From: an uncultured SAR86 cluster bacterium
GTDB lineage: Bacteria; Pseudomonadota; Gammaproteobacteria; Magnimaribacterales; Magnimaribacteraceae
Direction: 5' to 3'
DNA: 64,000 nucleotides
Assembly: GCA_902532015.1 (NCBI GenBank)
Contig: CACAGI010000004.1
Span: forward strand, 1 to 64,000
Part shown: piece by piece, positions 1-64,000 of the stretch
Layout of the letters: each line of letters opens with the position of its first letter
Position numbering within the stretch: position 1 is the first letter of the stretch
Notes under the pieces: model-generated
What the model saw: the letters and a program-made list of their open reading frames with translations, nothing else
Told to the model about the DNA's origin: nothing
The model's database searches: none
Program-made: the position numbers and the translations under genes

Positions 1-261
1 CTCTATAAAGACACAAGCATCTTATTCTTTGATGAACCTACAAGTGCTCTCGATAATCTAAATAAACAACACTTCATTAGTGAGATGCTTAAATATAAAA
101 AAGGGAGAATTATTTTTATTGTTACACACGATATGGATCTATTAAAACAAACCGATCAGGTTCTTGTTATGGATGATGGCTCTTTAGAATTTATAGGAAA
201 ATATGATACAGCTCTTCACAATTCAAAAGTCTTACAAAAATTAATATCAAAAAATAACTAA
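1..261 (+). CDS. ABC transporter ATP-binding protein, C-terminal fragment
   Basis: The window opens inside this gene; 86 codons and the stop remain. The visible part is the end of an ABC ATPase domain: a Walker B segment (ILFFDEP) followed directly by the D-loop (TSALD), and about 30 residues later the H-loop (IVTHD). This order is diagnostic of ABC ATPases. The short tail after the H-loop, ending near KLISKNN, resembles ABC exporters with fused membrane and ATPase domains, but the start is outside the window so half-transporter or separate ATPase cannot be decided. The next gene is a surface-carbohydrate protein, so polysaccharide or lipid-linked sugar export is a reasonable inference. Confidence 0.85.
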   Translation, partial: LYKDTSILFFDEPTSALDNLNKQHFISEMLKYKKGRIIFIVTHDMDLLKQTDQVLVMDDGSLEFIGKYDTALHNSKVLQKLISKNN

Positions 262-280
262 TTGATATAGATTGCAAATT

Positions 281-1648
281 ATGAAAAAAATTGTATTTCT
301 TCCTGTTGAAACTGAAGTCCGTGAGATAGATGCTAAGTTGGTTATGGCATCAAAAATTATTGATAAAGAAACTGTCTGTTTTGTTGGTCAACATAATGTG
401 TTAAATCAAATAGCTCCGTTATTTGATGGGGGAGTTTATATGGGCAAGAATATTTTTTTAGAAAATATGAATTCCACGAACGAAATATACGAACTATACA
501 AAAATAATAACTTCTCTATCCTTTGGAATCATGAAGAAGGGGCAATCTATGGAGGCTCAGAAAGCAAATGGAATAATGAACTTAAAGAATTGCTTGATCC
601 AAATAGGCTAAAAAATGATGATATGGTTTTATGTTGGGGGAGTTATCAAAAAGAGTTCTATGAAACTTTTAATGCAGACACGCCAATAAAAATTGTTGGC
701 GGTTACAGACTAGACCTTGGTCAAAATTCTGATCTAAGATCCCTTTTAAAAAGTACAAATCGAGTCGAGGAAAAGAATTATATTTTAATTGATACAAATT
801 GTGCTTGGGGAAATCACTTTATGCCACATCAGCAAGAGTATAAGGTTTACCAAGAAAAAGCAGAAAAGAACCATAGCGATCACTTGACTAAACATAATCT
901 TTTAGGATTATTGTCTGAAGATTTAATAAAGATTGGATTTTTTTGTAATTTAATTTCATATTTGATGGAGAATAACCCAACAAAACAATTTGTTTTAAGA
1001 CCTCACCCAACTGAATCAATATCATTCTATAAGAATGTATTCCATGGTTTTTCAAATATTAAAATCACAAAAGATTACTCTGCAATTGAATGGATAGAAA
1101 ATTGCTCAGTTCTTATCCAAAGTGGATGTACTACAGCATTAGAAGCCTATTTCCTAGAGAAGCCAATTGTCAGTTTCCATCCTTTCGATAGTAAGCATTC
1201 CGTAGATGTAACCAAAGGAATTGGTCAGACTTGTAATTCCTATGAAGAAGTTAACGATTTTATAAAAAATCCCGTTTTCAAGTCAGACATACATGATAAT
1301 GATCTTGGAATTAAGTCATTAATAGATAACTTTAATACTAAGACTTCCTCCATAGATATCATTGTTGATGAAATAAAGAAAACCAGCACAAATAAACCAA
1401 AATCCAAAATAGATTATAAAAAAATTAAAGCAATAGAGCATAAGAATAAAATTAAGAATACTCTAAAATACTACCCTAGAAAATTGTTCTTTGAAGATAA
1501 ACAAGAGTCTTATGAAATGGCAACTGACCATTTCCCTGGCTTTAATGAAGCAGAAATTTTAAAAAAAATTGACTCCCTCCGAACCATAAGTAATAAAAAA
1601 ATCGATCTAAGCTATCTATCCAATAATTTAATCGCCATAACTTCTTAA
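281..1648 (+). CDS. Surface-carbohydrate biosynthesis family protein (glycosyltransferase-like)
   Basis: A 455-residue protein starting at ATG 281; an in-frame TTG nine bases upstream is possible but less likely. The sequence resembles the surface-carbohydrate biosynthesis proteins that have a GT-B-like fold. It has an N-terminal segment KIVFLPVETEVRE, a NHEEG motif in the first third, RPHPTE near residue 241 and QSGCTTALEA near residue 279. The last two match the nucleotide-sugar-binding region seen in capsule and teichoic-acid-type transferases. No signal peptide or membrane segment is visible, so it probably acts in the cytoplasm. It starts 19 bases after the ABC gene, which supports a shared polysaccharide operon. 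The exact reaction is not known. Confidence 0.65.
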   Translation: MKKIVFLPVETEVREIDAKLVMASKIIDKETVCFVGQHNVLNQIAPLFDGGVYMGKNIFLENMNSTNEIYELYKNNNFSILWNHEEGAIYGGSESKWNNELKELLDPNRLKNDDMVLCWGSYQKEFYETFNADTPIKIVGGYRLDLGQNSDLRSLLKSTNRVEEKNYILIDTNCAWGNHFMPHQQEYKVYQEKAEKNHSDHLTKHNLLGLLSEDLIKIGFFCNLISYLMENNPTKQFVLRPHPTESISFYKNVFHGFSNIKITKDYSAIEWIENCSVLIQSGCTTALEAYFLEKPIVSFHPFDSKHSVDVTKGIGQTCNSYEEVNDFIKNPVFKSDIHDNDLGIKSLIDNFNTKTSSIDIIVDEIKKTSTNKPKSKIDYKKIKAIEHKNKIKNTLKYYPRKLFFEDKQESYEMATDHFPGFNEAEILKKIDSLRTISNKKIDLSYLSNNLIAITS

Positions 1649-1686
1649 GTAAGTTCTCAAATCTATCTCTATACCCTAGCAAAAGG

Positions 1687-2532
1687 TCATGCTTTTTTAA
1701 TTTTGTGTATAAACTGCATATCTTTTGACGAAGGTAATAATTTGTATTCTAGACGGCCTAAATTTCTAAGTACTGATGACCACATTTTATAATAACTAAT
1801 ATCTATAGAATTAAGAGACTTAGTTGACATATTATTCACAGAAAAATCATAAACATAATTCCCTGTTTTTGTTTTAAATTCAAAGATCCGTTTCGGGTTA
1901 TCTGAAATAAGACTACTTTTTATTTTAAATCCATTACTTTGATAAGAAAAAGAAGCATCTATTTCTTCATCATTTTGATCTGAATATTTTTCTAGAATTG
2001 TAAATTTTTCTAAATTAAATTTATGACCAAAAGCATGCATAAGATCAATTTCATGAGAGTTGGTTAAAATACAACCACCACCTAGATTCTTATTAAAAAC
2101 ATAAGATTTTCTATAGTCTTCACCAGGGTGCCAATTCTTTGCGTTTGTATTGAATGTAAGATCAATACCAATAATTTGATCTGCTTCTTTTAAAAAGAAT
2201 TCAATGATATCTAAGAATCTTAAATTAAATAATACCTTTATTTTTTCGGATGAGAGATTTGGACCGGGTTTTTCACAATAGACAAGAGGGTGAGATAGAA
2301 ATCTATTACATAACTCTAAATGTTTTGATGAGATGCTTGATATTACGACTAGATCTTTCGATTCAGGATTGCATTCTTCAAGAGAGATTAGTAAATCGAA
2401 AGAGTGTGGATAGTTCAGATCATCAATATTTTTCTTCTTTTCTGAAACGCCAATAGTTTTAACTCCAAAAAAGTTTAGTATCCTGCTATGTCTGCAACCT
2501 GCTGATCCAGTTCCAACAATATAAGCTTTCAT
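1687..2532 (-). CDS. Gfo/Idh/MocA-family oxidoreductase
   Basis: A 281-residue protein with an N-terminal Rossmann fold; the dinucleotide-binding loop GTGSAG lies at residues 7-12. The EKPG motif near residue 88 is the family's conserved Lys-Pro, and GGGCILTNSHEIDL in the middle carries the conserved His-Glu region of the substrate domain. It is shorter than the usual 330-350 residues, mainly at the C-terminal end, but the reading frame is intact. Members act on sugars or nucleotide sugars with NAD(P). Its position beside the surface-carbohydrate gene, convergent with it, suggests a sugar-modifying step for polysaccharide; that is inference. Confidence 0.8.
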   Translation of the reverse strand: MKAYIVGTGSAGCRHSRILNFFGVKTIGVSEKKKNIDDLNYPHSFDLLISLEECNPESKDLVVISSISSKHLELCNRFLSHPLVYCEKPGPNLSSEKIKVLFNLRFLDIIEFFLKEADQIIGIDLTFNTNAKNWHPGEDYRKSYVFNKNLGGGCILTNSHEIDLMHAFGHKFNLEKFTILEKYSDQNDEEIDASFSYQSNGFKIKSSLISDNPKRIFEFKTKTGNYVYDFSVNNMSTKSLNSIDISYYKMWSSVLRNLGRLEYKLLPSSKDMQFIHKIKKA

Positions 2533-2710
2533 TTTCTAATTATACTTTTTTCTAAAGATTATAGTTCTTCTTTCAATTTCAGCACTTATCTTTAGACAAT
2601 ATTTATTTCAGTCATACCTTTTTGGTTTTTCAATTACATTTAAGAAAATTACAATATACAAACCTAGTTTTGATATAAAATTGATTTTTTAACAATAGAA
2701 GGAAGCATAA

Positions 2711-3025
2711 ATGACAATACAAGCAGTAACTACATGGGAAGGAACCCCCAAAGCACTTGAAATTTTAGTAGAAGGCGCAAAACAGTCTGGGCCAATCCAT
2801 GAATCAATGGGTGCCAAGAATCCAAGACTATGGAGAGCCAGTTCAGGAGGAGATATAAGCCAAGCTTATTATTCAATTGAATTTGAAACCCAAGAAGAAT
2901 ATGGAAAATTTTCTGATGCCATGCTTGGTTCTGATTGGTGGAATGGAACTATAGAGTGGATCGGAGAAAACTATCCAGATTTAAGGAATCTTGGGACAAC
3001 GATTTATTATGATTCTATTAGTTAA
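2711..3025 (+). CDS. Small conserved-looking protein of unknown function
   Basis: A 104-residue protein preceded by a good ribosome site (GAAGGAAG about 5 bases before ATG). The sequence has alternating beta-like stretches, a central WRASSGGD, and a repeated pattern of aromatic residues (SDWWNGTIEW). The size and pattern resemble dimeric alpha-beta barrel (NIPSNAP- or monooxygenase-like) small proteins, but no family signature is clear enough to name it. No signal peptide. It stands alone, divergent from the oxidoreductase and followed by the structured non-coding region. Confidence 0.6.
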   Translation: MTIQAVTTWEGTPKALEILVEGAKQSGPIHESMGAKNPRLWRASSGGDISQAYYSIEFETQEEYGKFSDAMLGSDWWNGTIEWIGENYPDLRNLGTTIYYDSIS

Positions 3026-3066
3026 ATTATTTTAAATTTATACTATACAAATTAATTATATGTATA

Positions 3067-3072
3067 TATAAT
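3067..3072 (+). promoter_or_regulatory. Candidate -10 box of the structured RNA
   Basis: A perfect TATAAT lies here. Seven bases after it is G3080, exactly the first base of the first long stem of the structured region, which is where a sigma-70-type start would fall. The -35 region at the expected distance is poor (ACTATACA), so the promoter would be of the strong -10 kind. Confidence 0.5.
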
Positions 3073-3079
3073 TCTCGGT

Positions 3080-3336
3080 GATGTTAAGAGATTTTCAAAT
3101 TCTCCCCAGAATAAAACTCTTAAAACAGTACTTCTTTTAACATCAATTTAAACTGAGAGGTATATATTTCTCCCCAGAAAACCTCTCCAAGGTAACCTTC
3201 TCAGTTTATAGGCAGGATGTAGTTAGCACCCATTTATGCTAAACAAGCAAGAATTTTTCTGCATCCTGCTCCTCCATGGAAGATGGAGCTTTAAAAAATT
3301 AATTTTGGTTGGGCGCAGCTAGAGTTTCATCTTCCA
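3080..3336 (+). ncRNA. Candidate structured RNA with four tandem stem-loop domains
   Basis: This fills the 370-base gene-free gap between two CDSs. Four consecutive domains each have a long outer stem: 3080-3087 with 3137-3144; 3150-3157 with 3200-3207; 3212-3219 with 3262-3269; 3277-3285 with 3328-3336. Each also has an inner hairpin placed right after the 5' arm (3084-3090/3117-3123, 3155-3160/3182-3187, 3223-3228/3237-3242, 3287-3290/3317-3320). Domains 1 and 2 carry the same apical hairpin with a CCCC loop (3099-3112 and 3167-3180). Their closing pairs differ by compensation (A-T against T-A). I do not recognise it as tmRNA, RNase P, 6S, SRP RNA or a known riboswitch. It could be a small RNA or the leader of the thioesterase gene at 3398. 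Confidence 0.55.
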
Positions 3337-3397
3337 CCATTTAAATTCATAAACCCCACATCAATGGGTTAAAATTAAAATCAAAAGGAATTTAATA

Positions 3398-3814
3398 ATG
3401 AATGATCAAGATACGCTTCAGGCTTTTGAATCTAAGAAAGCACCTTGCACAGAGACTTTAGGAATGAAGGTAATTAATTATTCCTCTGAGCCTCCTTCTA
3501 TAGAAGCGGAGTTTGATGCAAGATTTGAATTCACCCATTCAGAAGGACAGGTAGTCCAGGGCGGATTTGTAGCAGGCATGCTAGATGCTCCGATGGCTCA
3601 TTTATTAATGGGACTTTTTGATTTTAAGGTGTTACCAATGACTTTGGATCTTAATGTAAGCTTTCTAGCTCCATCTAAACCAGGCAAACTTAACTGTACA
3701 GCAGAGGTTGTTCAATTAGGAAAAAGTACTGCTTTTATGGCAAGCAAACTTTATCAAGACGATACTTTAGTCGCAACGTCAACTTCTACAGTTAAGCTTA
3801 TAGCTATTGATTAA
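3398..3814 (+). CDS. PaaI-family hotdog thioesterase
   Basis: A 138-residue hotdog-fold protein. The stretch VQGGFVAGMLDAPMAHLL contains the helix and the acidic residue typical of PaaI/YbgC-type acyl-CoA thioesterases, and DLNVSFLAPSKPG is the usual following strand-turn. Such enzymes hydrolyse acyl- or aryl-CoA thioesters in the cytoplasm. The ribosome site AAGGAA lies about 9 bases before ATG. It is convergent with the acyl-CoA dehydrogenase gene, with only 3 bases between stops, and both suit acyl-CoA metabolism. The long upstream structured region may be its leader. Confidence 0.8.
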   Translation: MNDQDTLQAFESKKAPCTETLGMKVINYSSEPPSIEAEFDARFEFTHSEGQVVQGGFVAGMLDAPMAHLLMGLFDFKVLPMTLDLNVSFLAPSKPGKLNCTAEVVQLGKSTAFMASKLYQDDTLVATSTSTVKLIAID

Positions 3815-3817
3815 ACT

Positions 3818-5032
3818 TTAGACCCCGAAATCCCACGAAAGTCCATCATGATATTTCTTAAGTATTTCCTTGGCGATTAGAATTCTGTGAACTTCGTCAG
3901 GTCCGTCAGCTAGTCGTAAAGTCCTAAAACCTTGAAACATTCCTGCAAGGGGTGTATCGCCAGATACGCCTCTCCAACCATGCATCTGAATGGCTCGGTC
4001 CACAACTCTTCCTCCTGCAAGAGGTACAAACACTTTAATTGCCGATATATCTACTCTTGCATCTCCTTCTTTATCCATTACTTCAGCGCAATGAATAGTC
4101 ATAAGCCTCGAAGCTTGAATATCCATATAAGAATCAGCAATAAAACCTTGAATAAATTGTTTGCTCTCTAATTTTCCACCATGCACCTCTCTTTCTGTAG
4201 AGTACTTCACCATAATGTCAAACGCTCTCCACATTTGACCAATAGTATTCATGCAGTGATAAACTCTACCGGCTCCTAATCTATCTTGAGCAGCTTGATG
4301 ACCGGATCCTCGAGCACCTAAAGCATTTTCTAAAGGCACTCTAACGTTTTCATATTTAATTTCCATGTGGTCACCACCCGTATGGCCCCATATAGGTACG
4401 GATCTTATTCTGTTAACTCCAGGAGTATCAGTTGGCACTATAATCTGCGTCATTTTTTGATTAGCTTCACCATCCTCATCATCTTCTGTTTTGCACATAA
4501 CTACCAAGAAATCGGCCCTTTGACCATTTGAAGTCATAATTTTATGGCCATTAATTACCCATTCATCTCCCTCTTTGACAGCAGTTGTTGTCAGTGATCT
4601 TGGATCCGAACCTGCTGAGTCAGGTTCAGTCATGGAAAACCCAGACTCCATTTCTTGATTAATTAACGGTATTAACCATTTTTTCTTTTGTTCATCAGTT
4701 CCATATTTAACTAGTATCTTTTGATTACCAGAATTAGGAGCAATTACTCCAAAAAGTCTATTTCCAAGTGGAGACCAAGCTAGTATTTCATTCATATAAG
4801 CGTGAACTAAAAAACCATTTCCCATTCCTCCATATTCTTCAGGCAAATGAGGAGCCCATAATCCTTGTTTTTTTACTTCTTCATTTATTTCTTTTCTTAG
4901 TTTCTTAGACTTATCTCCTCCAGCGTAAATAGTCCCTTCATTAGGTATAATTCTGTTGGCTACAATGTCAGCAGTTCTTAAACGAATATCATTTATCTCA
5001 TCTGACAAAGTTGGTATTGGTGAAATTTGCAT
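3818..5032 (-). CDS. Acyl-CoA dehydrogenase
   Basis: A flavoprotein of about 404 residues that oxidises an acyl-CoA to the 2-enoyl-CoA. I place the start at the ATG at 5030-5032 because AAAAGGAGAGG sits just before it; the frame is open 23 codons further upstream, but without such a site. Visible features are the MTEPDSAGSDP segment of the FAD/substrate-binding middle domain, the GDEWVINGHK strand, and a C-terminal helical domain with GGRVVDRAIQMHGWRGVS. It resembles the ACAD10/11-like group more than short-chain enzymes. Substrate unknown. Confidence 0.9.
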   Translation of the reverse strand: MQISPIPTLSDEINDIRLRTADIVANRIIPNEGTIYAGGDKSKKLRKEINEEVKKQGLWAPHLPEEYGGMGNGFLVHAYMNEILAWSPLGNRLFGVIAPNSGNQKILVKYGTDEQKKKWLIPLINQEMESGFSMTEPDSAGSDPRSLTTTAVKEGDEWVINGHKIMTSNGQRADFLVVMCKTEDDEDGEANQKMTQIIVPTDTPGVNRIRSVPIWGHTGGDHMEIKYENVRVPLENALGARGSGHQAAQDRLGAGRVYHCMNTIGQMWRAFDIMVKYSTEREVHGGKLESKQFIQGFIADSYMDIQASRLMTIHCAEVMDKEGDARVDISAIKVFVPLAGGRVVDRAIQMHGWRGVSGDTPLAGMFQGFRTLRLADGPDEVHRILIAKEILKKYHDGLSWDFGV

Positions 5033-5187
5033 AATTCCTCTCCTTTTATTAGAAATCTCTACTAAGTGTAGTAATTTACGAGACATATTGGCCTCTTGCA
5101 AGCTTTAATATGGGGTAGAAATTAGTTCTTTTATTTTAATATAAGTAAAATTCATATTTATAATAAAAGAAAAGAATTGGGGAGAAA

Positions 5188-7068
5188 ATGAGTAAGTTAG
5201 TTGTAGTTTTTATAAGCAGTGTCTTTATTCTCATTGGTTGTGGGAAAAATTTAGAAATTGATTCTTTAAGAAAAATTAACCAAGGCGAATTAATAGGCCT
5301 AGAAGGTAAAAATGATACTTTTACCTGGAAGGGCATACCTTATGCAGAACCACCTATTGAAAATTTGAGATGGAAAGAAACTCAAAAAGCAAACCCTTGG
5401 GCAGGAAGATTTGAAGCAACAGAATTTAAGAATGCGTGCTTTCAAAGAGGTTCTATATTTGAAAATGACGAAAGTGCATGGAGTGGAAGTGAAGATTGTC
5501 TTTATTTAAACATTTGGACACCAAAGCTTTCACAAGAAGATATAGTAAACTCCGATAAGAAGTTACCAGTCATGATGTGGATACACGGAGGGGCCAATGT
5601 TGTTGGTAGTGCTCATACCTATGACCCTAGTGCTTTAGTATCAAATCACAATGTTATAGTCGTAACAATCCAATACAGAATGGGACCTTTCGGCTGGTTT
5701 AGACATCCCGCACTGCATGACGAAATGTCTACTTTAGAAGATAGATCAGGTAATTATGGAACTTTAGATACCATCACGGCTCTTAGATGGATCAATGAGA
5801 ATATCCATCATTTTGGTGGCGATCCTTCTAATGTAACTGTATTTGGAGAATCTGCTGGTGGTCATAATTCTGCTGCAATATTTGCATCGCCTCTTGCTCA
5901 AGGGTTATTTCATAAAGTTATTGTGGAGAGTGGAATCATGTCAGTTTCCTCTATTGAAGCCGCTGAAAGTTATTTACCAGAAGATGGCATAGCTCCAACG
6001 GTTAGTGGATTAGAAACCTTTAATCATTTACTTATACAAAATGGAAGAGCGAAAAGTATTGAGGAAGCAAAAGAAATACAAAATAGAATGACTCCCAAAG
6101 AAATTAAAGAATTGTTTTATGAACAACCGCCAGAAGCCTTAATGAGGGCTATGAATGAAGCGGGTCCAAAAAGAGATGGCATGACGAGAGTATTCCCGGA
6201 TGGTCTAGTTATTCTGTCAGGAGGTATAAAAGAAGCCTTTAATAATTCAAACTTCAAAAAGGTTCCTATTATTATGGGAACCAATAAAGATGAGAATAAA
6301 TTCTTTAATTCGATGAATAGAAATTTTGTTGAATGGGGTCCTGCAGAGGGTTTGTATAAAACAGCTGGTATAGAAGAAATGCCACTCAAGATTATTGACT
6401 TAGATTATTATGAGGCCATAAATTTTTATGGCTCTTCATTTTGGAAGCAAAGAGCTGTTGATACTCCATCAAGATTATTAGCTGAGTCAGGTCATGAACT
6501 AACCTATGCATACAGATTTGACTGGGATGAATTAAAAACTATTAATAATATGGACTTATCTCAGTTAATAGGAGCTGCTCATGCTATGGAGATACTTTTT
6601 GTATTTGGCTCTTTTGATAACTTTTTAGTAAAAAACTTCTTATTTGGAGAAGGGTCCTACCCAGCAGCTAAAAAACTTTCTGAACAAATCCAATCTTATT
6701 GGGCAGAATTTGCTTATACAGGAAGTCCTGGAAGAGGTAGGAATAATGATCTTACTGCATGGGAGAGCTGGTCACTAGGCACCGAAGGTAAATATCTTGT
6801 TTTAGATTCAGAAAATGATCAAGGGGTATTTATGTCAGATATTGAATATTCGGTAGATTATTTATTGAATACATTGCAATTTGATTCAAGATTAAATGAG
6901 CAACAAAAATGTGAAACTTTGTTTGGCCTATCTTATGGAGATGGAAACGGAATTTCTGATAAAGATTTTAATACTTTTATGAATGGAAGTTGTACTAGTC
7001 GTGATTATTCTTCTATTCTTGATATGATTGAGTCTGTTGAAGAAGAATTTATGAACAACCAAGACTAA
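5188..7068 (+). CDS. Carboxylesterase type B, predicted lipoprotein
   Basis: A 626-residue alpha/beta-hydrolase of the carboxylesterase/cholinesterase family. The N-terminus is a lipoprotein signal (hydrophobic stretch, then LIGC), so the enzyme is probably anchored outside the cytoplasmic membrane. GESAGG near residues 220-225 carries the nucleophile Ser222, WIHGG (about residue 131) forms the oxyanion hole, and SAWSGSEDCLYLNIW is the classic type-B signature. It likely hydrolyses esters of exported or imported organic compounds. A strong ribosome site (GGGGAGAA) lies directly before ATG. The isomerase and reductase genes follow with spacing of 14 bases and an 8-base overlap, indicating one operon. 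Confidence 0.9.
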   Translation: MSKLVVVFISSVFILIGCGKNLEIDSLRKINQGELIGLEGKNDTFTWKGIPYAEPPIENLRWKETQKANPWAGRFEATEFKNACFQRGSIFENDESAWSGSEDCLYLNIWTPKLSQEDIVNSDKKLPVMMWIHGGANVVGSAHTYDPSALVSNHNVIVVTIQYRMGPFGWFRHPALHDEMSTLEDRSGNYGTLDTITALRWINENIHHFGGDPSNVTVFGESAGGHNSAAIFASPLAQGLFHKVIVESGIMSVSSIEAAESYLPEDGIAPTVSGLETFNHLLIQNGRAKSIEEAKEIQNRMTPKEIKELFYEQPPEALMRAMNEAGPKRDGMTRVFPDGLVILSGGIKEAFNNSNFKKVPIIMGTNKDENKFFNSMNRNFVEWGPAEGLYKTAGIEEMPLKIIDLDYYEAINFYGSSFWKQRAVDTPSRLLAESGHELTYAYRFDWDELKTINNMDLSQLIGAAHAMEILFVFGSFDNFLVKNFLFGEGSYPAAKKLSEQIQSYWAEFAYTGSPGRGRNNDLTAWESWSLGTEGKYLVLDSENDQGVFMSDIEYSVDYLLNTLQFDSRLNEQQKCETLFGLSYGDGNGISDKDFNTFMNGSCTSRDYSSILDMIESVEEEFMNNQD

Positions 7069-7082
7069 TTAAGGAGTATTTT

Positions 7083-7685
7083 ATGTCTAAACAAGTTGAT
7101 TTTTATTTTGATTTTGCCAGTCCTAATGCCTATCTAAGCCACAAAGTCATGCATGTAATAAAAGAAAGGACAGGTGCATCAGTTAATTACATTCCAGTTT
7201 TATTAGGCGGTATTTTTAAAGGGACTAATAATAAGCCACCTATGGAACAATTTTTGGGAGTTAAAAACAAAAACGAATATCAAAATATAGAGATGCAAAG
7301 GTTTATTGAAAGGCATGGACTGCATTCGTTTCAGATGAATCCTCATTTTCCTGTCATTAGCTTACAGATCATTAGAGGGGCAATAGCTGCTGAGAACGAT
7401 GGATATTTAGAGGAATATATAGATAAGGTACTTATTCATATGTGGGAAGAACCTAAAAAAATGGATGATCCAGAAGTGATTAAAGCAGCATTCGAAGAAT
7501 CCGGTTTTGATGCTGAAAAACTAATGGAGCAAATGCAAGATCCAGATGTTAAAGCAAAATTAATTGCAAATACCGAAGAAGCAGTAGAAAGAGGTGTTTT
7601 TGGCATACCAACTTTTTTTGTTGGAGATGAGATGTTTTTTGGTAAAGACAAGCTTTGGGAAGTAGAGGAGCTATTAAATGACTAA
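7083..7685 (+). CDS. DsbA-family / 2-hydroxychromene-2-carboxylate isomerase-like protein
   Basis: A 200-residue thioredoxin-fold protein. The start VDFYFDFASPNAYL is typical of the HCCA isomerase/kappa-GST branch of the DsbA superfamily, with the conserved Ser in place of the CxxC cysteines. The C-terminal GVFGIPTFFVGDEMFFGKD with its cis-Pro is also typical. Members use glutathione to isomerise aromatic breakdown products. The ribosome site AAGGAG is 7 bases before ATG. It overlaps the downstream reductase by 8 bases, implying translational coupling. Confidence 0.85.
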   Translation: MSKQVDFYFDFASPNAYLSHKVMHVIKERTGASVNYIPVLLGGIFKGTNNKPPMEQFLGVKNKNEYQNIEMQRFIERHGLHSFQMNPHFPVISLQIIRGAIAAENDGYLEEYIDKVLIHMWEEPKKMDDPEVIKAAFEESGFDAEKLMEQMQDPDVKAKLIANTEEAVERGVFGIPTFFVGDEMFFGKDKLWEVEELLND

Positions 7686-8787
7686 AGCTTTAAGCTCTTT
7701 AACTTTTGACAGGGGGCCTGACATGAAAAACAGATTCATGCTGGCTCCACTTACTAATAGTCAAAGTCATGAAGATGGCATTATGTCTGATGAAGAATTC
7801 CATTGGCTAACTATGAGATCAAAAGGGGGATTTGGATTAACTATGACTTGTGCTGCTCATGTTCAGGCTATTGGAAAGGGATTTCCTGGTCAGCTAGGGT
7901 TTTTTTCAGATAATCACTTAGACGGTTTATCAAGACTAGCTAGTGAGATTAAATCACATAATAGTGTAGCAATTGCTCAACTGCACCATGCAGGCATGAG
8001 ATCACCTAAAGAATTAATTGGAGAAGATCCTGTTTGCCCATCAGCAAATGAAGAATTTTCAGCACGAGCTTTAGCCCTAGATGAAGTTCATGAATTAAGA
8101 GATGATTTTATCAAGGCAGCAGTAAGAGCTGAAAAAGCTGGTTTTGATGGGGTTGAACTTCACGGAGCTCATGGATACATACTATGTCAATTTCTCAGTG
8201 GAGAAGTTAATGTGAGAGATGATGAATATGGAGGAAGCTTTGAAGATCGTAACAGATTGCTTAAAGAAATAATTGAAGGAGTTCGAGCAGAATGTAGAGA
8301 TGATTTCATGCTAGGTGTAAGGCTTTCTTCAGAACGGTTTGGCATTATGCTATCGGAGTCAAAGGAACTTGCTGCAGACTTGATGACCTCTGGAGATCTT
8401 GATTTTTTAGATATGTCTTTATGGGATTGTTTTAAAGAACCTGAAGAGGAAGAATTTAAAGGAAAGACCCTGATCCAGCATTTTTGTGAATTAGAAAGAG
8501 GCACAACAAGGTTAGGAGTGGCAGGTAATTTAAGAACCCCACAAGATGTGACAAGAGCATTAGGAGAAGGTGTTGATTGGATAATGTTAGGAAGGGCAGC
8601 AATATTGCATCATGATTTTCCGAAGTTGTATGAAGAAGATGATCAATTTGCTCCTTCTCAGATACCAGTTTCGGTAGATTATCTAACCCAAGAGGGCCTT
8701 TCACCAAAGTTCATTGAATACATGTCCAATTGGGGTTTTGTAGACGGATCAGTGGATAGAATGAAAGAAGCTATTAAAAAAGCTTAA
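7678..8787 (+). CDS. Old-yellow-enzyme-family NADH:flavin oxidoreductase
   Basis: A 369-residue FMN-dependent TIM barrel. It has the N-terminal MKNRFMLAPLTN strand, QLHHAGMRS (residues about 101-109), the substrate-binding HGAHGYILCQFLS and the phosphate-binding GRAAI near the C-terminus. Such enzymes reduce activated C=C bonds. It is translationally coupled to the preceding isomerase and the esterase, so the three may process one ester-containing unsaturated or aromatic compound; the substrate is not deducible. It meets the next gene tail-to-tail with a 4-base overlap of stops. Confidence 0.9.
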   Translation: MTKALSSLTFDRGPDMKNRFMLAPLTNSQSHEDGIMSDEEFHWLTMRSKGGFGLTMTCAAHVQAIGKGFPGQLGFFSDNHLDGLSRLASEIKSHNSVAIAQLHHAGMRSPKELIGEDPVCPSANEEFSARALALDEVHELRDDFIKAAVRAEKAGFDGVELHGAHGYILCQFLSGEVNVRDDEYGGSFEDRNRLLKEIIEGVRAECRDDFMLGVRLSSERFGIMLSESKELAADLMTSGDLDFLDMSLWDCFKEPEEEEFKGKTLIQHFCELERGTTRLGVAGNLRTPQDVTRALGEGVDWIMLGRAAILHHDFPKLYEEDDQFAPSQIPVSVDYLTQEGLSPKFIEYMSNWGFVDGSVDRMKEAIKKA

Positions 8788-9581
8788 TTCAAGAAACTAT
8801 CATCTTTCTTCAGCATTAGATCATATATAGGCTGGTAGCTTGCCCACATCCCAAACTCAGACCCAACCTGACCTCTAGTTGTTTCCGCAACTTCATCTGG
8901 AATCCTCTCCATTTGACCAACTGTTTCTGCAAGAAGTTGTGATTGGCAGCATCTATCCATTGATAGAAAAGACCAAGCTGCTTCATCAACAGTCTTGCCT
9001 GTAGTTAAAAGACCATGGTTCTTTAATATAGCTGCTTTTTTATTTCCAAGGGCATCTGCTATTCTATCCCCTTCATCAGTCTCTAAAACAACCCCTGTAA
9101 AATCATCAAACAAAACATGGTTATCATAGAAAGCGCAAGAATCTTGTGTGATTGGTTCGAGCATCCTTCCCATGGTAGAAAAAGTTTTTCCGTACATTGA
9201 GTGTGAATGGGCCGCAGCATTTAAATTTTCGTGCTTCATATGCAACCTGGAATGAATGGCAAAGGCAGCATTATTTACTGGTCTATCACCATGAACTATC
9301 TCTCCTTCATGGCTTACTAAAAGTAGATCAGACACGCACATTTGACCAAAGTGAACTCCAAATGGGTTAACCCAAAAGTGATCTTTGTATTCTGGATCTC
9401 TGTAGGTTATATGTCCCGCGAGGCCTTCATCAAATCCAAAATGAGCAAACATTCTGAATGCACTAGCTAATCTTTCAAGGTTATGTCTTCTTTCTTCTTC
9501 AATTGATTTGAATTCTTGTGGGACAAGAGAACCTTTTTCCCTTTGTGGAAGTTTACCTGCAGAAGTGTCAATTTTTTTCAT
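8784..9581 (-). CDS. Class II aldolase/adducin-family protein
   Basis: A 265-residue protein with the class II aldolase/adducin fold. GHITYRDPE (around residue 56), the metal-binding HSHSMYGK (about residue 122) and NHGLLTTGKTVDEAAW are all present, giving the His residues for a divalent metal. Family members include fuculose-phosphate aldolase and many proteins of unknown substrate; this longer type with C-terminal extension is usually annotated only as class II aldolase. It is transcribed away from fumC. Confidence 0.85.
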   Translation of the reverse strand: MKKIDTSAGKLPQREKGSLVPQEFKSIEEERRHNLERLASAFRMFAHFGFDEGLAGHITYRDPEYKDHFWVNPFGVHFGQMCVSDLLLVSHEGEIVHGDRPVNNAAFAIHSRLHMKHENLNAAAHSHSMYGKTFSTMGRMLEPITQDSCAFYDNHVLFDDFTGVVLETDEGDRIADALGNKKAAILKNHGLLTTGKTVDEAAWSFLSMDRCCQSQLLAETVGQMERIPDEVAETTRGQVGSEFGMWASYQPIYDLMLKKDDSFLN

Positions 9582-9670
9582 TTTTACCCTCTAAAACTTA
9601 AATAATGAAATAAGAACGATAATCTAGCATATTTGTTAAAATATATCCTATCAAAAAGATATCAAACGTT

Positions 9671-11077
9671 ATGGCTACAAAAAAAATTAGAATTGAAAAA
9701 GATAGTTTGGGAGAAGTGAAAGTTCCTAAAGGTGCTTTGTGGGGGGCGCAAACTCAAAGAGCTATTAATAACTTTCCTATAAGTGGAATAAAGATGGATT
9801 TTCCTTTTACTAAATCTTTTGTTAGCACTTTAGGCATAATTAAAGATGCTGCAGCTAGAGCCAATTTAAGATTAAAGCTTTTGCCAGCAAAAAAAGCCAA
9901 AGCTATTTCTAAAGCGGCCAAAGAAGTATGGCAAGAGAAACACCACAAAGAGTTTCCTATAGATGTTTTTCAAACAGGGTCTGGGACTAGTTCAAATATG
10001 AATGCTAATGAGGTGATTGCAAATTTAGCTAGTAAATATGCAAAGACTCCAGTTAGTCCTAACGACGATGTAAATATGAGTCAGAGCAGTAATGATGTAA
10101 TACCCACTGCTATCAAAGTAAGTGCTCATATGGATCTTACAAAAAAACTTTATCCTGCTTTAGATAAGTTAATAAATGAAATTGAGAAGAAAGCTAAATC
10201 CGTGGAAGGTCTTGTTAAGACAGGAAGAACTCACCTAATGGATGCGATGCCAATTGACCTTTCGGATGAACTAAGGGCTTGGACGAGTCAGCTAAGTGCT
10301 TCAAGAAATATGTTAGGTGTTATTGAACAAAGGTTTCTTGAGCTTCCTCAGGGTGGAACAGCTGTAGGCAGTGGTATTAATGCCCATAAACAATTTGCAA
10401 AATATTTTGCGCAAGAAATGACAAAGCTTTCAGGCAATAAATGTAAATGTGTTCCAAGTGAGAATTTTTTTCATGAACTAAGTGCACAGGATTGCTCAGT
10501 GCAATTGTCAGGTGAATTAAAAAACTTAGCTGTAATATTAATGAAAATTTCTAATGATTTAAGATGGATGAATAGTGGACCTTTAGCAGGATTTTCTGAA
10601 ATAGAACTCCAGGCTTTACAGCCAGGCAGCAGCATTATGCCTGGAAAAGTTAATCCGGTTGTACCTGAAGCAGTAACCATGGCTTCAGCTGATGTAATTG
10701 GTAATGACGTGACTATTACAGTAGCTGCTCAGGCAGGCAACTTTCAATTGAATGTCATGTTACCCGTAATAGCTTATAACCTTTTAAAAAGTATTAATTT
10801 ATTAGCTGGAGCAATGAATGTACTTTCAGCTAAGGGGGTTAAAACCTTTAAAGTAAATAAGAAGAATATTGCGGAATCCTTATCCATGAATCCTATATTG
10901 GTTACTGCCTTAAATCCTATTATTGGCTATGAAAAAGCTGCAGAGATAGCTAAAAAAGCCTATAAGGAAAGTAGACCAATAATTGATGTTGCAGTTGAAG
11001 AAACTGATTTGTCGGAATCTAGACTGAAAAAACTATTAGACCCTTCAAAATTAACTAAAGGCGGAATAAGTAAGTAA
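9671..11077 (+). CDS. fumC: Class II fumarate hydratase
   Basis: A 468-residue member of the fumarase/aspartase superfamily, converting fumarate to malate in the TCA cycle. It has [15 protein letters not shown] near residue 105, [12 protein letters not shown] near 185 and the signature loop [11 protein letters not shown] near residue 319. The length matches FumC (about 460-470). Aspartase is the main alternative, but the THLMDAMPI region and the [13 protein letters not shown] segment fit FumC better. The carbinolamine dehydratase gene follows 4 bases later on the same strand. Confidence 0.9.
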
Positions 11078-11081
11078 AAAG

Positions 11082-11420
11082 ATGTCAGATTTAATTAAAC
11101 AGAAGTGCGTAGCGTGTCGAGCTGATGCTCCCAGAGTTACTGATGATGAACTTCCCGAATTACTCAAGGAAATACCTGATTGGCAACCCATTACCACTGA
11201 ATCAGTACTTAAATTAAATAAAGTTTTTAATTTTGAAAACTATGAAGAAGCAGTTTCCTTTACAAATAAAGTTGTAGAACTAGCTGAAGAAGAAGATCAC
11301 CACCCGGCTATATTATTAGAATGGGGAAGGGTAGAAGTAACCTGGTGGACACATAAAATAGGCGGACTTCATAAAAATGATTTTATAGCAGCAGCTAAAA
11401 CAGATCTTTTAAATACCTAA
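11082..11420 (+). CDS. phhB: Pterin-4-alpha-carbinolamine dehydratase
   Basis: A 112-residue protein with the family signature [21 protein letters not shown], in which the HHP pair and the later TH are the conserved histidines. The enzyme dehydrates 4a-hydroxytetrahydropterin to regenerate the cofactor of aromatic amino acid hydroxylases; some members have other roles. No phenylalanine hydroxylase gene is in the window. It begins 4 bases after fumC and is probably co-transcribed. The N-terminal [10 protein letters not shown] cysteine pair is common in the bacterial form. Confidence 0.9.
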
Positions 11421-11514
11421 AAAATATTAATTCGATTGATCATGGTTTTAGGACTTGGATTCATTTATTTAATCATTTAGTATCCTCGCCTTAAAAGGAC
11501 ATTATCAGAAAACA

Positions 11515-12393
11515 ATGGAAGTTATTACTCAACAACCAGATTGGTTTAAAGACGCTTTAGCTAAGGATCATAGAGACGATTTTATTGAAGTTGAAGGTGC
11601 AAATATTCATTTTATTGAATGGGGCAATAAATCTAATCCTTCAGTAATCATGGTCCATGGAAATCATGCTCACGCGCATTGGTTTAAATTCATAGGAGGA
11701 TTATTAGCTGATAAATATCATTTTGCTGTTATGAGCTTTAGCGGTATGGGCAAAAGTGATTGGAGACCAAGATATGACAAGATGACTTTTGCAGAGGATA
11801 TCTGGGGTGTAGCGAAAGGATTAAAAATGGAAAATCCGACAATAGTAGGTCATAGCTTTGGAGGGATGATTTCTTTAGCTACTGCAGAAAAATATTCGCA
11901 TGAGATGTCTTCATTAATCCTGGTAGATTTCGTGGTAAGAAAGCCTGAAAATCATTACGAATGGTATGAGAATATGGCTCCAGCTGGCCCCCCTAAATTT
12001 AGAGATACCAAAGAAGAAATATTACAAAGATTTCGTTTAATGCCTCCCCAAGAATGTCAAAATCAATTTTTACTAGATTATATAGCTGAAAGATCTATAA
12101 CTAAGACCGATCAGGGTTGGAGGTGGAGTTTTGATCCTTCAACTTATGATCACTTAATTATAGGAAATAAACAAAGTGAAGCTTTGAACAATTTATCATG
12201 CCCTGTAGGCTTTATGTATGGAGAAAATACAGCTGAATTTGATACTGGCGGGAACGCGCTAGAAGAGATGTTAGAACTTTTGCCTGAAACTTCTCCCGTA
12301 ATTGAATTAAAGGACGCACAGCATCATTTGATGTTGGACAAACCTTTAGAATTTGTGAAAGAGCTAGACAAACTAATTAAGGAGCTAATTTAG
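11515..12393 (+). CDS. Alpha/beta-fold hydrolase
   Basis: A 292-residue alpha/beta-hydrolase. MVHGNHAHAHW gives the oxyanion-hole loop, VGHSFGGMIS (about residues 116-125) holds the nucleophile Ser, and DAQHHLMLDKP near the end supplies the catalytic His. No signal peptide, so cytoplasmic. The substrate cannot be told; the family includes esterases, epoxide hydrolases and C-C hydrolases. The 3' end overlaps the convergent MFS gene by 17 bases. Confidence 0.85.
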   Translation: MEVITQQPDWFKDALAKDHRDDFIEVEGANIHFIEWGNKSNPSVIMVHGNHAHAHWFKFIGGLLADKYHFAVMSFSGMGKSDWRPRYDKMTFAEDIWGVAKGLKMENPTIVGHSFGGMISLATAEKYSHEMSSLILVDFVVRKPENHYEWYENMAPAGPPKFRDTKEEILQRFRLMPPQECQNQFLLDYIAERSITKTDQGWRWSFDPSTYDHLIIGNKQSEALNNLSCPVGFMYGENTAEFDTGGNALEEMLELLPETSPVIELKDAQHHLMLDKPLEFVKELDKLIKELI

Positions 12394-13606
12394 ATTCTTC
12401 TTTCATGAACCAAATTGCAATAATTGGCACGATAAGAATAAAACCTAAAGTTAAGAAAGCTAATTCGTAATTACCGAATACATCAAACATTCTTGCAGCT
12501 ACTAAAGTTCCACTGATTTGAAAAATAGATATAAAGGGCTGAGCAGCACCTCTTGCTTTTCCAAAACTTTTATTAGTATAAACTTTATTAAATAAAATAT
12601 TGCTTAAAGGCAAAGCAGAGCCTCCCCCAAAACCAAAAATCATAACCAAAATTACCATCTGTTCAGGGCTTTCTACAAAGATCATTAATAATGTAGCTAC
12701 AGCTTGTATTAATACAGCTACGGATACTGCAATTCTTACATCTATTTTATTTTCAACTAACCAGCCAAAGAAGACTTTACTAAACATAGCTGGCCAAGCG
12801 TACATACTAAAGATGAATGCAGCCCAAGCTTGACTCCAACCTGCACCTTCTGAAAAGAAAGTTAAATGAGAAAGAATCCCCATCATCGAACAAAACTGTA
12901 TAGCAAAGACTAGACTTAAAACCCAAAAATTTCTGTCTTTGAGTAGGTCTGGAATTGTCCAGTCAACGCCAGAAGAATCTACTTCATTGTCTGTTATCTT
13001 CTCTCCATCAGGTATCTGGTTAATATCAGAAGGCTTATTGATGATGAAAAAGTGAACAACAGGTATATTAATTAAGATAATCAAGATTCCAAAAATTAGA
13101 TAAGCTTCTCTCCAAGAAAGACCTAAATCGCCCAGCAAAAAGCTTGTTAAGTTAGGGAATACAAAACCAGCAAAAGAAACTCCTACTGAAGCTATACCCA
13201 AAGCTCTACCAGTATATTTTCTAAACCAAAGAGAAATTAATTTCGAAACGGATATATTACCCATCATGGTTACACCTAGTGCCATGGGTAAAGTAAAAAT
13301 AAGCATGAAACTAAGGTAGCTAAAGGCAAAGTAAAGAGAGATTAGCGATAATCCGTAAACCAACGCTCCAGTCATTAAAATAGATCTAATAATTCCTTGA
13401 TCTAAAAATCTACCGACGAAGGGCATAAATAGAGAAGACATAATCATGAATAGGGGTATAGGTAAGGTAGCTAGAAATCTAGATAAAGAAAATTCTTTAG
13501 ATAATTCTAATACAATTACGGGAAATGATTGAAAAGAATAGCCAACTGCACAAAAATCTAAAAAGAATGCTAAAGCAACTATCTTCCAACCGAAAAATTT
13601 TTTCAT
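12377..13606 (-). CDS. Major facilitator superfamily transporter
   Basis: A 409-residue protein with about 12 hydrophobic segments in two groups of six separated by a charged loop (residues 195-215, NKPSDINQIPDGEKITDNEVD). The conserved MFS motif between segments 2 and 3 appears as GRFLDQG. It most resembles monocarboxylate/OFA-type carriers. Transport of a small organic acid across the inner membrane is plausible. It lies 11 bases downstream of the SDR gene on the same strand, forming a likely two-gene operon. Confidence 0.85.
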   Translation of the reverse strand: MKKFFGWKIVALAFFLDFCAVGYSFQSFPVIVLELSKEFSLSRFLATLPIPLFMIMSSLFMPFVGRFLDQGIIRSILMTGALVYGLSLISLYFAFSYLSFMLIFTLPMALGVTMMGNISVSKLISLWFRKYTGRALGIASVGVSFAGFVFPNLTSFLLGDLGLSWREAYLIFGILIILINIPVVHFFIINKPSDINQIPDGEKITDNEVDSSGVDWTIPDLLKDRNFWVLSLVFAIQFCSMMGILSHLTFFSEGAGWSQAWAAFIFSMYAWPAMFSKVFFGWLVENKIDVRIAVSVAVLIQAVATLLMIFVESPEQMVILVMIFGFGGGSALPLSNILFNKVYTNKSFGKARGAAQPFISIFQISGTLVAARMFDVFGNYELAFLTLGFILIVPIIAIWFMKEESKLAP

Positions 13607-13617
13607 GGTTTATTAAT

Positions 13618-14589
13618 CTATAATGAAGCTAAGGTTTTTTCAGTCTTTTCCCATAACTTACTGGCTTCTTCGGTATCTATAGCCCAATCTGCTACACCAA
13701 CATATCTTGCATTAGGTCCATCATCTTCTTTAGCAGCTATATCACAGTTCTCGCAATAAACTCCCCCAATATCGCTAAGCATTGGACTAGTAGCACACCA
13801 TAAAGTAGTGCTGGCACCCTGAGTTGCTGATTTAAAGCCAGCTGCTGCCATTTCAGAAAGTTCTCCATCCTCATTGAGCCATCCTAAAGCAATCATTTCT
13901 TCTTTTTGAAGGTGTCGTTGAAGGGGTGTAAAGATGCCACCTGGGTGCACTGATAATGCCCTTATCCCTTCACTCTTCATCCTTGAATCTAACTCAATTG
14001 CTAGAAGACTTGCTGCAGTTTTCGACTGCCCGTAGGATTGCCATTTATCGTAATCCTTCTCGAAATGAATGTCGTCCCATCTTATGCCGGAAAGTTTATG
14101 TCCTGTGGAAGAAAGCGTTACCACTCTTGATTCATTTGATTGCAACAATGAAGGCAACAGTCCTTTGGTTAATATGAAATGCCCAATGTGATTAACAGCA
14201 AATTGCAAATCCCAACCATTATCAGTAGGCATTTGTGGGCAGGCCATTACAGCGGCATTATTAATTAATATATCTAAAGTTATTCCATTATCTATAAATT
14301 CTTCTACAAATTTATAAACAGAATGAGGGTTAGCTAAGTCTAGATTTAGAATATCTTCTTTATTGATAATTCCTTCAAGTTCATTTTTTGCAATATCAGG
14401 TCTTCTAGCAGGAACTATCACTCTAGCTCCACAATCGGATAAAGCTCTTGTAGTTTCTAGTCCTATCCCAGAATAACCGCCAGTTACTAAAGCAACTTTT
14501 CCATTTAAATCTATCCCTTCAAGCACCTCAGCAGGTTCACTTTTAGCTCCAAAACCAGAACCTATCGGATTTTGCAATTCTGAAATCAT
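13618..14589 (-). CDS. Short-chain dehydrogenase/reductase (retinol-dehydrogenase-like)
   Basis: A 323-residue SDR. The cofactor motif TGGYSGIG is near residues 36-43, NNAAVM near 110, and the catalytic YGQSK near residue 190. Length and the long N-terminal segment resemble the extended retinol-dehydrogenase/WW-oxidoreductase-like group. It probably oxidises or reduces a hydrophobic alcohol or ketone with NAD(P). It leads the MFS gene and is divergent from guaB. Confidence 0.85.
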   Translation of the reverse strand: MISELQNPIGSGFGAKSEPAEVLEGIDLNGKVALVTGGYSGIGLETTRALSDCGARVIVPARRPDIAKNELEGIINKEDILNLDLANPHSVYKFVEEFIDNGITLDILINNAAVMACPQMPTDNGWDLQFAVNHIGHFILTKGLLPSLLQSNESRVVTLSSTGHKLSGIRWDDIHFEKDYDKWQSYGQSKTAASLLAIELDSRMKSEGIRALSVHPGGIFTPLQRHLQKEEMIALGWLNEDGELSEMAAAGFKSATQGASTTLWCATSPMLSDIGGVYCENCDIAAKEDDGPNARYVGVADWAIDTEEASKLWEKTEKTLASL

Positions 14590-14683
14590 ATTTTTTCCTT
14601 AATTTTGAATCTGTTTTGCTTTGAATTGGTCTTAGTATATAAGATTATAAATTTTACCCTATATAAAATCCTACTCTTTTCTG

Positions 14684-14689
14684 TATAAT
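14684..14689 (+). promoter_or_regulatory. Candidate guaB -10 box giving a leaderless start
   Basis: A TATAAT box ends 6 bases before the guaB ATG. A start 7 bases downstream would fall on the A of ATG itself, and no ribosome-binding site is seen in front of the gene. The -35 side is weak (ATATAA). Confidence 0.4.
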
Positions 14690-14695
14690 TTAAAG

Positions 14696-16165
14696 ATGTT
14701 GCGTATTGCAAACCAAGCTCTTACCTTTGATGACGTCCTTTTAGTGCCTGATCACTCTGACGTGCTTCCTAAAGATGTAGAATTAAAGACTCGTCTTACT
14801 AAAAATTTAAATCTCAATATACCTCTTTTGTCTGCAGCCATGGACACCGTAACTGAGTCTCGTATGGGAATTGCTTTAAGTGAATTAGGAGGAATTGGGA
14901 TTATTCATAAAAACTTTTCAATAGAGGACCAAGCTATTGAAGTTAAGAAGGTCAAAAAGTACGAAAGCGGTATTGTAAGAGATCCAATCACTATTAGGTC
15001 TGATAACGAAGTAGGTGAGCTGATACAACTCACTAAAGAGTTAAATATTTCTGGAATGCCAGTCGTAGATGACGGAAATCTAGTAGGAATAGTCACTAGT
15101 AGAGACTTTAAATATCAAGAAAATTTTACAGCTAAAGTTTCTGAGATCATGACTACAAAAGATAAATTGGTCACTGCCAAAGAGGGAGAGAGTCCAGATT
15201 TAATAAAGAAACTTTTACAAGAAAATAGAATTGAAAAAATTTTACTAATTGATGATTCTTTTAAGCTTACTGGTCTTGTGACCTTAAAAGATATTAATAA
15301 ATCACTAGATTTTCCAGATGCCGCTCGTGATGAAGAAGGGAGATTATTAGCAGGAGCAGCAATAGGAACTAAATCAGATACTCTACAGAGATGCGAAGCT
15401 TTGATAGAAGCTGGAGTGGATGTTTTGGTAGTTGATAGTGCACATGGTCATGCCGAAGGTGTTTTATCAACTGTCTCTGAGGTCAAAAAAAATTTTAGAG
15501 AGGTTGAAATTATAGGTGGAAATGTTGCCACTGCTGAGGGAGCACTTGCATTGGCGAAGGCTGGTGCAGATGCCGTAAAGGTTGGTATAGGACCAGGCTC
15601 TATCTGTACAACAAGGATTGTAACTGGTGTAGGAGTGCCCCAAATAACAGCAGTTGCTGAAGTAACTGAAGCCCTAACAAAGAAAAATATACCTGTTATA
15701 GCAGATGGTGGAATTAGATTCTCTGGAGATATAGCCAAAGCGATTGCTGCAGGAGGTCATTCAGTAATGCTAGGAAGTATTTTAGCTGGTACAGAAGAGG
15801 CACCAGGTGAGTTAGAACTTTATCAAGGTAGAAGTTATAAATCTTATAGAGGAATGGGATCGATTGGCGCTATGTCAGGAGAGCAAGGTTCTTCTGATAG
15901 ATATTTCCAAGATAGCGCAGAGGCTACAGAAAAATTAGTTCCTGAAGGAATCGAAGGCAGAGTACCTTACAAAGGATGGCTTCAGGCAGTTATACATCAA
16001 ATGATAGGAGGTTTAAGGCAAAGTATGGGCTATACGGGTTCAAGAGACATAGAAGAAATGCGAACAAAGCCTAAATTTGTTCAAGTAACTTCTGCTGGAG
16101 TCAACGAAAGCCATGTTCATGATGTTAGCGTTACTAAAGAAGCGCCAAACTACCGAGTTAGTTAA
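14696..16165 (+). CDS. guaB: Inosine-5'-monophosphate dehydrogenase
   Basis: A 489-residue IMPDH, oxidising IMP to XMP with NAD in GMP synthesis. The N-terminal TFDDVLLVP, a CBS-domain pair inserted at about residues 95-205, and the catalytic loop [13 protein letters not shown] (Cys near residue 305) are all present, followed by the SYRGMGS loop and the mobile flap. Length matches the bacterial enzyme. It is followed after 6 bases by guaA, the usual guaBA operon. Confidence 0.97.
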
Positions 16166-16171
16166 AACTTC

Positions 16172-17731
16172 ATGGCAAAGAACATACTTGCCGATAAAAT
16201 TCTTATAATTGATTTCGGTTCACAATACACTCAACTCATTGCAAGAAGAGTAAGAGAACTTGGAGTATATTGTGAGATATACCATCACCAAAGTTCCATA
16301 AAATCTGTAAAAGATTTTGACCCTAAAGGCATTATTCTTTCTGGAGGACCTGAGACAGTAAAACAAAAAGGATCACCAAAAGTCCCTGTTCAACTATTTG
16401 ATCTTGGAATACCGGTGCTAGGTATTTGTTATGGTATGCAATCAATTGCTAAGCAATTAGGTGGCAAGGTTGAGTTAGCTGATAAAAGAGAATTTGGACA
16501 TGCTGATCTGCAAATAAAAAATCAAGCTTCTGGTTTATTTAAGAAAATTAAAACTAAAAAGATCAATGTATGGATGAGCCATGGGGATCATGTCTCTAAG
16601 TTACCTAGAGGTTTTAAATCTTGTGGGGCGACTTCAAATAGCCCTATAGCAGCTTTATATCATCCTTCTAAAAAAATCTTTGGACTTCAATTTCATCCTG
16701 AGGTAACCCATACCCCACAAGGGAAACAAATACTAAAGAATTTCGTAAGAGATATATCAAATTGTAAGGGTCTCTGGAATTCTAAGAATATTATTACAAA
16801 AGTAGTCGAAGAGATTAAAAAGGAGGTGGGCAACCAAGAAGTGTTACTTGGTTTGTCAGGGGGAGTAGATTCTGCAGTTGTAGCTGCTCTTTTATCGGAA
16901 GCCATAGGAGATCAGCTTACATGTATTTTTGTAGATAACGGCCTTTTACGATTAAACGAAGGAGACCAAGTAATGGATACCTTCAAAAATAGATTTGGCA
17001 TAAAAGTGAAGAGGGCAAATGCTGGCAATCAATTCTTAAAAGAGCTGAAAGGAAAAAAAGATCCAGAACACAAACGCAAAGCTATTGGAAAAACTTTTAT
17101 TGATGTTTTTCTTAAAGAGGCTAAAAAGAATAAGAAAATAAAGTGGTTGGCTCAAGGAACCATCTATCCTGACGTAATTGAATCAGCAGGCACCAAAAAT
17201 GGTACAGCCCATGTTATTAAATCTCATCATAACGTAGGCGGCTTACCAAGTTATCTTAATTTACCGGTTATTGAACCCCTCAAAGATCTTTTTAAAGACG
17301 AAGTAAGAAAGATAGGACTAGAGTTGGGATTACCTAAAGAAATTCTCTTTAGACATCCATTTCCAGGTCCAGGCTTGGGCGTAAGGATTTTAGGTGAGAT
17401 AAAAAAACCTTATATAAAGACGCTTCAATTAGCAGACGATATATTTATCAGTGAATTAATAAAAGAAGATTATTACGACAAAGTAAGTCAGGCCTTTGCC
17501 GTCTTCCTTCCTGTTAAGTCAGTTGGTGTAGTAGGGGACTCTAGAAGATATGAGTATGTAATTTCATTAAGAGCAGTTGAGACGATTGATTTCATGACGG
17601 CAAAGTCAGCGAAGCTTCCTCATTCTTTCTTAGAAAAAGTTTCTAATAGAATCATTAATGAAATTCCTGAAGTATCTAGGGTGACTTATGATATTTCCAG
17701 CAAACCACCCGCTACTATTGAGTGGGAATAA
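16172..17731 (+). CDS. guaA: GMP synthase (glutamine-hydrolysing)
   Basis: A 519-residue enzyme that aminates XMP to GMP using glutamine and ATP. The N-terminal glutamine amidotransferase domain has the nucleophile Cys in LGICYGMQ (about residue 86) and the HPE triad part (QFHPEVTHT). The ATP pyrophosphatase domain carries the P-loop SGGVDS near residue 228. The C-terminal dimerisation domain ends with [10 protein letters not shown], the conserved terminus. It is coupled to guaB. Confidence 0.97.
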
Positions 17732-17748
17732 TAGATTTTATAAACTCA

Positions 17749-17889
17749 TTGCATGATGTAATCTTGTTATTATCAGCGACTGCTTGCGTGCCATTCCAAA
17801 GGTACTTTTATAATAAAAACAGGACAATAAGTAACTTTTTTTTATTATTGGCTTTAATTATTTTAATTTTATGGATCATGAAAACATAA
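17749..17889 (+). CDS. Possible small membrane protein downstream of guaA
   Basis: An open frame of 46 codons from TTG 17749 (the frame is also open back towards the guaA stop) to TAA at 17887. It would encode a short protein with two hydrophobic stretches (VILLLSATACVPF and FFLLLALIILILWIM) separated by a basic loop with KNR. No ATG start and no clear ribosome site are present, so it may be a remnant or chance frame. It fills most of the 218-base gap before the next gene. Confidence 0.25.
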   Translation: MHDVILLLSATACVPFQRYFYNKNRTISNFFLLLALIILILWIMKT

Positions 17890-17949
17890 ATACGACCTAT
17901 TCCTTATACAACATTGATATAAACTCTATAAATAAATAACTGCTTTTGT

Positions 17950-18960
17950 ATGGATCCATTATCGCAAGGAACAGTTGGCGCAGCTTTTGCACAGTCTACT
18001 GCTAGTAAAGACACTATCTTCAAGATTAGTGTTATTGGTTTTCTTGCAGGTTTAGCACCTGATTTAGATGTTATGATTCAGTCATCAGCTGATCCAATTT
18101 TATTTCTTGAATATCACAGGCAGTTTACTCATTCACTTTTTTTTATTCCCTTTGGTTCTTTAATTATTGCTCTTCTAATCTTTCCTTTAGTTAAAAGATC
18201 AATGAGTTTCAAGACCGTCTATCTTGCAAGTTTGTTAGGATATGCAACACATGGATTGCTTGATGCATGCACTTCTTACGGCACTCAACTCTTCTGGCCT
18301 TTCTCTAACGAGCGAGTTACTTGGAATAATATTTCTATTATTGATCCGATCTTTACAATTCCAATCTTAGTCCTCCTAGTAACTGCAATAAAAACTAAAA
18401 AAAAGATATTTAGTTTTTTTGCAATTGGATGGATTACTTTTTATTTATCCTTGGGTTTTGTTCAATACGAAAGAACTTTATCAGCTGCTATCGAGCTTGC
18501 GAATTCAAGAGGACACATTGCTGAGCGTCTCACTCTGAAGCCATCATTTGGAAATCTTATTTTGTGGAAGTCTATCTACCAACATAACGATACTTTTTAT
18601 GTTGATGCAATTCGGACAATACAATCATCTACTTGGTGTTCAGGAGAAAGCATTAGAGAGTTTGACTATCTACAACATCTTCCTGGTCTTGATGATGACA
18701 GCCAACAAAAAAAGGACATAGAAAGATTCCGATGGTTTTCTCAAGACTATTTGGGTTATGACGAAGAAAAAAATATTATTACAGATGTTCGTTACTCAAT
18801 GATCCCTAATCAAATTAGGCCAATGTGGGGATTGGTCATTGATGATAAGCGAGGCATAGATGAGCATGCAATTTGGTGGACAAGTCGTAGTTTAGATCAA
18901 AGTCAGTTAGACTTGTTCATAGATATGTTAAATGGTCAAAAGTGCAAAAATAGGTTTTGA
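17950..18960 (+). CDS. YdjM-like inner-membrane metal-dependent hydrolase family protein
   Basis: A 336-residue protein of the YdjM/LexA-controlled membrane 'metal-dependent hydrolase' family. It starts with MDPLSQGTVGAA and has APDLD near residue 37, the conserved HRQFTHS at about residue 58, and a second histidine region ATHGLLDACTSYG near residue 99. These His/Asp positions are the proposed metal site. Four to five hydrophobic segments occupy the first 180 residues; the C-terminal half is soluble. The biochemical role of the family is not settled. The phosphatase gene follows immediately. Confidence 0.8.
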   Translation: MDPLSQGTVGAAFAQSTASKDTIFKISVIGFLAGLAPDLDVMIQSSADPILFLEYHRQFTHSLFFIPFGSLIIALLIFPLVKRSMSFKTVYLASLLGYATHGLLDACTSYGTQLFWPFSNERVTWNNISIIDPIFTIPILVLLVTAIKTKKKIFSFFAIGWITFYLSLGFVQYERTLSAAIELANSRGHIAERLTLKPSFGNLILWKSIYQHNDTFYVDAIRTIQSSTWCSGESIREFDYLQHLPGLDDDSQQKKDIERFRWFSQDYLGYDEEKNIITDVRYSMIPNQIRPMWGLVIDDKRGIDEHAIWWTSRSLDQSQLDLFIDMLNGQKCKNRF

Positions 18961-18961
18961 T

Positions 18962-19714
18962 ATGGTTGATGATTATTTAGAAAGACATTACCCTTTTGAA
19001 GGTTGTTTTAACTTTAGAGATATAGGTGGGTATCTTAATCAAGACGGTAAGAAGATAAAAAAAGGTTTGTACTTTCGTGCTGGAAGACAAGATCGAATGA
19101 GTGATAAGGATCTTGCTAAGTTATCAGATCTTAATATTTCAACTCAAATTGATTTACGTAAACCCGATGAGGTGTTGGATCAGGGAAAAGGTCCTTTAGA
19201 AGCCATGGGTGCTAATTACATAAACATTGCTGTCATACCTGAAGGAGGTAGTGATCAATTAAGTAAATTAGTTGGTGATACAGGTATCTCAGGTAAGAGA
19301 TATTTAGGTTACTTGGAATTTGGTCCAACCTGCTGGCTTAGACTATTTGGCATTTTATCTAACGAAGATAACTTGCCCGTTGTTTTACACTGTACAGCAG
19401 GTAAAGATCGAACTGGCGTCTCGACAGCTTTCTTGTTATCTGTTTTAGGTGTAAGCCGTGAAGTAATAGAGGCAGATTATTTACTTACCAATCTTGATAC
19501 TGCTAGGCAAGCAGACTTTATTGAAAGTACAGTTGGTTATCCTAAGGGTTATGATAGAGAAAGTATGATCTCTGCAGCCGGAGTTCCTAAAGATGCAATG
19601 AAGGATTTTTTAGATGGCGTGGAATCAAAGTGGGGAACCGTTGTTGAATATCTTAAGAAAATAGGGATAACTCAAGAGCAGATGGATACGATACGACATA
19701 ATTTTCTTGAATAA
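18962..19714 (+). CDS. Tyrosine-protein phosphatase family protein
   Basis: About 250 residues. The phosphatase signature HCTAGKDRTG (Cys-x5-Arg) is complete, and the N-terminal NFRDIGGY and YFRAGRQDRM motifs place it with bacterial dual-specificity/lipid phosphatases of the Y_phosphatase3 type. I prefer ATG 18962, one base after the upstream stop; an ATG at 18932 overlaps that gene. It is likely cytoplasmic. Substrate may be phosphotyrosine or a phospholipid headgroup. Confidence 0.85.
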   Translation: MVDDYLERHYPFEGCFNFRDIGGYLNQDGKKIKKGLYFRAGRQDRMSDKDLAKLSDLNISTQIDLRKPDEVLDQGKGPLEAMGANYINIAVIPEGGSDQLSKLVGDTGISGKRYLGYLEFGPTCWLRLFGILSNEDNLPVVLHCTAGKDRTGVSTAFLLSVLGVSREVIEADYLLTNLDTARQADFIESTVGYPKGYDRESMISAAGVPKDAMKDFLDGVESKWGTVVEYLKKIGITQEQMDTIRHNFLE

Positions 19715-19751
19715 ACATTATTTCAAGATTTAACTAATAAGTAAGCATAGG

Positions 19752-20999
19752 ATGAGCTTTTTTCAAAATATTCTATCTTCTGTAATGAAGAGTACACGCC
19801 GTTTGAATCGCTTTAGTTCAAAGAGTTTCGGAAAATTGCATGATGACATCAATAAAGCTACCGATTCAGTTATGTCAACGACAGGAGAAGTCTCATCTTT
19901 AGTTTATTCGGAACATTTATTAAATCTCATTGAAAATCAAGATGATAATAATTTAAACAAATTCCTTAAAGATTTGTTGTCAAATTATGATATTGATACA
20001 AAAAAACTTTCGAAAGATGTAAAAAATTATATAAATGAAAAAAATGATGAAAACTTTAAAAACATAAATATCTCATCAGAACCAGAGTGGGTCGAATTGT
20101 TCAGAAGATTAAACTCGACATCAAATGGTACATATAGATTAGTAAAGTTAAGAGAGAGAATTCGAATATTAAATAATCCGGAATTAAAGATTTTTGATTT
20201 GGGATTATTAAACCTTTTTAAATATTGGTTCAATCCATCTTTTTTAGTCTTAGAAAAAATTGATTGGGAGACCCCAGCTAATATTCTTGAAAAAATTATT
20301 GAATACGAGGCTGTGCATGAAATTAATTCTTGGGATGATTTGAGAGCTAGGCTGGCCCCATCAGATAGACAATGCTTTGCCTTTTTTCATCCGTTAATAC
20401 CTAATGATCCATTAATCTTTGTAGAAGTAGCACTATCTAATAGTATTCCTGAATCTATAGAAAATATTATTAAAATTGATAGAGATGAAACAGTCATCGA
20501 GAAAGCAAATACAGCTATCTTTTATTCCATTTCAAATTGTCATAATGGTTTAATGGGTATTTCTTTTGGAAATTTTTTAATCAAAAGAGTAGCAAATAAT
20601 CTCAAACGTGAATTACCTTCACTTAATCAGTTTTTAACCTTATCTCCTATACCAGGTTTAATGAAATGGATGAAAGAATACTCCTCTATTACTCATCAAA
20701 GATGTATAGATAAAAATTGTAGCGATGAAGAGTTAATGAAAATAACAATTAAGTATCTAACTGAATCTAATAGAGATGATGGGATGCCAAATGATTCTGT
20801 TACTAGATTTCATGTTGGTAATGGAGCTAGTCTTGAGAGAATAAATTTAAATGCAGATTTATCTGAAAAAGGATTATCTCAATCTTGTGGAGTTATGGCT
20901 AATTACCTATATGATCTTGATGTTGTTGAGGAGAATCATGAATTGTTCTTTAAAAATAAAATAGTACAAACATCAAAAATGATTCGAACTTATAAGTGA
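19752..20999 (+). CDS. Malonyl-CoA decarboxylase
   Basis: A 415-residue protein recognised by its C-terminal half: SISNCHNGLMGISFGNFLIK, followed by ELPSLNQFLTLSPIPG, then FHVGNGASLERIN and NYLYDLDVVEENHE. These are the conserved catalytic blocks of malonyl-CoA decarboxylase, including the catalytic Ser and His region. The N-terminal 150 residues form the helical domain. The enzyme converts malonyl-CoA to acetyl-CoA, controlling fatty-acid synthesis or using malonate. The rest of a mat cluster (malonyl-CoA synthetase, carrier) is absent nearby. The N-terminal part is unusually Asn/Lys-rich. Confidence 0.9.
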   Translation: MSFFQNILSSVMKSTRRLNRFSSKSFGKLHDDINKATDSVMSTTGEVSSLVYSEHLLNLIENQDDNNLNKFLKDLLSNYDIDTKKLSKDVKNYINEKNDENFKNINISSEPEWVELFRRLNSTSNGTYRLVKLRERIRILNNPELKIFDLGLLNLFKYWFNPSFLVLEKIDWETPANILEKIIEYEAVHEINSWDDLRARLAPSDRQCFAFFHPLIPNDPLIFVEVALSNSIPESIENIIKIDRDETVIEKANTAIFYSISNCHNGLMGISFGNFLIKRVANNLKRELPSLNQFLTLSPIPGLMKWMKEYSSITHQRCIDKNCSDEELMKITIKYLTESNRDDGMPNDSVTRFHVGNGASLERINLNADLSEKGLSQSCGVMANYLYDLDVVEENHELFFKNKIVQTSKMIRTYK

Positions 21000-21017
21000 A
21001 AATAACTATTTAGTAAT

Positions 21018-21920
21018 ATGAGTAATTCAATTTTTGCAAAAGACGGTACAGCTCAAGGAGTTGCAAAACAACGCTTAATTGAGACAATCGCTGGACCTGA
21101 TAAACGGGTCATTAACGACCCATACGCTAGTCACTTTATTATGGGTGCTGGCTTAATGAAACTGATGGGGCACAGACTAAATTCTTGGCTGGCTAAAAAA
21201 CTTGCACCAGGTTTCCATGAACATATTATTTCACGAACGCGTTTCCTCGATGATCTGATAGAAAAAAGTGCTGAAGAAGGAGTAGAGCAATATGTAATTC
21301 TCGGAGCAGGATATGATTCGCGAGCTCATCGACTTGCACTTCCGTCTTCATTAAATATTTTTGAAGTTGATCAGCCTGAAGTTCAATCAAGGAAACTCAA
21401 TAAACTTCCAAAAGAATTATCAAATTCAGAAAATATCACTTATGTTAGTGTTGATTTTGCTCACCAATCATTAACTGAAAGGCTCTTAAATGCCGGTTTT
21501 GATCAAACCAAGTCCACTATATTTACTCTTGAAGGTGTTACGCAATACATCACAAAAGAGGCTTTCAATATGACAATGAAAGAAATAGCTATGCTTTCTC
21601 GAGAAGCCAATTCAATTTTTTTCTTATCGTATGTTAACGAACTTCTTAATACAAATCCTAAAGATTGCTTTGGTATGGGTTACAAAAATCCTGAAAAAAA
21701 AGCTAAGTTGATAAAAAACTTATCTGCAAAAGCTGGTGAACCATGGATATCTTTTTATAGTGCTGAAGAAATAGAAAGTGTACTTTCTCAAAATGGTTAC
21801 TCGATAAAAGAAAATGTGAATTTTGAAGACTTAAACTTATTATATTTTAAATCTGTCGGGCGAACCCTACCTGAAAATCAAATATTTAAGCTAGAACATT
21901 TTGTAACAGCGAAATCTTAG
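21018..21920 (+). CDS. Class I SAM-dependent methyltransferase (leucine carboxyl methyltransferase-like)
   Basis: A 300-residue protein of the PPM1/LCM-type group common in mycobacteria and some proteobacteria. The SAM-binding loop LGAGYDSRAHRL lies near residue 94 and FEVDQPEVQ near 113 is the acidic strand-2 end. The N-terminal GTAQGVAKQRLIET is typical. Members methylate small polyketide or carboxyl substrates, mostly unknown. It starts 18 bases after the malonyl-CoA decarboxylase gene. Confidence 0.8.
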   Translation: MSNSIFAKDGTAQGVAKQRLIETIAGPDKRVINDPYASHFIMGAGLMKLMGHRLNSWLAKKLAPGFHEHIISRTRFLDDLIEKSAEEGVEQYVILGAGYDSRAHRLALPSSLNIFEVDQPEVQSRKLNKLPKELSNSENITYVSVDFAHQSLTERLLNAGFDQTKSTIFTLEGVTQYITKEAFNMTMKEIAMLSREANSIFFLSYVNELLNTNPKDCFGMGYKNPEKKAKLIKNLSAKAGEPWISFYSAEEIESVLSQNGYSIKENVNFEDLNLLYFKSVGRTLPENQIFKLEHFVTAKS

Positions 21921-21968
21921 AATGGAGATAGTCTCATTCACTTCTTAAGATGCCTGACTTAGAATGGA
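21916..21968. repeat. Direct repeat in the gap before the DsrE-like gene
   Basis: The 11-mer CTTAGAATGGA occurs at 21916-21926 and again at 21958-21968, 42 bases apart, which is four helical turns. The second copy lies just before the ribosome site of the next gene. It could be a pair of regulator sites or chance. Confidence 0.3.
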
Positions 21969-21992
21969 ATAAATTATAAGGAGATGTTTGAA

Positions 21993-22370
21993 ATGAAAGT
22001 AGCATATATTTTTAGGAATGATATGTCTGCAACTTTCCAGTTTGCGACTATGATTCTCCCTCAACTGGAGCAAGGCAATCATGGAGTGGAAGTAGTAGGC
22101 ATGATGTTTTTTGATGATAATGTTTATTCACTAAGTTCAGAAAATGAGATAGGAAAGCGGTTATCTGTGGTCGCTGAACAACAAAATATTTTGCTGATGA
22201 TTTGTGATCAGTGTGCCCTAAGAAGAGGATTGGCATCTGGAGACTTTTCACAATGTGGCTCAGGGGATGTAAAAGCTAAAAATACAGTCAATGGTGTGAT
22301 GGCTGGTTGTTTCCCTCAATTGTACGACGCCTTGGCTGGCAATATGCCCGATCAAGTTATTACTTTGTAG
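21993..22370 (+). CDS. DsrE/DsrF-like sulfur-relay family protein
   Basis: About 125 residues from ATG 21993, chosen because AAGGAG at 21978-21983 is spaced correctly for it and too close to the ATG at 21984. The fold pattern (VAYIFRND, then a beta-alpha repeat ending in VITL) is that of DsrE-like proteins. Cysteines are clustered: the CDQC pair in the middle, CGSGD, and a later AGCF. DsrE-family proteins carry sulfur as persulfide or sense thiols. No dsr or tus genes are nearby, so the partner is unknown. Confidence 0.65.
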   Translation: MKVAYIFRNDMSATFQFATMILPQLEQGNHGVEVVGMMFFDDNVYSLSSENEIGKRLSVVAEQQNILLMICDQCALRRGLASGDFSQCGSGDVKAKNTVNGVMAGCFPQLYDALAGNMPDQVITL

Positions 22371-22397
22371 CAAATATAAGGAAATTGAAGCGGGTTC

Positions 22398-23507
22398 TTA
22401 GATAGAAGAAATGATAAAAACGACTCCACCCATTCCATAGGTCAAGACATGCCTAGTTTCAATTCCTTCTTTATCTTGGAACTCTTTAAAAGCTTTAGCT
22501 ATACCTTTTCTTTCACTACCTTTGTAGGAAAAGAAATCATCTAAGATGATATACGTACCTTCTTGAATAGTAGGAGTAATAAATAATAAGGCTTCTTTAG
22601 CACTACTATATGTATCGGAATCTATAAAAATTATTCTTGATTTTTCTATACCGTAATAAGAAGGATTTTTGCTTAATGATTCATCAAAAAAACCTTTGAT
22701 TAATTTATATTCAAGTTCTTTTGAAACTTTGTTTACTCTTGTATCTACTTTTTCAAAACTAGTTTCAAAATTATTGTCTTTATAAAAGGGGTGATCATCT
22801 TCACTATCTAGATCTCCAAAACCTTCAAATGAATCAAAGCCGTAAAATTTTGTTTTAGAAATTAAAGGATTAATTTTTGATAATTTCTGTACGCACCTTA
22901 ATGAATGGCAAAAAGAGCTACCCGTAAATACTCCAAACTCTAAATAATCCCCTTCAATTTCTTCAATTGCTGCTAGGTAATGGACTTTTTTTAAGGCTAC
23001 ATATTTTTCTAAATTATGAATTACTGCAGGATTAACTCCCGCAATAAATGCAGAGGCAGCATCTTGAAGAAAATTAAGCTTAGATAAAAAACCAAACTTT
23101 GTATCTACAGTTTGTTCGGTTGTTTTGAAAACAATATATTTTGAGCCAAAGTAATTATTAAGTATTGCAAAAAGGGCTCCACCAATCCAACTTAATTTAT
23201 ATTCAATACCTAGACCTTGATTGAGATAAAAAGTCATAGAAGCCATTCCAATTCCACCTACAAGGTATACAACGAGAAATTTAAATAATTCAAATAGTTG
23301 GAAATTTTGGAAAGATTTAAAAGCCCAAGTTTTCCCAAAATAGAAGGAGGCTGTTAGACCTAATGTATAGCCCAATATAGAAGCTAAAATAATATTTTCA
23401 TAAACAAGAAAGACTAAAATATACGCCGAAAAGTTTAGAGTATTTGATAACACACCTATCAGCAAATACCTTATGAAAGAATTTTGTGTGAAATTAAATT
23501 TAAACAC
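22398..23507 (-). CDS. GtrA-like membrane domain fused to a TylF-type methyltransferase
   Basis: A 369-residue fusion. Residues 1-130 form a GtrA-like domain of four membrane segments, with the typical RYLLIGVLSNTLNF start and FGKTWAFKS loop; GtrA proteins help flip undecaprenyl-linked sugars. Residues about 145-369 are a TylF/MycF-like SAM-dependent methyltransferase: YLEFGVFTGSS is the SAM loop, FYGFDSFEGFGD the acidic strand, and FIDSDTYSSAKEAL with LDDFFSY carries the metal-binding acids. This suggests a sugar O-methyltransferase tied to the membrane. It is one uninterrupted frame, convergent with the DsrE-like gene. Confidence 0.85.
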   Translation of the reverse strand: MFKFNFTQNSFIRYLLIGVLSNTLNFSAYILVFLVYENIILASILGYTLGLTASFYFGKTWAFKSFQNFQLFELFKFLVVYLVGGIGMASMTFYLNQGLGIEYKLSWIGGALFAILNNYFGSKYIVFKTTEQTVDTKFGFLSKLNFLQDAASAFIAGVNPAVIHNLEKYVALKKVHYLAAIEEIEGDYLEFGVFTGSSFCHSLRCVQKLSKINPLISKTKFYGFDSFEGFGDLDSEDDHPFYKDNNFETSFEKVDTRVNKVSKELEYKLIKGFFDESLSKNPSYYGIEKSRIIFIDSDTYSSAKEALLFITPTIQEGTYIILDDFFSYKGSERKGIAKAFKEFQDKEGIETRHVLTYGMGGVVFIISSI

Positions 23508-23601
23508 TTTTTGTAAAATAATGGATCTAATTGCGTCAATGCACTAATATCAATACATCTTCACTTTTTATTATAACATTTTGATATGGTCTAGTTTGTA
23601 A

Positions 23602-24222
23602 ATGCAATTAAAATTTTGGGGAGCTGGAACTGCTAGAACTTTACGCCCAATTTGGATGGCGGAAGAGCTAGGTTTAGATTACAAGTTATTTCCCATAGGG
23701 CCTCGTACAGGAGAAACCCAAAGCGAAGAATACTCTGGTTTAAATCCAAAACAAAAAATACCCTTAATGCAAGACGGCGACTTTGTTTTGTCTGAAAGCC
23801 TGAGTATTTGCAGATATTTACAGAATAAATACCCTTCAGATTCCATGCCTTTACCTACAAATAAAGAGGAAGTAGCAAAAGAAGATGAATGGTGTAATTA
23901 CATTTATGGCGAAATGGATGAAACGGCTCTTTACGTGATGCGTCGTCATTATGATTTAACGGAAATATATGGAGAATCACCCATTGTTGTTAAGGCTTGT
24001 CGAGAATATTTAGAGCGACATCTAAAAGTGGTAGATAAACATTTAAGAAATCATGAAACTCTATTGGAACTTGGATTTGGAGTTGCAGATATTATGTTAG
24101 TAACTTGTTTGGACTGGGCAAAATTTTATAAATTTGATTTACCTAAAGTAACATTTGACTATCATAATCGTATGAAAAAAAGATCAAATTACGTTAAAGC
24201 AAGGAATATCAATTATGCTTAG
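23602..24222 (+). CDS. Glutathione S-transferase family protein
   Basis: A 206-residue GST. The N-terminal thioredoxin-like domain has the strand LKFWGAGTARTLRPIW, the cis-Pro region QKIPLMQDGD and the glutathione-binding LSESLSICRYL. The C-terminal helical domain has the VADIMLVTCLDW motif. It would conjugate or isomerise electrophilic substrates with glutathione. It leads a six-gene cluster; the CoA-transferase begins 12 bases after its stop. Confidence 0.85.
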   Translation: MQLKFWGAGTARTLRPIWMAEELGLDYKLFPIGPRTGETQSEEYSGLNPKQKIPLMQDGDFVLSESLSICRYLQNKYPSDSMPLPTNKEEVAKEDEWCNYIYGEMDETALYVMRRHYDLTEIYGESPIVVKACREYLERHLKVVDKHLRNHETLLELGFGVADIMLVTCLDWAKFYKFDLPKVTFDYHNRMKKRSNYVKARNINYA

Positions 24223-24234
24223 AGATAGACACTA

Positions 24235-25419
24235 GTGGGACCGCTTAAAGGCATTAAAGTATTAGATCTTACTTCTATGGTTTCCGGACCTATGGGCGCA
24301 ATGATGTTAGCTGATCAGGGTGCAGAAGTAATAAAGGTAGAGCCTATTAATGGAGAGCAACTTCGCCACATGGCTGCACCTCATAATGGAGTTAACCCAG
24401 CTTTTTTCTCTTGTAATAGAGGAAAAAAATCTTTAGCTGTTGACCTTAAATCAAAGGAAGGTAAAGAAATTTTATTAAAGCTAGTTCAAGAAGTAGATGT
24501 TTTTATGCAAAACTTTAGACCTGGTGCAATTGATAGAATGGGGTTTGGAGAAACTGATTTAAGAAAATTAAATAAAAGATTAATTAACGTTTCTATTAGC
24601 GGATTCGGAAATGAAGGGCCTTATTCAAATTCTAGAGTTTATGACCCGGTCATACAGGCCTTATCAGGAGCAACTGATATTCAGGCAGATAGAGAAACAG
24701 GAAGACCTCAAATGTTTAGGGTTATAGTTGCGGACAAAGTTACCGCCATAACTGCTGCTCAAGCAGTGTCTTCTGCCTTGTACCAAAGAGAAAAATCTGG
24801 GGTTGGTCAGCATATTCAACTTTCTATGCTTGAATCCATGCTTGCCTTTTTCTGGCCTGAAGGGATGGCAGGTCTGGTTTATGGAGAGAATGAATTTGAT
24901 GTTAGAAAGTTACAGGGAAGCCAAGATCTAATTTATAAAGCTAAAGATGGATATATTACGGCTGGTGCTGTTTCCGATGCAGAATGGGGCGGAATGTGCA
25001 GAGCTTTAAAAAGAGAAGACCTCTTGGAAGATGAACGTTTTTCAACTTCAGCAGCTAGAGTTTCTAATGCTGGAGAGAGAAAACAATTAACGGGTGAAGA
25101 AATATCAAAGTGGAACAGCAAAGAGATTTTAGCTCGTTTTCAAGAAGAAGGTGTTCCTTGCGCTCCCCTATTAAATCGCATGGAGCTTATGGAGCATGAG
25201 CAGGTGCTTGCGAATGAATCCATATGGATTCAAGATTATGAAGGCTTTGGAGAGGTTCGACAAGCTCGTCCCGCAGCACGTTTTGGAGAAACTCCAAGCG
25301 AAATAGCAAGACCCGCTCCTAGATTAGGCGAGCATGGTCAAGAAATTCTTACAGAACTTGGTTATTCCAGTTCTGCTCAAAGTAAGCTAATCAAAGAAGG
25401 AAAAGTAGTGTTATCCTAA
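24235..25419 (+). CDS. Family III CoA-transferase (CaiB/BaiF-like)
   Basis: A 394-residue protein starting at GTG 24235. The start GPLKGIKVLDLTSMVSGPMGAMMLADQGAEVIKVEP is split here as family landmarks: VLDLT, SGPMGA and DQGAEVIKVEP. RGKKSLAVDLKS and the catalytic-Asp region YDPVIQALSG (Asp near residue 140) follow. The enzyme moves CoA between acids, activating a carboxylic substrate. Its place between two GST genes and before a hydratase suggests degradation of a carboxylated compound. Confidence 0.9.
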   Translation: MGPLKGIKVLDLTSMVSGPMGAMMLADQGAEVIKVEPINGEQLRHMAAPHNGVNPAFFSCNRGKKSLAVDLKSKEGKEILLKLVQEVDVFMQNFRPGAIDRMGFGETDLRKLNKRLINVSISGFGNEGPYSNSRVYDPVIQALSGATDIQADRETGRPQMFRVIVADKVTAITAAQAVSSALYQREKSGVGQHIQLSMLESMLAFFWPEGMAGLVYGENEFDVRKLQGSQDLIYKAKDGYITAGAVSDAEWGGMCRALKREDLLEDERFSTSAARVSNAGERKQLTGEEISKWNSKEILARFQEEGVPCAPLLNRMELMEHEQVLANESIWIQDYEGFGEVRQARPAARFGETPSEIARPAPRLGEHGQEILTELGYSSSAQSKLIKEGKVVLS

Positions 25420-25426
25420 ATTTATT

Positions 25427-26245
25427 ATGAATTCAAAAACAAAAGAAAAAAATCCAGAGTTTATTACTCTTGATGAGGCAGCATCCATGGAAAAAGGAAC
25501 TAGAGTGACTTTTGTTCCAGGTGTTCAGGCTATGTACGCTGAAGCTCTTAAAAATATATGTTACGTAAAAAATATTCCTTTAACCCGTGTGTCGCACCCG
25601 TTAATGGGCGTAGACAAGGAAACGGGAGAAGATAGACAAGCTAAACTATACGAACTTACGAGTCAGACAAGTCTACCCACAATGTTTCATGATAAAGAGC
25701 GCCCCAGAAACGTTTGGACTGAACAATTGGCTTTGGCCGAAAGAATTGGCACAAAAGATAGCCCTAAACTTATTCCTGATAATTTTGAGCTTCGGGTTGA
25801 GATGTTTGGTATCTGTGCTGTTGTATTGGGGGAAGATGGCTTAGTCTGGAATATGAGAATTATGATGGACAGTCCTTTAGCACAAAAGTATGGCTATAGC
25901 GAAGAGGCAAGTGCTGCAGCTCCAGGTAAGATAGCTGAAGTGATATCGTTGATTGATAATCGTCTTCAAGCACAAGAAAAGAAAGGCTCTCTTTATCTTA
26001 TAGGTGATTCAGTTACGGCCTTAGACGTCTATTGGGCTACTATGAGCATGACTATTCTTCCTGTTCCTGTAGAGATAATGCCTAAAACTCAACAAAATCA
26101 AGGCATGCTTGGCTTTTTTGAAATGAATTCAAAAATTCCAGAGATTGCTTCTGTACTTACGGAAAGAATAGCAAAGCATCAACAATATATTTTGACTGCC
26201 TATTGTGAGACTCCTGCCGTATTAGGCGGTGATCCGATAGAATGA
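25427..26245 (+). CDS. Glutathione S-transferase-like protein
   Basis: A 272-residue protein of GST-like layout: an N-terminal domain with QTSLPTMFHDKERPRNVWTEQLALAERIG in place of the usual glutathione-binding block, and a C-terminal helical domain with GSLYLIGDSVTALDVYWATM, where the Ser/Thr-Ala-Asp N-capping motif of GSTs is seen. The N-terminal strand is atypical, so glutathione binding is less certain. It starts 7 bases after the CoA-transferase stop. Confidence 0.65.
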   Translation: MNSKTKEKNPEFITLDEAASMEKGTRVTFVPGVQAMYAEALKNICYVKNIPLTRVSHPLMGVDKETGEDRQAKLYELTSQTSLPTMFHDKERPRNVWTEQLALAERIGTKDSPKLIPDNFELRVEMFGICAVVLGEDGLVWNMRIMMDSPLAQKYGYSEEASAAAPGKIAEVISLIDNRLQAQEKKGSLYLIGDSVTALDVYWATMSMTILPVPVEIMPKTQQNQGMLGFFEMNSKIPEIASVLTERIAKHQQYILTAYCETPAVLGGDPIE

Positions 26246-26249
26246 TTAA

Positions 26250-26864
26250 ATGGGAATTTTGCTTTTTATTCATATTTTAGCTGGATCAGTTGCTCTTGTT
26301 ACTGCCGCTTTGGCACTTTCAACCGAGAAAGGCAAAAAGTTTCATGTTTTAATTGGTAAGGCAAATTTTTGGTCTATGGTTATTATCTTTTTAACTGCAT
26401 TACCCATGTTGATAATCACAGGTAATGTCTTCTTATTTCTTATAGCTATCTTTTCTTTTTATTTAGCCTTTTCAGGCATGAGATTTGCTAAGAATAGAAC
26501 AGGAGTTCCAACTCTCTTAGATTTGATTGCTGTTAATTTTATGCTTTTATCTGGTATCGGCATGTGGATACTGGCGATAATATTCTTTATCGATAATGAC
26601 TTTCAATTCATCACGCTTATCGTATTTGGATTTCTTGCTCTTTTCCTAGGGTATGGAGATTTTCAGACTTTTAAAGACCAAACAGCAATCGGTAAAGAAA
26701 GAATAGCAAAACATTTGACAAATAAGATGGGTGCCACAATAGCCGTGGTTACAGCTGTATTAGTTGTAAACCCACCTACCAATCCTGAATGGGTGTGGTG
26801 GATTCTTCCTACGGCTTTAATTACACCAGTAATTTTTTGGTGGAATAAAAAAGTTTTGAATTGA
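26250..26864 (+). CDS. Integral membrane protein, DUF2306-like
   Basis: A 204-residue protein with six hydrophobic segments. The first (LLFIHILAGSVALVTAALAL) carries a His, and KFHVLIGKANFW follows with another His. This layout resembles DUF2306-type membrane proteins with possible heme or metal ligands. Function unknown. It starts 4 bases after the GST-like gene, and its stop overlaps the TTG start of the following oxygenase, so it is part of the cluster. Confidence 0.7.
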   Translation: MGILLFIHILAGSVALVTAALALSTEKGKKFHVLIGKANFWSMVIIFLTALPMLIITGNVFLFLIAIFSFYLAFSGMRFAKNRTGVPTLLDLIAVNFMLLSGIGMWILAIIFFIDNDFQFITLIVFGFLALFLGYGDFQTFKDQTAIGKERIAKHLTNKMGATIAVVTAVLVVNPPTNPEWVWWILPTALITPVIFWWNKKVLN

Positions 26865-27940
26865 ATATCTTTGAAGTGCCCTCTGCTTGGGAAATAGAAG
26901 ATCTAAAATCTACCAATGATTGGTGTTTTGAGATAGATGAATCGGACGGAAATTTATTAAGAGATTCAATAAAATCTCTGTTTGAACAGGATAGAGATTT
27001 ATTGAGTTATTCGCCTAGTGAATTTGATTTTGGTTCAAGTTGGGAAATTATAGAGAAAGCCCTTCTTGAAGCTCACCATCGAAAAGGTCTTTCGATAGTA
27101 AGAGGCTTACCTCGAGAAGATCTTAACCAGGATGAGTTTAGACTTCTGAGTTGGGCTATTGGGCTTAAAGCAGGGGTGGCTAGACCACAAGGATTGGCCT
27201 CGCAATATATTTCTGCTGTTCAAGATGCTGGTACGGATTATCGAGCAGCAAACGGAAGAGGTTATTCTTCCAATGCCGAGCTTGATTTTCACGTTGATGT
27301 AGCTGATTTAACGATCCTAACATGCTACAACAAAGCTAAATCGGGTGGCCAAAGTATTATATCTAGCGGCGTTACCGCTCATAATTATCTTATTAAAGAA
27401 CGTCCAGACTTAGCTGAAATAGCGTATCAACATTTTTATTTCAGCCGCCAACAAGAACAAGCTCCTGATGAGAAACCTTTTTATAGCCTTCCATTGTTTG
27501 AGGAAGAGAGTGGAAATTTATTTTGCAATTGGAATAGAAACAGAGTTCAGTCTGCACAAAATATAGAAGGGGTTCCGGAGTTATCTAAACTGCAAAATGA
27601 AACAATGAATTTTTTAGATGAAATTCTAACTCGCCCTGAATTAATGTACACGATGTATTTAGAACCTGGCGATATACAAATAATAAATAACTACAGAATG
27701 TTTCATTCAAGAACAGGATATTTAGATTTCGAAAATGATTTACAAAAACGCTGTTTATATAGACTTTGGCTAGCTCCTCCAGATTCTATAAGGCTACCTG
27801 AGAGCTGGAAAGACTTTTATAGATCTGTTGAACCCTCTACGGTTCGTGGCGGAATAATTGGTCAATCTTATGACAAAACGTGTTCAGATTTTGATAAAAC
27901 TCAGTCAAAATTTATGAGTATGAAAATAAATACGAGTTAA
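26861..27940 (+). CDS. TauD/TfdA-family dioxygenase
   Basis: A 359-residue protein starting at TTG 26861, overlapping the upstream stop. The Fe(II)/2-oxoglutarate site is visible: DFHVDVADL (His-x-Asp near residue 143) and the distal His in YRMFHSRTGY, followed by the Arg that binds 2-oxoglutarate (about residue 300). TauD-type enzymes hydroxylate substrates next to sulfonate, ether or carboxyl groups. In this cluster it may open the substrate for CoA activation; that is inference. Confidence 0.85.
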   Translation: MNIFEVPSAWEIEDLKSTNDWCFEIDESDGNLLRDSIKSLFEQDRDLLSYSPSEFDFGSSWEIIEKALLEAHHRKGLSIVRGLPREDLNQDEFRLLSWAIGLKAGVARPQGLASQYISAVQDAGTDYRAANGRGYSSNAELDFHVDVADLTILTCYNKAKSGGQSIISSGVTAHNYLIKERPDLAEIAYQHFYFSRQQEQAPDEKPFYSLPLFEEESGNLFCNWNRNRVQSAQNIEGVPELSKLQNETMNFLDEILTRPELMYTMYLEPGDIQIINNYRMFHSRTGYLDFENDLQKRCLYRLWLAPPDSIRLPESWKDFYRSVEPSTVRGGIIGQSYDKTCSDFDKTQSKFMSMKINTS

Positions 27941-27961
27941 ACTACTTATTGGGAGACTATC

Positions 27962-28744
27962 ATGGATAAAAGCCTACTATTTGATATAGATTCAGCTGTA
28001 GCTCTTTTAACAATTAACGATGAACCATATAACCGAATGTCTTTGGACTTTATGGATGAATTGGAAATTGCTGTAAAAGAGGTTGCTTCGAATAAAGATA
28101 TAAGAGCTGTTGTACTTACTTCAGCAGGCCTCGAAAATTTTTCTGTTGGCATGAATTTAAAACAGTTTCCGGAGGGCGTAAAAAAATTTGGAAGTGCAGA
28201 TGCTCTGTTTAACCAACGTTTAAAAGTTATCTCAGAAATAGAAAATATGAATAAACCTTGGATAGTTACTATGTTTGGCTATTGCCTCGGGGGAGGTCTA
28301 GAAATACCTTTGGGTTGCCATTTTCGTCTCGCTGCAACAGAAAATGCTCAAATAGGATTACCGGAATTAGATCTTGGAGCCGTACCTGCTTGGGGAGGAA
28401 GTGCTAGACTTACTAAATGTGTTGGCGAGCAACATGCATTGGATATGATTCTTCGTTCAAAGAAGATCTCTGGATCTAGAGCTTTAGAAATTGGCTTGGT
28501 ACATGAACTTTGGCCATTGGAAGAACTTAAATCAGCCGCAATCTCTCTTGCTCATGAGTTGGCTTCACAACCAGCCAAAGCTGTGGAAAGTATGATGAAA
28601 GTACTTGTAAATAGTTCTGATCGTGAATTAGAGGAATTATTGAAAGCTGAACGTCAAGCTGTAAAAGACAATAGTGGAACAAAAGATTCTCAAGAAGGAA
28701 TGGCAGCTTTTATGGAAAAAAGAAAACCTTTATTTAACCAATAA
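27962..28744 (+). CDS. Enoyl-CoA hydratase/isomerase family protein
   Basis: A 260-residue crotonase-fold protein. The oxyanion-hole segments are LENFSVGMNLKQF (near residue 60) and CLGGGLEIPLGCHFRLA (near residue 107), and the second-glutamate region is GLPELDLGAVPAWGG. The ribosome site GGGAGA lies 8 bases before ATG. It is the last gene of the cluster that starts at 23602. The reaction may be hydration, isomerisation or hydrolysis of an acyl-CoA. Confidence 0.88.
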   Translation: MDKSLLFDIDSAVALLTINDEPYNRMSLDFMDELEIAVKEVASNKDIRAVVLTSAGLENFSVGMNLKQFPEGVKKFGSADALFNQRLKVISEIENMNKPWIVTMFGYCLGGGLEIPLGCHFRLAATENAQIGLPELDLGAVPAWGGSARLTKCVGEQHALDMILRSKKISGSRALEIGLVHELWPLEELKSAAISLAHELASQPAKAVESMMKVLVNSSDRELEELLKAERQAVKDNSGTKDSQEGMAAFMEKRKPLFNQ

Positions 28745-28842
28745 AAATAGCTGATGCCCTAGTAAGAATTATTTCTAAGGTTTGAGATTGAATAAGATAA
28801 TTTCAACAATTAATTCTAAATGGTTTTTTTTGATCATGTAGA

Positions 28843-28871
28843 TTGAAATAATGTTTACAAAATAGTATATT
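28843..28871 (+). promoter_or_regulatory. Proteorhodopsin promoter
   Basis: TTGAAA at 28843-28848 and TATATT at 28866-28871 are separated by 17 bases, an almost ideal sigma-70 layout. Transcription would begin near 28878, leaving a leader of about 113 bases before the proteorhodopsin ATG. Confidence 0.6.
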
Positions 28872-28877
28872 TTTCTG

Positions 28878-28990
28878 ATCTGTCTTGCTGAATTAGACGA
28901 AATTACCGGACACGGTTTTCTAGGATGAAGATTCGGACGCCCAGATATAGGAACTTGTGGTCGTTTATTAATTAAATTAAAGGGTGTGAA
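28878..28990 (+). other. Proteorhodopsin leader with a GC-rich island
   Basis: The 246-base gap before the rhodopsin gene contains no gene. The part after the promoter includes a GC-rich stretch (28907-28943) unlike the AT-rich surroundings. It has a short hairpin ACCG-GACA-CGGT at 28906-28917 and a related CGGAC at 28934-28938. ATCTG at 28878-28882 could pair with CAGAT near 28942. Structure is possible but weak. Confidence 0.35.
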
Positions 28991-29737
28991 ATGAAATCAA
29001 TTTTAATTCTTTGTAGTTTAGTAGCTACACCAATATATGCAGCTAGTGGGGGAGATCTAGATACTAATGATTTTGTAGGTATTTCTTTCTGGCTTGTTAC
29101 AGCAGCTATGTTAGCTGCAACAGTTTTCTTCTTTATGGAAAGAAGTAGCGTTGAAGGTAAGTGGAAAACTTCTTTAACAATAGCAGGACTAATTTGTGGT
29201 ATTGCTTTTTGGCATTATCTTTACATGAGAGGAGTGTGGGTAGAAACAGGTGAAACTCCAACAGTTTTTAGATATATAGATTGGCTTTTAACAGTGCCTC
29301 TTCAGATGGTAGAGTTCTATTTGATCTTGGCAGCTGTAACTGTAGTCGCTGCATCACTTTTCTGGAAGCTTTTTGTCGGTGCTTTGATTATGCTTATCTT
29401 TGGTTATATGGGAGAAGCAGGTTTAATGAGTGCTTTGCCAGCTTTCGTTATAGGCGTTCTCGCATGGCTATATATGATTTATGTTCTGTGGTTTGAAGAA
29501 GGAAGGGCAGCTGTGAACACAACAAGCGCGTCTGTTCAAACAGCTTACAATACAATGATGTGGATCATAATAGTCGGTTGGGCAATTTATCCTGCAGGCT
29601 ATATTTTCGGTTATCTTCTGGGCACAGTTGATTCTAGTTCGCTTAATTTAATTTATAACTTAGCAGATTTTGTAAATAAAATACTATTTGGTGTTGTTAT
29701 TTGGAAAGCAGCTATAGACGATAAACAAACAGCGTAA
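28991..29737 (+). CDS. Proteorhodopsin, blue-absorbing type
   Basis: A 248-residue seven-helix retinal protein that pumps protons outward in light. A signal peptide covers about residues 1-17. All key residues stand at the classic positions: His75 (AFWHYLY), proton acceptor Asp97 (RYIDWLL), proton donor Glu108, and the retinal Lys230 in DFVNKILFG. Residue 105 is Gln (VPLQMVE), the known spectral switch to blue light; Leu there gives green. It is a single-gene unit with its own promoter and a strong terminator. No retinal-synthesis genes (crt, blh) are in the window. Confidence 0.97.
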   Translation: MKSILILCSLVATPIYAASGGDLDTNDFVGISFWLVTAAMLAATVFFFMERSSVEGKWKTSLTIAGLICGIAFWHYLYMRGVWVETGETPTVFRYIDWLLTVPLQMVEFYLILAAVTVVAASLFWKLFVGALIMLIFGYMGEAGLMSALPAFVIGVLAWLYMIYVLWFEEGRAAVNTTSASVQTAYNTMMWIIIVGWAIYPAGYIFGYLLGTVDSSSLNLIYNLADFVNKILFGVVIWKAAIDDKQTA

Positions 29738-29751
29738 AGATAAACAAGAAG

Positions 29752-29783
29752 AAAAGAGGACTTAGGTCCTCTTTTTCTTTTTT
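29752..29783 (+). terminator. Rho-independent terminator of proteorhodopsin
   Basis: A perfect stem (AAAAGAGGAC with GTCCTCTTTT) closed by a four-base loop TTAG at 29762-29765, followed by a T-rich run to 29783. It begins 15 bases after the proteorhodopsin stop. Confidence 0.9.
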
Positions 29784-29913
29784 AGCCTACAGAAAAGAAA
29801 CCATTACCCAAGTTTTACAATATTTAAAGATAGTTGCATTTAAACCAGATGGTTGGAATCCAAACTTCAAAGGTTAAAGAGTTAAAAATCAAATTTAAAT
29901 AGAGGAGATTCTT

Positions 29914-30156
29914 ATGATTGAAAATTTTCTACAGTACGGCCAGTGGGTGATCTTAGTTTTAAGTATTTTAAGTTTATATTTGGTAAGTTCTGTAAAACAT
30001 GAAACGAGATTAAATGGTTATTTACTTACAGGGGTAAGCAGGTTTGCTGGAGCTAGCGTATTTATTTTTGTAGATTTATATGCTTTTGTTATAGCTAATT
30101 TAATTCAGACCTACATAGCTTTTAAAGGCTATATCAACAATAAAAAAAGAGGGTAA
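29914..30156 (+). CDS. Small integral membrane protein, unknown
   Basis: An 80-residue protein with a good ribosome site (GAGGAG 8 bases before ATG). Three hydrophobic segments are visible at about residues 8-25, 38-54 and 55-70, with basic residues at the end (KKRG). The layout resembles half-transporter proteins such as SemiSWEET or PnuC-like fragments, but no clear motif supports either. It lies between proteorhodopsin and a purine permease, behind the terminator, so it is probably transcribed separately. Confidence 0.6.
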   Translation: MIENFLQYGQWVILVLSILSLYLVSSVKHETRLNGYLLTGVSRFAGASVFIFVDLYAFVIANLIQTYIAFKGYINNKKRG

Positions 30157-30186
30157 TAAAAGAAAGTCTTAATTAAATTTGGAAGG

Positions 30187-31485
30187 TTATAAAAAGATAA
30201 ATTTAGCAACAAAAATTATAGTTAAGAACCATGCTCCAGAGGATATATTCTTTATTTCTCCAATAAAAATTTTGATTGCTACATAAGCTAAAAAACCTAA
30301 AGCTATACCATTTGCTATTGAAAAAGTTAAAGGGATCATAACTATAATTACTAATGCAGGTAACAACTCTGATTTATCTTCCCAGTTTAAACTTTCCATC
30401 CCACTTAACATTAATATAGCTACATAGATAAGTGCTCCAGAAGTTGCATACGCTGGAATAACTGAAGCAATTGGAGATAAGAACGTAGATAATAGAAATA
30501 AAATTCCCACCACTACCGCAGTTAAACCAGTTCTTCCCCCTGCCTCAATTCCTGCAGAGCTTTCTACATAACTTGTCACAGGAGCACATCCTAAGAAGGA
30601 ACCAAAAACACTGGAACCACTATCTGTCTTCAAGGCTTTATCAAGGTCCTTAATATTTCCAGAATCTTCAATAAATTTTGCCCTTGTCGCGACTCCAAAC
30701 AGAGTTCCTGCAGTATCAAACAAATTCACGAATAAAAAAGAAACGATAATGCTTAACATGCCAATTTCTAACGCACCGACGATATCAAGTCTAAATAGGA
30801 CAGGAGAGATATCAGGAGGTATAGCAAATACTCCATTGAATTCAATTAAATTAAATATGACACTGAGCATTGTTATTGAAAGTATTCCTATAATAATTGC
30901 ACCAGGAATATTCCTAATGGCAAGGATGGAGATAAGAAGAAAACCTATTCCTGCCAAAAAAGTGCTTGGTTCTGTAAAGTCTCCTAGACTAAGAAATGTA
31001 GCTCCATTGGCAACGATTATTCCACCATTCTTTAGGCCAATAAATCCTATAAAAAGGCCTACTCCAGCACCCATGGCTATCCTTAGATTCAAAGGAATAC
31101 TATCCAGCATCCATCTTCTCAATGGTGTTATGCTCATTAGAAAAAATAAAATACCTGCTATAAAAACAGCTCCTAAGGCTACTTCCCATGAATAACCCAT
31201 TTCACCAACAACTGTATAAGTAAAAAATGCATTTAGACCCATACCTGGAGCTAAGCCTACAGGCCAATTTGCATAGAGCCCCATAAATAGGCATGCTAAC
31301 GAAGCAGCTAAGCAAGTTCCTACAAAAATAGCACCATGATCCATTCCTGACTCGGCCATCATTTGAGGATTTACAAAAATAATATAAGCCATAGTTATAA
31401 AAGTAGTCACTCCTGCTATCAGTTCCTTTTGCAGTGAACTACCATTATTTTCAATCTCAAAAAATTTTTCTAAGAATACTTTCAT
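30187..31485 (-). CDS. NCS2/AzgA-family purine permease
   Basis: A 432-residue transporter with about 12-14 hydrophobic segments. Landmarks of the AzgA branch are TTFITMAYIIFVNP at the start, APGMGLNAFFTYTV near residue 80, and the sodium/substrate region FLFVNLFDTAGTLFGVA (about 255) and SYVESSAGIEAGGRTGLTA (about 310). Members carry adenine, guanine or hypoxanthine with protons. Phosphoribosyltransferase genes at 34111 and 48870 could trap the imported bases. It is divergent from the TonB receptor gene. Confidence 0.9.
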   Translation of the reverse strand: MKVFLEKFFEIENNGSSLQKELIAGVTTFITMAYIIFVNPQMMAESGMDHGAIFVGTCLAASLACLFMGLYANWPVGLAPGMGLNAFFTYTVVGEMGYSWEVALGAVFIAGILFFLMSITPLRRWMLDSIPLNLRIAMGAGVGLFIGFIGLKNGGIIVANGATFLSLGDFTEPSTFLAGIGFLLISILAIRNIPGAIIIGILSITMLSVIFNLIEFNGVFAIPPDISPVLFRLDIVGALEIGMLSIIVSFLFVNLFDTAGTLFGVATRAKFIEDSGNIKDLDKALKTDSGSSVFGSFLGCAPVTSYVESSAGIEAGGRTGLTAVVVGILFLLSTFLSPIASVIPAYATSGALIYVAILMLSGMESLNWEDKSELLPALVIIVMIPLTFSIANGIALGFLAYVAIKIFIGEIKNISSGAWFLTIIFVAKFIFL

Positions 31486-31536
31486 GTTTTATATATGTGT
31501 GCTGCTTACTCTAAAGATTTCTAATGTAGTTTCTAT

Positions 31537-31595
31537 AAAAAATTTACAAAAAAAGTAAATTTAAGTAAAAAAAGTGCAAATTTAGTGCAAAAAAA
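31537..31595. promoter_or_regulatory. A-tract and inverted/direct-repeat region between permease and TonB receptor
   Basis: The 199-base divergent gap holds four A-tracts centred near 31540, 31551, 31570 and 31592, roughly in phase with the helix. It also has an inverted repeat AAATTTAC/GTAAATTT (31540-31547 and 31555-31562) and a direct repeat AGTGCAAA at 31573-31580 and 31584-31591, 11 bases apart. Bent DNA or a regulator site is plausible. Confidence 0.4.
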
Positions 31596-31627
31596 TTAAA
31601 AATTAGCTCTTTTATTTGGCATATGTA

Positions 31628-31655
31628 TTGCAGGTATTTTGAGTAACTGTATTAT
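31628..31655 (+). promoter_or_regulatory. Promoter of the TonB-dependent receptor gene
   Basis: TTGCAG at 31628-31633 and TATTAT at 31650-31655 are spaced by 16 bases. Transcription would begin near 31662, giving a short leader with the ribosome site AAGGA at 31675-31679. Confidence 0.5.
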
Positions 31656-31684
31656 GTATTTTTAGTTGCAAGACAAGGATAAAA

Positions 31685-34027
31685 ATGAAATTATTTAGGT
31701 ATTCTTTAGAATCTTTCCCTCTTTTTTCTTTTACTTTTCTTTTAGTTTTTTTAGTTAGCTTCAATATCTCATCTAACGATTTAGTTTTAGATGAAGTTAT
31801 TGTTACAGCAGAAAAAAGAACAGAAAGTCTTCAAGATGTTTCGAAGGCTGTTACAGCGTTAAGTAGCGATGATCTAGAAAGGAAAAATATAATAGACTTT
31901 GTTGGTCTAAGTGCCATTGCACCCGGGGTAACGGTTGCAAAAAATGAAGGTTATAAAACCATCATATCTATAAGAGGTGTTGGAGATGAAACTAATCAAA
32001 ATGCAATTGCTGCACCTTCTGTTGCTTTACATATGGACGGAATATTTATTGCGTCAAAATTTTCTCTTAGAACAGACTTCATAGATCTTGAAAGAATTGA
32101 GGTCTTAAGAGGTCCGCAAGGAACATTATTTGGGCAAAATTCAACTGGAGGAACTGTAAATGTAATAAGCACTCTACCCAGCTTTGATGAGACTGCGGGT
32201 AAGGTAGACTTAACTCTTGGAGATTATGATCTAACAAAAGCCAGGGGCGCGGTAAACATTCCTTTATCAAATAATATTGCAACACGTTTCTCTTGGGTCT
32301 CAACAGATCATGATGGTTTTTCTGAAAATCTGGAAAATGGTCAAGATTTAGACGATGCTTCACATACTAGTCTCAGATCTGATTGGCTTTTTGATTTAAG
32401 CGATACATCCAGTCTTAGATTATTTGCTCAATATTTTGAAGCTGAAAATAACGGTGCTGCAATGAAAGGTTTAGATGATCCAACTCCAGATCCAAGACAA
32501 CTTAGACAAGATACTCTCTCAGATTATGAGCTTAGTTCAGAGGTTTTTGCAGGTATTTTTAATTCTGATTTAGGCTTTGCAAATTTGAAAATTCTTGCAA
32601 GTATGCAAGAAGATGATATCTATGTTGTAAGAGATAACGATAGGCACAACTTTGGAGATGTTCATTTAGATGGTCCTATGAAGGGGTTTCCCTATAATAG
32701 AGCAGAATTTAGACCAGAAACTTCTTTGGTAGAGACAACAACTTTTGAAATAAACCTTATTTCTAACGAACCTCTATTCGGATCGGTCGACTGGATACTT
32801 GGTGCCTTCTATTTTGATCATGAGATAGAAAATAATATATACGAAGTAAAAGATGTTAATAATAATAAACAGGCTTCTTTGATGGATGGTCAGTTTACTC
32901 CCTATACCCATGCCCCAGTTTGCGCAACAAACCCATTTGAAGGAATTTGCTTTGCGGCTTATGACGCAGAACTTGGATTTGTTTCAGAAGCTTACCCATC
33001 TAGAGAATCTCAGTCTTTATATGGTCAGGCTACAGCTAATTTAAATGATACAGCAAGAGTAGTATTCGGGTTGAGGTATACAGAAGATGAATTTTCGAGT
33101 GATGTTACAAACTTCTTTGGTCTACAGAAATATTTAATTGAAGATGAATTAGATGAGACTACAGGAAGATTAGCTTTTGAGATGGATATGAATGAAGATA
33201 CCATGGTGTATGTTTCTTACACCAAAGGCTTTAAACCAGGTGGAAGTAATTTGACCTTTGGATATCCAATGGACAATGAAGGTTTTGGAGCAGCACCAGC
33301 TCCCCAATTAATCTTTCCTTTCTTTGATAGTGAGATGATAGATGCCTATGAATTAGGAATGAAATCTGATTTTTTAGATGGAAGGATGAGAGCTAACATT
33401 TCCGCGTTCAGTTATGATTATGAAAACTTACAATTCCAATCTACAGATCCTGATATTTATAGAGGCGGTGTTGCCAATATTCCAAAATCTGAGATGAAAG
33501 GAGTGGAATTGGAACTAATAGGTATCATCTCTGAGTCATGGTCTATGGATTTAAGGGTCGCATATCTAGATACAGAAATTACTTCTTCATATGAAGCTTT
33601 AGACAACCTTAAAGCCGAATTATATTTCTTTGGAGAAGAGCCAACTCGTTATTCTTTGAGAGAAAATATTCAAGGTAATAGTTTAGCTAAAAGTCCTGAA
33701 CTTACAGCCAATTTAGGCATTGAATATATTAGTGATACAAAATATGGTTTACTCACAACTGCTGCTGAATGGATTTATAGAGGAGACTTTCAACAAAGAG
33801 TTTTTAATAACCCTTTTGTAGATCAAGTTAACTCTTACTCTGTTTTGAATTTAACAGCAAGCTTGGATTTAGTTGATGACCAGTGGGGATTAGATTTTAT
33901 GATATTAAATGCTGGAGATAAGGACGGTATGAATTCCAGTATGACAGATGTTTTTGGAGTTGCAGGTACTGGAATAGAATATATTCCACCTAGACAGTAC
34001 ATGGGTAGATTGAGTTATAGCTTTTAA
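31685..34027 (+). CDS. TonB-dependent outer-membrane receptor
   Basis: A 780-residue receptor. A signal-like hydrophobic start is followed by the TonB box region (DEVIVTAEKR near residue 36), then the plug domain with SIRGVGDE and the signature RIEVLRGPQGTLFGQNSTGGTVNVIS split across residues 135-160. The C-terminal beta-barrel has the alternating pattern and ends in YMGRLSYSF, with the final Phe needed for barrel assembly. It imports a large or scarce substrate using proton motive force. The type is that of SAR86/sphingomonad receptors, with unknown ligand. Confidence 0.95.
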   Translation: MKLFRYSLESFPLFSFTFLLVFLVSFNISSNDLVLDEVIVTAEKRTESLQDVSKAVTALSSDDLERKNIIDFVGLSAIAPGVTVAKNEGYKTIISIRGVGDETNQNAIAAPSVALHMDGIFIASKFSLRTDFIDLERIEVLRGPQGTLFGQNSTGGTVNVISTLPSFDETAGKVDLTLGDYDLTKARGAVNIPLSNNIATRFSWVSTDHDGFSENLENGQDLDDASHTSLRSDWLFDLSDTSSLRLFAQYFEAENNGAAMKGLDDPTPDPRQLRQDTLSDYELSSEVFAGIFNSDLGFANLKILASMQEDDIYVVRDNDRHNFGDVHLDGPMKGFPYNRAEFRPETSLVETTTFEINLISNEPLFGSVDWILGAFYFDHEIENNIYEVKDVNNNKQASLMDGQFTPYTHAPVCATNPFEGICFAAYDAELGFVSEAYPSRESQSLYGQATANLNDTARVVFGLRYTEDEFSSDVTNFFGLQKYLIEDELDETTGRLAFEMDMNEDTMVYVSYTKGFKPGGSNLTFGYPMDNEGFGAAPAPQLIFPFFDSEMIDAYELGMKSDFLDGRMRANISAFSYDYENLQFQSTDPDIYRGGVANIPKSEMKGVELELIGIISESWSMDLRVAYLDTEITSSYEALDNLKAELYFFGEEPTRYSLRENIQGNSLAKSPELTANLGIEYISDTKYGLLTTAAEWIYRGDFQQRVFNNPFVDQVNSYSVLNLTASLDLVDDQWGLDFMILNAGDKDGMNSSMTDVFGVAGTGIEYIPPRQYMGRLSYSF

Positions 34028-34079
34028 AAAAAAGTATCTTTTAGAATAAGCCATACTTAGATTTTCGCTTTTTTGTACT

Positions 34080-34103
34080 ATGATACTCTTTAGGAAGTAT
34101 CAT
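34080..34103 (+). promoter_or_regulatory. Inverted repeat just upstream of the phosphoribosyltransferase gene
   Basis: ATGATACT (34080-34087) and AGTATCAT (34096-34103) form a perfect 8-base inverted repeat with an 8-base spacer. It ends directly before the ribosome site AAGG of the next gene (ATG 34111). It could be an operator or an RNA hairpin affecting translation. Confidence 0.45.
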
Positions 34104-34110
34104 AAGGCAG

Positions 34111-34692
34111 ATGGAAAAACACTTTATTGAATCTAGTCAGTTACTTGAAGACTCATTTGAGCTGGCTTGGAAAGTTTTTGAGAGCGGTTATCGTCCTAAT
34201 TATATAGTTGGTGTATGGAGAGGGGGTGCTCCAATAGGAATTGCTGTTCAGGAATTATTAGATGTACTGGGATTGGAGTCTGATCATATCGCAATAAGAA
34301 CTTCTTACTACTCTAGCTTAGGTAAGGCCAATAAACAGGTTATGGTTTACGGATTAAGCTATGTCATCAAAAAGTTAGAGTCCGAAGATTCTCTTTTAAT
34401 TGTTGATGATGTTTTTGATACAGGTAATTCAATTGAACAAGTTATCAAAGATATCGAAGAGGCCTGTAAGAAAAATACTCCCGATATTAAAATTGCAACA
34501 CCATACTTTAAACCAAATCAAAATAAGACCAATAGAAAACCAGATTACTTTATTCACGAAACAGATAAATGGTTAGTGTTTCCTCATGAATTAGAAGGGC
34601 TTTCTGCAGAGGAAATAATAGAAAATAAACCTGAGTTATCTAAAATAATAGAAAAAATCTTACCCGAAATACAGAAGGCCAATAAAAAGTAA
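34111..34692 (+). CDS. Phosphoribosyltransferase (hypoxanthine-type)
   Basis: A 193-residue PRTase. The PRPP-binding loop is LLIVDDVFDTGNS near residue 90, and VGVWRGGAPIGIAV near residue 29 is the substrate-side loop. It resembles hypoxanthine/xanthine-type PRTases, which join a purine base to PRPP, more than orotate or uracil enzymes. The C-terminal half (PDIKIATPYFKPNQNKTNRKPDY) is the hood region. Together with the AzgA permease it could salvage purines. Confidence 0.8.
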   Translation: MEKHFIESSQLLEDSFELAWKVFESGYRPNYIVGVWRGGAPIGIAVQELLDVLGLESDHIAIRTSYYSSLGKANKQVMVYGLSYVIKKLESEDSLLIVDDVFDTGNSIEQVIKDIEEACKKNTPDIKIATPYFKPNQNKTNRKPDYFIHETDKWLVFPHELEGLSAEEIIENKPELSKIIEKILPEIQKANKK

Positions 34693-34746
34693 GCTATTGC
34701 CCTAAAAGTATTGATTTAGTTAAATTTCTTCGATATAACGTATCAT

Positions 34747-35316
34747 ATGAAAACTATAAAACTTAGGGTAAAAAAAGTATTCTTGATGGCAACCTTCTTT
34801 TCAACTTCTCTTATTTTTTCATATGAAGAGGCGCCATATAAAATTGTAAAAGAATCTGAAAAATTTGAGGTGCGTTTTTATGATGAGAGGCTTGTTGTTC
34901 AGACAGTTTATGGAGAGCAAAACGGTGGTTTTAGAAAACTATTTAATTACATCTCTGGATCAAACCAAGATTCTGAAAAGATAGCCATGACAATCCCTGT
35001 AACCCAGTCCAATTCAGGAGAAGGAATGGTCATGCAATTTTATTTACCTTCTAGGTTTGATAAAACAAATACTCCTTTACCCAAAGATGATTCACTGGAG
35101 ATATCCTCTATAGATGCTGGCCATTACGCTGTAATTAGCTTTTCTGGAAGATCAAATGAAAAAAACTTTAAAAAATACTCCAAGATACTTAAAGAAGAGT
35201 TAGATGATAATAATATTAAAATTATAGGCCCTTCAATCAAAGCTACTTATAACGGACCGTTTACGCTTCCTCGTTTTAGAAGAAATGAGAGTATGTATCT
35301 AGTAAATTGGAATTAG
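34747..35316 (+). CDS. SOUL-family heme-binding protein
   Basis: A 189-residue protein with an N-terminal signal peptide (basic start, FLMATFFSTSLIFS), so likely periplasmic. The SOUL domain is clear: EEAPYKIVKESEKFEVRFY, then GFRKLFNYISG, EKIAMTIPVTQ and a C-terminal GPFTLPRFRRNESMYLV. SOUL proteins bind heme or tetrapyrroles. Its ligand here is not known. It is followed by a serine hydrolase gene after one base. Confidence 0.88.
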   Translation: MKTIKLRVKKVFLMATFFSTSLIFSYEEAPYKIVKESEKFEVRFYDERLVVQTVYGEQNGGFRKLFNYISGSNQDSEKIAMTIPVTQSNSGEGMVMQFYLPSRFDKTNTPLPKDDSLEISSIDAGHYAVISFSGRSNEKNFKKYSKILKEELDDNNIKIIGPSIKATYNGPFTLPRFRRNESMYLVNWN

Positions 35317-35317
35317 A

Positions 35318-36469
35318 ATGTCAGATTTTAATCCTAAGAATTGGTTAAATGCACCCATCAATAAAACTAGTTTTCAAAAGGTTGAATCTTTATTTGAAAC
35401 CATAAGATTAAAGAGAAACCCCGAAGAACCGTCAGAGCTACCTCTGAAACTTAGCGCAATTGATTCTATAAAAATACAAGACATAGAAGGCAGATCTCAA
35501 TCTTTAGATGAAATGCTTCTTTCCACTCATACCGATGCCTTTTTAGTTCTAAAAGGAGGAGAGATAATATTTGAAGAATACTTCAATGGAATGAAACCAG
35601 AAAGTGTACATTTAATGAATTCAATTACTAAGTCCTTTATAGGAATGTTAGCCGGGATTCTTGCAAGCAAAGGGGTTTTTGATATTAAAGATAAGGTAAC
35701 TAAATATGTTCCTGAACTTGGTGATGGAGCCTTTTCTGATACAACTATACAAAGCGCTTTAGACATGTCTGCCGCTGTTAGATTTGAAGAAAATTATGAT
35801 GAGCCTTTTTGTGATTTTTGGAAAGAAGCATCTGTCGTTGGATGGCGACCTGACTTAGTAGATGAGAATTCTCCAAAATCATTGCTCGACTTTGCCCTGT
35901 CTTTAAAAGAAAAAGAACAAGAAGAAATTGCTGGATATCACTATCGTTCAGTATTAACTAATGTAATGGGAATGGTTATAGAAAGAGCAACAAATAAAAA
36001 AATACAGGACCTTTTAGAAGAACATATATGGCATAAATTAAAAACTGAGCAGGACGCTGTTTTGGTTGTGGATCGAGTAGGCCTTCCTTTTACAGGGGCA
36101 GGAATGAATGCATGTGCAAGAGATTTAGCAAGATTTGGTCAAATGATTTTAAATGATGGACTCCATCAAGGAGAGCAAATAGTGCCTAAGGATTGGATAG
36201 ATTCAACAAGAATGGTAGAAGATGCTTATAGAGACCGCTTTGCTAATTCAGATCATGGAGAAATGCTACCAGGAGGTCATTATAAAAATTACATGTGGGT
36301 AGCCAATCCAGAAGAAATGATGTGTATTGGTATCTATGGACAGACTATACACATAAATAGAAATACAGGCGTTGTAATAGTTAAATTCTCTTCATTCCCT
36401 GACCCGGCTGATGAACTTATGTTTGCTAATACTTTCATATTACTATCTTCAGTTTCTATCTCTGCCTAG
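35318..36469 (+). CDS. Serine hydrolase of the beta-lactamase class C / 6-aminohexanoate-dimer hydrolase type
   Basis: A 383-residue penicillin-binding-like hydrolase. The nucleophile motif is SITKSFIGMLAG (Ser-x-x-Lys near residue 104), the second motif is the Tyr in YHYRSVLTN (about residue 209), and the C-terminal strand has HINRNTGVVIVKFSS. This matches the NylB-like branch, which hydrolyses amides or esters, rather than true resistance beta-lactamases. No signal peptide. It starts one base after the SOUL gene stop. Confidence 0.85.
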   Translation: MSDFNPKNWLNAPINKTSFQKVESLFETIRLKRNPEEPSELPLKLSAIDSIKIQDIEGRSQSLDEMLLSTHTDAFLVLKGGEIIFEEYFNGMKPESVHLMNSITKSFIGMLAGILASKGVFDIKDKVTKYVPELGDGAFSDTTIQSALDMSAAVRFEENYDEPFCDFWKEASVVGWRPDLVDENSPKSLLDFALSLKEKEQEEIAGYHYRSVLTNVMGMVIERATNKKIQDLLEEHIWHKLKTEQDAVLVVDRVGLPFTGAGMNACARDLARFGQMILNDGLHQGEQIVPKDWIDSTRMVEDAYRDRFANSDHGEMLPGGHYKNYMWVANPEEMMCIGIYGQTIHINRNTGVVIVKFSSFPDPADELMFANTFILLSSVSISA

Positions 36470-36504
36470 AAATTATATTTGATATGAATAATAAAGGAGA
36501 AACT

Positions 36505-37260
36505 ATGTCTAACACGATAATAATCTATGGTGTTCCTTTCTCTCAACCGGTTAGAGCTGTCCTATGGCTAATGTTATATAAACAAATGGATTTTGAGTTA
36601 TCTCTCGTCAACCCTGGTTCTTCTTCTGAAAAGGGAAGTCGTCATCCTGATTATTTAGCTAAATTCCCGACTGGGACTATCCCTAGCTTGGAAGATAAAG
36701 AGACAGGGTTTGTATTATCAGAATCGCATGCAATCATGTGTTACTTGTGCAATAAATACGACTGGACCGATTTATACCCTAGCAATCTTGAAGAAAAGGC
36801 TAAAGTGGATTCCTATTTACATTTACATCACAGGAACGTAAGAGAGGCATCGATAGGCTTAGTTGCACCAAAAGTTAGGAAAGATTTAAATTTTCCGGAA
36901 GATTTCTTAAAAATGTCTCAGGCAAATATAGAAAAAGCATTTAGGGCTATCGAAGATGGATGGCTTTCTCAATCGCGTTATCTAGTTGGAGAAAACTTAA
37001 CAATAGCAGATATGTCCGCTTATGTAGAAATAGGCCAATTACAAAGTTCATTTACAAATATTTATGATTTTGAGCCTTTTCCCAATATCAGAAGATGGCT
37101 GGAAGATATGCATCAAGTTGATTACCATGATGTTATCCATGTTGCTCTTTATGAATTAGGAGATATAAGTAAACAAGCTCCTGCAATGGAAACAATCATA
37201 AGTGCAAATAAAAAAGGAGTTGTTGCAATCCATGATGAATTAGCGAAGATCAAAGGCTAA
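36505..37260 (+). CDS. Glutathione S-transferase family protein
   Basis: About 251 residues from ATG 36505, which has AAAGGAGAA at the right distance; the ATG at 36484 lacks a site. The thioredoxin-like domain has IIIYGVPFSQPVRAVLW, the cis-Pro in FPTGTIPSLED, and LSESHAIMCYL. The helical domain has LTIADMSAYVEI. It is close to the theta-type GSTs, which can act on halogenated or epoxide substrates. The aminotransferase gene follows after 30 bases. Confidence 0.88.
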   Translation: MSNTIIIYGVPFSQPVRAVLWLMLYKQMDFELSLVNPGSSSEKGSRHPDYLAKFPTGTIPSLEDKETGFVLSESHAIMCYLCNKYDWTDLYPSNLEEKAKVDSYLHLHHRNVREASIGLVAPKVRKDLNFPEDFLKMSQANIEKAFRAIEDGWLSQSRYLVGENLTIADMSAYVEIGQLQSSFTNIYDFEPFPNIRRWLEDMHQVDYHDVIHVALYELGDISKQAPAMETIISANKKGVVAIHDELAKIKG

Positions 37261-37290
37261 CAATCTTTAAGAAATACTGAATGATTAGAT

Positions 37291-38526
37291 ATGAAAAATA
37301 CTACCTATAAAGTTAAAAAATCGGATGATTTACTAAAACAAGCAAAAGAAGTTATTCCTGGAGGGATATTTGGTCATTATAAGTATGCAGTTAGGGATAC
37401 TGGACCTAAGTTTTTCTCTCGTTCCGAAGGAGCCTATTTTTGGGACATTGATGATAATAAGTACATAGATTTAATGTGTGCCTATGGGCCTTCTATATTG
37501 GGTTATAAACACCCAGAGGTAGAAGAGGCTGCTAATTCACAAGATTCAGAGGGTAATACAGTAAGTCTAGCTTCGCCAGTTATGGTTGACTTAGCTTCAT
37601 CTTTAGTAGATTTGGTAGATGCAGCTGATTGGGCTCTTTTCGGTAAGAATGGTGGAGACAGCACAAGTTTGGCAGTTATGGTTGCGAGACAAGCCACTGG
37701 TAAAGAGAAAATTATTAAGATTAAGGACGGCTATCATGGAGTTGCTCCTTGGATGCAAGGAAAAGACCGTCCAGGTGTAATAGCTTCTGATGATACCCAT
37801 GTTATTACAATTAATTGGAATGACCTTGCATCGTTAGAAAATATATTAATTGAGAAATCTAGCGAGATTGCTTGTTTTATTTCATCACCTTATGATCATC
37901 CAACTTCTAGAGATAACGTGCTGCCAGAAGAAGGTTATTGGCAAGGCGTATCAAATTTATGTAAGAAATATAATGTTATTGTAATAATTGATGATGTTAG
38001 AGCTGGGTTTAGGATAAATCTTTCTGGTTCGAATGTAGCTTATGGCTTTACACCTGATTTAATATGCTTTGGTAAAGCAATTGCAAATGGACACCCTTTA
38101 TCGGCGCTTGTCGGCACCAATGCCATGAAAGATGCTGCTGAAGAAGTATATTTCACAGGAACTCAATTTTTTAGTGCTTCGCCTATGGCAGCTGCAATTG
38201 CTACATTAAAAGAACTTAAGAAAATAGATGCTGCTAACAGAATGACAGATTTTGGAGAACGGTTAAATAAATCTTTGGTATTGGTTGCAAAAGAAAATGG
38301 GTATGATTTGGTGGCTTCTGGTGTACCAGCAATGCCTTATTACAGGCTGGATAATGTAGATACAAGAACACATTTTAAATGGATAGATGAATGTGTTCGC
38401 AGAGGTGTCTATATGCTTGGTTATCACAATCATTTTATTTCAACCTGTCACTCGGATGAAGATTTGGAAGCTATTTGTAATATTGCTAGACAATCATTTG
38501 AAGCTTTAAAAGAAAATACTTTATAA
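37291..38526 (+). CDS. Class III aminotransferase (glutamate-1-semialdehyde aminomutase-like)
   Basis: A 411-residue PLP enzyme. The PLP lysine is in CFGKAIANGHPLSA (about residue 264), IIIDDVRAGFR supplies the PLP-ring Asp, and GKNGGDSTSLAVMVARQATG is the phosphate-binding region. It resembles GSA aminomutase but has changes such as DDVRAGFR in place of the usual DEVMTGFR, so it is probably a transaminase or aminomutase of another substrate rather than HemL. Neighbours are hydrolases and a GST. Confidence 0.85.
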   Translation: MKNTTYKVKKSDDLLKQAKEVIPGGIFGHYKYAVRDTGPKFFSRSEGAYFWDIDDNKYIDLMCAYGPSILGYKHPEVEEAANSQDSEGNTVSLASPVMVDLASSLVDLVDAADWALFGKNGGDSTSLAVMVARQATGKEKIIKIKDGYHGVAPWMQGKDRPGVIASDDTHVITINWNDLASLENILIEKSSEIACFISSPYDHPTSRDNVLPEEGYWQGVSNLCKKYNVIVIIDDVRAGFRINLSGSNVAYGFTPDLICFGKAIANGHPLSALVGTNAMKDAAEEVYFTGTQFFSASPMAAAIATLKELKKIDAANRMTDFGERLNKSLVLVAKENGYDLVASGVPAMPYYRLDNVDTRTHFKWIDECVRRGVYMLGYHNHFISTCHSDEDLEAICNIARQSFEALKENTL

Positions 38527-38529
38527 ATT

Positions 38530-40800
38530 TTGAACTTTAGGATACCTGAAGCTGATGCTCCTTTTGAGATAGTATGGGATAAATTAGGTATTCCACATGT
38601 TTATGCCAAAACAGTTGAGGATGCCTATAGAGGAATGGGTTATGCTGCTGGGTATGAGAGGCTATGGCAAATTCATTTAAGTTGCGCCTATGCTAATGGT
38701 GAAGCTTCAGCTCTACTAGGAGAAAGATTCCTAGCCCAGGATTCTTTACAAAAATCTTTTAATGTTCATGGAAAATTAACAGAACTTCCAACTAGCGATG
38801 GAGATTCTATAGCAGAGGCTTATCTTCAAGGACTTAATTCTTATGTAAGATCATTAGAAGATGTGCCGCTTGAATTTAAACATGCAGGTGCACAACCTAG
38901 AGAATTCACCATGTCAGATATTGCAGCAAGATATAGATTTACTTCATGGTTTCAGCATAAAAGTTGGACTGAAAAGTTAGTATTAGGGAGGTTGATGGCT
39001 ACGCATGGAGTAGATACCTTTTCAAATCATGTTCTGCATTTTTCGAAAGAAGATAGAAATCTTGTTGAAGAATTAAATGAACCATTAAGACAAATAGATC
39101 CAAAGATAATAGAGTTAGCTTACCCTCATGTAAAAGTTCCTTCGTTTTCTGGAAGTAATAATTGGGCAATAACGGGAGAGCTATCCGCTTCTGGCAAACC
39201 TATTTTAGCTACAGACCCTCACCAACCTTTCACCATCCCAAGCACATTCTTTTATGTACATCTTCACGTAGATTCGTGGGATGCCTTTGGAGCTGCCTTT
39301 CCCGGAGTCCCTTATTTCATGATGGGCTATACAAAAGATATTGCTTGGGGATTAACAACTGGATTTATTGATTGCTATGATTTATTTATAGAAAAAATAA
39401 AGGGGGATGAATATCAAACGCAATCGGGATTAAAGCAGATTAGCTCTAGAATGGAAACTATTGAAATAAAAGACCAATCCAGTAAGGAAATTGAAATAAA
39501 AAAGACTCATCATGGTGTTCTTTTGGAGCCTTTAATGCAAGAACTGGGCATAAGTGAGATGACTAATTCAGCTTACCAAACTAGTTTGTATTGGTCTTTA
39601 CAAGATGTTCCTACTTCAGCAGGAGCTTTGTCTAGACTACCTCTTGCTAAATCTGTAGAGGAGTTCAGAAATTACTTGTTTGAAGATGATATATGCCCGC
39701 TGGTAAACAATATTATATGTGTAGACAAAGATAGTAACTTACAAAGATATATCGCCACTACGATGCCAGTTAGAAAGGCAGTTACCGGTTCAGTTCCTTT
39801 AAGCGGTTGGCACGATAAATATGATTTCTCATTAGCTAAAGCTAACCAGTTATTGGTAGAGAACAATCCTGCAGAGGGTTACTCTTTAACAGCTAATAAC
39901 GACACTATGGGAGAAGGCGGGGAGTTTTATATACATAATTTCCCTACGCACAATTCAAGAGCAGAGAGAATTAGAGAATTTTTTGATAACAGTAAAAAAT
40001 TTGAAGTTAATGATTTTTGCGAAATGCAATTGGATTTAAAAGATCTGCATGCAAAATCATTACTACCTGACCTCATTAAAGTATTAAGTAATAGCGAAGA
40101 TAAAGAAGTTAACCTAGCGACAAAGATACTTGAAGAATGGAATTGTGAAGCAACTATAGATTCTATAGGTGCCTGTATTTTTTATCCCTTTTTGGATAGG
40201 TTTTGGCAAAGAAAATTTATGCACGGAGTTTTAGGTGATGATTTGGTCAACACTTTGCCACTAGGCGCACCAGGTTTAAATCGCTTTAACATTGGTTCTT
40301 TTTTAAAAGATAAATTTTGGAAAGAGCACGAATCATCTCTACAGAACATTATTGAAGAAGAGATTAAGACAGTTGTTAACAGAGTTAAGAATTCTTTGGG
40401 AGATGATTCGTCTAAATGGAGGTGGGGAGATCTACATAAAATTCAATTTAAACATAGTTTAAATAAATTTAATGATTGGCAAGAGCTGCAATTAGGGCCG
40501 GATGAGATAGGAGGAAGCCCAACTACACTAGGAATGGCTATGCATATGGGAAAAGGTCCAGGTAAAGTGGAGAAAAATGAAATTCCTTGTAGGGTTTACC
40601 ATGGGCCAGCTTACAGACTGGTAGTCGATTTAAATGATCCTGAGCACGCAAAATTTGTTATTGCAGGAGGAAACGGGGGTCGAGTAGATAGTCCATTCTG
40701 CCTGAATCATTATCCAACTTGGCTAAAAGGTAATTACTTCATTTTAAACTTTAATAGAGAAGAAATTGATGAGAGTTTTGTCTGGCAGTTTAATAATTAA
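38530..40800 (+). CDS. Penicillin acylase-family N-terminal nucleophile hydrolase without signal peptide
   Basis: A 756-residue Ntn-hydrolase starting at TTG 38530, four codons inside an in-frame stop of the gene before, so no further N-terminus exists. The self-cleavage site is Gly208-Ser209 (SGSNNWAI), with the Ser as the future nucleophile, and the beta-chain motif ATDPHQP follows. The asparagine needed for catalysis is in LTANNDTMGEGG. Family members deacylate amides such as penicillins or acyl-homoserine lactones and are usually exported; this one has no visible signal. Confidence 0.85.
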   Translation: MNFRIPEADAPFEIVWDKLGIPHVYAKTVEDAYRGMGYAAGYERLWQIHLSCAYANGEASALLGERFLAQDSLQKSFNVHGKLTELPTSDGDSIAEAYLQGLNSYVRSLEDVPLEFKHAGAQPREFTMSDIAARYRFTSWFQHKSWTEKLVLGRLMATHGVDTFSNHVLHFSKEDRNLVEELNEPLRQIDPKIIELAYPHVKVPSFSGSNNWAITGELSASGKPILATDPHQPFTIPSTFFYVHLHVDSWDAFGAAFPGVPYFMMGYTKDIAWGLTTGFIDCYDLFIEKIKGDEYQTQSGLKQISSRMETIEIKDQSSKEIEIKKTHHGVLLEPLMQELGISEMTNSAYQTSLYWSLQDVPTSAGALSRLPLAKSVEEFRNYLFEDDICPLVNNIICVDKDSNLQRYIATTMPVRKAVTGSVPLSGWHDKYDFSLAKANQLLVENNPAEGYSLTANNDTMGEGGEFYIHNFPTHNSRAERIREFFDNSKKFEVNDFCEMQLDLKDLHAKSLLPDLIKVLSNSEDKEVNLATKILEEWNCEATIDSIGACIFYPFLDRFWQRKFMHGVLGDDLVNTLPLGAPGLNRFNIGSFLKDKFWKEHESSLQNIIEEEIKTVVNRVKNSLGDDSSKWRWGDLHKIQFKHSLNKFNDWQELQLGPDEIGGSPTTLGMAMHMGKGPGKVEKNEIPCRVYHGPAYRLVVDLNDPEHAKFVIAGGNGGRVDSPFCLNHYPTWLKGNYFILNFNREEIDESFVWQFNN

Positions 40801-41515
40801 ACTTTTAATTCCCTTATTATTGATATCTTTATTAATTTTTGGATTTAAACCATTTAAAGACAGTTTAGATCCAGAAGTTACATTAATAGAGGAAGTAGAT
40901 TCTTATCAATCTGAAACCAGAAGACTTTCTGATGGTAGCTATTTAGTTGCCGTTAGAACACCCATGCCTTCTGTTAAAGCAGAAATGGTGCATTGGTGGT
41001 TTGCAGAATTTCTTAAAACCACCGAACACTATAAATGGTGGCATCCTTCTGATCATGTTTGGATGGATTGGGAAAATAAGATTCCTGGAGAGATTATTGG
41101 AGCAAGCCACTTAGTTCATGAATATATAGGAGGAGAATTATCTAAGTTTAGAATCCAGTTTGTGAACCCTTCTGAATTCTTTGGATATAACCCTAACGAT
41201 GGGAATACTTTTGTAATTTGTGCGAGAGCAGGAATGCTTGATATAGAAATTAACATAGCCAAGATGTGCCACATAGTTAAAAACAACGAAAATGGTTCTG
41301 AAATGCGATCTAGATTCTGGCTAGGTCACGTAGCTAGCAGGGAAGGCAACCAAACCGTTCCTTCAATAACAGGGTTTCTAGGAAATATGGCAATTTCACG
41401 TCTATTTGCTTTGAGTAAAAAGGATGCAGAAGATTTAAAACTTCATGCCAAAGAAGAGATGTCTTTTCTAGCAAAATTACTACCTTCTCTATACCATGCG
41501 CAGAATAAGAATTAA
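40769..41515 (+). CDS. DAPG-hydrolase (PhlG)-like protein with an N-terminal membrane anchor
   Basis: About 248 residues from ATG 40769, overlapping the acylase gene by 32 bases. Residues 6-26 are a hydrophobic anchor. The rest resembles PhlG, a zinc enzyme that cleaves a C-C bond in 2,4-diacetylphloroglucinol. VHWWFAEF (His75), KWWHPSDHV (His92, His96), VHEYIGGE (Glu118) and FWLGHV (His187) fit the metal and substrate region. The assignment rests on these motifs only. It is translationally coupled to the acylase. Confidence 0.7.
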   Translation: MRVLSGSLIIKLLIPLLLISLLIFGFKPFKDSLDPEVTLIEEVDSYQSETRRLSDGSYLVAVRTPMPSVKAEMVHWWFAEFLKTTEHYKWWHPSDHVWMDWENKIPGEIIGASHLVHEYIGGELSKFRIQFVNPSEFFGYNPNDGNTFVICARAGMLDIEINIAKMCHIVKNNENGSEMRSRFWLGHVASREGNQTVPSITGFLGNMAISRLFALSKKDAEDLKLHAKEEMSFLAKLLPSLYHAQNKN

Positions 41516-41518
41516 TTC

Positions 41519-42271
41519 ATGAGTATAGATTTAATAACAGTTATTGTTGTTGTGGCGTCACTTGCCACAGCTTTCTTGTCTTCTATTTTTGGAATGCTTG
41601 GAGGCTTAATTCTTATGGGGATATTAGTAAGTCTTATGCAGGTTGGACCAGCAATGATTCTTCATGGACTAATACAGATGACTTCAAATGGTTATAGAGC
41701 TTGGCTCAATAGAAAGGACATAAATTGGAGAATCGTAAGTACTTTATTTGTAGGAAATATTATTGCCATGGCAACATTATTTTTTATAGCTTTTGTTCCT
41801 GATCGAATAACCGTCTTATTGGCTCTCGGTATATTGCCTTATATAGCTTGGGTAATGCCTAATAAACTAGCTTTTGATGTAACTAAACCGCCAATAGGGA
41901 TATTTGCAGGAATTGTAGTTGTAGGTACCAACATACTGGCAGGAGTTGGAGGCCCTTTACTAGATGTTTTTTTTCAAAGAGTTCAAATGACTAGACATCA
42001 GGTGGTAGCAACTAAGGCTGTTGCTCAGTTTTTAGGTCACGTTTCTAAGGTTATATTTTTTGGCGGATTAGCCGTTTCTTCATCTAGTGAGAGTTGGCCA
42101 GCTTTTTGGCTCTTGATTATAGCTATGACAGTATCTGTTATAGGAACTACTTTAGGAAAAAAAGTCCTAGATAAAATTAATGATAAAACTTTCTTCTCAT
42201 GGACACAGAGAATTGTCTTAACTGTTGGAGCAGTATTGATAGCTAGAGCAATATATCTAATTAATCTTTAG
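41519..42271 (+). CDS. TauE/SafE-family permease
   Basis: A 250-residue membrane protein with about eight hydrophobic segments. The family's repeated motif FGMLGGLILMG and VGGPLLDVFFQRVQMTRHQVVATKA are present. Members export or import sulfite, sulfoacetate or other anions. The gene begins 4 bases after the PhlG-like gene, so it is probably in the same operon. The substrate is not given by the sequence. Confidence 0.85.
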   Translation: MSIDLITVIVVVASLATAFLSSIFGMLGGLILMGILVSLMQVGPAMILHGLIQMTSNGYRAWLNRKDINWRIVSTLFVGNIIAMATLFFIAFVPDRITVLLALGILPYIAWVMPNKLAFDVTKPPIGIFAGIVVVGTNILAGVGGPLLDVFFQRVQMTRHQVVATKAVAQFLGHVSKVIFFGGLAVSSSSESWPAFWLLIIAMTVSVIGTTLGKKVLDKINDKTFFSWTQRIVLTVGAVLIARAIYLINL

Positions 42272-42293
42272 TTTTTTAATTTAAAATAATCTT

Positions 42294-43061
42294 ATGAATA
42301 GACTTGAAGGAAAAGTAGCAATAATTACTGGTGCATCAGGTGGAATTGGAAAAGCGACAGCAAAAATTTTTATTGAAGAAGGCGCTGATGTGTTGATGGT
42401 TGATTTAAATGAGGATGAGCTTAGTTCTGCGTGTAATGAGATGAATTCAAATAAGGTTAGTTATTTTGTTGGCGATATAACAAAATCCTCAGATAACTTT
42501 GAAGCGGTTAAGTTAGCAACAGAAAGATATGGCGGTTTAGATGTGTTTATAGCCAACGCAGGAATTGGAGGTGATGTTGCTTCTATAGAAGAGTATGAAG
42601 AGAGTAGGTTCGATAAGGTTATGGAGGTTAATGCCAAAGGTCCATTTTTGGGATTGAAAGCGGCTATTCCTGCAATGACAGAGAGAGGAGGTGGCAGCTT
42701 CGTAATTACATCAAGCGTTGCTGGTGTGATAGGCGCTTCATTGTTGTCTCCTTATGTGATGAGTAAGCATGCCGTTGTAGGATTAATGAAATCAGCTTCG
42801 AAGGAATGCGCTCCTTTAAACATAAGAGTTAATACTGTTAATCCTGCACCAGTAGAGACTGATATGATGAGAATTATCGAAGATGGCATGGACAGTGTAA
42901 CTGAAGCAGATAATCCAAAAGCTAAAATAGAAGAGAGCATTCCCCTTGGAAGATATGCTCAACCAGAGGAAATTGCAAAACTTATGCTTTTCTTATCCAG
43001 TGATGACAGTAGCTTTGTTACTGGTTCTGTATATTTAGCTGATGGTGGCAGCACAGCTTAA
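42294..43061 (+). CDS. Short-chain dehydrogenase/reductase
   Basis: A 255-residue SDR. The cofactor loop TGASGGIG lies at residues 12-19, NAGIGG near 88, the catalytic Ser in ITSSVAG (about 140) and Tyr-x-x-x-Lys in YVMSK (about 158-162). VTGSVYLADGGSTA is the usual C-terminal end. Substrate unknown; the classical FabG-like layout suggests an NAD(P)-dependent alcohol dehydrogenase. The photolyase gene begins 3 bases after its stop. Confidence 0.9.
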   Translation: MNRLEGKVAIITGASGGIGKATAKIFIEEGADVLMVDLNEDELSSACNEMNSNKVSYFVGDITKSSDNFEAVKLATERYGGLDVFIANAGIGGDVASIEEYEESRFDKVMEVNAKGPFLGLKAAIPAMTERGGGSFVITSSVAGVIGASLLSPYVMSKHAVVGLMKSASKECAPLNIRVNTVNPAPVETDMMRIIEDGMDSVTEADNPKAKIEESIPLGRYAQPEEIAKLMLFLSSDDSSFVTGSVYLADGGSTA

Positions 43062-43063
43062 TT

Positions 43064-44491
43064 ATGTCTAAGGGAATAGCAATTCACTGGTTTCGACAAG
43101 ATTTAAGAATAACTGACAACCCCTCATTAGAAACGGCAGCTGAATTCGACGCCGTATTACCCATTTATATTTTGGACGATGGAAATTCTCAAGAATTTAA
43201 AATGGGATCAGCAAGCAGATGGTGGCTATATAACTCATTACAGAGTTTAAATGAGAGTTTAGATGGAAAGCTTTCAATTTATAACCAAAACCCCAAGATT
43301 GTAATTCAAGAATTATTGGAAAAATATGAAGTAAAAGCTATATTTTGGAATAGATGTTATGAGCCTTGGAGAATCGATAGAGATATTGCTATCAAAGCTT
43401 ATTTAGATGATAAAAATATTGAAAATAAAAGCTTTAATAGCCATTTGCTCTGGGAACCATGGAACATTTCTAAAGACGATGGAACGCCTTATCGTGTTTT
43501 TACACCTTATTATAAAAAAGGTTGTCTTAATGCAGAAGAACCAAGGTTGCCGTCTAACAATTTAGAAATAGATACAATCTTTTATGACCAAGATTGCGAA
43601 AAAATAGACACCTTAGATTTACTGCCACGTATAAATTGGTATTCACAAATACAAGAAGTCTGGAAACCTGGAGAAGACGGTGCTCAAAAAAGGCTTGATC
43701 AATTTCTTGAAGAAGGTTTGTTGGATTACAAGGAGGGCAGAAACTTTCCTTTTAAAGAAAATGTTTCTCGTCTTTCTCCTCATTTGCACTTTGGTGAGAT
43801 TTCCCCTAATGAAGTATGGTATCAAGCAAAAACTAAAGAATCAGTTCCAGGAATTCAGAAAAGCCTAGAACATTTTTTAAGTGAATTGGGTTGGCGAGAA
43901 TTTTCATATTATCTTTTGTATCATTTTCCATCTTTACCTAAGCAAAATTTCCAGCCTAAATTTAATAAATTCCCTTGGATAAAAAATGAATCATTTCTTG
44001 AGAGTTGGCAGAAAGGAGAAACAGGATATCCAATAGTGGATGCAGGCATGAGAGAATTATGGCAAACCGGTTATATGCATAATAGATTAAGGATGGTTGT
44101 AGGATCTTTTTTAGTTAAAAATTTACTTATTGATTGGCGAGAAGGTGAAGACTGGTTTTGGGATTGCTTAGTGGATGCAGATTTAGCAAGCAATAGTGCA
44201 GGGTGGCAATGGGTTGCAGGGTCAGGTGCAGATGCAGCACCTTACTTCAGGATTTTTAATCCCGTGACACAAGGTTTAAAATTTGATCCTGAAGGAGAGT
44301 ACACCAAGAAATATGTTCCTGAATTAGAATTATTACCTAATAAGTATTTATTTAATCCTTGGGAAGCTCCAAAGGAGATTCTAGAAAAAGCTGGAATTGA
44401 ATTAGGAAAAGATTACCCTGAGCCTATTGTTGATCTAAAATACTCAAGAGAATTGGCTTTAGAAGCCTTTGGAAAAACCAAATTAGAATAA
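43064..44491 (+). CDS. phrB: Deoxyribodipyrimidine photolyase
   Basis: A 475-residue class I CPD photolyase. The N-terminal antenna domain starts HWFRQDLRITDNPSL. The FAD domain has SELGWREFSYYLLYHFP and the signature WDCLVDADLASNSAGWQWVAGSG, with VDAGMRELWQTGYMHNRLRM forming the DNA-binding loop; these are named here in short blocks. It repairs UV dimers with blue light. This suits a surface-ocean phototroph. It overlaps the next gene by one base (TAATG). Confidence 0.95.
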   Translation: MSKGIAIHWFRQDLRITDNPSLETAAEFDAVLPIYILDDGNSQEFKMGSASRWWLYNSLQSLNESLDGKLSIYNQNPKIVIQELLEKYEVKAIFWNRCYEPWRIDRDIAIKAYLDDKNIENKSFNSHLLWEPWNISKDDGTPYRVFTPYYKKGCLNAEEPRLPSNNLEIDTIFYDQDCEKIDTLDLLPRINWYSQIQEVWKPGEDGAQKRLDQFLEEGLLDYKEGRNFPFKENVSRLSPHLHFGEISPNEVWYQAKTKESVPGIQKSLEHFLSELGWREFSYYLLYHFPSLPKQNFQPKFNKFPWIKNESFLESWQKGETGYPIVDAGMRELWQTGYMHNRLRMVVGSFLVKNLLIDWREGEDWFWDCLVDADLASNSAGWQWVAGSGADAAPYFRIFNPVTQGLKFDPEGEYTKKYVPELELLPNKYLFNPWEAPKEILEKAGIELGKDYPEPIVDLKYSRELALEAFGKTKLE

Positions 44492-44946
44492 TGTCTAATT
44501 CACAAATTATTAATAATAAATCTGATGATTTCTCATGGACTTGCAGAAAGACTTGGAGGCGGTCCTCTATAAATACATTATGGTGCTTATTAGGTTGTTC
44601 AATAGGTGATTTTGGAACAATCCTGTATTTTCAACTTATGGAAATTCAATTTCCACTAATGGGTATTATGATTTTAGCCATAATAAATGGATTGATAACA
44701 TCGATTCTTTTAGAAACCTTTATATTATCAAGACAGATGCAACTAAAAGAGGCTTTTAATACAGCAATAGGAATGTCTTTGATCTCCATGATAGCAATGG
44801 AGGTCGCTATGAATACCGTTGATGTAGTTTTAACTGGAGGTATTATTGTTTGGTGGGTTATTCCTCCAATGCTACTAGCTGGATTTATAACACCACTGCC
44901 TTATAACTATTTCAGGCTAAAAAAATATAATGTGGCATGTCACTAA
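44491..44946 (+). CDS. DUF4396-family membrane protein
   Basis: A 151-residue membrane protein of the DUF4396 type: NTLWCLLGCSIGDFG, LLETFILSRQM, IGMSLISMIAMEVAMN and the end PLPYNYFRLKKYNVACH are the conserved blocks. About four hydrophobic segments. The conserved Cys residues and the terminal CH suggest a metal or copper role, but the function is not known. Start overlaps the photolyase stop, and its end overlaps the ACT-domain gene by 10 bases. Confidence 0.8.
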   Translation: MSNSQIINNKSDDFSWTCRKTWRRSSINTLWCLLGCSIGDFGTILYFQLMEIQFPLMGIMILAIINGLITSILLETFILSRQMQLKEAFNTAIGMSLISMIAMEVAMNTVDVVLTGGIIVWWVIPPMLLAGFITPLPYNYFRLKKYNVACH

Positions 44947-45350
44947 TGGACGCCGGAGAAGAAGACCTTTCATTAATACTGAGCAATTTAAGTCCTCAAC
45001 TACTAAACGAAGATTATGTATTTATTAGCTTAAATAATTGCTCTTTAGACATAGTTAATCGATTAGACCCGATAGCTATGTTTCAGGAAAAAGAAGGAAC
45101 AGCGCTTGTTATAACTAAAGAAAAAGCCCTTAAAGATAATTTTAACTTCAATACAGTGTTTAAATGTATCACCTTAGGAGTGCATTCGAGCTTAAATAGT
45201 GTTGGTTTAATAAACGTTATTTCTCAATGCTTCTCAGATAATGGCATATCCTGCAATGTATTCTCAGGATACTTTCATGACCATTTATTTATACAAAGTG
45301 ACTTAAGCAAGAAGGCAATAGAACTGCTAAGTGATATAAAGCCAAAATAG
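44937..45350 (+). CDS. ACT-domain protein
   Basis: A 137-residue small regulatory-type protein. Two ACT-like halves are seen: EDYVFISL with AMFQEKEGTALVITKEKA, then LGVHSSLNSVGLINVISQCFSDNGISCNVFSGYFHDHLFI, the typical ACT pattern of beta-alpha-beta with a conserved Gly turn. Members of this COG3602-like group bind amino acids, but their targets are unknown. The 10-base overlap with DUF4396 suggests coupled translation. Confidence 0.8.
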   Translation: MSLMDAGEEDLSLILSNLSPQLLNEDYVFISLNNCSLDIVNRLDPIAMFQEKEGTALVITKEKALKDNFNFNTVFKCITLGVHSSLNSVGLINVISQCFSDNGISCNVFSGYFHDHLFIQSDLSKKAIELLSDIKPK

Positions 45351-45407
45351 AGTTAGACAACAAACCAATTGGGTTATAAATTAAAGGATAAATTTAAGGA
45401 GAAAGTT

Positions 45408-46019
45408 ATGTTAAAACTACATTTTGCCCCAAATTCTAGAGCCGGAAGGATTCTTTGGTTATTAGAAGAACTCGAATTACCTTATGAATTAAATAAGATG
45501 CAATTTAGTCCTACTGATTTAAAATCTGATGAACATAGAGCCAGACATCCTTTGGGAAGAGTGCCAGTTTTAGACGATGGAGATATACAAATCTGGGAGT
45601 CAGGTGCAATTACTGACTATGTCCTTGAAAGACATAAAAATGGAGGGTTGAAACCTTCGGTTGATTCAGAGCATTTTCCAAAATATCTTCAGTGGTTTCA
45701 TTATTGTGAAGGTATGGTAATGCCACCTATGAATACAATTGTTGTACATACTGTTCTACTACCACCAGAAAGAAGAGATGAGACTGTGTTAGGCCAGGCC
45801 CAAAGACTTCTTAGTAATGCTCTAAAACCAGTAAATGAAACTCTTGAAGGCAAAGACTACCTAATAGGCGATTTTTCAGCAGCTGATATTATGCTTGGAC
45901 ATTCTTGTTTCATGAGTAATCGACTAGGGTGTGTTTCAGATGATATGGCTAATATAAAGTCTTATGTGGAAAGGATAGAAAGCAGGCCGGCATTTAAGAA
46001 GGCTATAGAAACTCAATAA
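45408..46019 (+). CDS. Glutathione S-transferase family protein
   Basis: About 203 residues from ATG 45408, with AAGGAG 7 bases before; the frame is open 13 codons upstream from a TTG. LHFAPNSRAGRILWLLEEL is the N-terminal strand-helix with the active-site Ser/Arg pair, HPLGRVPVLDDGD the cis-Pro region, and SGAITDYVLER follows. The C-terminal domain has FSAADIMLGHS. Beta-class-like cytoplasmic GST. It is immediately followed by another GST gene. Confidence 0.88.
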   Translation: MLKLHFAPNSRAGRILWLLEELELPYELNKMQFSPTDLKSDEHRARHPLGRVPVLDDGDIQIWESGAITDYVLERHKNGGLKPSVDSEHFPKYLQWFHYCEGMVMPPMNTIVVHTVLLPPERRDETVLGQAQRLLSNALKPVNETLEGKDYLIGDFSAADIMLGHSCFMSNRLGCVSDDMANIKSYVERIESRPAFKKAIETQ

Positions 46020-46817
46020 TTGAACTTGAAAGACAAGGTAAGAATATTTTCATATCTTCCTAACCCAAGAGTTTGGAAATCTATTATTGCTGCTAATTAT
46101 GGCGGTATTGAGATTGAAGTTATAGGAGATAAACCACGTAATCTTGTTAATTGGTTATGGGATTATGATGCAAAACTACTTACTGATGCTGAAAAGGAAA
46201 GTTATAAAGAATTAAAAAAAAAGGGCAGAAGAGGTTTTGCTGGAGAGCTTTATAAAACTGATGAATTCCTAAAAGCCCATCCTTTTGGTACTGTTCCTGC
46301 AGCTTTTGGAGGAACAGAAAAAGTAGGTGTATTTGAATCAAATAGTATCCTTAGAGAAGTTGCTCGATTAAGTGGCCATGAGACTTTGTATGGAGGTAGT
46401 GATGTTCATATGAAATCGAGGATAGATAGTTTTTTAGATGTTAACTTAGTATTTTCAAGAGAATTCCAAGTATATATTTTAGAACTTGAAGATCTCAACA
46501 AATACACTCATGCTAGAACTAATTCTGCTTATGAATTTTACCTAGATGGCGTTGAAGCCTCTCTCTCCACAAATGATTATCTAGCAGGAAGTAATTTAAC
46601 TATTGCAGATATTTCTTTTGTCTGTGAGATTTCTCAATTTCTTAGAGAAGGGCATTACGAAGCTGAGATACAAAAGAAGGGTCTTGATTTAATTTCCAGA
46701 AATTTTAAGAAAGACTATCCCTTATCTTTCAAACATTTATTTACCCTTAGTGATATAAAAGAATTTTCTTCGGTTATGGGTACTTACTTGGATTGGTATA
46801 AGGAGAAAAATCTTTGA
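46020..46817 (+). CDS. Glutathione S-transferase-like protein (EF1B-gamma-like)
   Basis: A 265-residue protein starting at TTG right after the stop of the previous GST. The N-terminal thioredoxin-like domain has an inserted segment (LLTDAEKESYKELKKKGRRGFAG) before KAHPFGTVPAAFGG, the cis-Pro loop, and VGVFESNSILREVARL. The helical domain has LTIADISFVCEI. The insertion resembles the EF1B-gamma-like GST group. Function is unknown. Confidence 0.75.
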   Translation: MNLKDKVRIFSYLPNPRVWKSIIAANYGGIEIEVIGDKPRNLVNWLWDYDAKLLTDAEKESYKELKKKGRRGFAGELYKTDEFLKAHPFGTVPAAFGGTEKVGVFESNSILREVARLSGHETLYGGSDVHMKSRIDSFLDVNLVFSREFQVYILELEDLNKYTHARTNSAYEFYLDGVEASLSTNDYLAGSNLTIADISFVCEISQFLREGHYEAEIQKKGLDLISRNFKKDYPLSFKHLFTLSDIKEFSSVMGTYLDWYKEKNL

Positions 46818-47638
46818 ATCGTTTTAGTATAGAGAATACGCATCAATTAGAAATTTATAGTAAGGAAATAAATCAAGAATTCCTTATCAATGTTGGATTA
46901 CCTCCAAACTATTCTGAAGAAGGGGATAAGTATCCTGTAGTGTATGTTACTGATGCAGGCCCTAATTTTACTGGTTTAATGGGTTCTTTACCTTTAATGC
47001 AGATAGCTAATGATTTACCTAGTTTAATATTGGTTGGAATAGATTATAAAAGTCTTCATTCTAATCATTCCATGAGTTTAAGAAATAGAGATTTAACGCC
47101 TACAAATGATGAATCATGGATGGCCCTACAAAGAAACATGTATAAAATTTTTGGAGATGATTTACCTGAAGTAGAGGCAGGAGGAGCAGAAAATTTCTTA
47201 GATTTCTTGAATGATGACATTAAAGCTCTTGTTAATAGCAAATTTCATATAGATACCCAAGATCAAACCTACTGTGGCTTTTCTTTAGGAGGCCTATTTG
47301 GTTTATACACCTTATTCACTTCTTCGGACTCATTTGATAGATATGTAATTGGCAGCCCATCAATTTGGTGGAATGATAAATATATACTTAAGCTTGAAGA
47401 AAACTATTCAAAAACTAATAAAAATTTGACTGCTAAAGTTTTCATGTCTATTGGAGCTCTGGAAGAAGAAGATGATAATGATGGATTTAATATGGTTACC
47501 AATTTTAATAATTTATCAAAGACTTTGTTAAATCGTAAATATGCTGGCTTTGATTTAAAAACATCTATATTGGAAGACGAAACACATTGTTCAGCTGTGT
47601 TGGCTACCCTTAATAGAGGTCTAAGAAACGTTTTTTAG
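46814..47638 (+). CDS. Putative esterase (IroE/YieL-like alpha/beta hydrolase)
   Basis: A 274-residue protein with TTG start overlapping the GST stop by 4 bases. YPVVYVTDAG leads the hydrolase fold, GFSLGGLFG (about residue 158) holds the nucleophile Ser, and the final HCSAVLATLNRGL gives the catalytic His. The family includes siderophore esterases and feruloyl-type esterases. No signal peptide is visible, which argues against a periplasmic siderophore role. Confidence 0.82.
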   Translation: MNRFSIENTHQLEIYSKEINQEFLINVGLPPNYSEEGDKYPVVYVTDAGPNFTGLMGSLPLMQIANDLPSLILVGIDYKSLHSNHSMSLRNRDLTPTNDESWMALQRNMYKIFGDDLPEVEAGGAENFLDFLNDDIKALVNSKFHIDTQDQTYCGFSLGGLFGLYTLFTSSDSFDRYVIGSPSIWWNDKYILKLEENYSKTNKNLTAKVFMSIGALEEEDDNDGFNMVTNFNNLSKTLLNRKYAGFDLKTSILEDETHCSAVLATLNRGLRNVF

Positions 47639-47648
47639 GTTTATTAAA

Positions 47649-48860
47649 ATGGATTATGTAGCTTTAGCTGTTCCTTTTTTTCTTTTAGCTATCTTACTTG
47701 AGTTAATCTACGGTTGGGCTATTAAAAACAATACCTATAGAATAAATGACACAATAAGCAGCCTTTTTATGGGTTCTCTAAGAGGAACCAGTGGCATTTT
47801 AAAAATAGGTATCGGCGGTACCATTTTTTATATTATTGAAACAGAATTCTCTTTATGGAGAATGGATGATACTAATATTTTGACATGGGTTTTTGCTTTT
47901 GTTGCTTATGATTTCTTTTACTACTGGTTCCATAGGATAAGTCATGAAAGACAAATATTTTGGGCCTCTCACGTAGCTCACCATCAAAGTGAGGAATACA
48001 ATCTTTCAACAGCTTTAAGGCAAACTGGAACAGGTTTCCTCATCACATGGGTTTTTTATATACCTTTATTTGCGATGGGAGTTCCATCTTATGTTTTTGT
48101 TTCAGTTGCTTCTATCAATTTAATTTATCAATTTTGGGTCCACACAAAGCATATCGGTAAGTTAGGTTGGTATGAGTTGATCTTTGTTACTCCTTCTAAT
48201 CATAGAGTGCATCATGCAATTAATAATGAATATGTTGATAAGAATTATGGTGGTGTTTTTATACTTTGGGATAGGCTATTTGGTTCATTTCAAGAAGAGC
48301 TAGAAGAAGAAGAATGTGTTTATGGCATAAGAGGTCCAATAAAGACCTTTAACCCTATCTGGGCTAATTTTCATATTTATATCAAAATTCTTAAAGATGT
48401 GAAAATGGAAATCACGGTTAGGAATTTAATTAGAGTTTTGATTGCCAGAACTGGCTGGTCTCCTGATGGAAGTAAGCATGGATCTACAAAGGAAGCTTTT
48501 AATAAAGAGGAATTTCAAAAACATGACCCAAAAGTTAATTTTGTAATAAGTGCCTATGCCTTACTCCAGCTTTTTTGTTTAAGTACTATTAGTGTAGTGC
48601 TATTCCCTAGCGGATTATTGAATTACCTCGAAGGAGTCGTGCTTTTATTTATGATAATACTAACTATGTATTGCACTACAAGATGGTTAGACGGCAAGCA
48701 AAATTTTATTCTGGAAATTGTAAGAATTGCACTTTTTACTCTTATAAGTGTATTTACTTATTTAACAGACTTAGAATATTTTCTTACCTATGGCTTAACT
48801 GTTTATTTAATAGTGAATGTTATTTTAATTCCTTTTTTAAGCAAAGCTGCATCAAATTAA
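47649..48860 (+). CDS. Fatty acid hydroxylase / sterol desaturase family protein (AGMO-like)
   Basis: A 403-residue membrane di-iron enzyme. All histidine clusters are present: HRISH (His95, His99), HVAHH (His108, His111, His112) and the third HRVHH (His185, His188, His189). Segments near the N-terminus and a C-terminal block of about four helices (residues 295-400) flank the catalytic core, as in alkylglycerol monooxygenases. It would hydroxylate a lipid alkyl chain or ether lipid in the membrane. Spacing to apt is 9 bases. Confidence 0.85.
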   Translation: MDYVALAVPFFLLAILLELIYGWAIKNNTYRINDTISSLFMGSLRGTSGILKIGIGGTIFYIIETEFSLWRMDDTNILTWVFAFVAYDFFYYWFHRISHERQIFWASHVAHHQSEEYNLSTALRQTGTGFLITWVFYIPLFAMGVPSYVFVSVASINLIYQFWVHTKHIGKLGWYELIFVTPSNHRVHHAINNEYVDKNYGGVFILWDRLFGSFQEELEEEECVYGIRGPIKTFNPIWANFHIYIKILKDVKMEITVRNLIRVLIARTGWSPDGSKHGSTKEAFNKEEFQKHDPKVNFVISAYALLQLFCLSTISVVLFPSGLLNYLEGVVLLFMIILTMYCTTRWLDGKQNFILEIVRIALFTLISVFTYLTDLEYFLTYGLTVYLIVNVILIPFLSKAASN

Positions 48861-48869
48861 CAGTCCTTT

Positions 48870-49388
48870 ATGAATAATTTTGAACAATGGATAGATAGTT
48901 ACCCTGATTTTCCAAAGGCAGGTATTTTATTTAGAGATATAAGTCCTTTGTTAGCAAGTCCAACAGGTATGAGCTTGTTAAAAAAAGAATTTTCGAGGTC
49001 AATTAAAGAATGGAAACCTGACCTAATAGCCGGAATTGATGCAAGAGGATTTCTTTTTTCTTCTTTGATTGGGGAAGCCCTAAATATAGGATCATTAATG
49101 ATAAGGAAGTCTGGTAAGTTACCCGGTGAAATTATAGAAATGAGCTATGATCTAGAATATGGGTCCAATACTCTTGCAATGCAAAAGCTAAGTACGCTTA
49201 AAGATAAAAAGATTGCCTTAATGGATGATTTATTAGCTACAGGAGGTACTATGAAATGTGCCAAAGAGCTTATTGAATCACAAGGTGCACATGTTTGTGG
49301 TTGTGCGGTAGTTGTAGAGCTCAATTTCTTAGAAGCTTCGAAGTTTTTAGATTGCCCTGTTGTTAGTCTTGCCTCTTATGACGATTAA
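48870..49388 (+). CDS. apt: Adenine phosphoribosyltransferase
   Basis: A 172-residue PRTase typical of Apt: YPDFPKAGILFRDISPLL at the start, GIDARGFLF near residue 56, RKSGKLPGE (about 86) and the PRPP loop ALMDDLLATGGT near residue 117. It makes AMP from adenine and PRPP. It overlaps the following nucleosidase gene by 11 bases, so the adenine released by one is the substrate of the other. Confidence 0.95.
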   Translation: MNNFEQWIDSYPDFPKAGILFRDISPLLASPTGMSLLKKEFSRSIKEWKPDLIAGIDARGFLFSSLIGEALNIGSLMIRKSGKLPGEIIEMSYDLEYGSNTLAMQKLSTLKDKKIALMDDLLATGGTMKCAKELIESQGAHVCGCAVVVELNFLEASKFLDCPVVSLASYDD

Positions 49389-49926
49389 GTTTAATAAATC
49401 TGAGACACTTATCTTAGTTGCCCTCGAAGAAGAGTGCCCAAGAGACCTATTAAGTGAATGGAGGGTTGAATATTCGGGTGTGGGTAAAGTAAATGCCATC
49501 ATAAGTTTAAGTAAAGCTATTTCTCAAGAAAGGCCCAAGGCAGTTATTAACTTTGGAACTGCAGGATCTCGTGATACAAACTTACAAGGATTGAAAGAAG
49601 TAACTACCTTTAAACAAAGAGATATGGATGTAAGACCGTTAGGCTTTAAAATTGGAGAGACGCCTTACGATAAAATACGTGATATTAAGTTGGATAGACC
49701 GGGATTAAGTTGCGGAACAGGTGATAGCTTCGTATCTTCAAGTCAAAACATTGATACAGATTTATTTGATATGGAATCTTATGCAATCGCTAAATTTTGT
49801 TTACTTAATGACTTAGACTTTTATTGTTATAAGTTTGTTAGTGATAATGCAAATGATGAGGCAGCTGAAGACTGGAAAAAAAATGTTTCAAAAGGAGCAG
49901 AGGAATTTAAAAAACTAATTGAGTAG
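49378..49926 (+). CDS. Short MTA/SAH nucleosidase-like protein
   Basis: About 182 residues from ATG 49378. Elements of 5'-methylthioadenosine/S-adenosylhomocysteine nucleosidase are present: VALEEECP with the catalytic Glu region, GVGKVNA, FGTAGS, DMESYAIA (ribose-binding Met-Glu) and SDNANDEA with the catalytic Asp. It is about 50 residues shorter than E. coli Mtn, mainly in the middle. It would split adenine from MTA or SAH. The start overlaps the apt stop. Confidence 0.75.
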   Translation: MTIKFNKSETLILVALEEECPRDLLSEWRVEYSGVGKVNAIISLSKAISQERPKAVINFGTAGSRDTNLQGLKEVTTFKQRDMDVRPLGFKIGETPYDKIRDIKLDRPGLSCGTGDSFVSSSQNIDTDLFDMESYAIAKFCLLNDLDFYCYKFVSDNANDEAAEDWKKNVSKGAEEFKKLIE

Positions 49927-49931
49927 ATAAT

Positions 49932-50240
49932 ATGAAAAAATCACTTCTTTTGTTTGCTTACTTTTTGGTATATATGACACCAATACAACTGTTTTTTTGT
50001 TTTTGGGCATATTCTTTTTTATTTTCTGCAGAACACAGTCTTTTATCCTTCACTACTTCAGAATTTTATGATCTCACTTTTCTCAAACCTATAAAAACTT
50101 GGCTTTATACATGGTTTTGGAACGATTTGCTTAATTTTTTATGGTCTTTGCCTGCCGCAATAATGGCTACTTTAAAGTTTATCTTTAATACTTGGCTGGG
50201 TTTTTGGCTATTACCTATAGCTAAAAGATTGAATGGGTAA
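49932..50240 (+). CDS. Small membrane protein, unknown
   Basis: A 102-residue protein with hydrophobic segments at about residues 5-32 and 62-93, rich in Phe and Trp (FFCFWAYSFLF, WLYTWFWNDLLNFLW). No recognised motif. It is 5 bases after the nucleosidase and overlaps the GNAT gene by 8 bases, so it belongs to this transcription unit. A role cannot be stated. Confidence 0.6.
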   Translation: MKKSLLLFAYFLVYMTPIQLFFCFWAYSFLFSAEHSLLSFTTSEFYDLTFLKPIKTWLYTWFWNDLLNFLWSLPAAIMATLKFIFNTWLGFWLLPIAKRLNG

Positions 50241-50718
50241 AGACGCCATTGAAAGTTCGATCATCATTGATTTATTCAAAGAGGAATATGAATTAGATTT
50301 TGAAGCTTTAAACCTTCAATGGATCAAAAAATATTTCAGAGTAGAGGAAGAAGATAGAAAAATACTAGAAAATCCTAAATCTTATGTAATTGATAGAGGA
50401 GGACAGATATTTTTTGCAATAAATGATGGCAAAGTTATTGGAACTGCAGCAATGGTATTAGTAGAAGAAAGGATTTTTGAATTGTCAAAAATGGCTGTTG
50501 ACCCAAAATATCAAGGCTTAGGTATTGGAAGGAGAATTATCGATGAATGCATCAAGTTTGCTAAGAACCATAAAGCACAAGAAATATTTTTAATTACAAA
50601 CGATAAATTGCTACCTGCGTTAGAACTTTATCGTTCGTCAGGTTTTGAATTAGATGAAAATTATGATGATAATAGGTATGAAAGAGGTAATACTAAAATG
50701 AAACTATCATTGAGATAA
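50233..50718 (+). CDS. GNAT-family acetyltransferase
   Basis: A 161-residue N-acetyltransferase. GTAAMVLVEERIFELSKMAVDPKYQGLGIGRRIIDE shows motif A, with the acetyl-CoA pyrophosphate loop QGLGIGR near residue 97; ALELYRSSGFE is motif B. Likely acetylates a small amine or a protein. It overlaps the membrane-protein gene upstream by 8 bases. Confidence 0.85.
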   Translation: MGKDAIESSIIIDLFKEEYELDFEALNLQWIKKYFRVEEEDRKILENPKSYVIDRGGQIFFAINDGKVIGTAAMVLVEERIFELSKMAVDPKYQGLGIGRRIIDECIKFAKNHKAQEIFLITNDKLLPALELYRSSGFELDENYDDNRYERGNTKMKLSLR

Positions 50719-50728
50719 GGAGAAAGTA

Positions 50729-51508
50729 ATGGATTTAAATTTAGAAGGTAAAAGAGCTGTAGTGACCGGAGCAAGTCTGGGTATTGGAGAAGCTTCCGTA
50801 AAAATGCTAGCAGAGCATGGAGCGGATGTTAGTTTTTGTGCGAGAAATAAGGAAGCCGTAGAGACCTTGTCATCTCAAAAGATTAAAGCCGGATCAATAA
50901 AAGGTTATCAAGCAGACATGGGGGATAAAGAATCTACCGAAGGATTTATTGAATCCGTTCTTTCAGATGGACCGGTTGATATCTTGGTGAATAATGTAGG
51001 AGCTTCGCCTTCAAGGAACTTTTTGTATATGACGGATGAAGACTGGCAGGAACTTCATGAACTTAATCTTTTATCAGCGGTTAGATGCACAAGAGCTTTT
51101 CTGCCAAATATGAGAGAAAAGAAGTGGGGAAGAGTAGTCATGATTTCAAGTTCTGCAGGAAAATATCCCAGTGCTGCATTAATTGATTATGGCGCCACAA
51201 AAGCAGCAATGATTTCTATTTCTAAATCATTGGCAAAAAAATATGGATCGGATGGTGTATTAATAAATTCCGTTCTGCCAGGTTTAATTCATACCGCTAT
51301 GTGGGAAAGAGCTGCAACAGAAATAGCTGAAGCTACTGGTGGAAAAATGGAGGAAGTTATTAAAGGAAATGGTAAATCAGTCCCAGTAGGAAGATACGGA
51401 ACTTCAGAAGAAGTTGCTTCACTTGTTACTTTTCTTTGCTCTAATGCAGCTTCTTACATTAGTGGAACTTCAATTGAAGTAGATGGAGGTCAGTCAGGGC
51501 ACATCTAA
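50729..51508 (+). CDS. Short-chain dehydrogenase/reductase
   Basis: A 259-residue SDR. TGASLGIG (residues 12-19) is the cofactor loop, NNVGAS near 88, the catalytic Ser in ISSSAGKYP and YGATK near residue 155. The ribosome site AAGGAGA precedes ATG. It is a 3-oxoacyl reductase-like enzyme with unknown substrate. The GFA-family gene starts immediately after its stop. Confidence 0.9.
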   Translation: MDLNLEGKRAVVTGASLGIGEASVKMLAEHGADVSFCARNKEAVETLSSQKIKAGSIKGYQADMGDKESTEGFIESVLSDGPVDILVNNVGASPSRNFLYMTDEDWQELHELNLLSAVRCTRAFLPNMREKKWGRVVMISSSAGKYPSAALIDYGATKAAMISISKSLAKKYGSDGVLINSVLPGLIHTAMWERAATEIAEATGGKMEEVIKGNGKSVPVGRYGTSEEVASLVTFLCSNAASYISGTSIEVDGGQSGHI

Positions 51509-51865
51509 ATGGAAACTTATAAGGGTTCTTGTCATTGCAAAAAAGTATTATTTAGTTTTAAAACTTCCAGCATTTTAGAAGATATTTATAAGTGCAATTG
51601 CTCTCTTTGTACGAAAAAGGGCATAATCATGAAATCTATCCCTAAAGATCAATTTGTTTTGAAATCTTCTTCAAACTTTCTTGGGAAATATGTTTGGAAC
51701 AAAAAAATAGCAAAACATTACTTTTGTATTAAATGTGGCGTATATACTCATCATATAAGGAGGAGAGATCCTGAGCAGATAAGTGTAAATTTAATGTGCG
51801 TTGATGATATATTGATACCGAAAGATACTGTTATCAACACAGTAGATGGAGCTAGCCATGATTAA
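51509..51865 (+). CDS. GFA-family zinc protein
   Basis: A 118-residue protein of the glutathione-dependent formaldehyde-activating enzyme (GFA)-like fold. Zinc-type cysteines are seen: GSCHCKKV, CNCSLCTKKG and FCIKCGVYTHH. Members bind zinc and may handle glutathione adducts, but most lack a proven activity. It directly follows the SDR gene without spacing. Confidence 0.85.
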   Translation: METYKGSCHCKKVLFSFKTSSILEDIYKCNCSLCTKKGIIMKSIPKDQFVLKSSSNFLGKYVWNKKIAKHYFCIKCGVYTHHIRRRDPEQISVNLMCVDDILIPKDTVINTVDGASHD

Positions 51866-51871
51866 ATCAAT

Positions 51872-52495
51872 ATGTTGATACAAAAGAAAAAAAATCATCT
51901 TCTGCTAAAAGTATGTTTAATGCTATCTCTTGTCATCTTTAGTACCTATCTGATTATTGATTTAGGTATCCTTTCATTAATTATCGATTCAGATAGAAGT
52001 AAGATCTCTTTAATAATTCTCTCCATTTATGTTTTAGCATGTTCTCACTGGTTTTATATATCAATTAATCTTGATAAAGAGATTGCGAGTCTAGATGATG
52101 AAGATAAAAGGACTTTAATTAGATCATTCATTGATAATGCTAAGGAAGGTAAGTTTGCTAATCAAAAGATCAATTTAGATTTACTGGAAGATGAATTATC
52201 TAATAAGCACGCATTAGGTTATTTGGCAGTAGATATTTTGCTTAAGCTAGGATTAACAGGAACAGTTATTGGATTTATCTTGATGCTATTACCGATAGGG
52301 GAAATTAGAGATTTTGATCCTCAAGTTCTTCAACAATTGCTAGCTACCATGAGTGGGGGCATGGCAGTAGCCCTATATACAACTTTAACAGGCCTTATTA
52401 CCAGCATGTTATTGAAGTTCCAATACTTTGTACTAGATTCAGATCTCAGTCACACCATAAACTACCTATCATCAAAATTTATAGATGAAAAATAA
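51872..52495 (+). CDS. MotA/TolQ/ExbB-like proton-channel protein
   Basis: A 207-residue inner-membrane protein. Four hydrophobic segments: about residues 10-30, 44-62, 114-138 and 153-178. The last two carry the family pattern: LKLGLTGTVIGFI and then MSGGMAVALYTTLTGLITSML, as in TolQ/ExbB/MotA. The cytoplasmic loop (63-112) is short, so it is smaller than MotA. It overlaps the next gene by 11 bases, and the third gene follows at one base, giving a tight three-gene operon for an ion-driven membrane machine. Confidence 0.85.
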   Translation: MLIQKKKNHLLLKVCLMLSLVIFSTYLIIDLGILSLIIDSDRSKISLIILSIYVLACSHWFYISINLDKEIASLDDEDKRTLIRSFIDNAKEGKFANQKINLDLLEDELSNKHALGYLAVDILLKLGLTGTVIGFILMLLPIGEIRDFDPQVLQQLLATMSGGMAVALYTTLTGLITSMLLKFQYFVLDSDLSHTINYLSSKFIDEK

Positions 52496-53102
52496 GATTT
52501 TTAAAAGACAAGAAGAGCAGGATGTTTTTACTGATCTCCTTTTTAATGCACTTTTAGGTTTTGCGTTTATGTTTGCTATTGCTTTTATGTTGATTAATAG
52601 CTCTGAAGAATCTGGGAATATTGACACTAAAGCGGAAGTTTTAATATCTGTCCAATGGCCTGACGAACATCCAGATGACGTTGATGCTGTAGTTGAAGAT
52701 CCTCAAGGAAGTTTAGTTTGGTATCATAATCGCGATTCAGGCTTAATGCATCTTGATAGAGATGATAGAGGTAATTTGGCTGATAATATAAATTTTAATG
52801 GTGAAGTGGTTTCCAATCCTATAAATCAGGAAACAGTAACCGTTAGAGGTTTGCAGTCAGGGGAATACGTAATAAATCTACTCCACTATAAGTCTAATTT
52901 TAAAGATCCACTGCCTGTAACCGTAAAAGTTGAGAAATTAAATCCAACTGTAGAATTAATCTATTATGGAGAACATTTTCTAAATGGCGTTGGTGATGAA
53001 AAGACAGCCTTAAGGTTTTTAGTCGATGGGGAAAAGAATATCAAAAGCCTCAATCAAATGCCTAAAAGGCTTCTTACCAAAGCACTAAATAACTCAAAAT
53101 AG
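52485..53102 (+). CDS. MotB/TolR-like single-helix protein with novel periplasmic domain
   Basis: A 205-residue protein. One membrane helix near residues 18-38 preceded by acidic residues Asp13 and Asp17 (QDVFTDLLFNALLGF), the layout of MotB, TolR and ExbD, where an Asp in or at the helix carries protons. The periplasmic part lacks the OmpA-like peptidoglycan domain; it has an Asp-rich beta-sandwich-like region (PDDVDAVVEDPQGSLVWYH, LMHLDRDDRG) and ends without a known anchor. It may engage a different partner than the cell wall. Confidence 0.7.
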   Translation: MKNKIFKRQEEQDVFTDLLFNALLGFAFMFAIAFMLINSSEESGNIDTKAEVLISVQWPDEHPDDVDAVVEDPQGSLVWYHNRDSGLMHLDRDDRGNLADNINFNGEVVSNPINQETVTVRGLQSGEYVINLLHYKSNFKDPLPVTVKVEKLNPTVELIYYGEHFLNGVGDEKTALRFLVDGEKNIKSLNQMPKRLLTKALNNSK

Positions 53103-53103
53103 A

Positions 53104-53655
53104 ATGTTAGAAGAACGTCTTTTGCTGATTCTCTCCTACCTATTAATTGCCAGTTTATTAATGATTTTCTGTTTTTTTACTTCATTTACCAGAAAAGTAA
53201 AACTTGCAGGTATATTGTTCGTGACCTTATTTTATTTCGTTAGTTGGAATAATTACATTAATCTTCTTGGTTGGCCCTCTACAGAAGAATTACCCGATAG
53301 ATTCAGAATAAGCTGGGTTGTTATCCAAGAACCTAGCAAAGGTGACAATAAAGAGGGAGGGTTGTATTTATGGGTAAGGAATTTAAATGAAGTGAATATT
53401 CCATATGGCATGCCAAGATCCTATAAATTAGTTTGGAATGAAGAAAATCATAAAATAGCTCAATCTGCACTCCACAAGCTAGAAGAGGGTGAAAAACTTA
53501 ATGGAACAAAAACTTACGGTGTAATAGATAAAGACAATGAAGGCAATAAGGCCAACCAATATGAAGCTCAAGAAGGGGAGCTACAAGAAGGAAGACCTTC
53601 ATTTGAATTTGTTGAAGTCCTTCCTCCAGAATTACCTGCTAAAAAGAAAATATAA
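53104..53655 (+). CDS. Third membrane component of the MotA/MotB-like operon
   Basis: A 183-residue protein of no recognised family. Two hydrophobic segments (about residues 6-25 and 31-52) are followed by a soluble region with WVVIQEPSK, LYLWVRNLNE and IPYGMPRSYKLVW, then a polar, Glu-rich and Lys/Gly-rich tail (residues 125-165) and a Pro-rich end. It is 2 bases after the MotB-like gene, so co-transcribed. The soluble part may face the periplasm or cytoplasm. Confidence 0.65.
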   Translation: MLEERLLLILSYLLIASLLMIFCFFTSFTRKVKLAGILFVTLFYFVSWNNYINLLGWPSTEELPDRFRISWVVIQEPSKGDNKEGGLYLWVRNLNEVNIPYGMPRSYKLVWNEENHKIAQSALHKLEEGEKLNGTKTYGVIDKDNEGNKANQYEAQEGELQEGRPSFEFVEVLPPELPAKKKI

Positions 53656-53660
53656 TATTA

Positions 53661-55889
53661 TTATTCTTCTTCAACACCAAACCAAGTATATTGAGGTTCT
53701 TCCATGTTGCCTAAGGCAACCTCTCTATCTTCATATGCCCTTGCTCTTACATAGTGATGAATATTTTCCACTTCCTGCTCTGTCAATACATCTGCAAAAG
53801 AAGCCATACCATTGCTAGCCAGTAATCCTTCTAAGACAATTTGATTGAAAGCATCATGTACACCAGCGGACATTTTTCTTAGGTCAGGTAGTGCACCACC
53901 TGATTTAGCTACAAAACCGTGGCACACAGCGCAATTTTGATTGTATTTACTTTCCCCGTCCTGCAGTTGTTCAACACTTACTTGAACCATTTTTTGTTCA
54001 GGTATAGTGTTATCTCTTACATTAGGAATAGGTAAACTTTCTTTTCCGCCAATTTTAAACACAAGCATTCTTCCAAAATTGTTATATATCAGTGATGCCT
54101 GTATTTCTATAGGCGGTAAAGGTTCTCCTCCGAATAAATCTCCTCCACCAGAACCCGTTAATATGGATACGTATTGTTCTCCATTAACTTCAAAAGTTAT
54201 TGGAGGTGCTAACATAGAAGTATAGGTATTAAATTCCCATAGGGTTTCTCCTGTATCTTTGTCAAAAGCAGAAAACATACCCAAAGCATTACCTTGAAAA
54301 ACGAGACCACCTTCTGTAGCTAATACTCCTCCATTCCAATAATGAGGAATTGGAACAGACCACTTTGTTTCTCCAGTAAGAAAATCAAATGCTTTTAAAA
54401 AGCCTCCAGGCGTGGGTTGTGAATCTAGATTATTAAGAATATTTTGTGCAAGAGAACTCATCTCTATACCCATATTCCATTTACCAGGAGTCCATTTATA
54501 AATTCCTGTTTTTTTGTAATCTTCTTGCATTGCATAGAAGAATGGATTTTCTTGAGTAGGTATATATGCAAGACCGGCTTCTAAGTCTATAGACATAGCT
54601 TGCCAATTATGCGCTCCTAATGGACCAGGAAGCACCCAAGCACCATTATCCGTCCAATCAACAGCAGGGTTTTCTACTGGTCTTCCTGTTTCAAGGTCAA
54701 CATGGGTGGCCCAAGTTACAGCTGCGAATGGATGGGCCCTTAAAACTTTGCCGTCTTCTCTATCTATTACATAAAAAAATCCATTTTTTGGAGCTTGTAA
54801 GAGAACCTTTTTCATTTGACCATCTATTTCCATCTCAGCCAAAGCCATATCTTGCACTGCTGTATAGTCCCAATTATCTTCTGGCGTAGTTTGATAGTGC
54901 CATTTATAAAGACCTGTATCGGCATCAACAGCAACTATAGAAGAAAGGAATAAATTATCTCCACCACCTGGAGATCTAATATCCCTAGACCAAGGAGATC
55001 CGTTACCTACACCGAGGTAAACATTGTTGAAATCAGGATCATATACTATTGAGTTCCATACCGTACCTCCACCACCAAATTCCCACCAATCTGTGCCATT
55101 CCATGTATCTGCAGCCATTTCCATAGCAGGATCTTCAAAACCTAAGTCAGGGTTGCCTGGCACAGTGAAGAAGCGCCATGCCTGATCACCTGTCTCTGTG
55201 TCATAAGCTGTTACATAGCCCCTTACACCATATTCGGCACCTCCATTTCCTATATAAACTTTTCCTTTAGCAACTCTGGGTGCACCTGTAATAGTGTAAG
55301 ATCTAGTTCGGTCGATAATGGTGTCAACTTCCCAAACAACTTCTCCAGTTTCAGCATTCAAAGAAAATAATCTTCCATCAAGGCTAGCTGAATAAACTTT
55401 TCCGTTATAAACAGCGACACCTCTGTTTACAATATCGCAACAAGCTTTTCTTGCCCATTCTCCAGGTACCTGTGGGTCAAATGTCCATATGGTTTCTCCT
55501 GAAATAGCATTTACAGCATATACTCTGCTCCAAGTGCTAGTAAAAAACATTATTCCATCTACAACTATAGGAGTTGCTTCTAGTGCTCTATTAGTTCCCA
55601 TATCTTTAGACCAAACTAATCCAAGTTCTGAGACGGTTTCTTTGTTAATTTGTTTTAAAGGTGAAAACCTTCTCTCCTCATAAGTTCTTCCGTGAGCTAG
55701 CCAGTTACCTGGTTCACTTTCAGCTTGTAAGATTCTCTCATCATCAATCAATCCTATACTCGCAGAACCAGTAACTTCTTTAACAGATGTATCTGCTTTA
55801 TCATCATTTCCGCTACACGAAACAACTAAAAATAACGTTCCTATGATTATCGTTAATAGATTTAAATGTTTTTTTAATAATATTTTCAT
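53661..55889 (-). CDS. PQQ-dependent quinohemoprotein alcohol dehydrogenase
   Basis: A 742-residue periplasmic enzyme. A lipoprotein-like signal ends in VVSC (Cys25). The eight-bladed propeller has the vicinal disulfide Cys150-Cys151 and GGGDNLFLSS with the active-site Asp, followed by WHYQTTPEDNWDYTA. The C-terminal cytochrome c domain has CAVCH (Cys653, Cys656, His657). Together this is a type II quinohemoprotein alcohol dehydrogenase, oxidising alcohols and passing electrons to a cytochrome. PQQ-synthesis genes are not in the window. It meets the MotA-like operon tail-to-tail. Confidence 0.93.
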   Translation of the reverse strand: MKILLKKHLNLLTIIIGTLFLVVSCSGNDDKADTSVKEVTGSASIGLIDDERILQAESEPGNWLAHGRTYEERRFSPLKQINKETVSELGLVWSKDMGTNRALEATPIVVDGIMFFTSTWSRVYAVNAISGETIWTFDPQVPGEWARKACCDIVNRGVAVYNGKVYSASLDGRLFSLNAETGEVVWEVDTIIDRTRSYTITGAPRVAKGKVYIGNGGAEYGVRGYVTAYDTETGDQAWRFFTVPGNPDLGFEDPAMEMAADTWNGTDWWEFGGGGTVWNSIVYDPDFNNVYLGVGNGSPWSRDIRSPGGGDNLFLSSIVAVDADTGLYKWHYQTTPEDNWDYTAVQDMALAEMEIDGQMKKVLLQAPKNGFFYVIDREDGKVLRAHPFAAVTWATHVDLETGRPVENPAVDWTDNGAWVLPGPLGAHNWQAMSIDLEAGLAYIPTQENPFFYAMQEDYKKTGIYKWTPGKWNMGIEMSSLAQNILNNLDSQPTPGGFLKAFDFLTGETKWSVPIPHYWNGGVLATEGGLVFQGNALGMFSAFDKDTGETLWEFNTYTSMLAPPITFEVNGEQYVSILTGSGGGDLFGGEPLPPIEIQASLIYNNFGRMLVFKIGGKESLPIPNVRDNTIPEQKMVQVSVEQLQDGESKYNQNCAVCHGFVAKSGGALPDLRKMSAGVHDAFNQIVLEGLLASNGMASFADVLTEQEVENIHHYVRARAYEDREVALGNMEEPQYTWFGVEEE

Positions 55890-55922
55890 AATTCCCTCAT
55901 TAATTATTTATTAAAATACTGA

Positions 55923-56729
55923 CTACTTAATATCTCTAAAATTAGGTTTTCTTTTACTTAAAAAGGCAGTGACTCCTTCTCTAAACTCTTCCCTATCTAG
56001 TAAAACTCTTTGAGTATCTCTTTCGTAGTCTAATTGTTCATCCAGAGATCCAGACAGAGCTTTGAAATGAGCTTTTGAAACTTCTTTTAGACCTCTTATT
56101 GCGCCATCAGCTAGCCTATCTGCCAATTTAATTGTTTCAATCATCATCTGATCATCTGGATAGTAATCCCAAATTAAACCCCACTCTTTAGCTTGTTTTG
56201 CAGAAACATCATCTCCAAGAAGCCCCATTCCGTTAGCTCTAGCTCTACCTACAAGATTAGGCACAAACCAAGAGGCGCCTACATCAGGGATGATGCCAAG
56301 ATTAGGTCCAAACACTAATTTAAATTTGGCTGATTCAGATGCTACAACCAAATCTCCAGACAGAGCAAGTCCTACACCGCCTCCAGCTGCAATACCATTT
56401 ATTGCTGTAATAACAGGTTTATCTATTGAAGTGATTAGCCTTATTAGAGGATTAAATCCTATCTCCATATTATTTGCACCAGCCTCACCTCCTGTCATGC
56501 CTTCTTCAGTTGGCCAACCTCCATTAGCTAAGTCAGCTCCTGAGCAAAAACCTCTTCCTTCACCAGTTATTATTATTACCCTTGAATCATTTTCTTCTTC
56601 AATTTCTTGAAAAATTTCATAAAGACCCATAATTAAGTCTTTATTCATCGCATTCAAAACTTCTGGTCTATTCAAGGTTAGGACCATGACACCGTTTTCT
56701 CTTAATTCTTTAGTTATCGCATTATTCAT
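55923..56729 (-). CDS. Enoyl-CoA hydratase/isomerase family protein
   Basis: A 268-residue crotonase-fold protein. The oxyanion segments are GRGFCSGADLANGG near residue 58 and AINGIAAGGGVGLALSGDLV near 109; FGPNLGIIPDVGASW holds the acidic catalytic region. It belongs to the same strand unit as the MFS gene, which ends 3 bases upstream. It would hydrate or isomerise an unsaturated acyl-CoA made from the imported compound. Confidence 0.88.
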   Translation of the reverse strand: MNNAITKELRENGVMVLTLNRPEVLNAMNKDLIMGLYEIFQEIEEENDSRVIIITGEGRGFCSGADLANGGWPTEEGMTGGEAGANNMEIGFNPLIRLITSIDKPVITAINGIAAGGGVGLALSGDLVVASESAKFKLVFGPNLGIIPDVGASWFVPNLVGRARANGMGLLGDDVSAKQAKEWGLIWDYYPDDQMMIETIKLADRLADGAIRGLKEVSKAHFKALSGSLDEQLDYERDTQRVLLDREEFREGVTAFLSKRKPNFRDIK

Positions 56730-56732
56730 AAT

Positions 56733-57980
56733 TTAATCAAATTGTTTTTCTGTGCTGGCAAAAAGGAAATAAAAGATTCCCCCAAAAAAAGTTATTCCAG
56801 CTACTACATAAAATACCATATCCCAAGAATTTGTTACATCAAGAATTACGCCTGTTAGAACTCCTCCTACTAAACCTGGTATTGCGGCAATCATATTTGT
56901 TATACCCATTAATCTTCCTGTATGTTTTGGCCCAATATCTGCATGATTTACTATAAAGCCTCCAGCACTAAATCCACCAAAAACATTTCCTAAACACATA
57001 ATTGCAATTATTCCAGCAACGCTTTCTAACTCGGGAACTATGCATAAACATATACCGCTACCTGCAAATGCTATTGAATTGCATAACTTTCTAACAGAGA
57101 TTAGTTTTATACCTTTATTAGTCAGATAATCTGCAAAATAACCCCCGATATTGATGAACAAAAAAGAAGTAATGTGTGGAAGCATAGCAAGTATTCCTAC
57201 TACTGCCATAGGCACTCCTAATCCGTCTTTGATGAAGATTGGAAGCCAAGATAAGAAAACAAATAAGCTGTAATTACTGCAAAAATGAGCAACTGCTATA
57301 GCCCATAAAGGGAGATTTGATCTCCATGCAGTAAAAGCCAATGAAGAAGCTTTTTCTGACGCAGGAGCATTTGTAGTAATAAATTCTAATTCTTCAGATG
57401 AAATATTGGGATCTTCTTTAGGTGATGACTGAACAATTCTTTGCCAAAATATATACCATACAAATCCCAAGCCTCCGTAAAGGTAAAAAGCCCATTCCCA
57501 TCCCCAATTTAAAATAATTATAGGGGTTACTACTAATCCGAAAATGGTGCCTATTGGAATAGCACTATTTGTCAAGGCAACTGATCGTGCTCTTTCGCTG
57601 AAGGGAATCCATCTCGCATATAGACTATGCCAAGCAGGGAAGGTGATTCCTTCTCCTAACCCCATACCCACTCTAGCTATTATTAATGCAATAAATCCTC
57701 CATAAAATGCCCATGGAGTTATTAAAGTAAACAAGGACCAAACAATCAATCCAACTCCTAAAACTATCTTTGCCCCTATTCTGTCTGACAGAAGTCCCCC
57801 CCAGATTTGGGTGACCATGTAGCCTATATAAAAGCTACCCAAAACAATGCCTTTTTGAGTTTCAGTCCAGCCAGCTTCTTCACTCATAGGAATAATGGCA
57901 AGCGATATAACTACTCTATCTATGTAGCAAATAAACACAGCTGCAACTGTGAGGGATATGACTTTAAATCTTTGTGGCAT
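56733..57980 (-). CDS. MFS transporter of the anion:cation symporter type
   Basis: A 415-residue protein with about 12 hydrophobic segments in two halves. FICYIDRVVISLAI and the loop GLLSDRIGAKIVLG between segments 2 and 3 are the ACS-type motif. Members import organic acids, sugars acids or phthalate-like compounds. Located upstream of the enoyl-CoA hydratase on the same strand, and divergent from a CoA-transferase, it probably feeds this pathway. Confidence 0.88.
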   Translation of the reverse strand: MPQRFKVISLTVAAVFICYIDRVVISLAIIPMSEEAGWTETQKGIVLGSFYIGYMVTQIWGGLLSDRIGAKIVLGVGLIVWSLFTLITPWAFYGGFIALIIARVGMGLGEGITFPAWHSLYARWIPFSERARSVALTNSAIPIGTIFGLVVTPIIILNWGWEWAFYLYGGLGFVWYIFWQRIVQSSPKEDPNISSEELEFITTNAPASEKASSLAFTAWRSNLPLWAIAVAHFCSNYSLFVFLSWLPIFIKDGLGVPMAVVGILAMLPHITSFLFINIGGYFADYLTNKGIKLISVRKLCNSIAFAGSGICLCIVPELESVAGIIAIMCLGNVFGGFSAGGFIVNHADIGPKHTGRLMGITNMIAAIPGLVGGVLTGVILDVTNSWDMVFYVVAGITFFGGIFYFLFASTEKQFD

Positions 57981-58001
57981 TAGGTCTCCTTCCCATTTAC
58001 C

Positions 58002-58073
58002 AATATAAGATAACCTTTTCTGTATAGAATTAGTATCTAAATCTAGTTTAGATGTGATAAGTTATCTTATATT
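58002..58073. promoter_or_regulatory. Nested inverted repeats in the divergent MFS / CoA-transferase promoter
   Basis: A perfect 13-base inverted repeat (58002-58014 with 58061-58073; AATATAAGATAAC) brackets a 7-base one (ATCTAAA 58035-58041 with TTTAGAT 58047-58053). The palindrome GATAAGTTATC lies at 58055-58065. The whole sits between two divergent metabolic genes and ends at the AAGGAGA ribosome site of the CoA-transferase. It is a likely operator for a shared regulator. Confidence 0.55.
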
Positions 58074-58088
58074 AAGGAGAACTGTTTT

Positions 58089-59303
58089 TTGGAAGACTCT
58101 CAGTATTTATTTGAAGGTTTGAAAGTAGTCGATGCTGCTAGCTTCATAGCAGGACCATCTGCTGCAACCATAATGGCGGATTACGGAGCTGAGGTCATTA
58201 AAATTGAGCCTCCAGAAGTTGGAGATAGCTTAAGATGGCTTATAACAAATGGGAGAATGCCTGAAGGAGAAGAAAATTATTGTTGGGAATTAACTTCTAG
58301 GAATAAGAAAAGCCTTTCTTTAAATCTAAAAGAACCTGAAGCTTTAAAAATACTAAGAGATTTGGTTATTTCAGCTGATGTTTTTGTTACTAATATGCCC
58401 TTTCCCATTAGAAAAAAATTAAAAATTACTTCAGAAGATATCTGCCCTTTAAATGAACGATTAATTTATGCTTCCCTAACTGGTTATGGAGAGGTAGGTC
58501 CTGATGCGGATAGGACCGCCTATGACTCTATGGCTTGGTGGGCAAGAAGTGGTTTAATGGATTGGGTTAGGCCATCTGATAACTCTCCAGTAGCATGGTC
58601 CACGCCTGGAATGGGAGATCATCCTACAGGCATGGCATTATATGGAGCTATTATTACGGCTTTGTATAAAAGGGAACTAACTGGAAAAGGTTCGGAGGTT
58701 TCTACTTCGTTAATGGCAAATGGTGCATGGGCTAATGGAGTCTTTATTCAAGCGGCTTTAATGGGTGTTAAATTTGCAGATCGATCGGAGCCTTTACCAA
58801 GGCATCCTTTCTATGATTTTTATACTACTAAAGACAACAGAGAATTTGCTCTTGGACTAATAAATGCAACAAGAGAATGGCCTAAATTAGCTAAAGCAAT
58901 TAATCGAACCGATCTATTAACTGACAAGAGATTTGAAGGGGATGATTTGCTTGAGAATGCTAAAGAGCTAAAAGCTGAACTTCAGTCTGAGTTTGGTACG
59001 ATGACTTTAGATGAAATAGATAAACTCTTAAGGCACTCAGGTGCAACTTATGGAGTATTAGGAAGAACTACAGATCATCAAGATGACCCACAGTTTATAG
59101 AAACCGAGACTCTAGTTCCTCTTGAACATGAATCTTTCTCAAGTCTTCTTACAGTAAATAGCCCTTTTCAAATCGAAGATGAAAAAAAGGTATCCTTCAA
59201 GAGAGCTCCTCACATAGGGGAAAATACTTCTGAGATCCTTTTGGATATGGGTATAGATGAAGAAACTCAGAAATCAATGAAAGAAAAAGGTGTCATTTCA
59301 TAA
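58089..59303 (+). CDS. Family III CoA-transferase (CaiB/BaiF-like)
   Basis: A 404-residue protein with TTG start and AAGGAGA 8-9 bases before. KVVDAASFIAGPSAATIMADYGAEVIKIEPPEVGD is recognised in blocks: VVDAAS, AGPSAA and DYGAEVIKIE. The catalytic Asp region is TAYDSMAWWARSG near residue 148. It activates a carboxylic acid by CoA transfer. It is divergent from the MFS carrier and enoyl-CoA hydratase and precedes the amidohydrolase, indicating one catabolic module. Confidence 0.9.
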   Translation: MEDSQYLFEGLKVVDAASFIAGPSAATIMADYGAEVIKIEPPEVGDSLRWLITNGRMPEGEENYCWELTSRNKKSLSLNLKEPEALKILRDLVISADVFVTNMPFPIRKKLKITSEDICPLNERLIYASLTGYGEVGPDADRTAYDSMAWWARSGLMDWVRPSDNSPVAWSTPGMGDHPTGMALYGAIITALYKRELTGKGSEVSTSLMANGAWANGVFIQAALMGVKFADRSEPLPRHPFYDFYTTKDNREFALGLINATREWPKLAKAINRTDLLTDKRFEGDDLLENAKELKAELQSEFGTMTLDEIDKLLRHSGATYGVLGRTTDHQDDPQFIETETLVPLEHESFSSLLTVNSPFQIEDEKKVSFKRAPHIGENTSEILLDMGIDEETQKSMKEKGVIS

Positions 59304-59304
59304 G

Positions 59305-60972
59305 ATGAGACAATTTTCTCCTTACGTTTTGCTTGTTCTCCTGCTAAGTTGTAGCCAAGAAGAAATCTGCCTTGATGCTGATCTAGTCCTAACTAATTCT
59401 AAAATATATACAGCAGATATTGAGAACAATATTGCTGAATCGGTCGCTATCAAAGATAATTTCATCATCTTTGTTGGTTCAGACGAAGAGGCGAAATCTT
59501 ATAAATGTAATGCAAAAGTGATGAATTTATCTAATGCTTTTATTTATCCTGGTTTTATTGACTCTCATGTCCATCTAAAAGCCACTGGCTATAGAGAGTT
59601 ATCATTGAATCTTCAAGGCTCTAAAAGCTTAAAAGAGATGCTTACAAGCGTTCAGATTCATGCCAATGGTTTAGAGGCAGGAGAGTGGGTTATAGGAAGA
59701 GGCTGGATAGAAAAAAAATGGCCTGAAGGGAGATTTCCTACTATAGGAGAGCTTGATCAAATTTCTACAGATAAACCCATTGTACTTGAGAGAGCTGACG
59801 GACATGCTGTTATTGTTAACTCTTATGCACTTACTTTAGCTGACATTAACAAAGAAACTAAAGATCCTTTTGGAGGCAAGATCAATAGAGATAAAGAAGG
59901 TAATCCAAATGGTGTTTTGGTAGATAAAGCATCTTTACTTGTTGAGAATCTAATCCCTAAGAAGACTTATAAACAAGAAAAGCAAGCTCTCGAGGCGGGT
60001 TTAGAAGTAAATGCAAGGATGGGCTGGACTCAAGTTCATGATGCTGGTTCACCATTAAAAGATTTTGAGATTCTAAAAACTATAGAAGCAGAAGATAAAT
60101 TGCCTATCCGAGTTCACCTGTATGTAGAGAATACCAAGGATGCGCAGACTTTTCTTGATATAGGACCATTTCTTGATAACCAATATTGGTTAACTTCCAG
60201 AGGTATAAAGCTAGTGGCTGATGGCGCTATTGGTTCTAGAGGGGCTGTATTTTTCAGAAAATATGAAGATTACGACACAGAAGGGCTTTTGATACTTAAA
60301 AAAGAAGACACTATGCCTACATTAATCACAGCTTTAAAGAAAGGACTGCAAATAGAAACTCATGCTATTGGAGATTTAGGAAATAAAATAGTATTAGATT
60401 GGTATGAAGAAGCATTTCAAGCAATAGAGAATCAAGACAGGCTCATAAATATTCCACGTTGGAGAATAGAGCATTCACAGAACATAAGACCAGAAGATCA
60501 AATTAGGTTCAGAGATTTAGAAGTTATAGCCTCAATGCAACCTTCTCATGCTATCGGTGATCTTCATTTCGCCCATAAAAGATTAGGATATGAAAGGCTA
60601 AGTAATGCCTATCCATGGAGAAACTTACTAGATCTAGGAGTAGTAATCGCAGGTGGTTCAGATGCGCCAGTTGAAATAGGAGATCCTAGAATAGAATTTA
60701 AAGCGGCTATTAGCAGAAAGGATCTAGATGGATTTCATGATGTAGGGTGGCACCTTGAGCAAGCTGTTACAAGAGAAGAGGCATTAAAAATGTTTACTAT
60801 TTGGGGCTCTTATGCTGTTTTTGAAGAAGATATTAAAGGAAGTATCGAAGTAGGGAAGTTAGCAGATTTTACAATTTTCTCTAAAGACATAATGGTAATT
60901 CCTGAAGAAGAAATCATGACTGCTGAAGTGGTAAACACTATTGTTGGTGGAAAAGTAGTTTATTCAAAATAA
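59305..60972 (+). CDS. Amidohydrolase family protein (YtcJ-like), predicted lipoprotein
   Basis: About 555 residues from ATG 59305, which overlaps nothing and follows the CoA-transferase stop by one base; a GTG 15 bases upstream is possible. The start is a lipoprotein signal (VLLVLLLSCS). The metal-dependent hydrolase fold shows GFIDSHVHL near residue 88, ETHAIGD (about 351), EHSQNI and GGSDAPVEIGDP. YtcJ-like enzymes hydrolyse amides or N-substituted compounds. Exposure outside the membrane suggests attack on imported compounds before uptake. Confidence 0.88.
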   Translation: MRQFSPYVLLVLLLSCSQEEICLDADLVLTNSKIYTADIENNIAESVAIKDNFIIFVGSDEEAKSYKCNAKVMNLSNAFIYPGFIDSHVHLKATGYRELSLNLQGSKSLKEMLTSVQIHANGLEAGEWVIGRGWIEKKWPEGRFPTIGELDQISTDKPIVLERADGHAVIVNSYALTLADINKETKDPFGGKINRDKEGNPNGVLVDKASLLVENLIPKKTYKQEKQALEAGLEVNARMGWTQVHDAGSPLKDFEILKTIEAEDKLPIRVHLYVENTKDAQTFLDIGPFLDNQYWLTSRGIKLVADGAIGSRGAVFFRKYEDYDTEGLLILKKEDTMPTLITALKKGLQIETHAIGDLGNKIVLDWYEEAFQAIENQDRLINIPRWRIEHSQNIRPEDQIRFRDLEVIASMQPSHAIGDLHFAHKRLGYERLSNAYPWRNLLDLGVVIAGGSDAPVEIGDPRIEFKAAISRKDLDGFHDVGWHLEQAVTREEALKMFTIWGSYAVFEEDIKGSIEVGKLADFTIFSKDIMVIPEEEIMTAEVVNTIVGGKVVYSK

Positions 60973-60980
60973 ATTTTTAA

Positions 60981-61010
60981 AAAAAAGGGCGCATAAAGCG
61001 CCCCTTCTTA
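60981..61010. terminator. Bidirectional rho-independent terminator
   Basis: GGGCGC (60987-60992) and GCGCCC (60998-61003) form a stem around ATAAA. An A-run (60979-60986) lies on the left and T-rich bases on the right. On the minus strand this gives the stem followed by a run of T, so it can stop the TonB receptor transcript as well as the amidohydrolase one. Confidence 0.88.
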
Positions 61011-61022
61011 TAAGACTTTATA

Positions 61023-63566
61023 TCAAAAGTCTAAACCTAATTTGAAGTAGTAAAACGCTCCATTAAAACCAAACGGAGAACCTTCAGGATACTTCATTCC
61101 ACAACATAAAGTTGAAGAAGGGTTATCCGGATACTCATCAGTAAGGTTTTGCGCCCCTAGAGTAAGAGTATAATCTCCCATGTCCATTGAGGCTTCTAGG
61201 TCAAGAGTAGACATATCGCCTACAGTTGTACTAGTTCCCGAACCAGACCACCAAAGCCATTCGTCTACATAGTTATATCTAGCAAGTATTCTGTAATCGC
61301 CAGTATTATGAACCGCAGACAAATTCCATCTAGTTTCTGGTAAAAGAGATTCAAGTTGACCTATTCTTTGAGCACCAACTAAACCACTTGTTTTATCAAC
61401 TTCGGTAGTTGTTTTACTGTGCACAAAAGTAAAGTCAGTAGTTCCATTACCCATTTCTGCTGAATAAGTAGCTACAAGATCTATACCATCTGTTGTCGTA
61501 TCGTAATCATTTACGTAGAAACGGAAGTTAGTCAAGTCTCCTGCACCAGGGACTCCTTGAGCTTGTAGATTAGCTATATCAGAAGCTGTTAAAGAAACGT
61601 CATCACCTTGTGTAATTCTATCTTCAAGCTCAATTGAATAAGCGTCTATAGTTACATTAAGTGCGTCAGTCACATCAAACACCATACCAAAACTTACGTT
61701 TGTTGATTCTTCAGGGCCAAGCTCCTTACCACCATATATTACAGATACAGGGTTAGTAGGAGATAGTGTTCCTTTTTGGAATAAAACTCCATCGCTACCT
61801 GCAACAGTAGAAATATTAGAAATATTAGCTTGTCCAGGTGTTGGAGCTCTGAAACCAGTACTTGTTGTGAATCTTAAATTAACTCTATCAGTAGCCTTAA
61901 ATAGACCTGAAAGTTTGAAGTTGCTTGTAGATCCAAAAGTATCAAAATCTTCATAACGTCCAGCCAATCCAAGTAGAAGTTGATCAGTTAAATCAGCTTC
62001 TAAATCAACATAAAGAGCAATGTTATTTCTATCCCATACACCAGCCATATCTGGGTTGAATCCACCAAATCCATTAGATCCAATTCCAAAACCTTGGTCG
62101 AAATAAGGTCCGATTTCCCAACTTTCCTTGTTTCCTGAAACAACAGTAAATTGTTCTTCTCTAAATTCTAATCCGTAAGCTACGTTAAGGTCAGAAGCCC
62201 AACCCTCTACATCAACTTGAGTTACTAAATCAACATTAAAGTTCTTTTCAAGTTGTATATAACTTCCTGGATTGAAAGATGTAGGAGATTTAGGACCTAA
62301 AGATCCATTAAGTGTATTTTCAATGTAGTAATCAGCTGTATTTTCACCAATACTTAAGCTAACGTCATACATTGTTCCGCCCTTGGTAGTGCCTTTGATT
62401 CCTGCTGCAACAGCAAAGTCCATAACATCTCCACCAAAGCTAGGAGTAAATCCACCAGGGAACATTTCGTTAAATACAAAACAGTTTGGATTAGCAATTA
62501 TCGCTGCTAATGCAGTATCTGTAGCTGAACCAGCACCTGAAGCAGGAACTGGAACTACAGGACATGTTCTTACTGCACCAGCTGTAGCTTGGGCTACGTC
62601 ACCAACTAAACGAGTTGCACCGCCATCAGTTGAGAAGATACCTCCTCTGTTAGTTGGATTTCTGAAGAAGAAACCACCAAGAACTTTTCTTTCAGCATAA
62701 TTTCCAAAAAGGTAAAATTCTTTAGAAGAATCAAGTTCAAGTCCTATGTTGGCAACTAATTTAATATCATCGCTAACTTCAGGAGAACCCCAAACCTGCG
62801 CAGGATTTGGATAATTCCAAATTGCTGCATTTCCACCATCATACAAAGCTTGAGCATCGCCTCTTTGAACACTTCTACTTGTAGGATCAGAATCTTGAAG
62901 TTCCATTGATATATTTGCAAAACCATTTGCAGTGAAAGGCATACCTATGTTGGCAGCAACTCTATACATGTCACCGTCACCATCAGCATACTCACCAGTT
63001 CTGATTTCAAGTTGAGTTCCTTCTGAATTATCTCTATAGACAAAATTCATGATTCCGGCAATAGCATCAGACCCATACTGTGCAGCAGCTCCATCTCTTA
63101 AGACTTCAACTTGCTTTAAGGCTATTGAAGGAATAGCAGAAATGTCTGGTCCTTGTGCACCATCAGATATTCCGCTTCCTAGGAATGATATTACAGCTCC
63201 TCTGTGTCTTCTTTTTCCATTGGTCAGTACCAGCATATTATCTGGCGGAAGACCTCTAAGGTTTGCAGGTCTTATTAAAGTAGCTGCATCACTAATTGGT
63301 TGCGTGTTGACATTAAAAGAAGGTACCAGTGTTCTGATCATATCAGGAAGATCCGCCGCACCTTGATTAGTGAAATCAGACCCACTAATAATATCTACAG
63401 GAGCAGGTGAATCACCAACTGATCTCGCTTCTCTTCTTGTTCCAACAGCTACAACTTCTTCTATTTCATCTGCTGCAGAAACCAAAGAAGGAATAGTAGG
63501 CAACATCAAAAGAGAAACAGCAACCGCTATTCCACTTATTCTTGTTTTAAACATATTTTTCCCCAA
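61023..63566 (-). CDS. TonB-dependent outer-membrane receptor
   Basis: An 847-residue receptor. A signal peptide covers about residues 1-31 (ends VSAADE), then the TonB-box region (EEVVAVGTRREAR). The plug domain has RPANLRGLPPDNMLVLTNGKRRHRG and QVEVLRDGAAAQYGSDAIAGIMNFV in short blocks; the barrel ends in FYYFKLGLDF. The plug type with GSDAIAGIMNF is common in marine gammaproteobacteria. The ribosome site is GGGGAA before ATG. The ligand is unknown. A shared terminator separates it from the amidohydrolase. Confidence 0.95.
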   Translation of the reverse strand: MGKNMFKTRISGIAVAVSLLMLPTIPSLVSAADEIEEVVAVGTRREARSVGDSPAPVDIISGSDFTNQGAADLPDMIRTLVPSFNVNTQPISDAATLIRPANLRGLPPDNMLVLTNGKRRHRGAVISFLGSGISDGAQGPDISAIPSIALKQVEVLRDGAAAQYGSDAIAGIMNFVYRDNSEGTQLEIRTGEYADGDGDMYRVAANIGMPFTANGFANISMELQDSDPTSRSVQRGDAQALYDGGNAAIWNYPNPAQVWGSPEVSDDIKLVANIGLELDSSKEFYLFGNYAERKVLGGFFFRNPTNRGGIFSTDGGATRLVGDVAQATAGAVRTCPVVPVPASGAGSATDTALAAIIANPNCFVFNEMFPGGFTPSFGGDVMDFAVAAGIKGTTKGGTMYDVSLSIGENTADYYIENTLNGSLGPKSPTSFNPGSYIQLEKNFNVDLVTQVDVEGWASDLNVAYGLEFREEQFTVVSGNKESWEIGPYFDQGFGIGSNGFGGFNPDMAGVWDRNNIALYVDLEADLTDQLLLGLAGRYEDFDTFGSTSNFKLSGLFKATDRVNLRFTTSTGFRAPTPGQANISNISTVAGSDGVLFQKGTLSPTNPVSVIYGGKELGPEESTNVSFGMVFDVTDALNVTIDAYSIELEDRITQGDDVSLTASDIANLQAQGVPGAGDLTNFRFYVNDYDTTTDGIDLVATYSAEMGNGTTDFTFVHSKTTTEVDKTSGLVGAQRIGQLESLLPETRWNLSAVHNTGDYRILARYNYVDEWLWWSGSGTSTTVGDMSTLDLEASMDMGDYTLTLGAQNLTDEYPDNPSSTLCCGMKYPEGSPFGFNGAFYYFKLGLDF

Positions 63567-63779
63567 AGTTTAATTAAAAGATTACTTAGTCTTAGCAATG
63601 ATGAGAAAAAAGTGAAACACTTATGTTTAAGCTTTTTCTTGCATCGCTGCAATTGGACTAAAGTACGATAGGAAGCATTTTAAAGGTGCTTGTCTTTATA
63701 TGCAAACTTAAATAAGGTAAACACTTTATTGAAACTTAGAATTTTCGTATATTATGTACCTTTTTTATGTACCTTTTTT
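63567..63779. other. Divergent intergenic region with 13-base tandem repeats
   Basis: The 213 bases between the TonB receptor and the acetyltransferase hold no gene. At the right end the 13-mer ATGTACCTTTTTT occurs twice in tandem (63754-63766, 63767-63779) and the third partial copy begins the acetyltransferase start codon. Confidence 0.5.
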
Positions 63780-64000
63780 ATGTTGCACCATATAACTGCT
63801 GAGTTAGAGGATATCCCTAGAATAGAGACTTTGATGGAATCTTCTATCTCTACTTTGTTAGGAGAGTTATTGAATAAACGGCAACTAGAAGCTGCAAAAG
63901 AGTCTATGGGACTAGATACTCAACTTATATTAGATAAAACTTATTTCTTAGTAAAAAAAGACGGAGTATTTGTGGGATCTGGAGGGTATAGCTATAGAAA
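63780..64000 (+). CDS. GNAT-family acetyltransferase, N-terminal fragment
   Basis: The gene runs off the window; 73 codons are seen from ATG 63780. The beginning ITAELEDIPRIETLMESSI and later LDKTYFLVKKDGVFVGSGGYSYR are the usual N-terminal and strand-4 pattern of GNAT acetyltransferases. No ribosome site is evident because the start lies at the edge of the tandem repeat. The acetyl-CoA loop is beyond the end, so the family assignment is moderate. Confidence 0.65.
   Translation, partial: MLHHITAELEDIPRIETLMESSISTLLGELLNKRQLEAAKESMGLDTQLILDKTYFLVKKDGVFVGSGGYSYR

Follow-up and report, generated by a model that had tools for sequence, protein, structure and literature searches.

The window, a 64,000-nucleotide stretch of a contig from an uncultured SAR86 cluster bacterium, carries an intergenic stretch at positions 3026 to 3397, between an open reading frame (ORF) at 2711 to 3025 and a 4HBT thioesterase gene at 3398 to 3814 on the + strand. 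A structured noncoding RNA gene, identified by its fold, covariation, and homologues, occupies positions 3080 to 3342 of the + strand. The thioesterase gene lies outside the RNA and does not adjoin it in other genera. The upstream ORF, encoding 104 amino acids, is conserved and had no Pfam match; in one relative (G004, locus L010), a close homologue sits between tRNA-Pro and the RNA.

Immediately upstream, a promoter was recognized on the + strand (3044 to 3072), in which TATACA (3044 to 3049), a 17-base spacer, and TATAAT (3067 to 3072) give 10 of 12 matches to the consensus. The initial annotation had reported a TATAAT box, and the one found here does end 7 bases upstream of 3080. All 25 homologues checked with a complete 5' end retained TATACA, the 17-base spacer, and either TATAAT or TATGAT. 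The promoter looks constitutive, and the probable transcript would run from about position 3079 to about position 3342, approximately 265 nucleotides, with both ends predicted. In several assemblies, contigs stop inside this promoter (contig ends L036, L040, and L041). Promoter-like BLAST matches in other genomes (L036 to L051) were discarded, being either ends of contigs that carry the same RNA or chance matches.

Domain architecture and comparative support for the fold

Four tandem stems had been proposed for this stretch, and all four were recovered. One unit, in which a closing stem encloses two mini-hairpins, UUCU-CCCC-AGAA and ACCU-CUCCA-AGGU, is present twice in tandem, as domains 1 and 2. 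In domain 1 (3080 to 3143, + strand), the closing stem pairs 3080-3089 with 3134-3143, 4 of its 9 pairs showing compensatory change, and the CCCC hairpin lies at 3100 to 3111; the second hairpin is degenerate in the window's genus and its closest relatives. Domain 2 (3151 to 3206, + strand) is closed by 3151-3158 pairing with 3199-3206 and carries both mini-hairpins, at 3168 to 3179 and 3181 to 3193. In the apical hairpin shared by the two domains, the outer pair is A-U in one copy and U-A in the other, the compensation that had been claimed. Since genus g2 and genome G011 (genus g7) possess a single unit, the number of units varies. In predicted folds, the C loops were unpaired (P of approximately 1.0) in most relatives from both RNA-bearing families, and the same value was obtained for the CCCC loop of domain 1; the CUCC loop was partly paired in locus L016.

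Domain 3 (3212 to 3269, + strand) is a 12-pair stem with 5 compensated pairs and an unpaired CACCC (3227 to 3231) or CACCCA. The unpaired CACCC is a feature of the window's own family; in a second family (f3), domain 3 is replaced by a different, compensated stem. Domain 4 (3277 to 3336, + strand) is a 16-pair stem, 6 pairs of which are compensated, and encloses the hairpin GUUG-GGCG-CAGC (3308 to 3319), which is invariant in own-family four-domain sequences and retained as GUUGGGCG in the second family. A weak U-run after domain 4 in relatives marks it as a possible terminator. In genus g12 of the second family (L100 to L103, L108 to L113, L116, and L117), the stem of domain 3 pairs perfectly and runs into seven Ts, resembling a terminator, although conservation extends past it into domain 4; this genus could make transcripts of two lengths.

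The predicted fold of the + strand from 3068 to 3345 had an energy of -81.4 kcal/mol, compared to -51.5 ± 4.4 kcal/mol for 200 dinucleotide shuffles, none of which reached the native value (z score of -6.83). The z score for the - strand was -1.61. Across an alignment of 20 four-domain sequences, RNAalifold predicted 56 pairs, 16 of them compensated, at -51.8 kcal/mol, and the reverse complement of the same alignment yielded -31.6. The four-domain structure was paired in 98.1% of alignment cells, a value that fell to 38 to 42% when pairing partners were slid, and its covariation score was 0.216 versus 0.128 ± 0.007 in shuffles. The outer stems contained 101 G-U cells and 1 A-C cell, identifying the + strand as the transcribed one. 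Fold energies and G-U/A-C counts together also ruled out a CsrA-like RNA with GGA loops on the - strand. This comparative evidence makes it nearly certain that the locus is an RNA gene with the structure described, and covariation, the absence of which would have refuted the structured RNA according to the initial annotation, is present. The same annotation had read near and far partners of the same 5' arms as a switch. Covariation, however, sits in the far (outer) stems; the near pairing of domain 2 is kept in just 71% of cells with no compensatory changes, and the near partner in domain 1 is present only in the window's genus. A near/far switch is therefore unsupported.

A function at the level of DNA, for example as a site of recombination or integration next to a hotspot, would account for the variable flanks described below, for an integrase-like ORF beside a divergent copy in locus L035, and for contigs ending inside the promoter. 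We regard it as scarcely credible: G-U pairs are retained on a single strand, the promoter is conserved, and the element is nearly always single copy and absent from viral and phage collections.

Distribution and genomic neighborhood

A DNA search detected one copy in the window's genome and further copies in the majority of its family. With a covariance model based on domains 3 and 4, we searched 203 genomes of the order and recovered the RNA in 26 own-family genomes (E values of 1e-9 to 1e-33). Matches to 21 second-family genomes (genera g12 and g13; E values of approximately 1e-8), which the DNA search had missed, were unexpected. In these homologues, the stems of domains 1, 3, and 4 are largely different in sequence, and 12 of 30 pairs are compensated between g12 and g13. 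With the same model and genomes, families f2 and f4 and the f3 genera g9 and g17 yielded no copy of the RNA, nor did one occur within 1.5 kb of tRNA-Pro(GGG) in these groups. Named genome records with the domain 4 motif all belonged to the SAR86 cluster or marine Gammaproteobacteria. Two motif patterns had no match in viral contigs, and there was none in phage records, so a phage or viral origin was rejected. As far as searched, the RNA is confined to SAR86. Nearly every genome carrying the RNA has one copy. Genome G016 contains two copies of the locus (L026 and L028) that are 99.2% identical over 3.3 kb, probably an assembly or strain redundancy.

In genera g2 and g4, the RNA lies downstream of pheT-ihfA-merR-tRNA-Pro(GGG), with gene names inferred from translations. 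Elsewhere, the RNA is retained with a different flank on one or both sides. Copies in the second family lie behind an oxidoreductase-like gene, approximately 1.2 kb past tRNA-Pro(GGG), where the tRNA is in view. This shared neighborhood supports common ancestry of both RNA-bearing groups. Gene content varies at the junction between tRNA-Pro(GGG) and the RNA, which forms a hotspot (L009, L020, L021, L023, L025, L027, and L035); the genes there include Wzz/epimerase genes and, in L035, the integrase-like ORF by the tRNA end.

Genes downstream of the RNA encode, in different genomes, the thioesterase, Wzz/epimerase proteins, a metallo-hydrolase, a photolyase, or, in opposite orientation, a TPP-enzyme-like protein. 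In the second family (L098 to L117), the RNA ends a few to approximately 20 bases upstream of a photolyase-like start codon, a placement of domain 4 that would suit a riboswitch-like leader acting in cis on the gene that follows. A leader of this type is expected to keep a constant downstream gene or pathway; here, the downstream gene differs between genera and families, which nearly refutes the reading, and no competing helix with covariation was found. We therefore consider a cis-acting leader very unlikely. As neighbors change while the RNA persists, it is very likely an independent small RNA gene; its own promoter and its independence from neighboring genes are what is expected of a trans-acting small RNA (sRNA).

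Comparison with known regulatory RNAs

Rfam searches of the window returned nothing at gathering scores, and six homologous loci returned only tRNA, as the initial annotation had anticipated in calling the family unrecognized. Scans of the window and of 3026 to 3397 with cmscan at E values up to 5 produced chance matches only, with no match to 6C. No tRNA or tmRNA was detected within the window. None of the papers covered by the literature search described a SAR86 small RNA. Judged by these sequence comparisons, the RNA family is undescribed and belongs to no known family tested.

The closest functional parallels are RNAs with exposed C-rich or pyrimidine motifs, and we propose by analogy that the SAR86 RNA may work like them. 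The actinobacterial 6C and the B11 RNA of Mycobacterium abscessus are structured sRNAs with two C-rich loops that act without an RNA chaperone and pair with G-tracts near start codons (PMC10470900 and its reference 42). The SAR86 RNA likewise exposes C-rich loops in hairpins, with CCCC and CUCCA unpaired in predicted folds. Unlike in 6C and B11, its C loops belong to small hairpins set inside a closing stem and tandem duplicated, and two further domains follow; moreover, no Rfam family, including 6C, gave a covariance match. In Staphylococcus aureus, the long RNAIII uses several C-rich hairpin loops to mask Shine-Dalgarno sites; the SAR86 RNA is unrelated to it in sequence and architecture, has no evident coding function, and produced no Rfam match. 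Yfr1 is much shorter and presents a single-stranded pyrimidine motif; the SAR86 RNA differs in its much greater length and, again, in lacking an Rfam match. Conserved in cyanobacteria and first described in marine picocyanobacteria, Yfr1 was reported to act on mRNAs of outer membrane proteins, among them porins and predicted TonB-dependent transporters (PMC6974561).

Repeated hairpins could alternatively serve as docking sites for a protein that the RNA binds or titrates, following the logic of CsrB/RsmZ or 6S RNA, and not as antisense seeds. The tandem-duplicated invariant hairpin pair and the invariant domain 4 hairpin are typical of protein sites. CsrB and RsmZ also consist of repeated hairpin units, and csrA occurs throughout f1 and f3, the same two families that carry the RNA, and was undetected in f2 and f4 among the 203 genomes. 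However, the + strand loops are CCCC, CUCCA, and GGCG; they are C-rich and contain no GGA, so that this strand would not be expected to bind CsrA, and there was no Rfam match to these families. Furthermore, two f3 genera that yielded no copy of the RNA, g9 and g17, do carry csrA, and the overlap between csrA and the RNA may therefore reflect one shared ancestry event. 6S RNA, a regulatory RNA conserved in Gammaproteobacteria and comparable in size class, is a single long hairpin with a central bubble; its fold is different, and the window had no RF00013 match. 6S RNA is moreover encoded separately in SAR86 genomes, including by its own gene elsewhere in the window's genome. On balance, we think a protein-binding role rather unlikely. 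The distribution of csrA itself (f1 and f3 versus f2 and f4) suggests loss or gain on one branch.

Candidate pairing with Shine-Dalgarno sequences

An Hfq-dependent sRNA presupposes a host that encodes Hfq. Hfq (PF17209) was not detected in 15 SAR86 genomes, while control genomes were positive, and a C-rich, chaperone-free design makes sense for this reason. The RNA may well be a trans-acting, Hfq-independent sRNA that pairs with Shine-Dalgarno sequences through its C-rich loops, a reading to which we give about even weight. We infer transcription, pairing in the cell, repression, and a regulon as follows. The constitutive-looking promoter would drive the RNA, and its one or two C-rich units would hold CCCC and CUCCA in the loops of rigid mini-hairpins. 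These loops, like the 16S rRNA tail, complement purine-rich Shine-Dalgarno sequences, and the RNA therefore probably pairs with ribosome-binding sites of the GGGGAG type. Pairing at such sites would block translation of sets of genes, the best candidates being those for TonB-dependent receptors and hydrolytic or catabolic genes (DUF3604-like, carboxylesterase, serine hydrolase, and acyl-CoA enzyme genes). Domains 3 and 4 might contribute stability, 3'-end formation, or protein binding.

The closed genome of a relative (G010) was read whole, using naive gene-start calls in which the choice of start codon mildly favors purine-rich upstream sequence. At positions -20 to -2, the most enriched 7-mer was GGGGAGA, the complement of UCUCCCC, with 14 occurrences versus 0.65 expected (21.5-fold); AAGGAGA was enriched 11-fold. 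GGGG was the 4-mer most associated with TonB-dependent receptors (10 of 13 versus 52 of 1,501 starts; P = 1.7e-12), and GGGGAG preceded 6 of the 13 receptor genes versus 17 of the 1,501 other starts. Other carriers of GGGG resembled genes for DUF3604 proteins, carboxylesterases, serine hydrolases, and acyl-CoA enzymes.

Pairing of loop 1 with G010 starts was reached by 3 of 60 shuffles overall and by none for receptors; for loop 2, the corresponding numbers were 0 and 1 of 60. The domain 3 segment paired with starts no better than shuffles. For the domain 4 segment, 23 of 60 shuffles reached the overall pairing and 1 of 60 that for receptors. These values bear on whether the RNA is instead a structural or housekeeping RNA, for example, ribosome associated or tRNA related, with incidental Shine-Dalgarno complementarity. 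The strong promoter, the near-invariance of GUUGGGCG and UCUCCC across two families, and the ancestral location beside tRNA-Pro(GGG) would all agree with such a role. Against it, the loops pair with starts better than shuffles do, and two SAR86 families and two f3 genera yielded no copy of the RNA, so it is not essential to the order. A housekeeping role is accordingly improbable in our estimate.

A general objection to anti-Shine-Dalgarno pairing is that any C-rich loop resembles the anti-Shine-Dalgarno sequence. Genomes without the RNA served as a control. GGGGAGA before ATG outnumbered its reversed control whether or not the RNA was present, and to a similar degree; the counts were 275/131 in the window's own family and 82/29 in f3 genomes with the RNA, compared to 40/10, 74/31, and 46/30 in f3 genomes without it, f2, and f4, respectively. 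GGGG preceded 15 of 30 receptor genes in f2 and f4 and 24 of 42 in the own family (P = 0.63). Only the longer GGGGAG distinguished the two groups, being found at 11 of 42 own-family receptors and 1 of 30 in f2 and f4 (P = 0.011, uncorrected, with several motifs tried); in the second RNA-bearing family it occurred at 3 of 30 receptors and does not stand out. As G-rich sites are equally common in SAR86 without the RNA, the motif is not explained by the RNA alone. These sites are therefore a SAR86 trait that the RNA could exploit, and the receptor motif, weakened by the RNA-minus families, was set aside as proof of a regulon. A TonB receptor regulon is accordingly put forward only tentatively. 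Also speculative is a SAR86-specific global riboregulator, Hfq free and equipped with duplicated anti-Shine-Dalgarno hairpins, that would tune translation of TonB receptor and lipid/steroid catabolism genes, possibly competing with CsrA for G-rich sites.

SAR86 is a major, abundant lineage of the surface ocean with few isolates. Its pool of transporters is dominated by TonB-dependent receptors (PMC11582366). Should the pairing model be correct, the RNA would regulate nutrient uptake posttranscriptionally in a streamlined organism with no detectable Hfq. With its covariance model, promoter, and concrete seed, the family is defined well enough to be searched for in metatranscriptomes and tested by reporter assays.

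Within the window, a candidate target site, TTGGGGAGAAAATG (5174 to 5190, + strand), lies at the start of a carboxylesterase gene (5188 to 7068) and is a perfect complement of UUCUCCCC. The site is present in some, not all, orthologues, and the gene was dropped as a conserved target on account of this partial conservation. TonB-dependent receptor genes of SAR86, including those of families without the RNA, often use a GGGG-type rather than an AGGAG Shine-Dalgarno sequence (L158 to L237 of G010, and L238 to L327).
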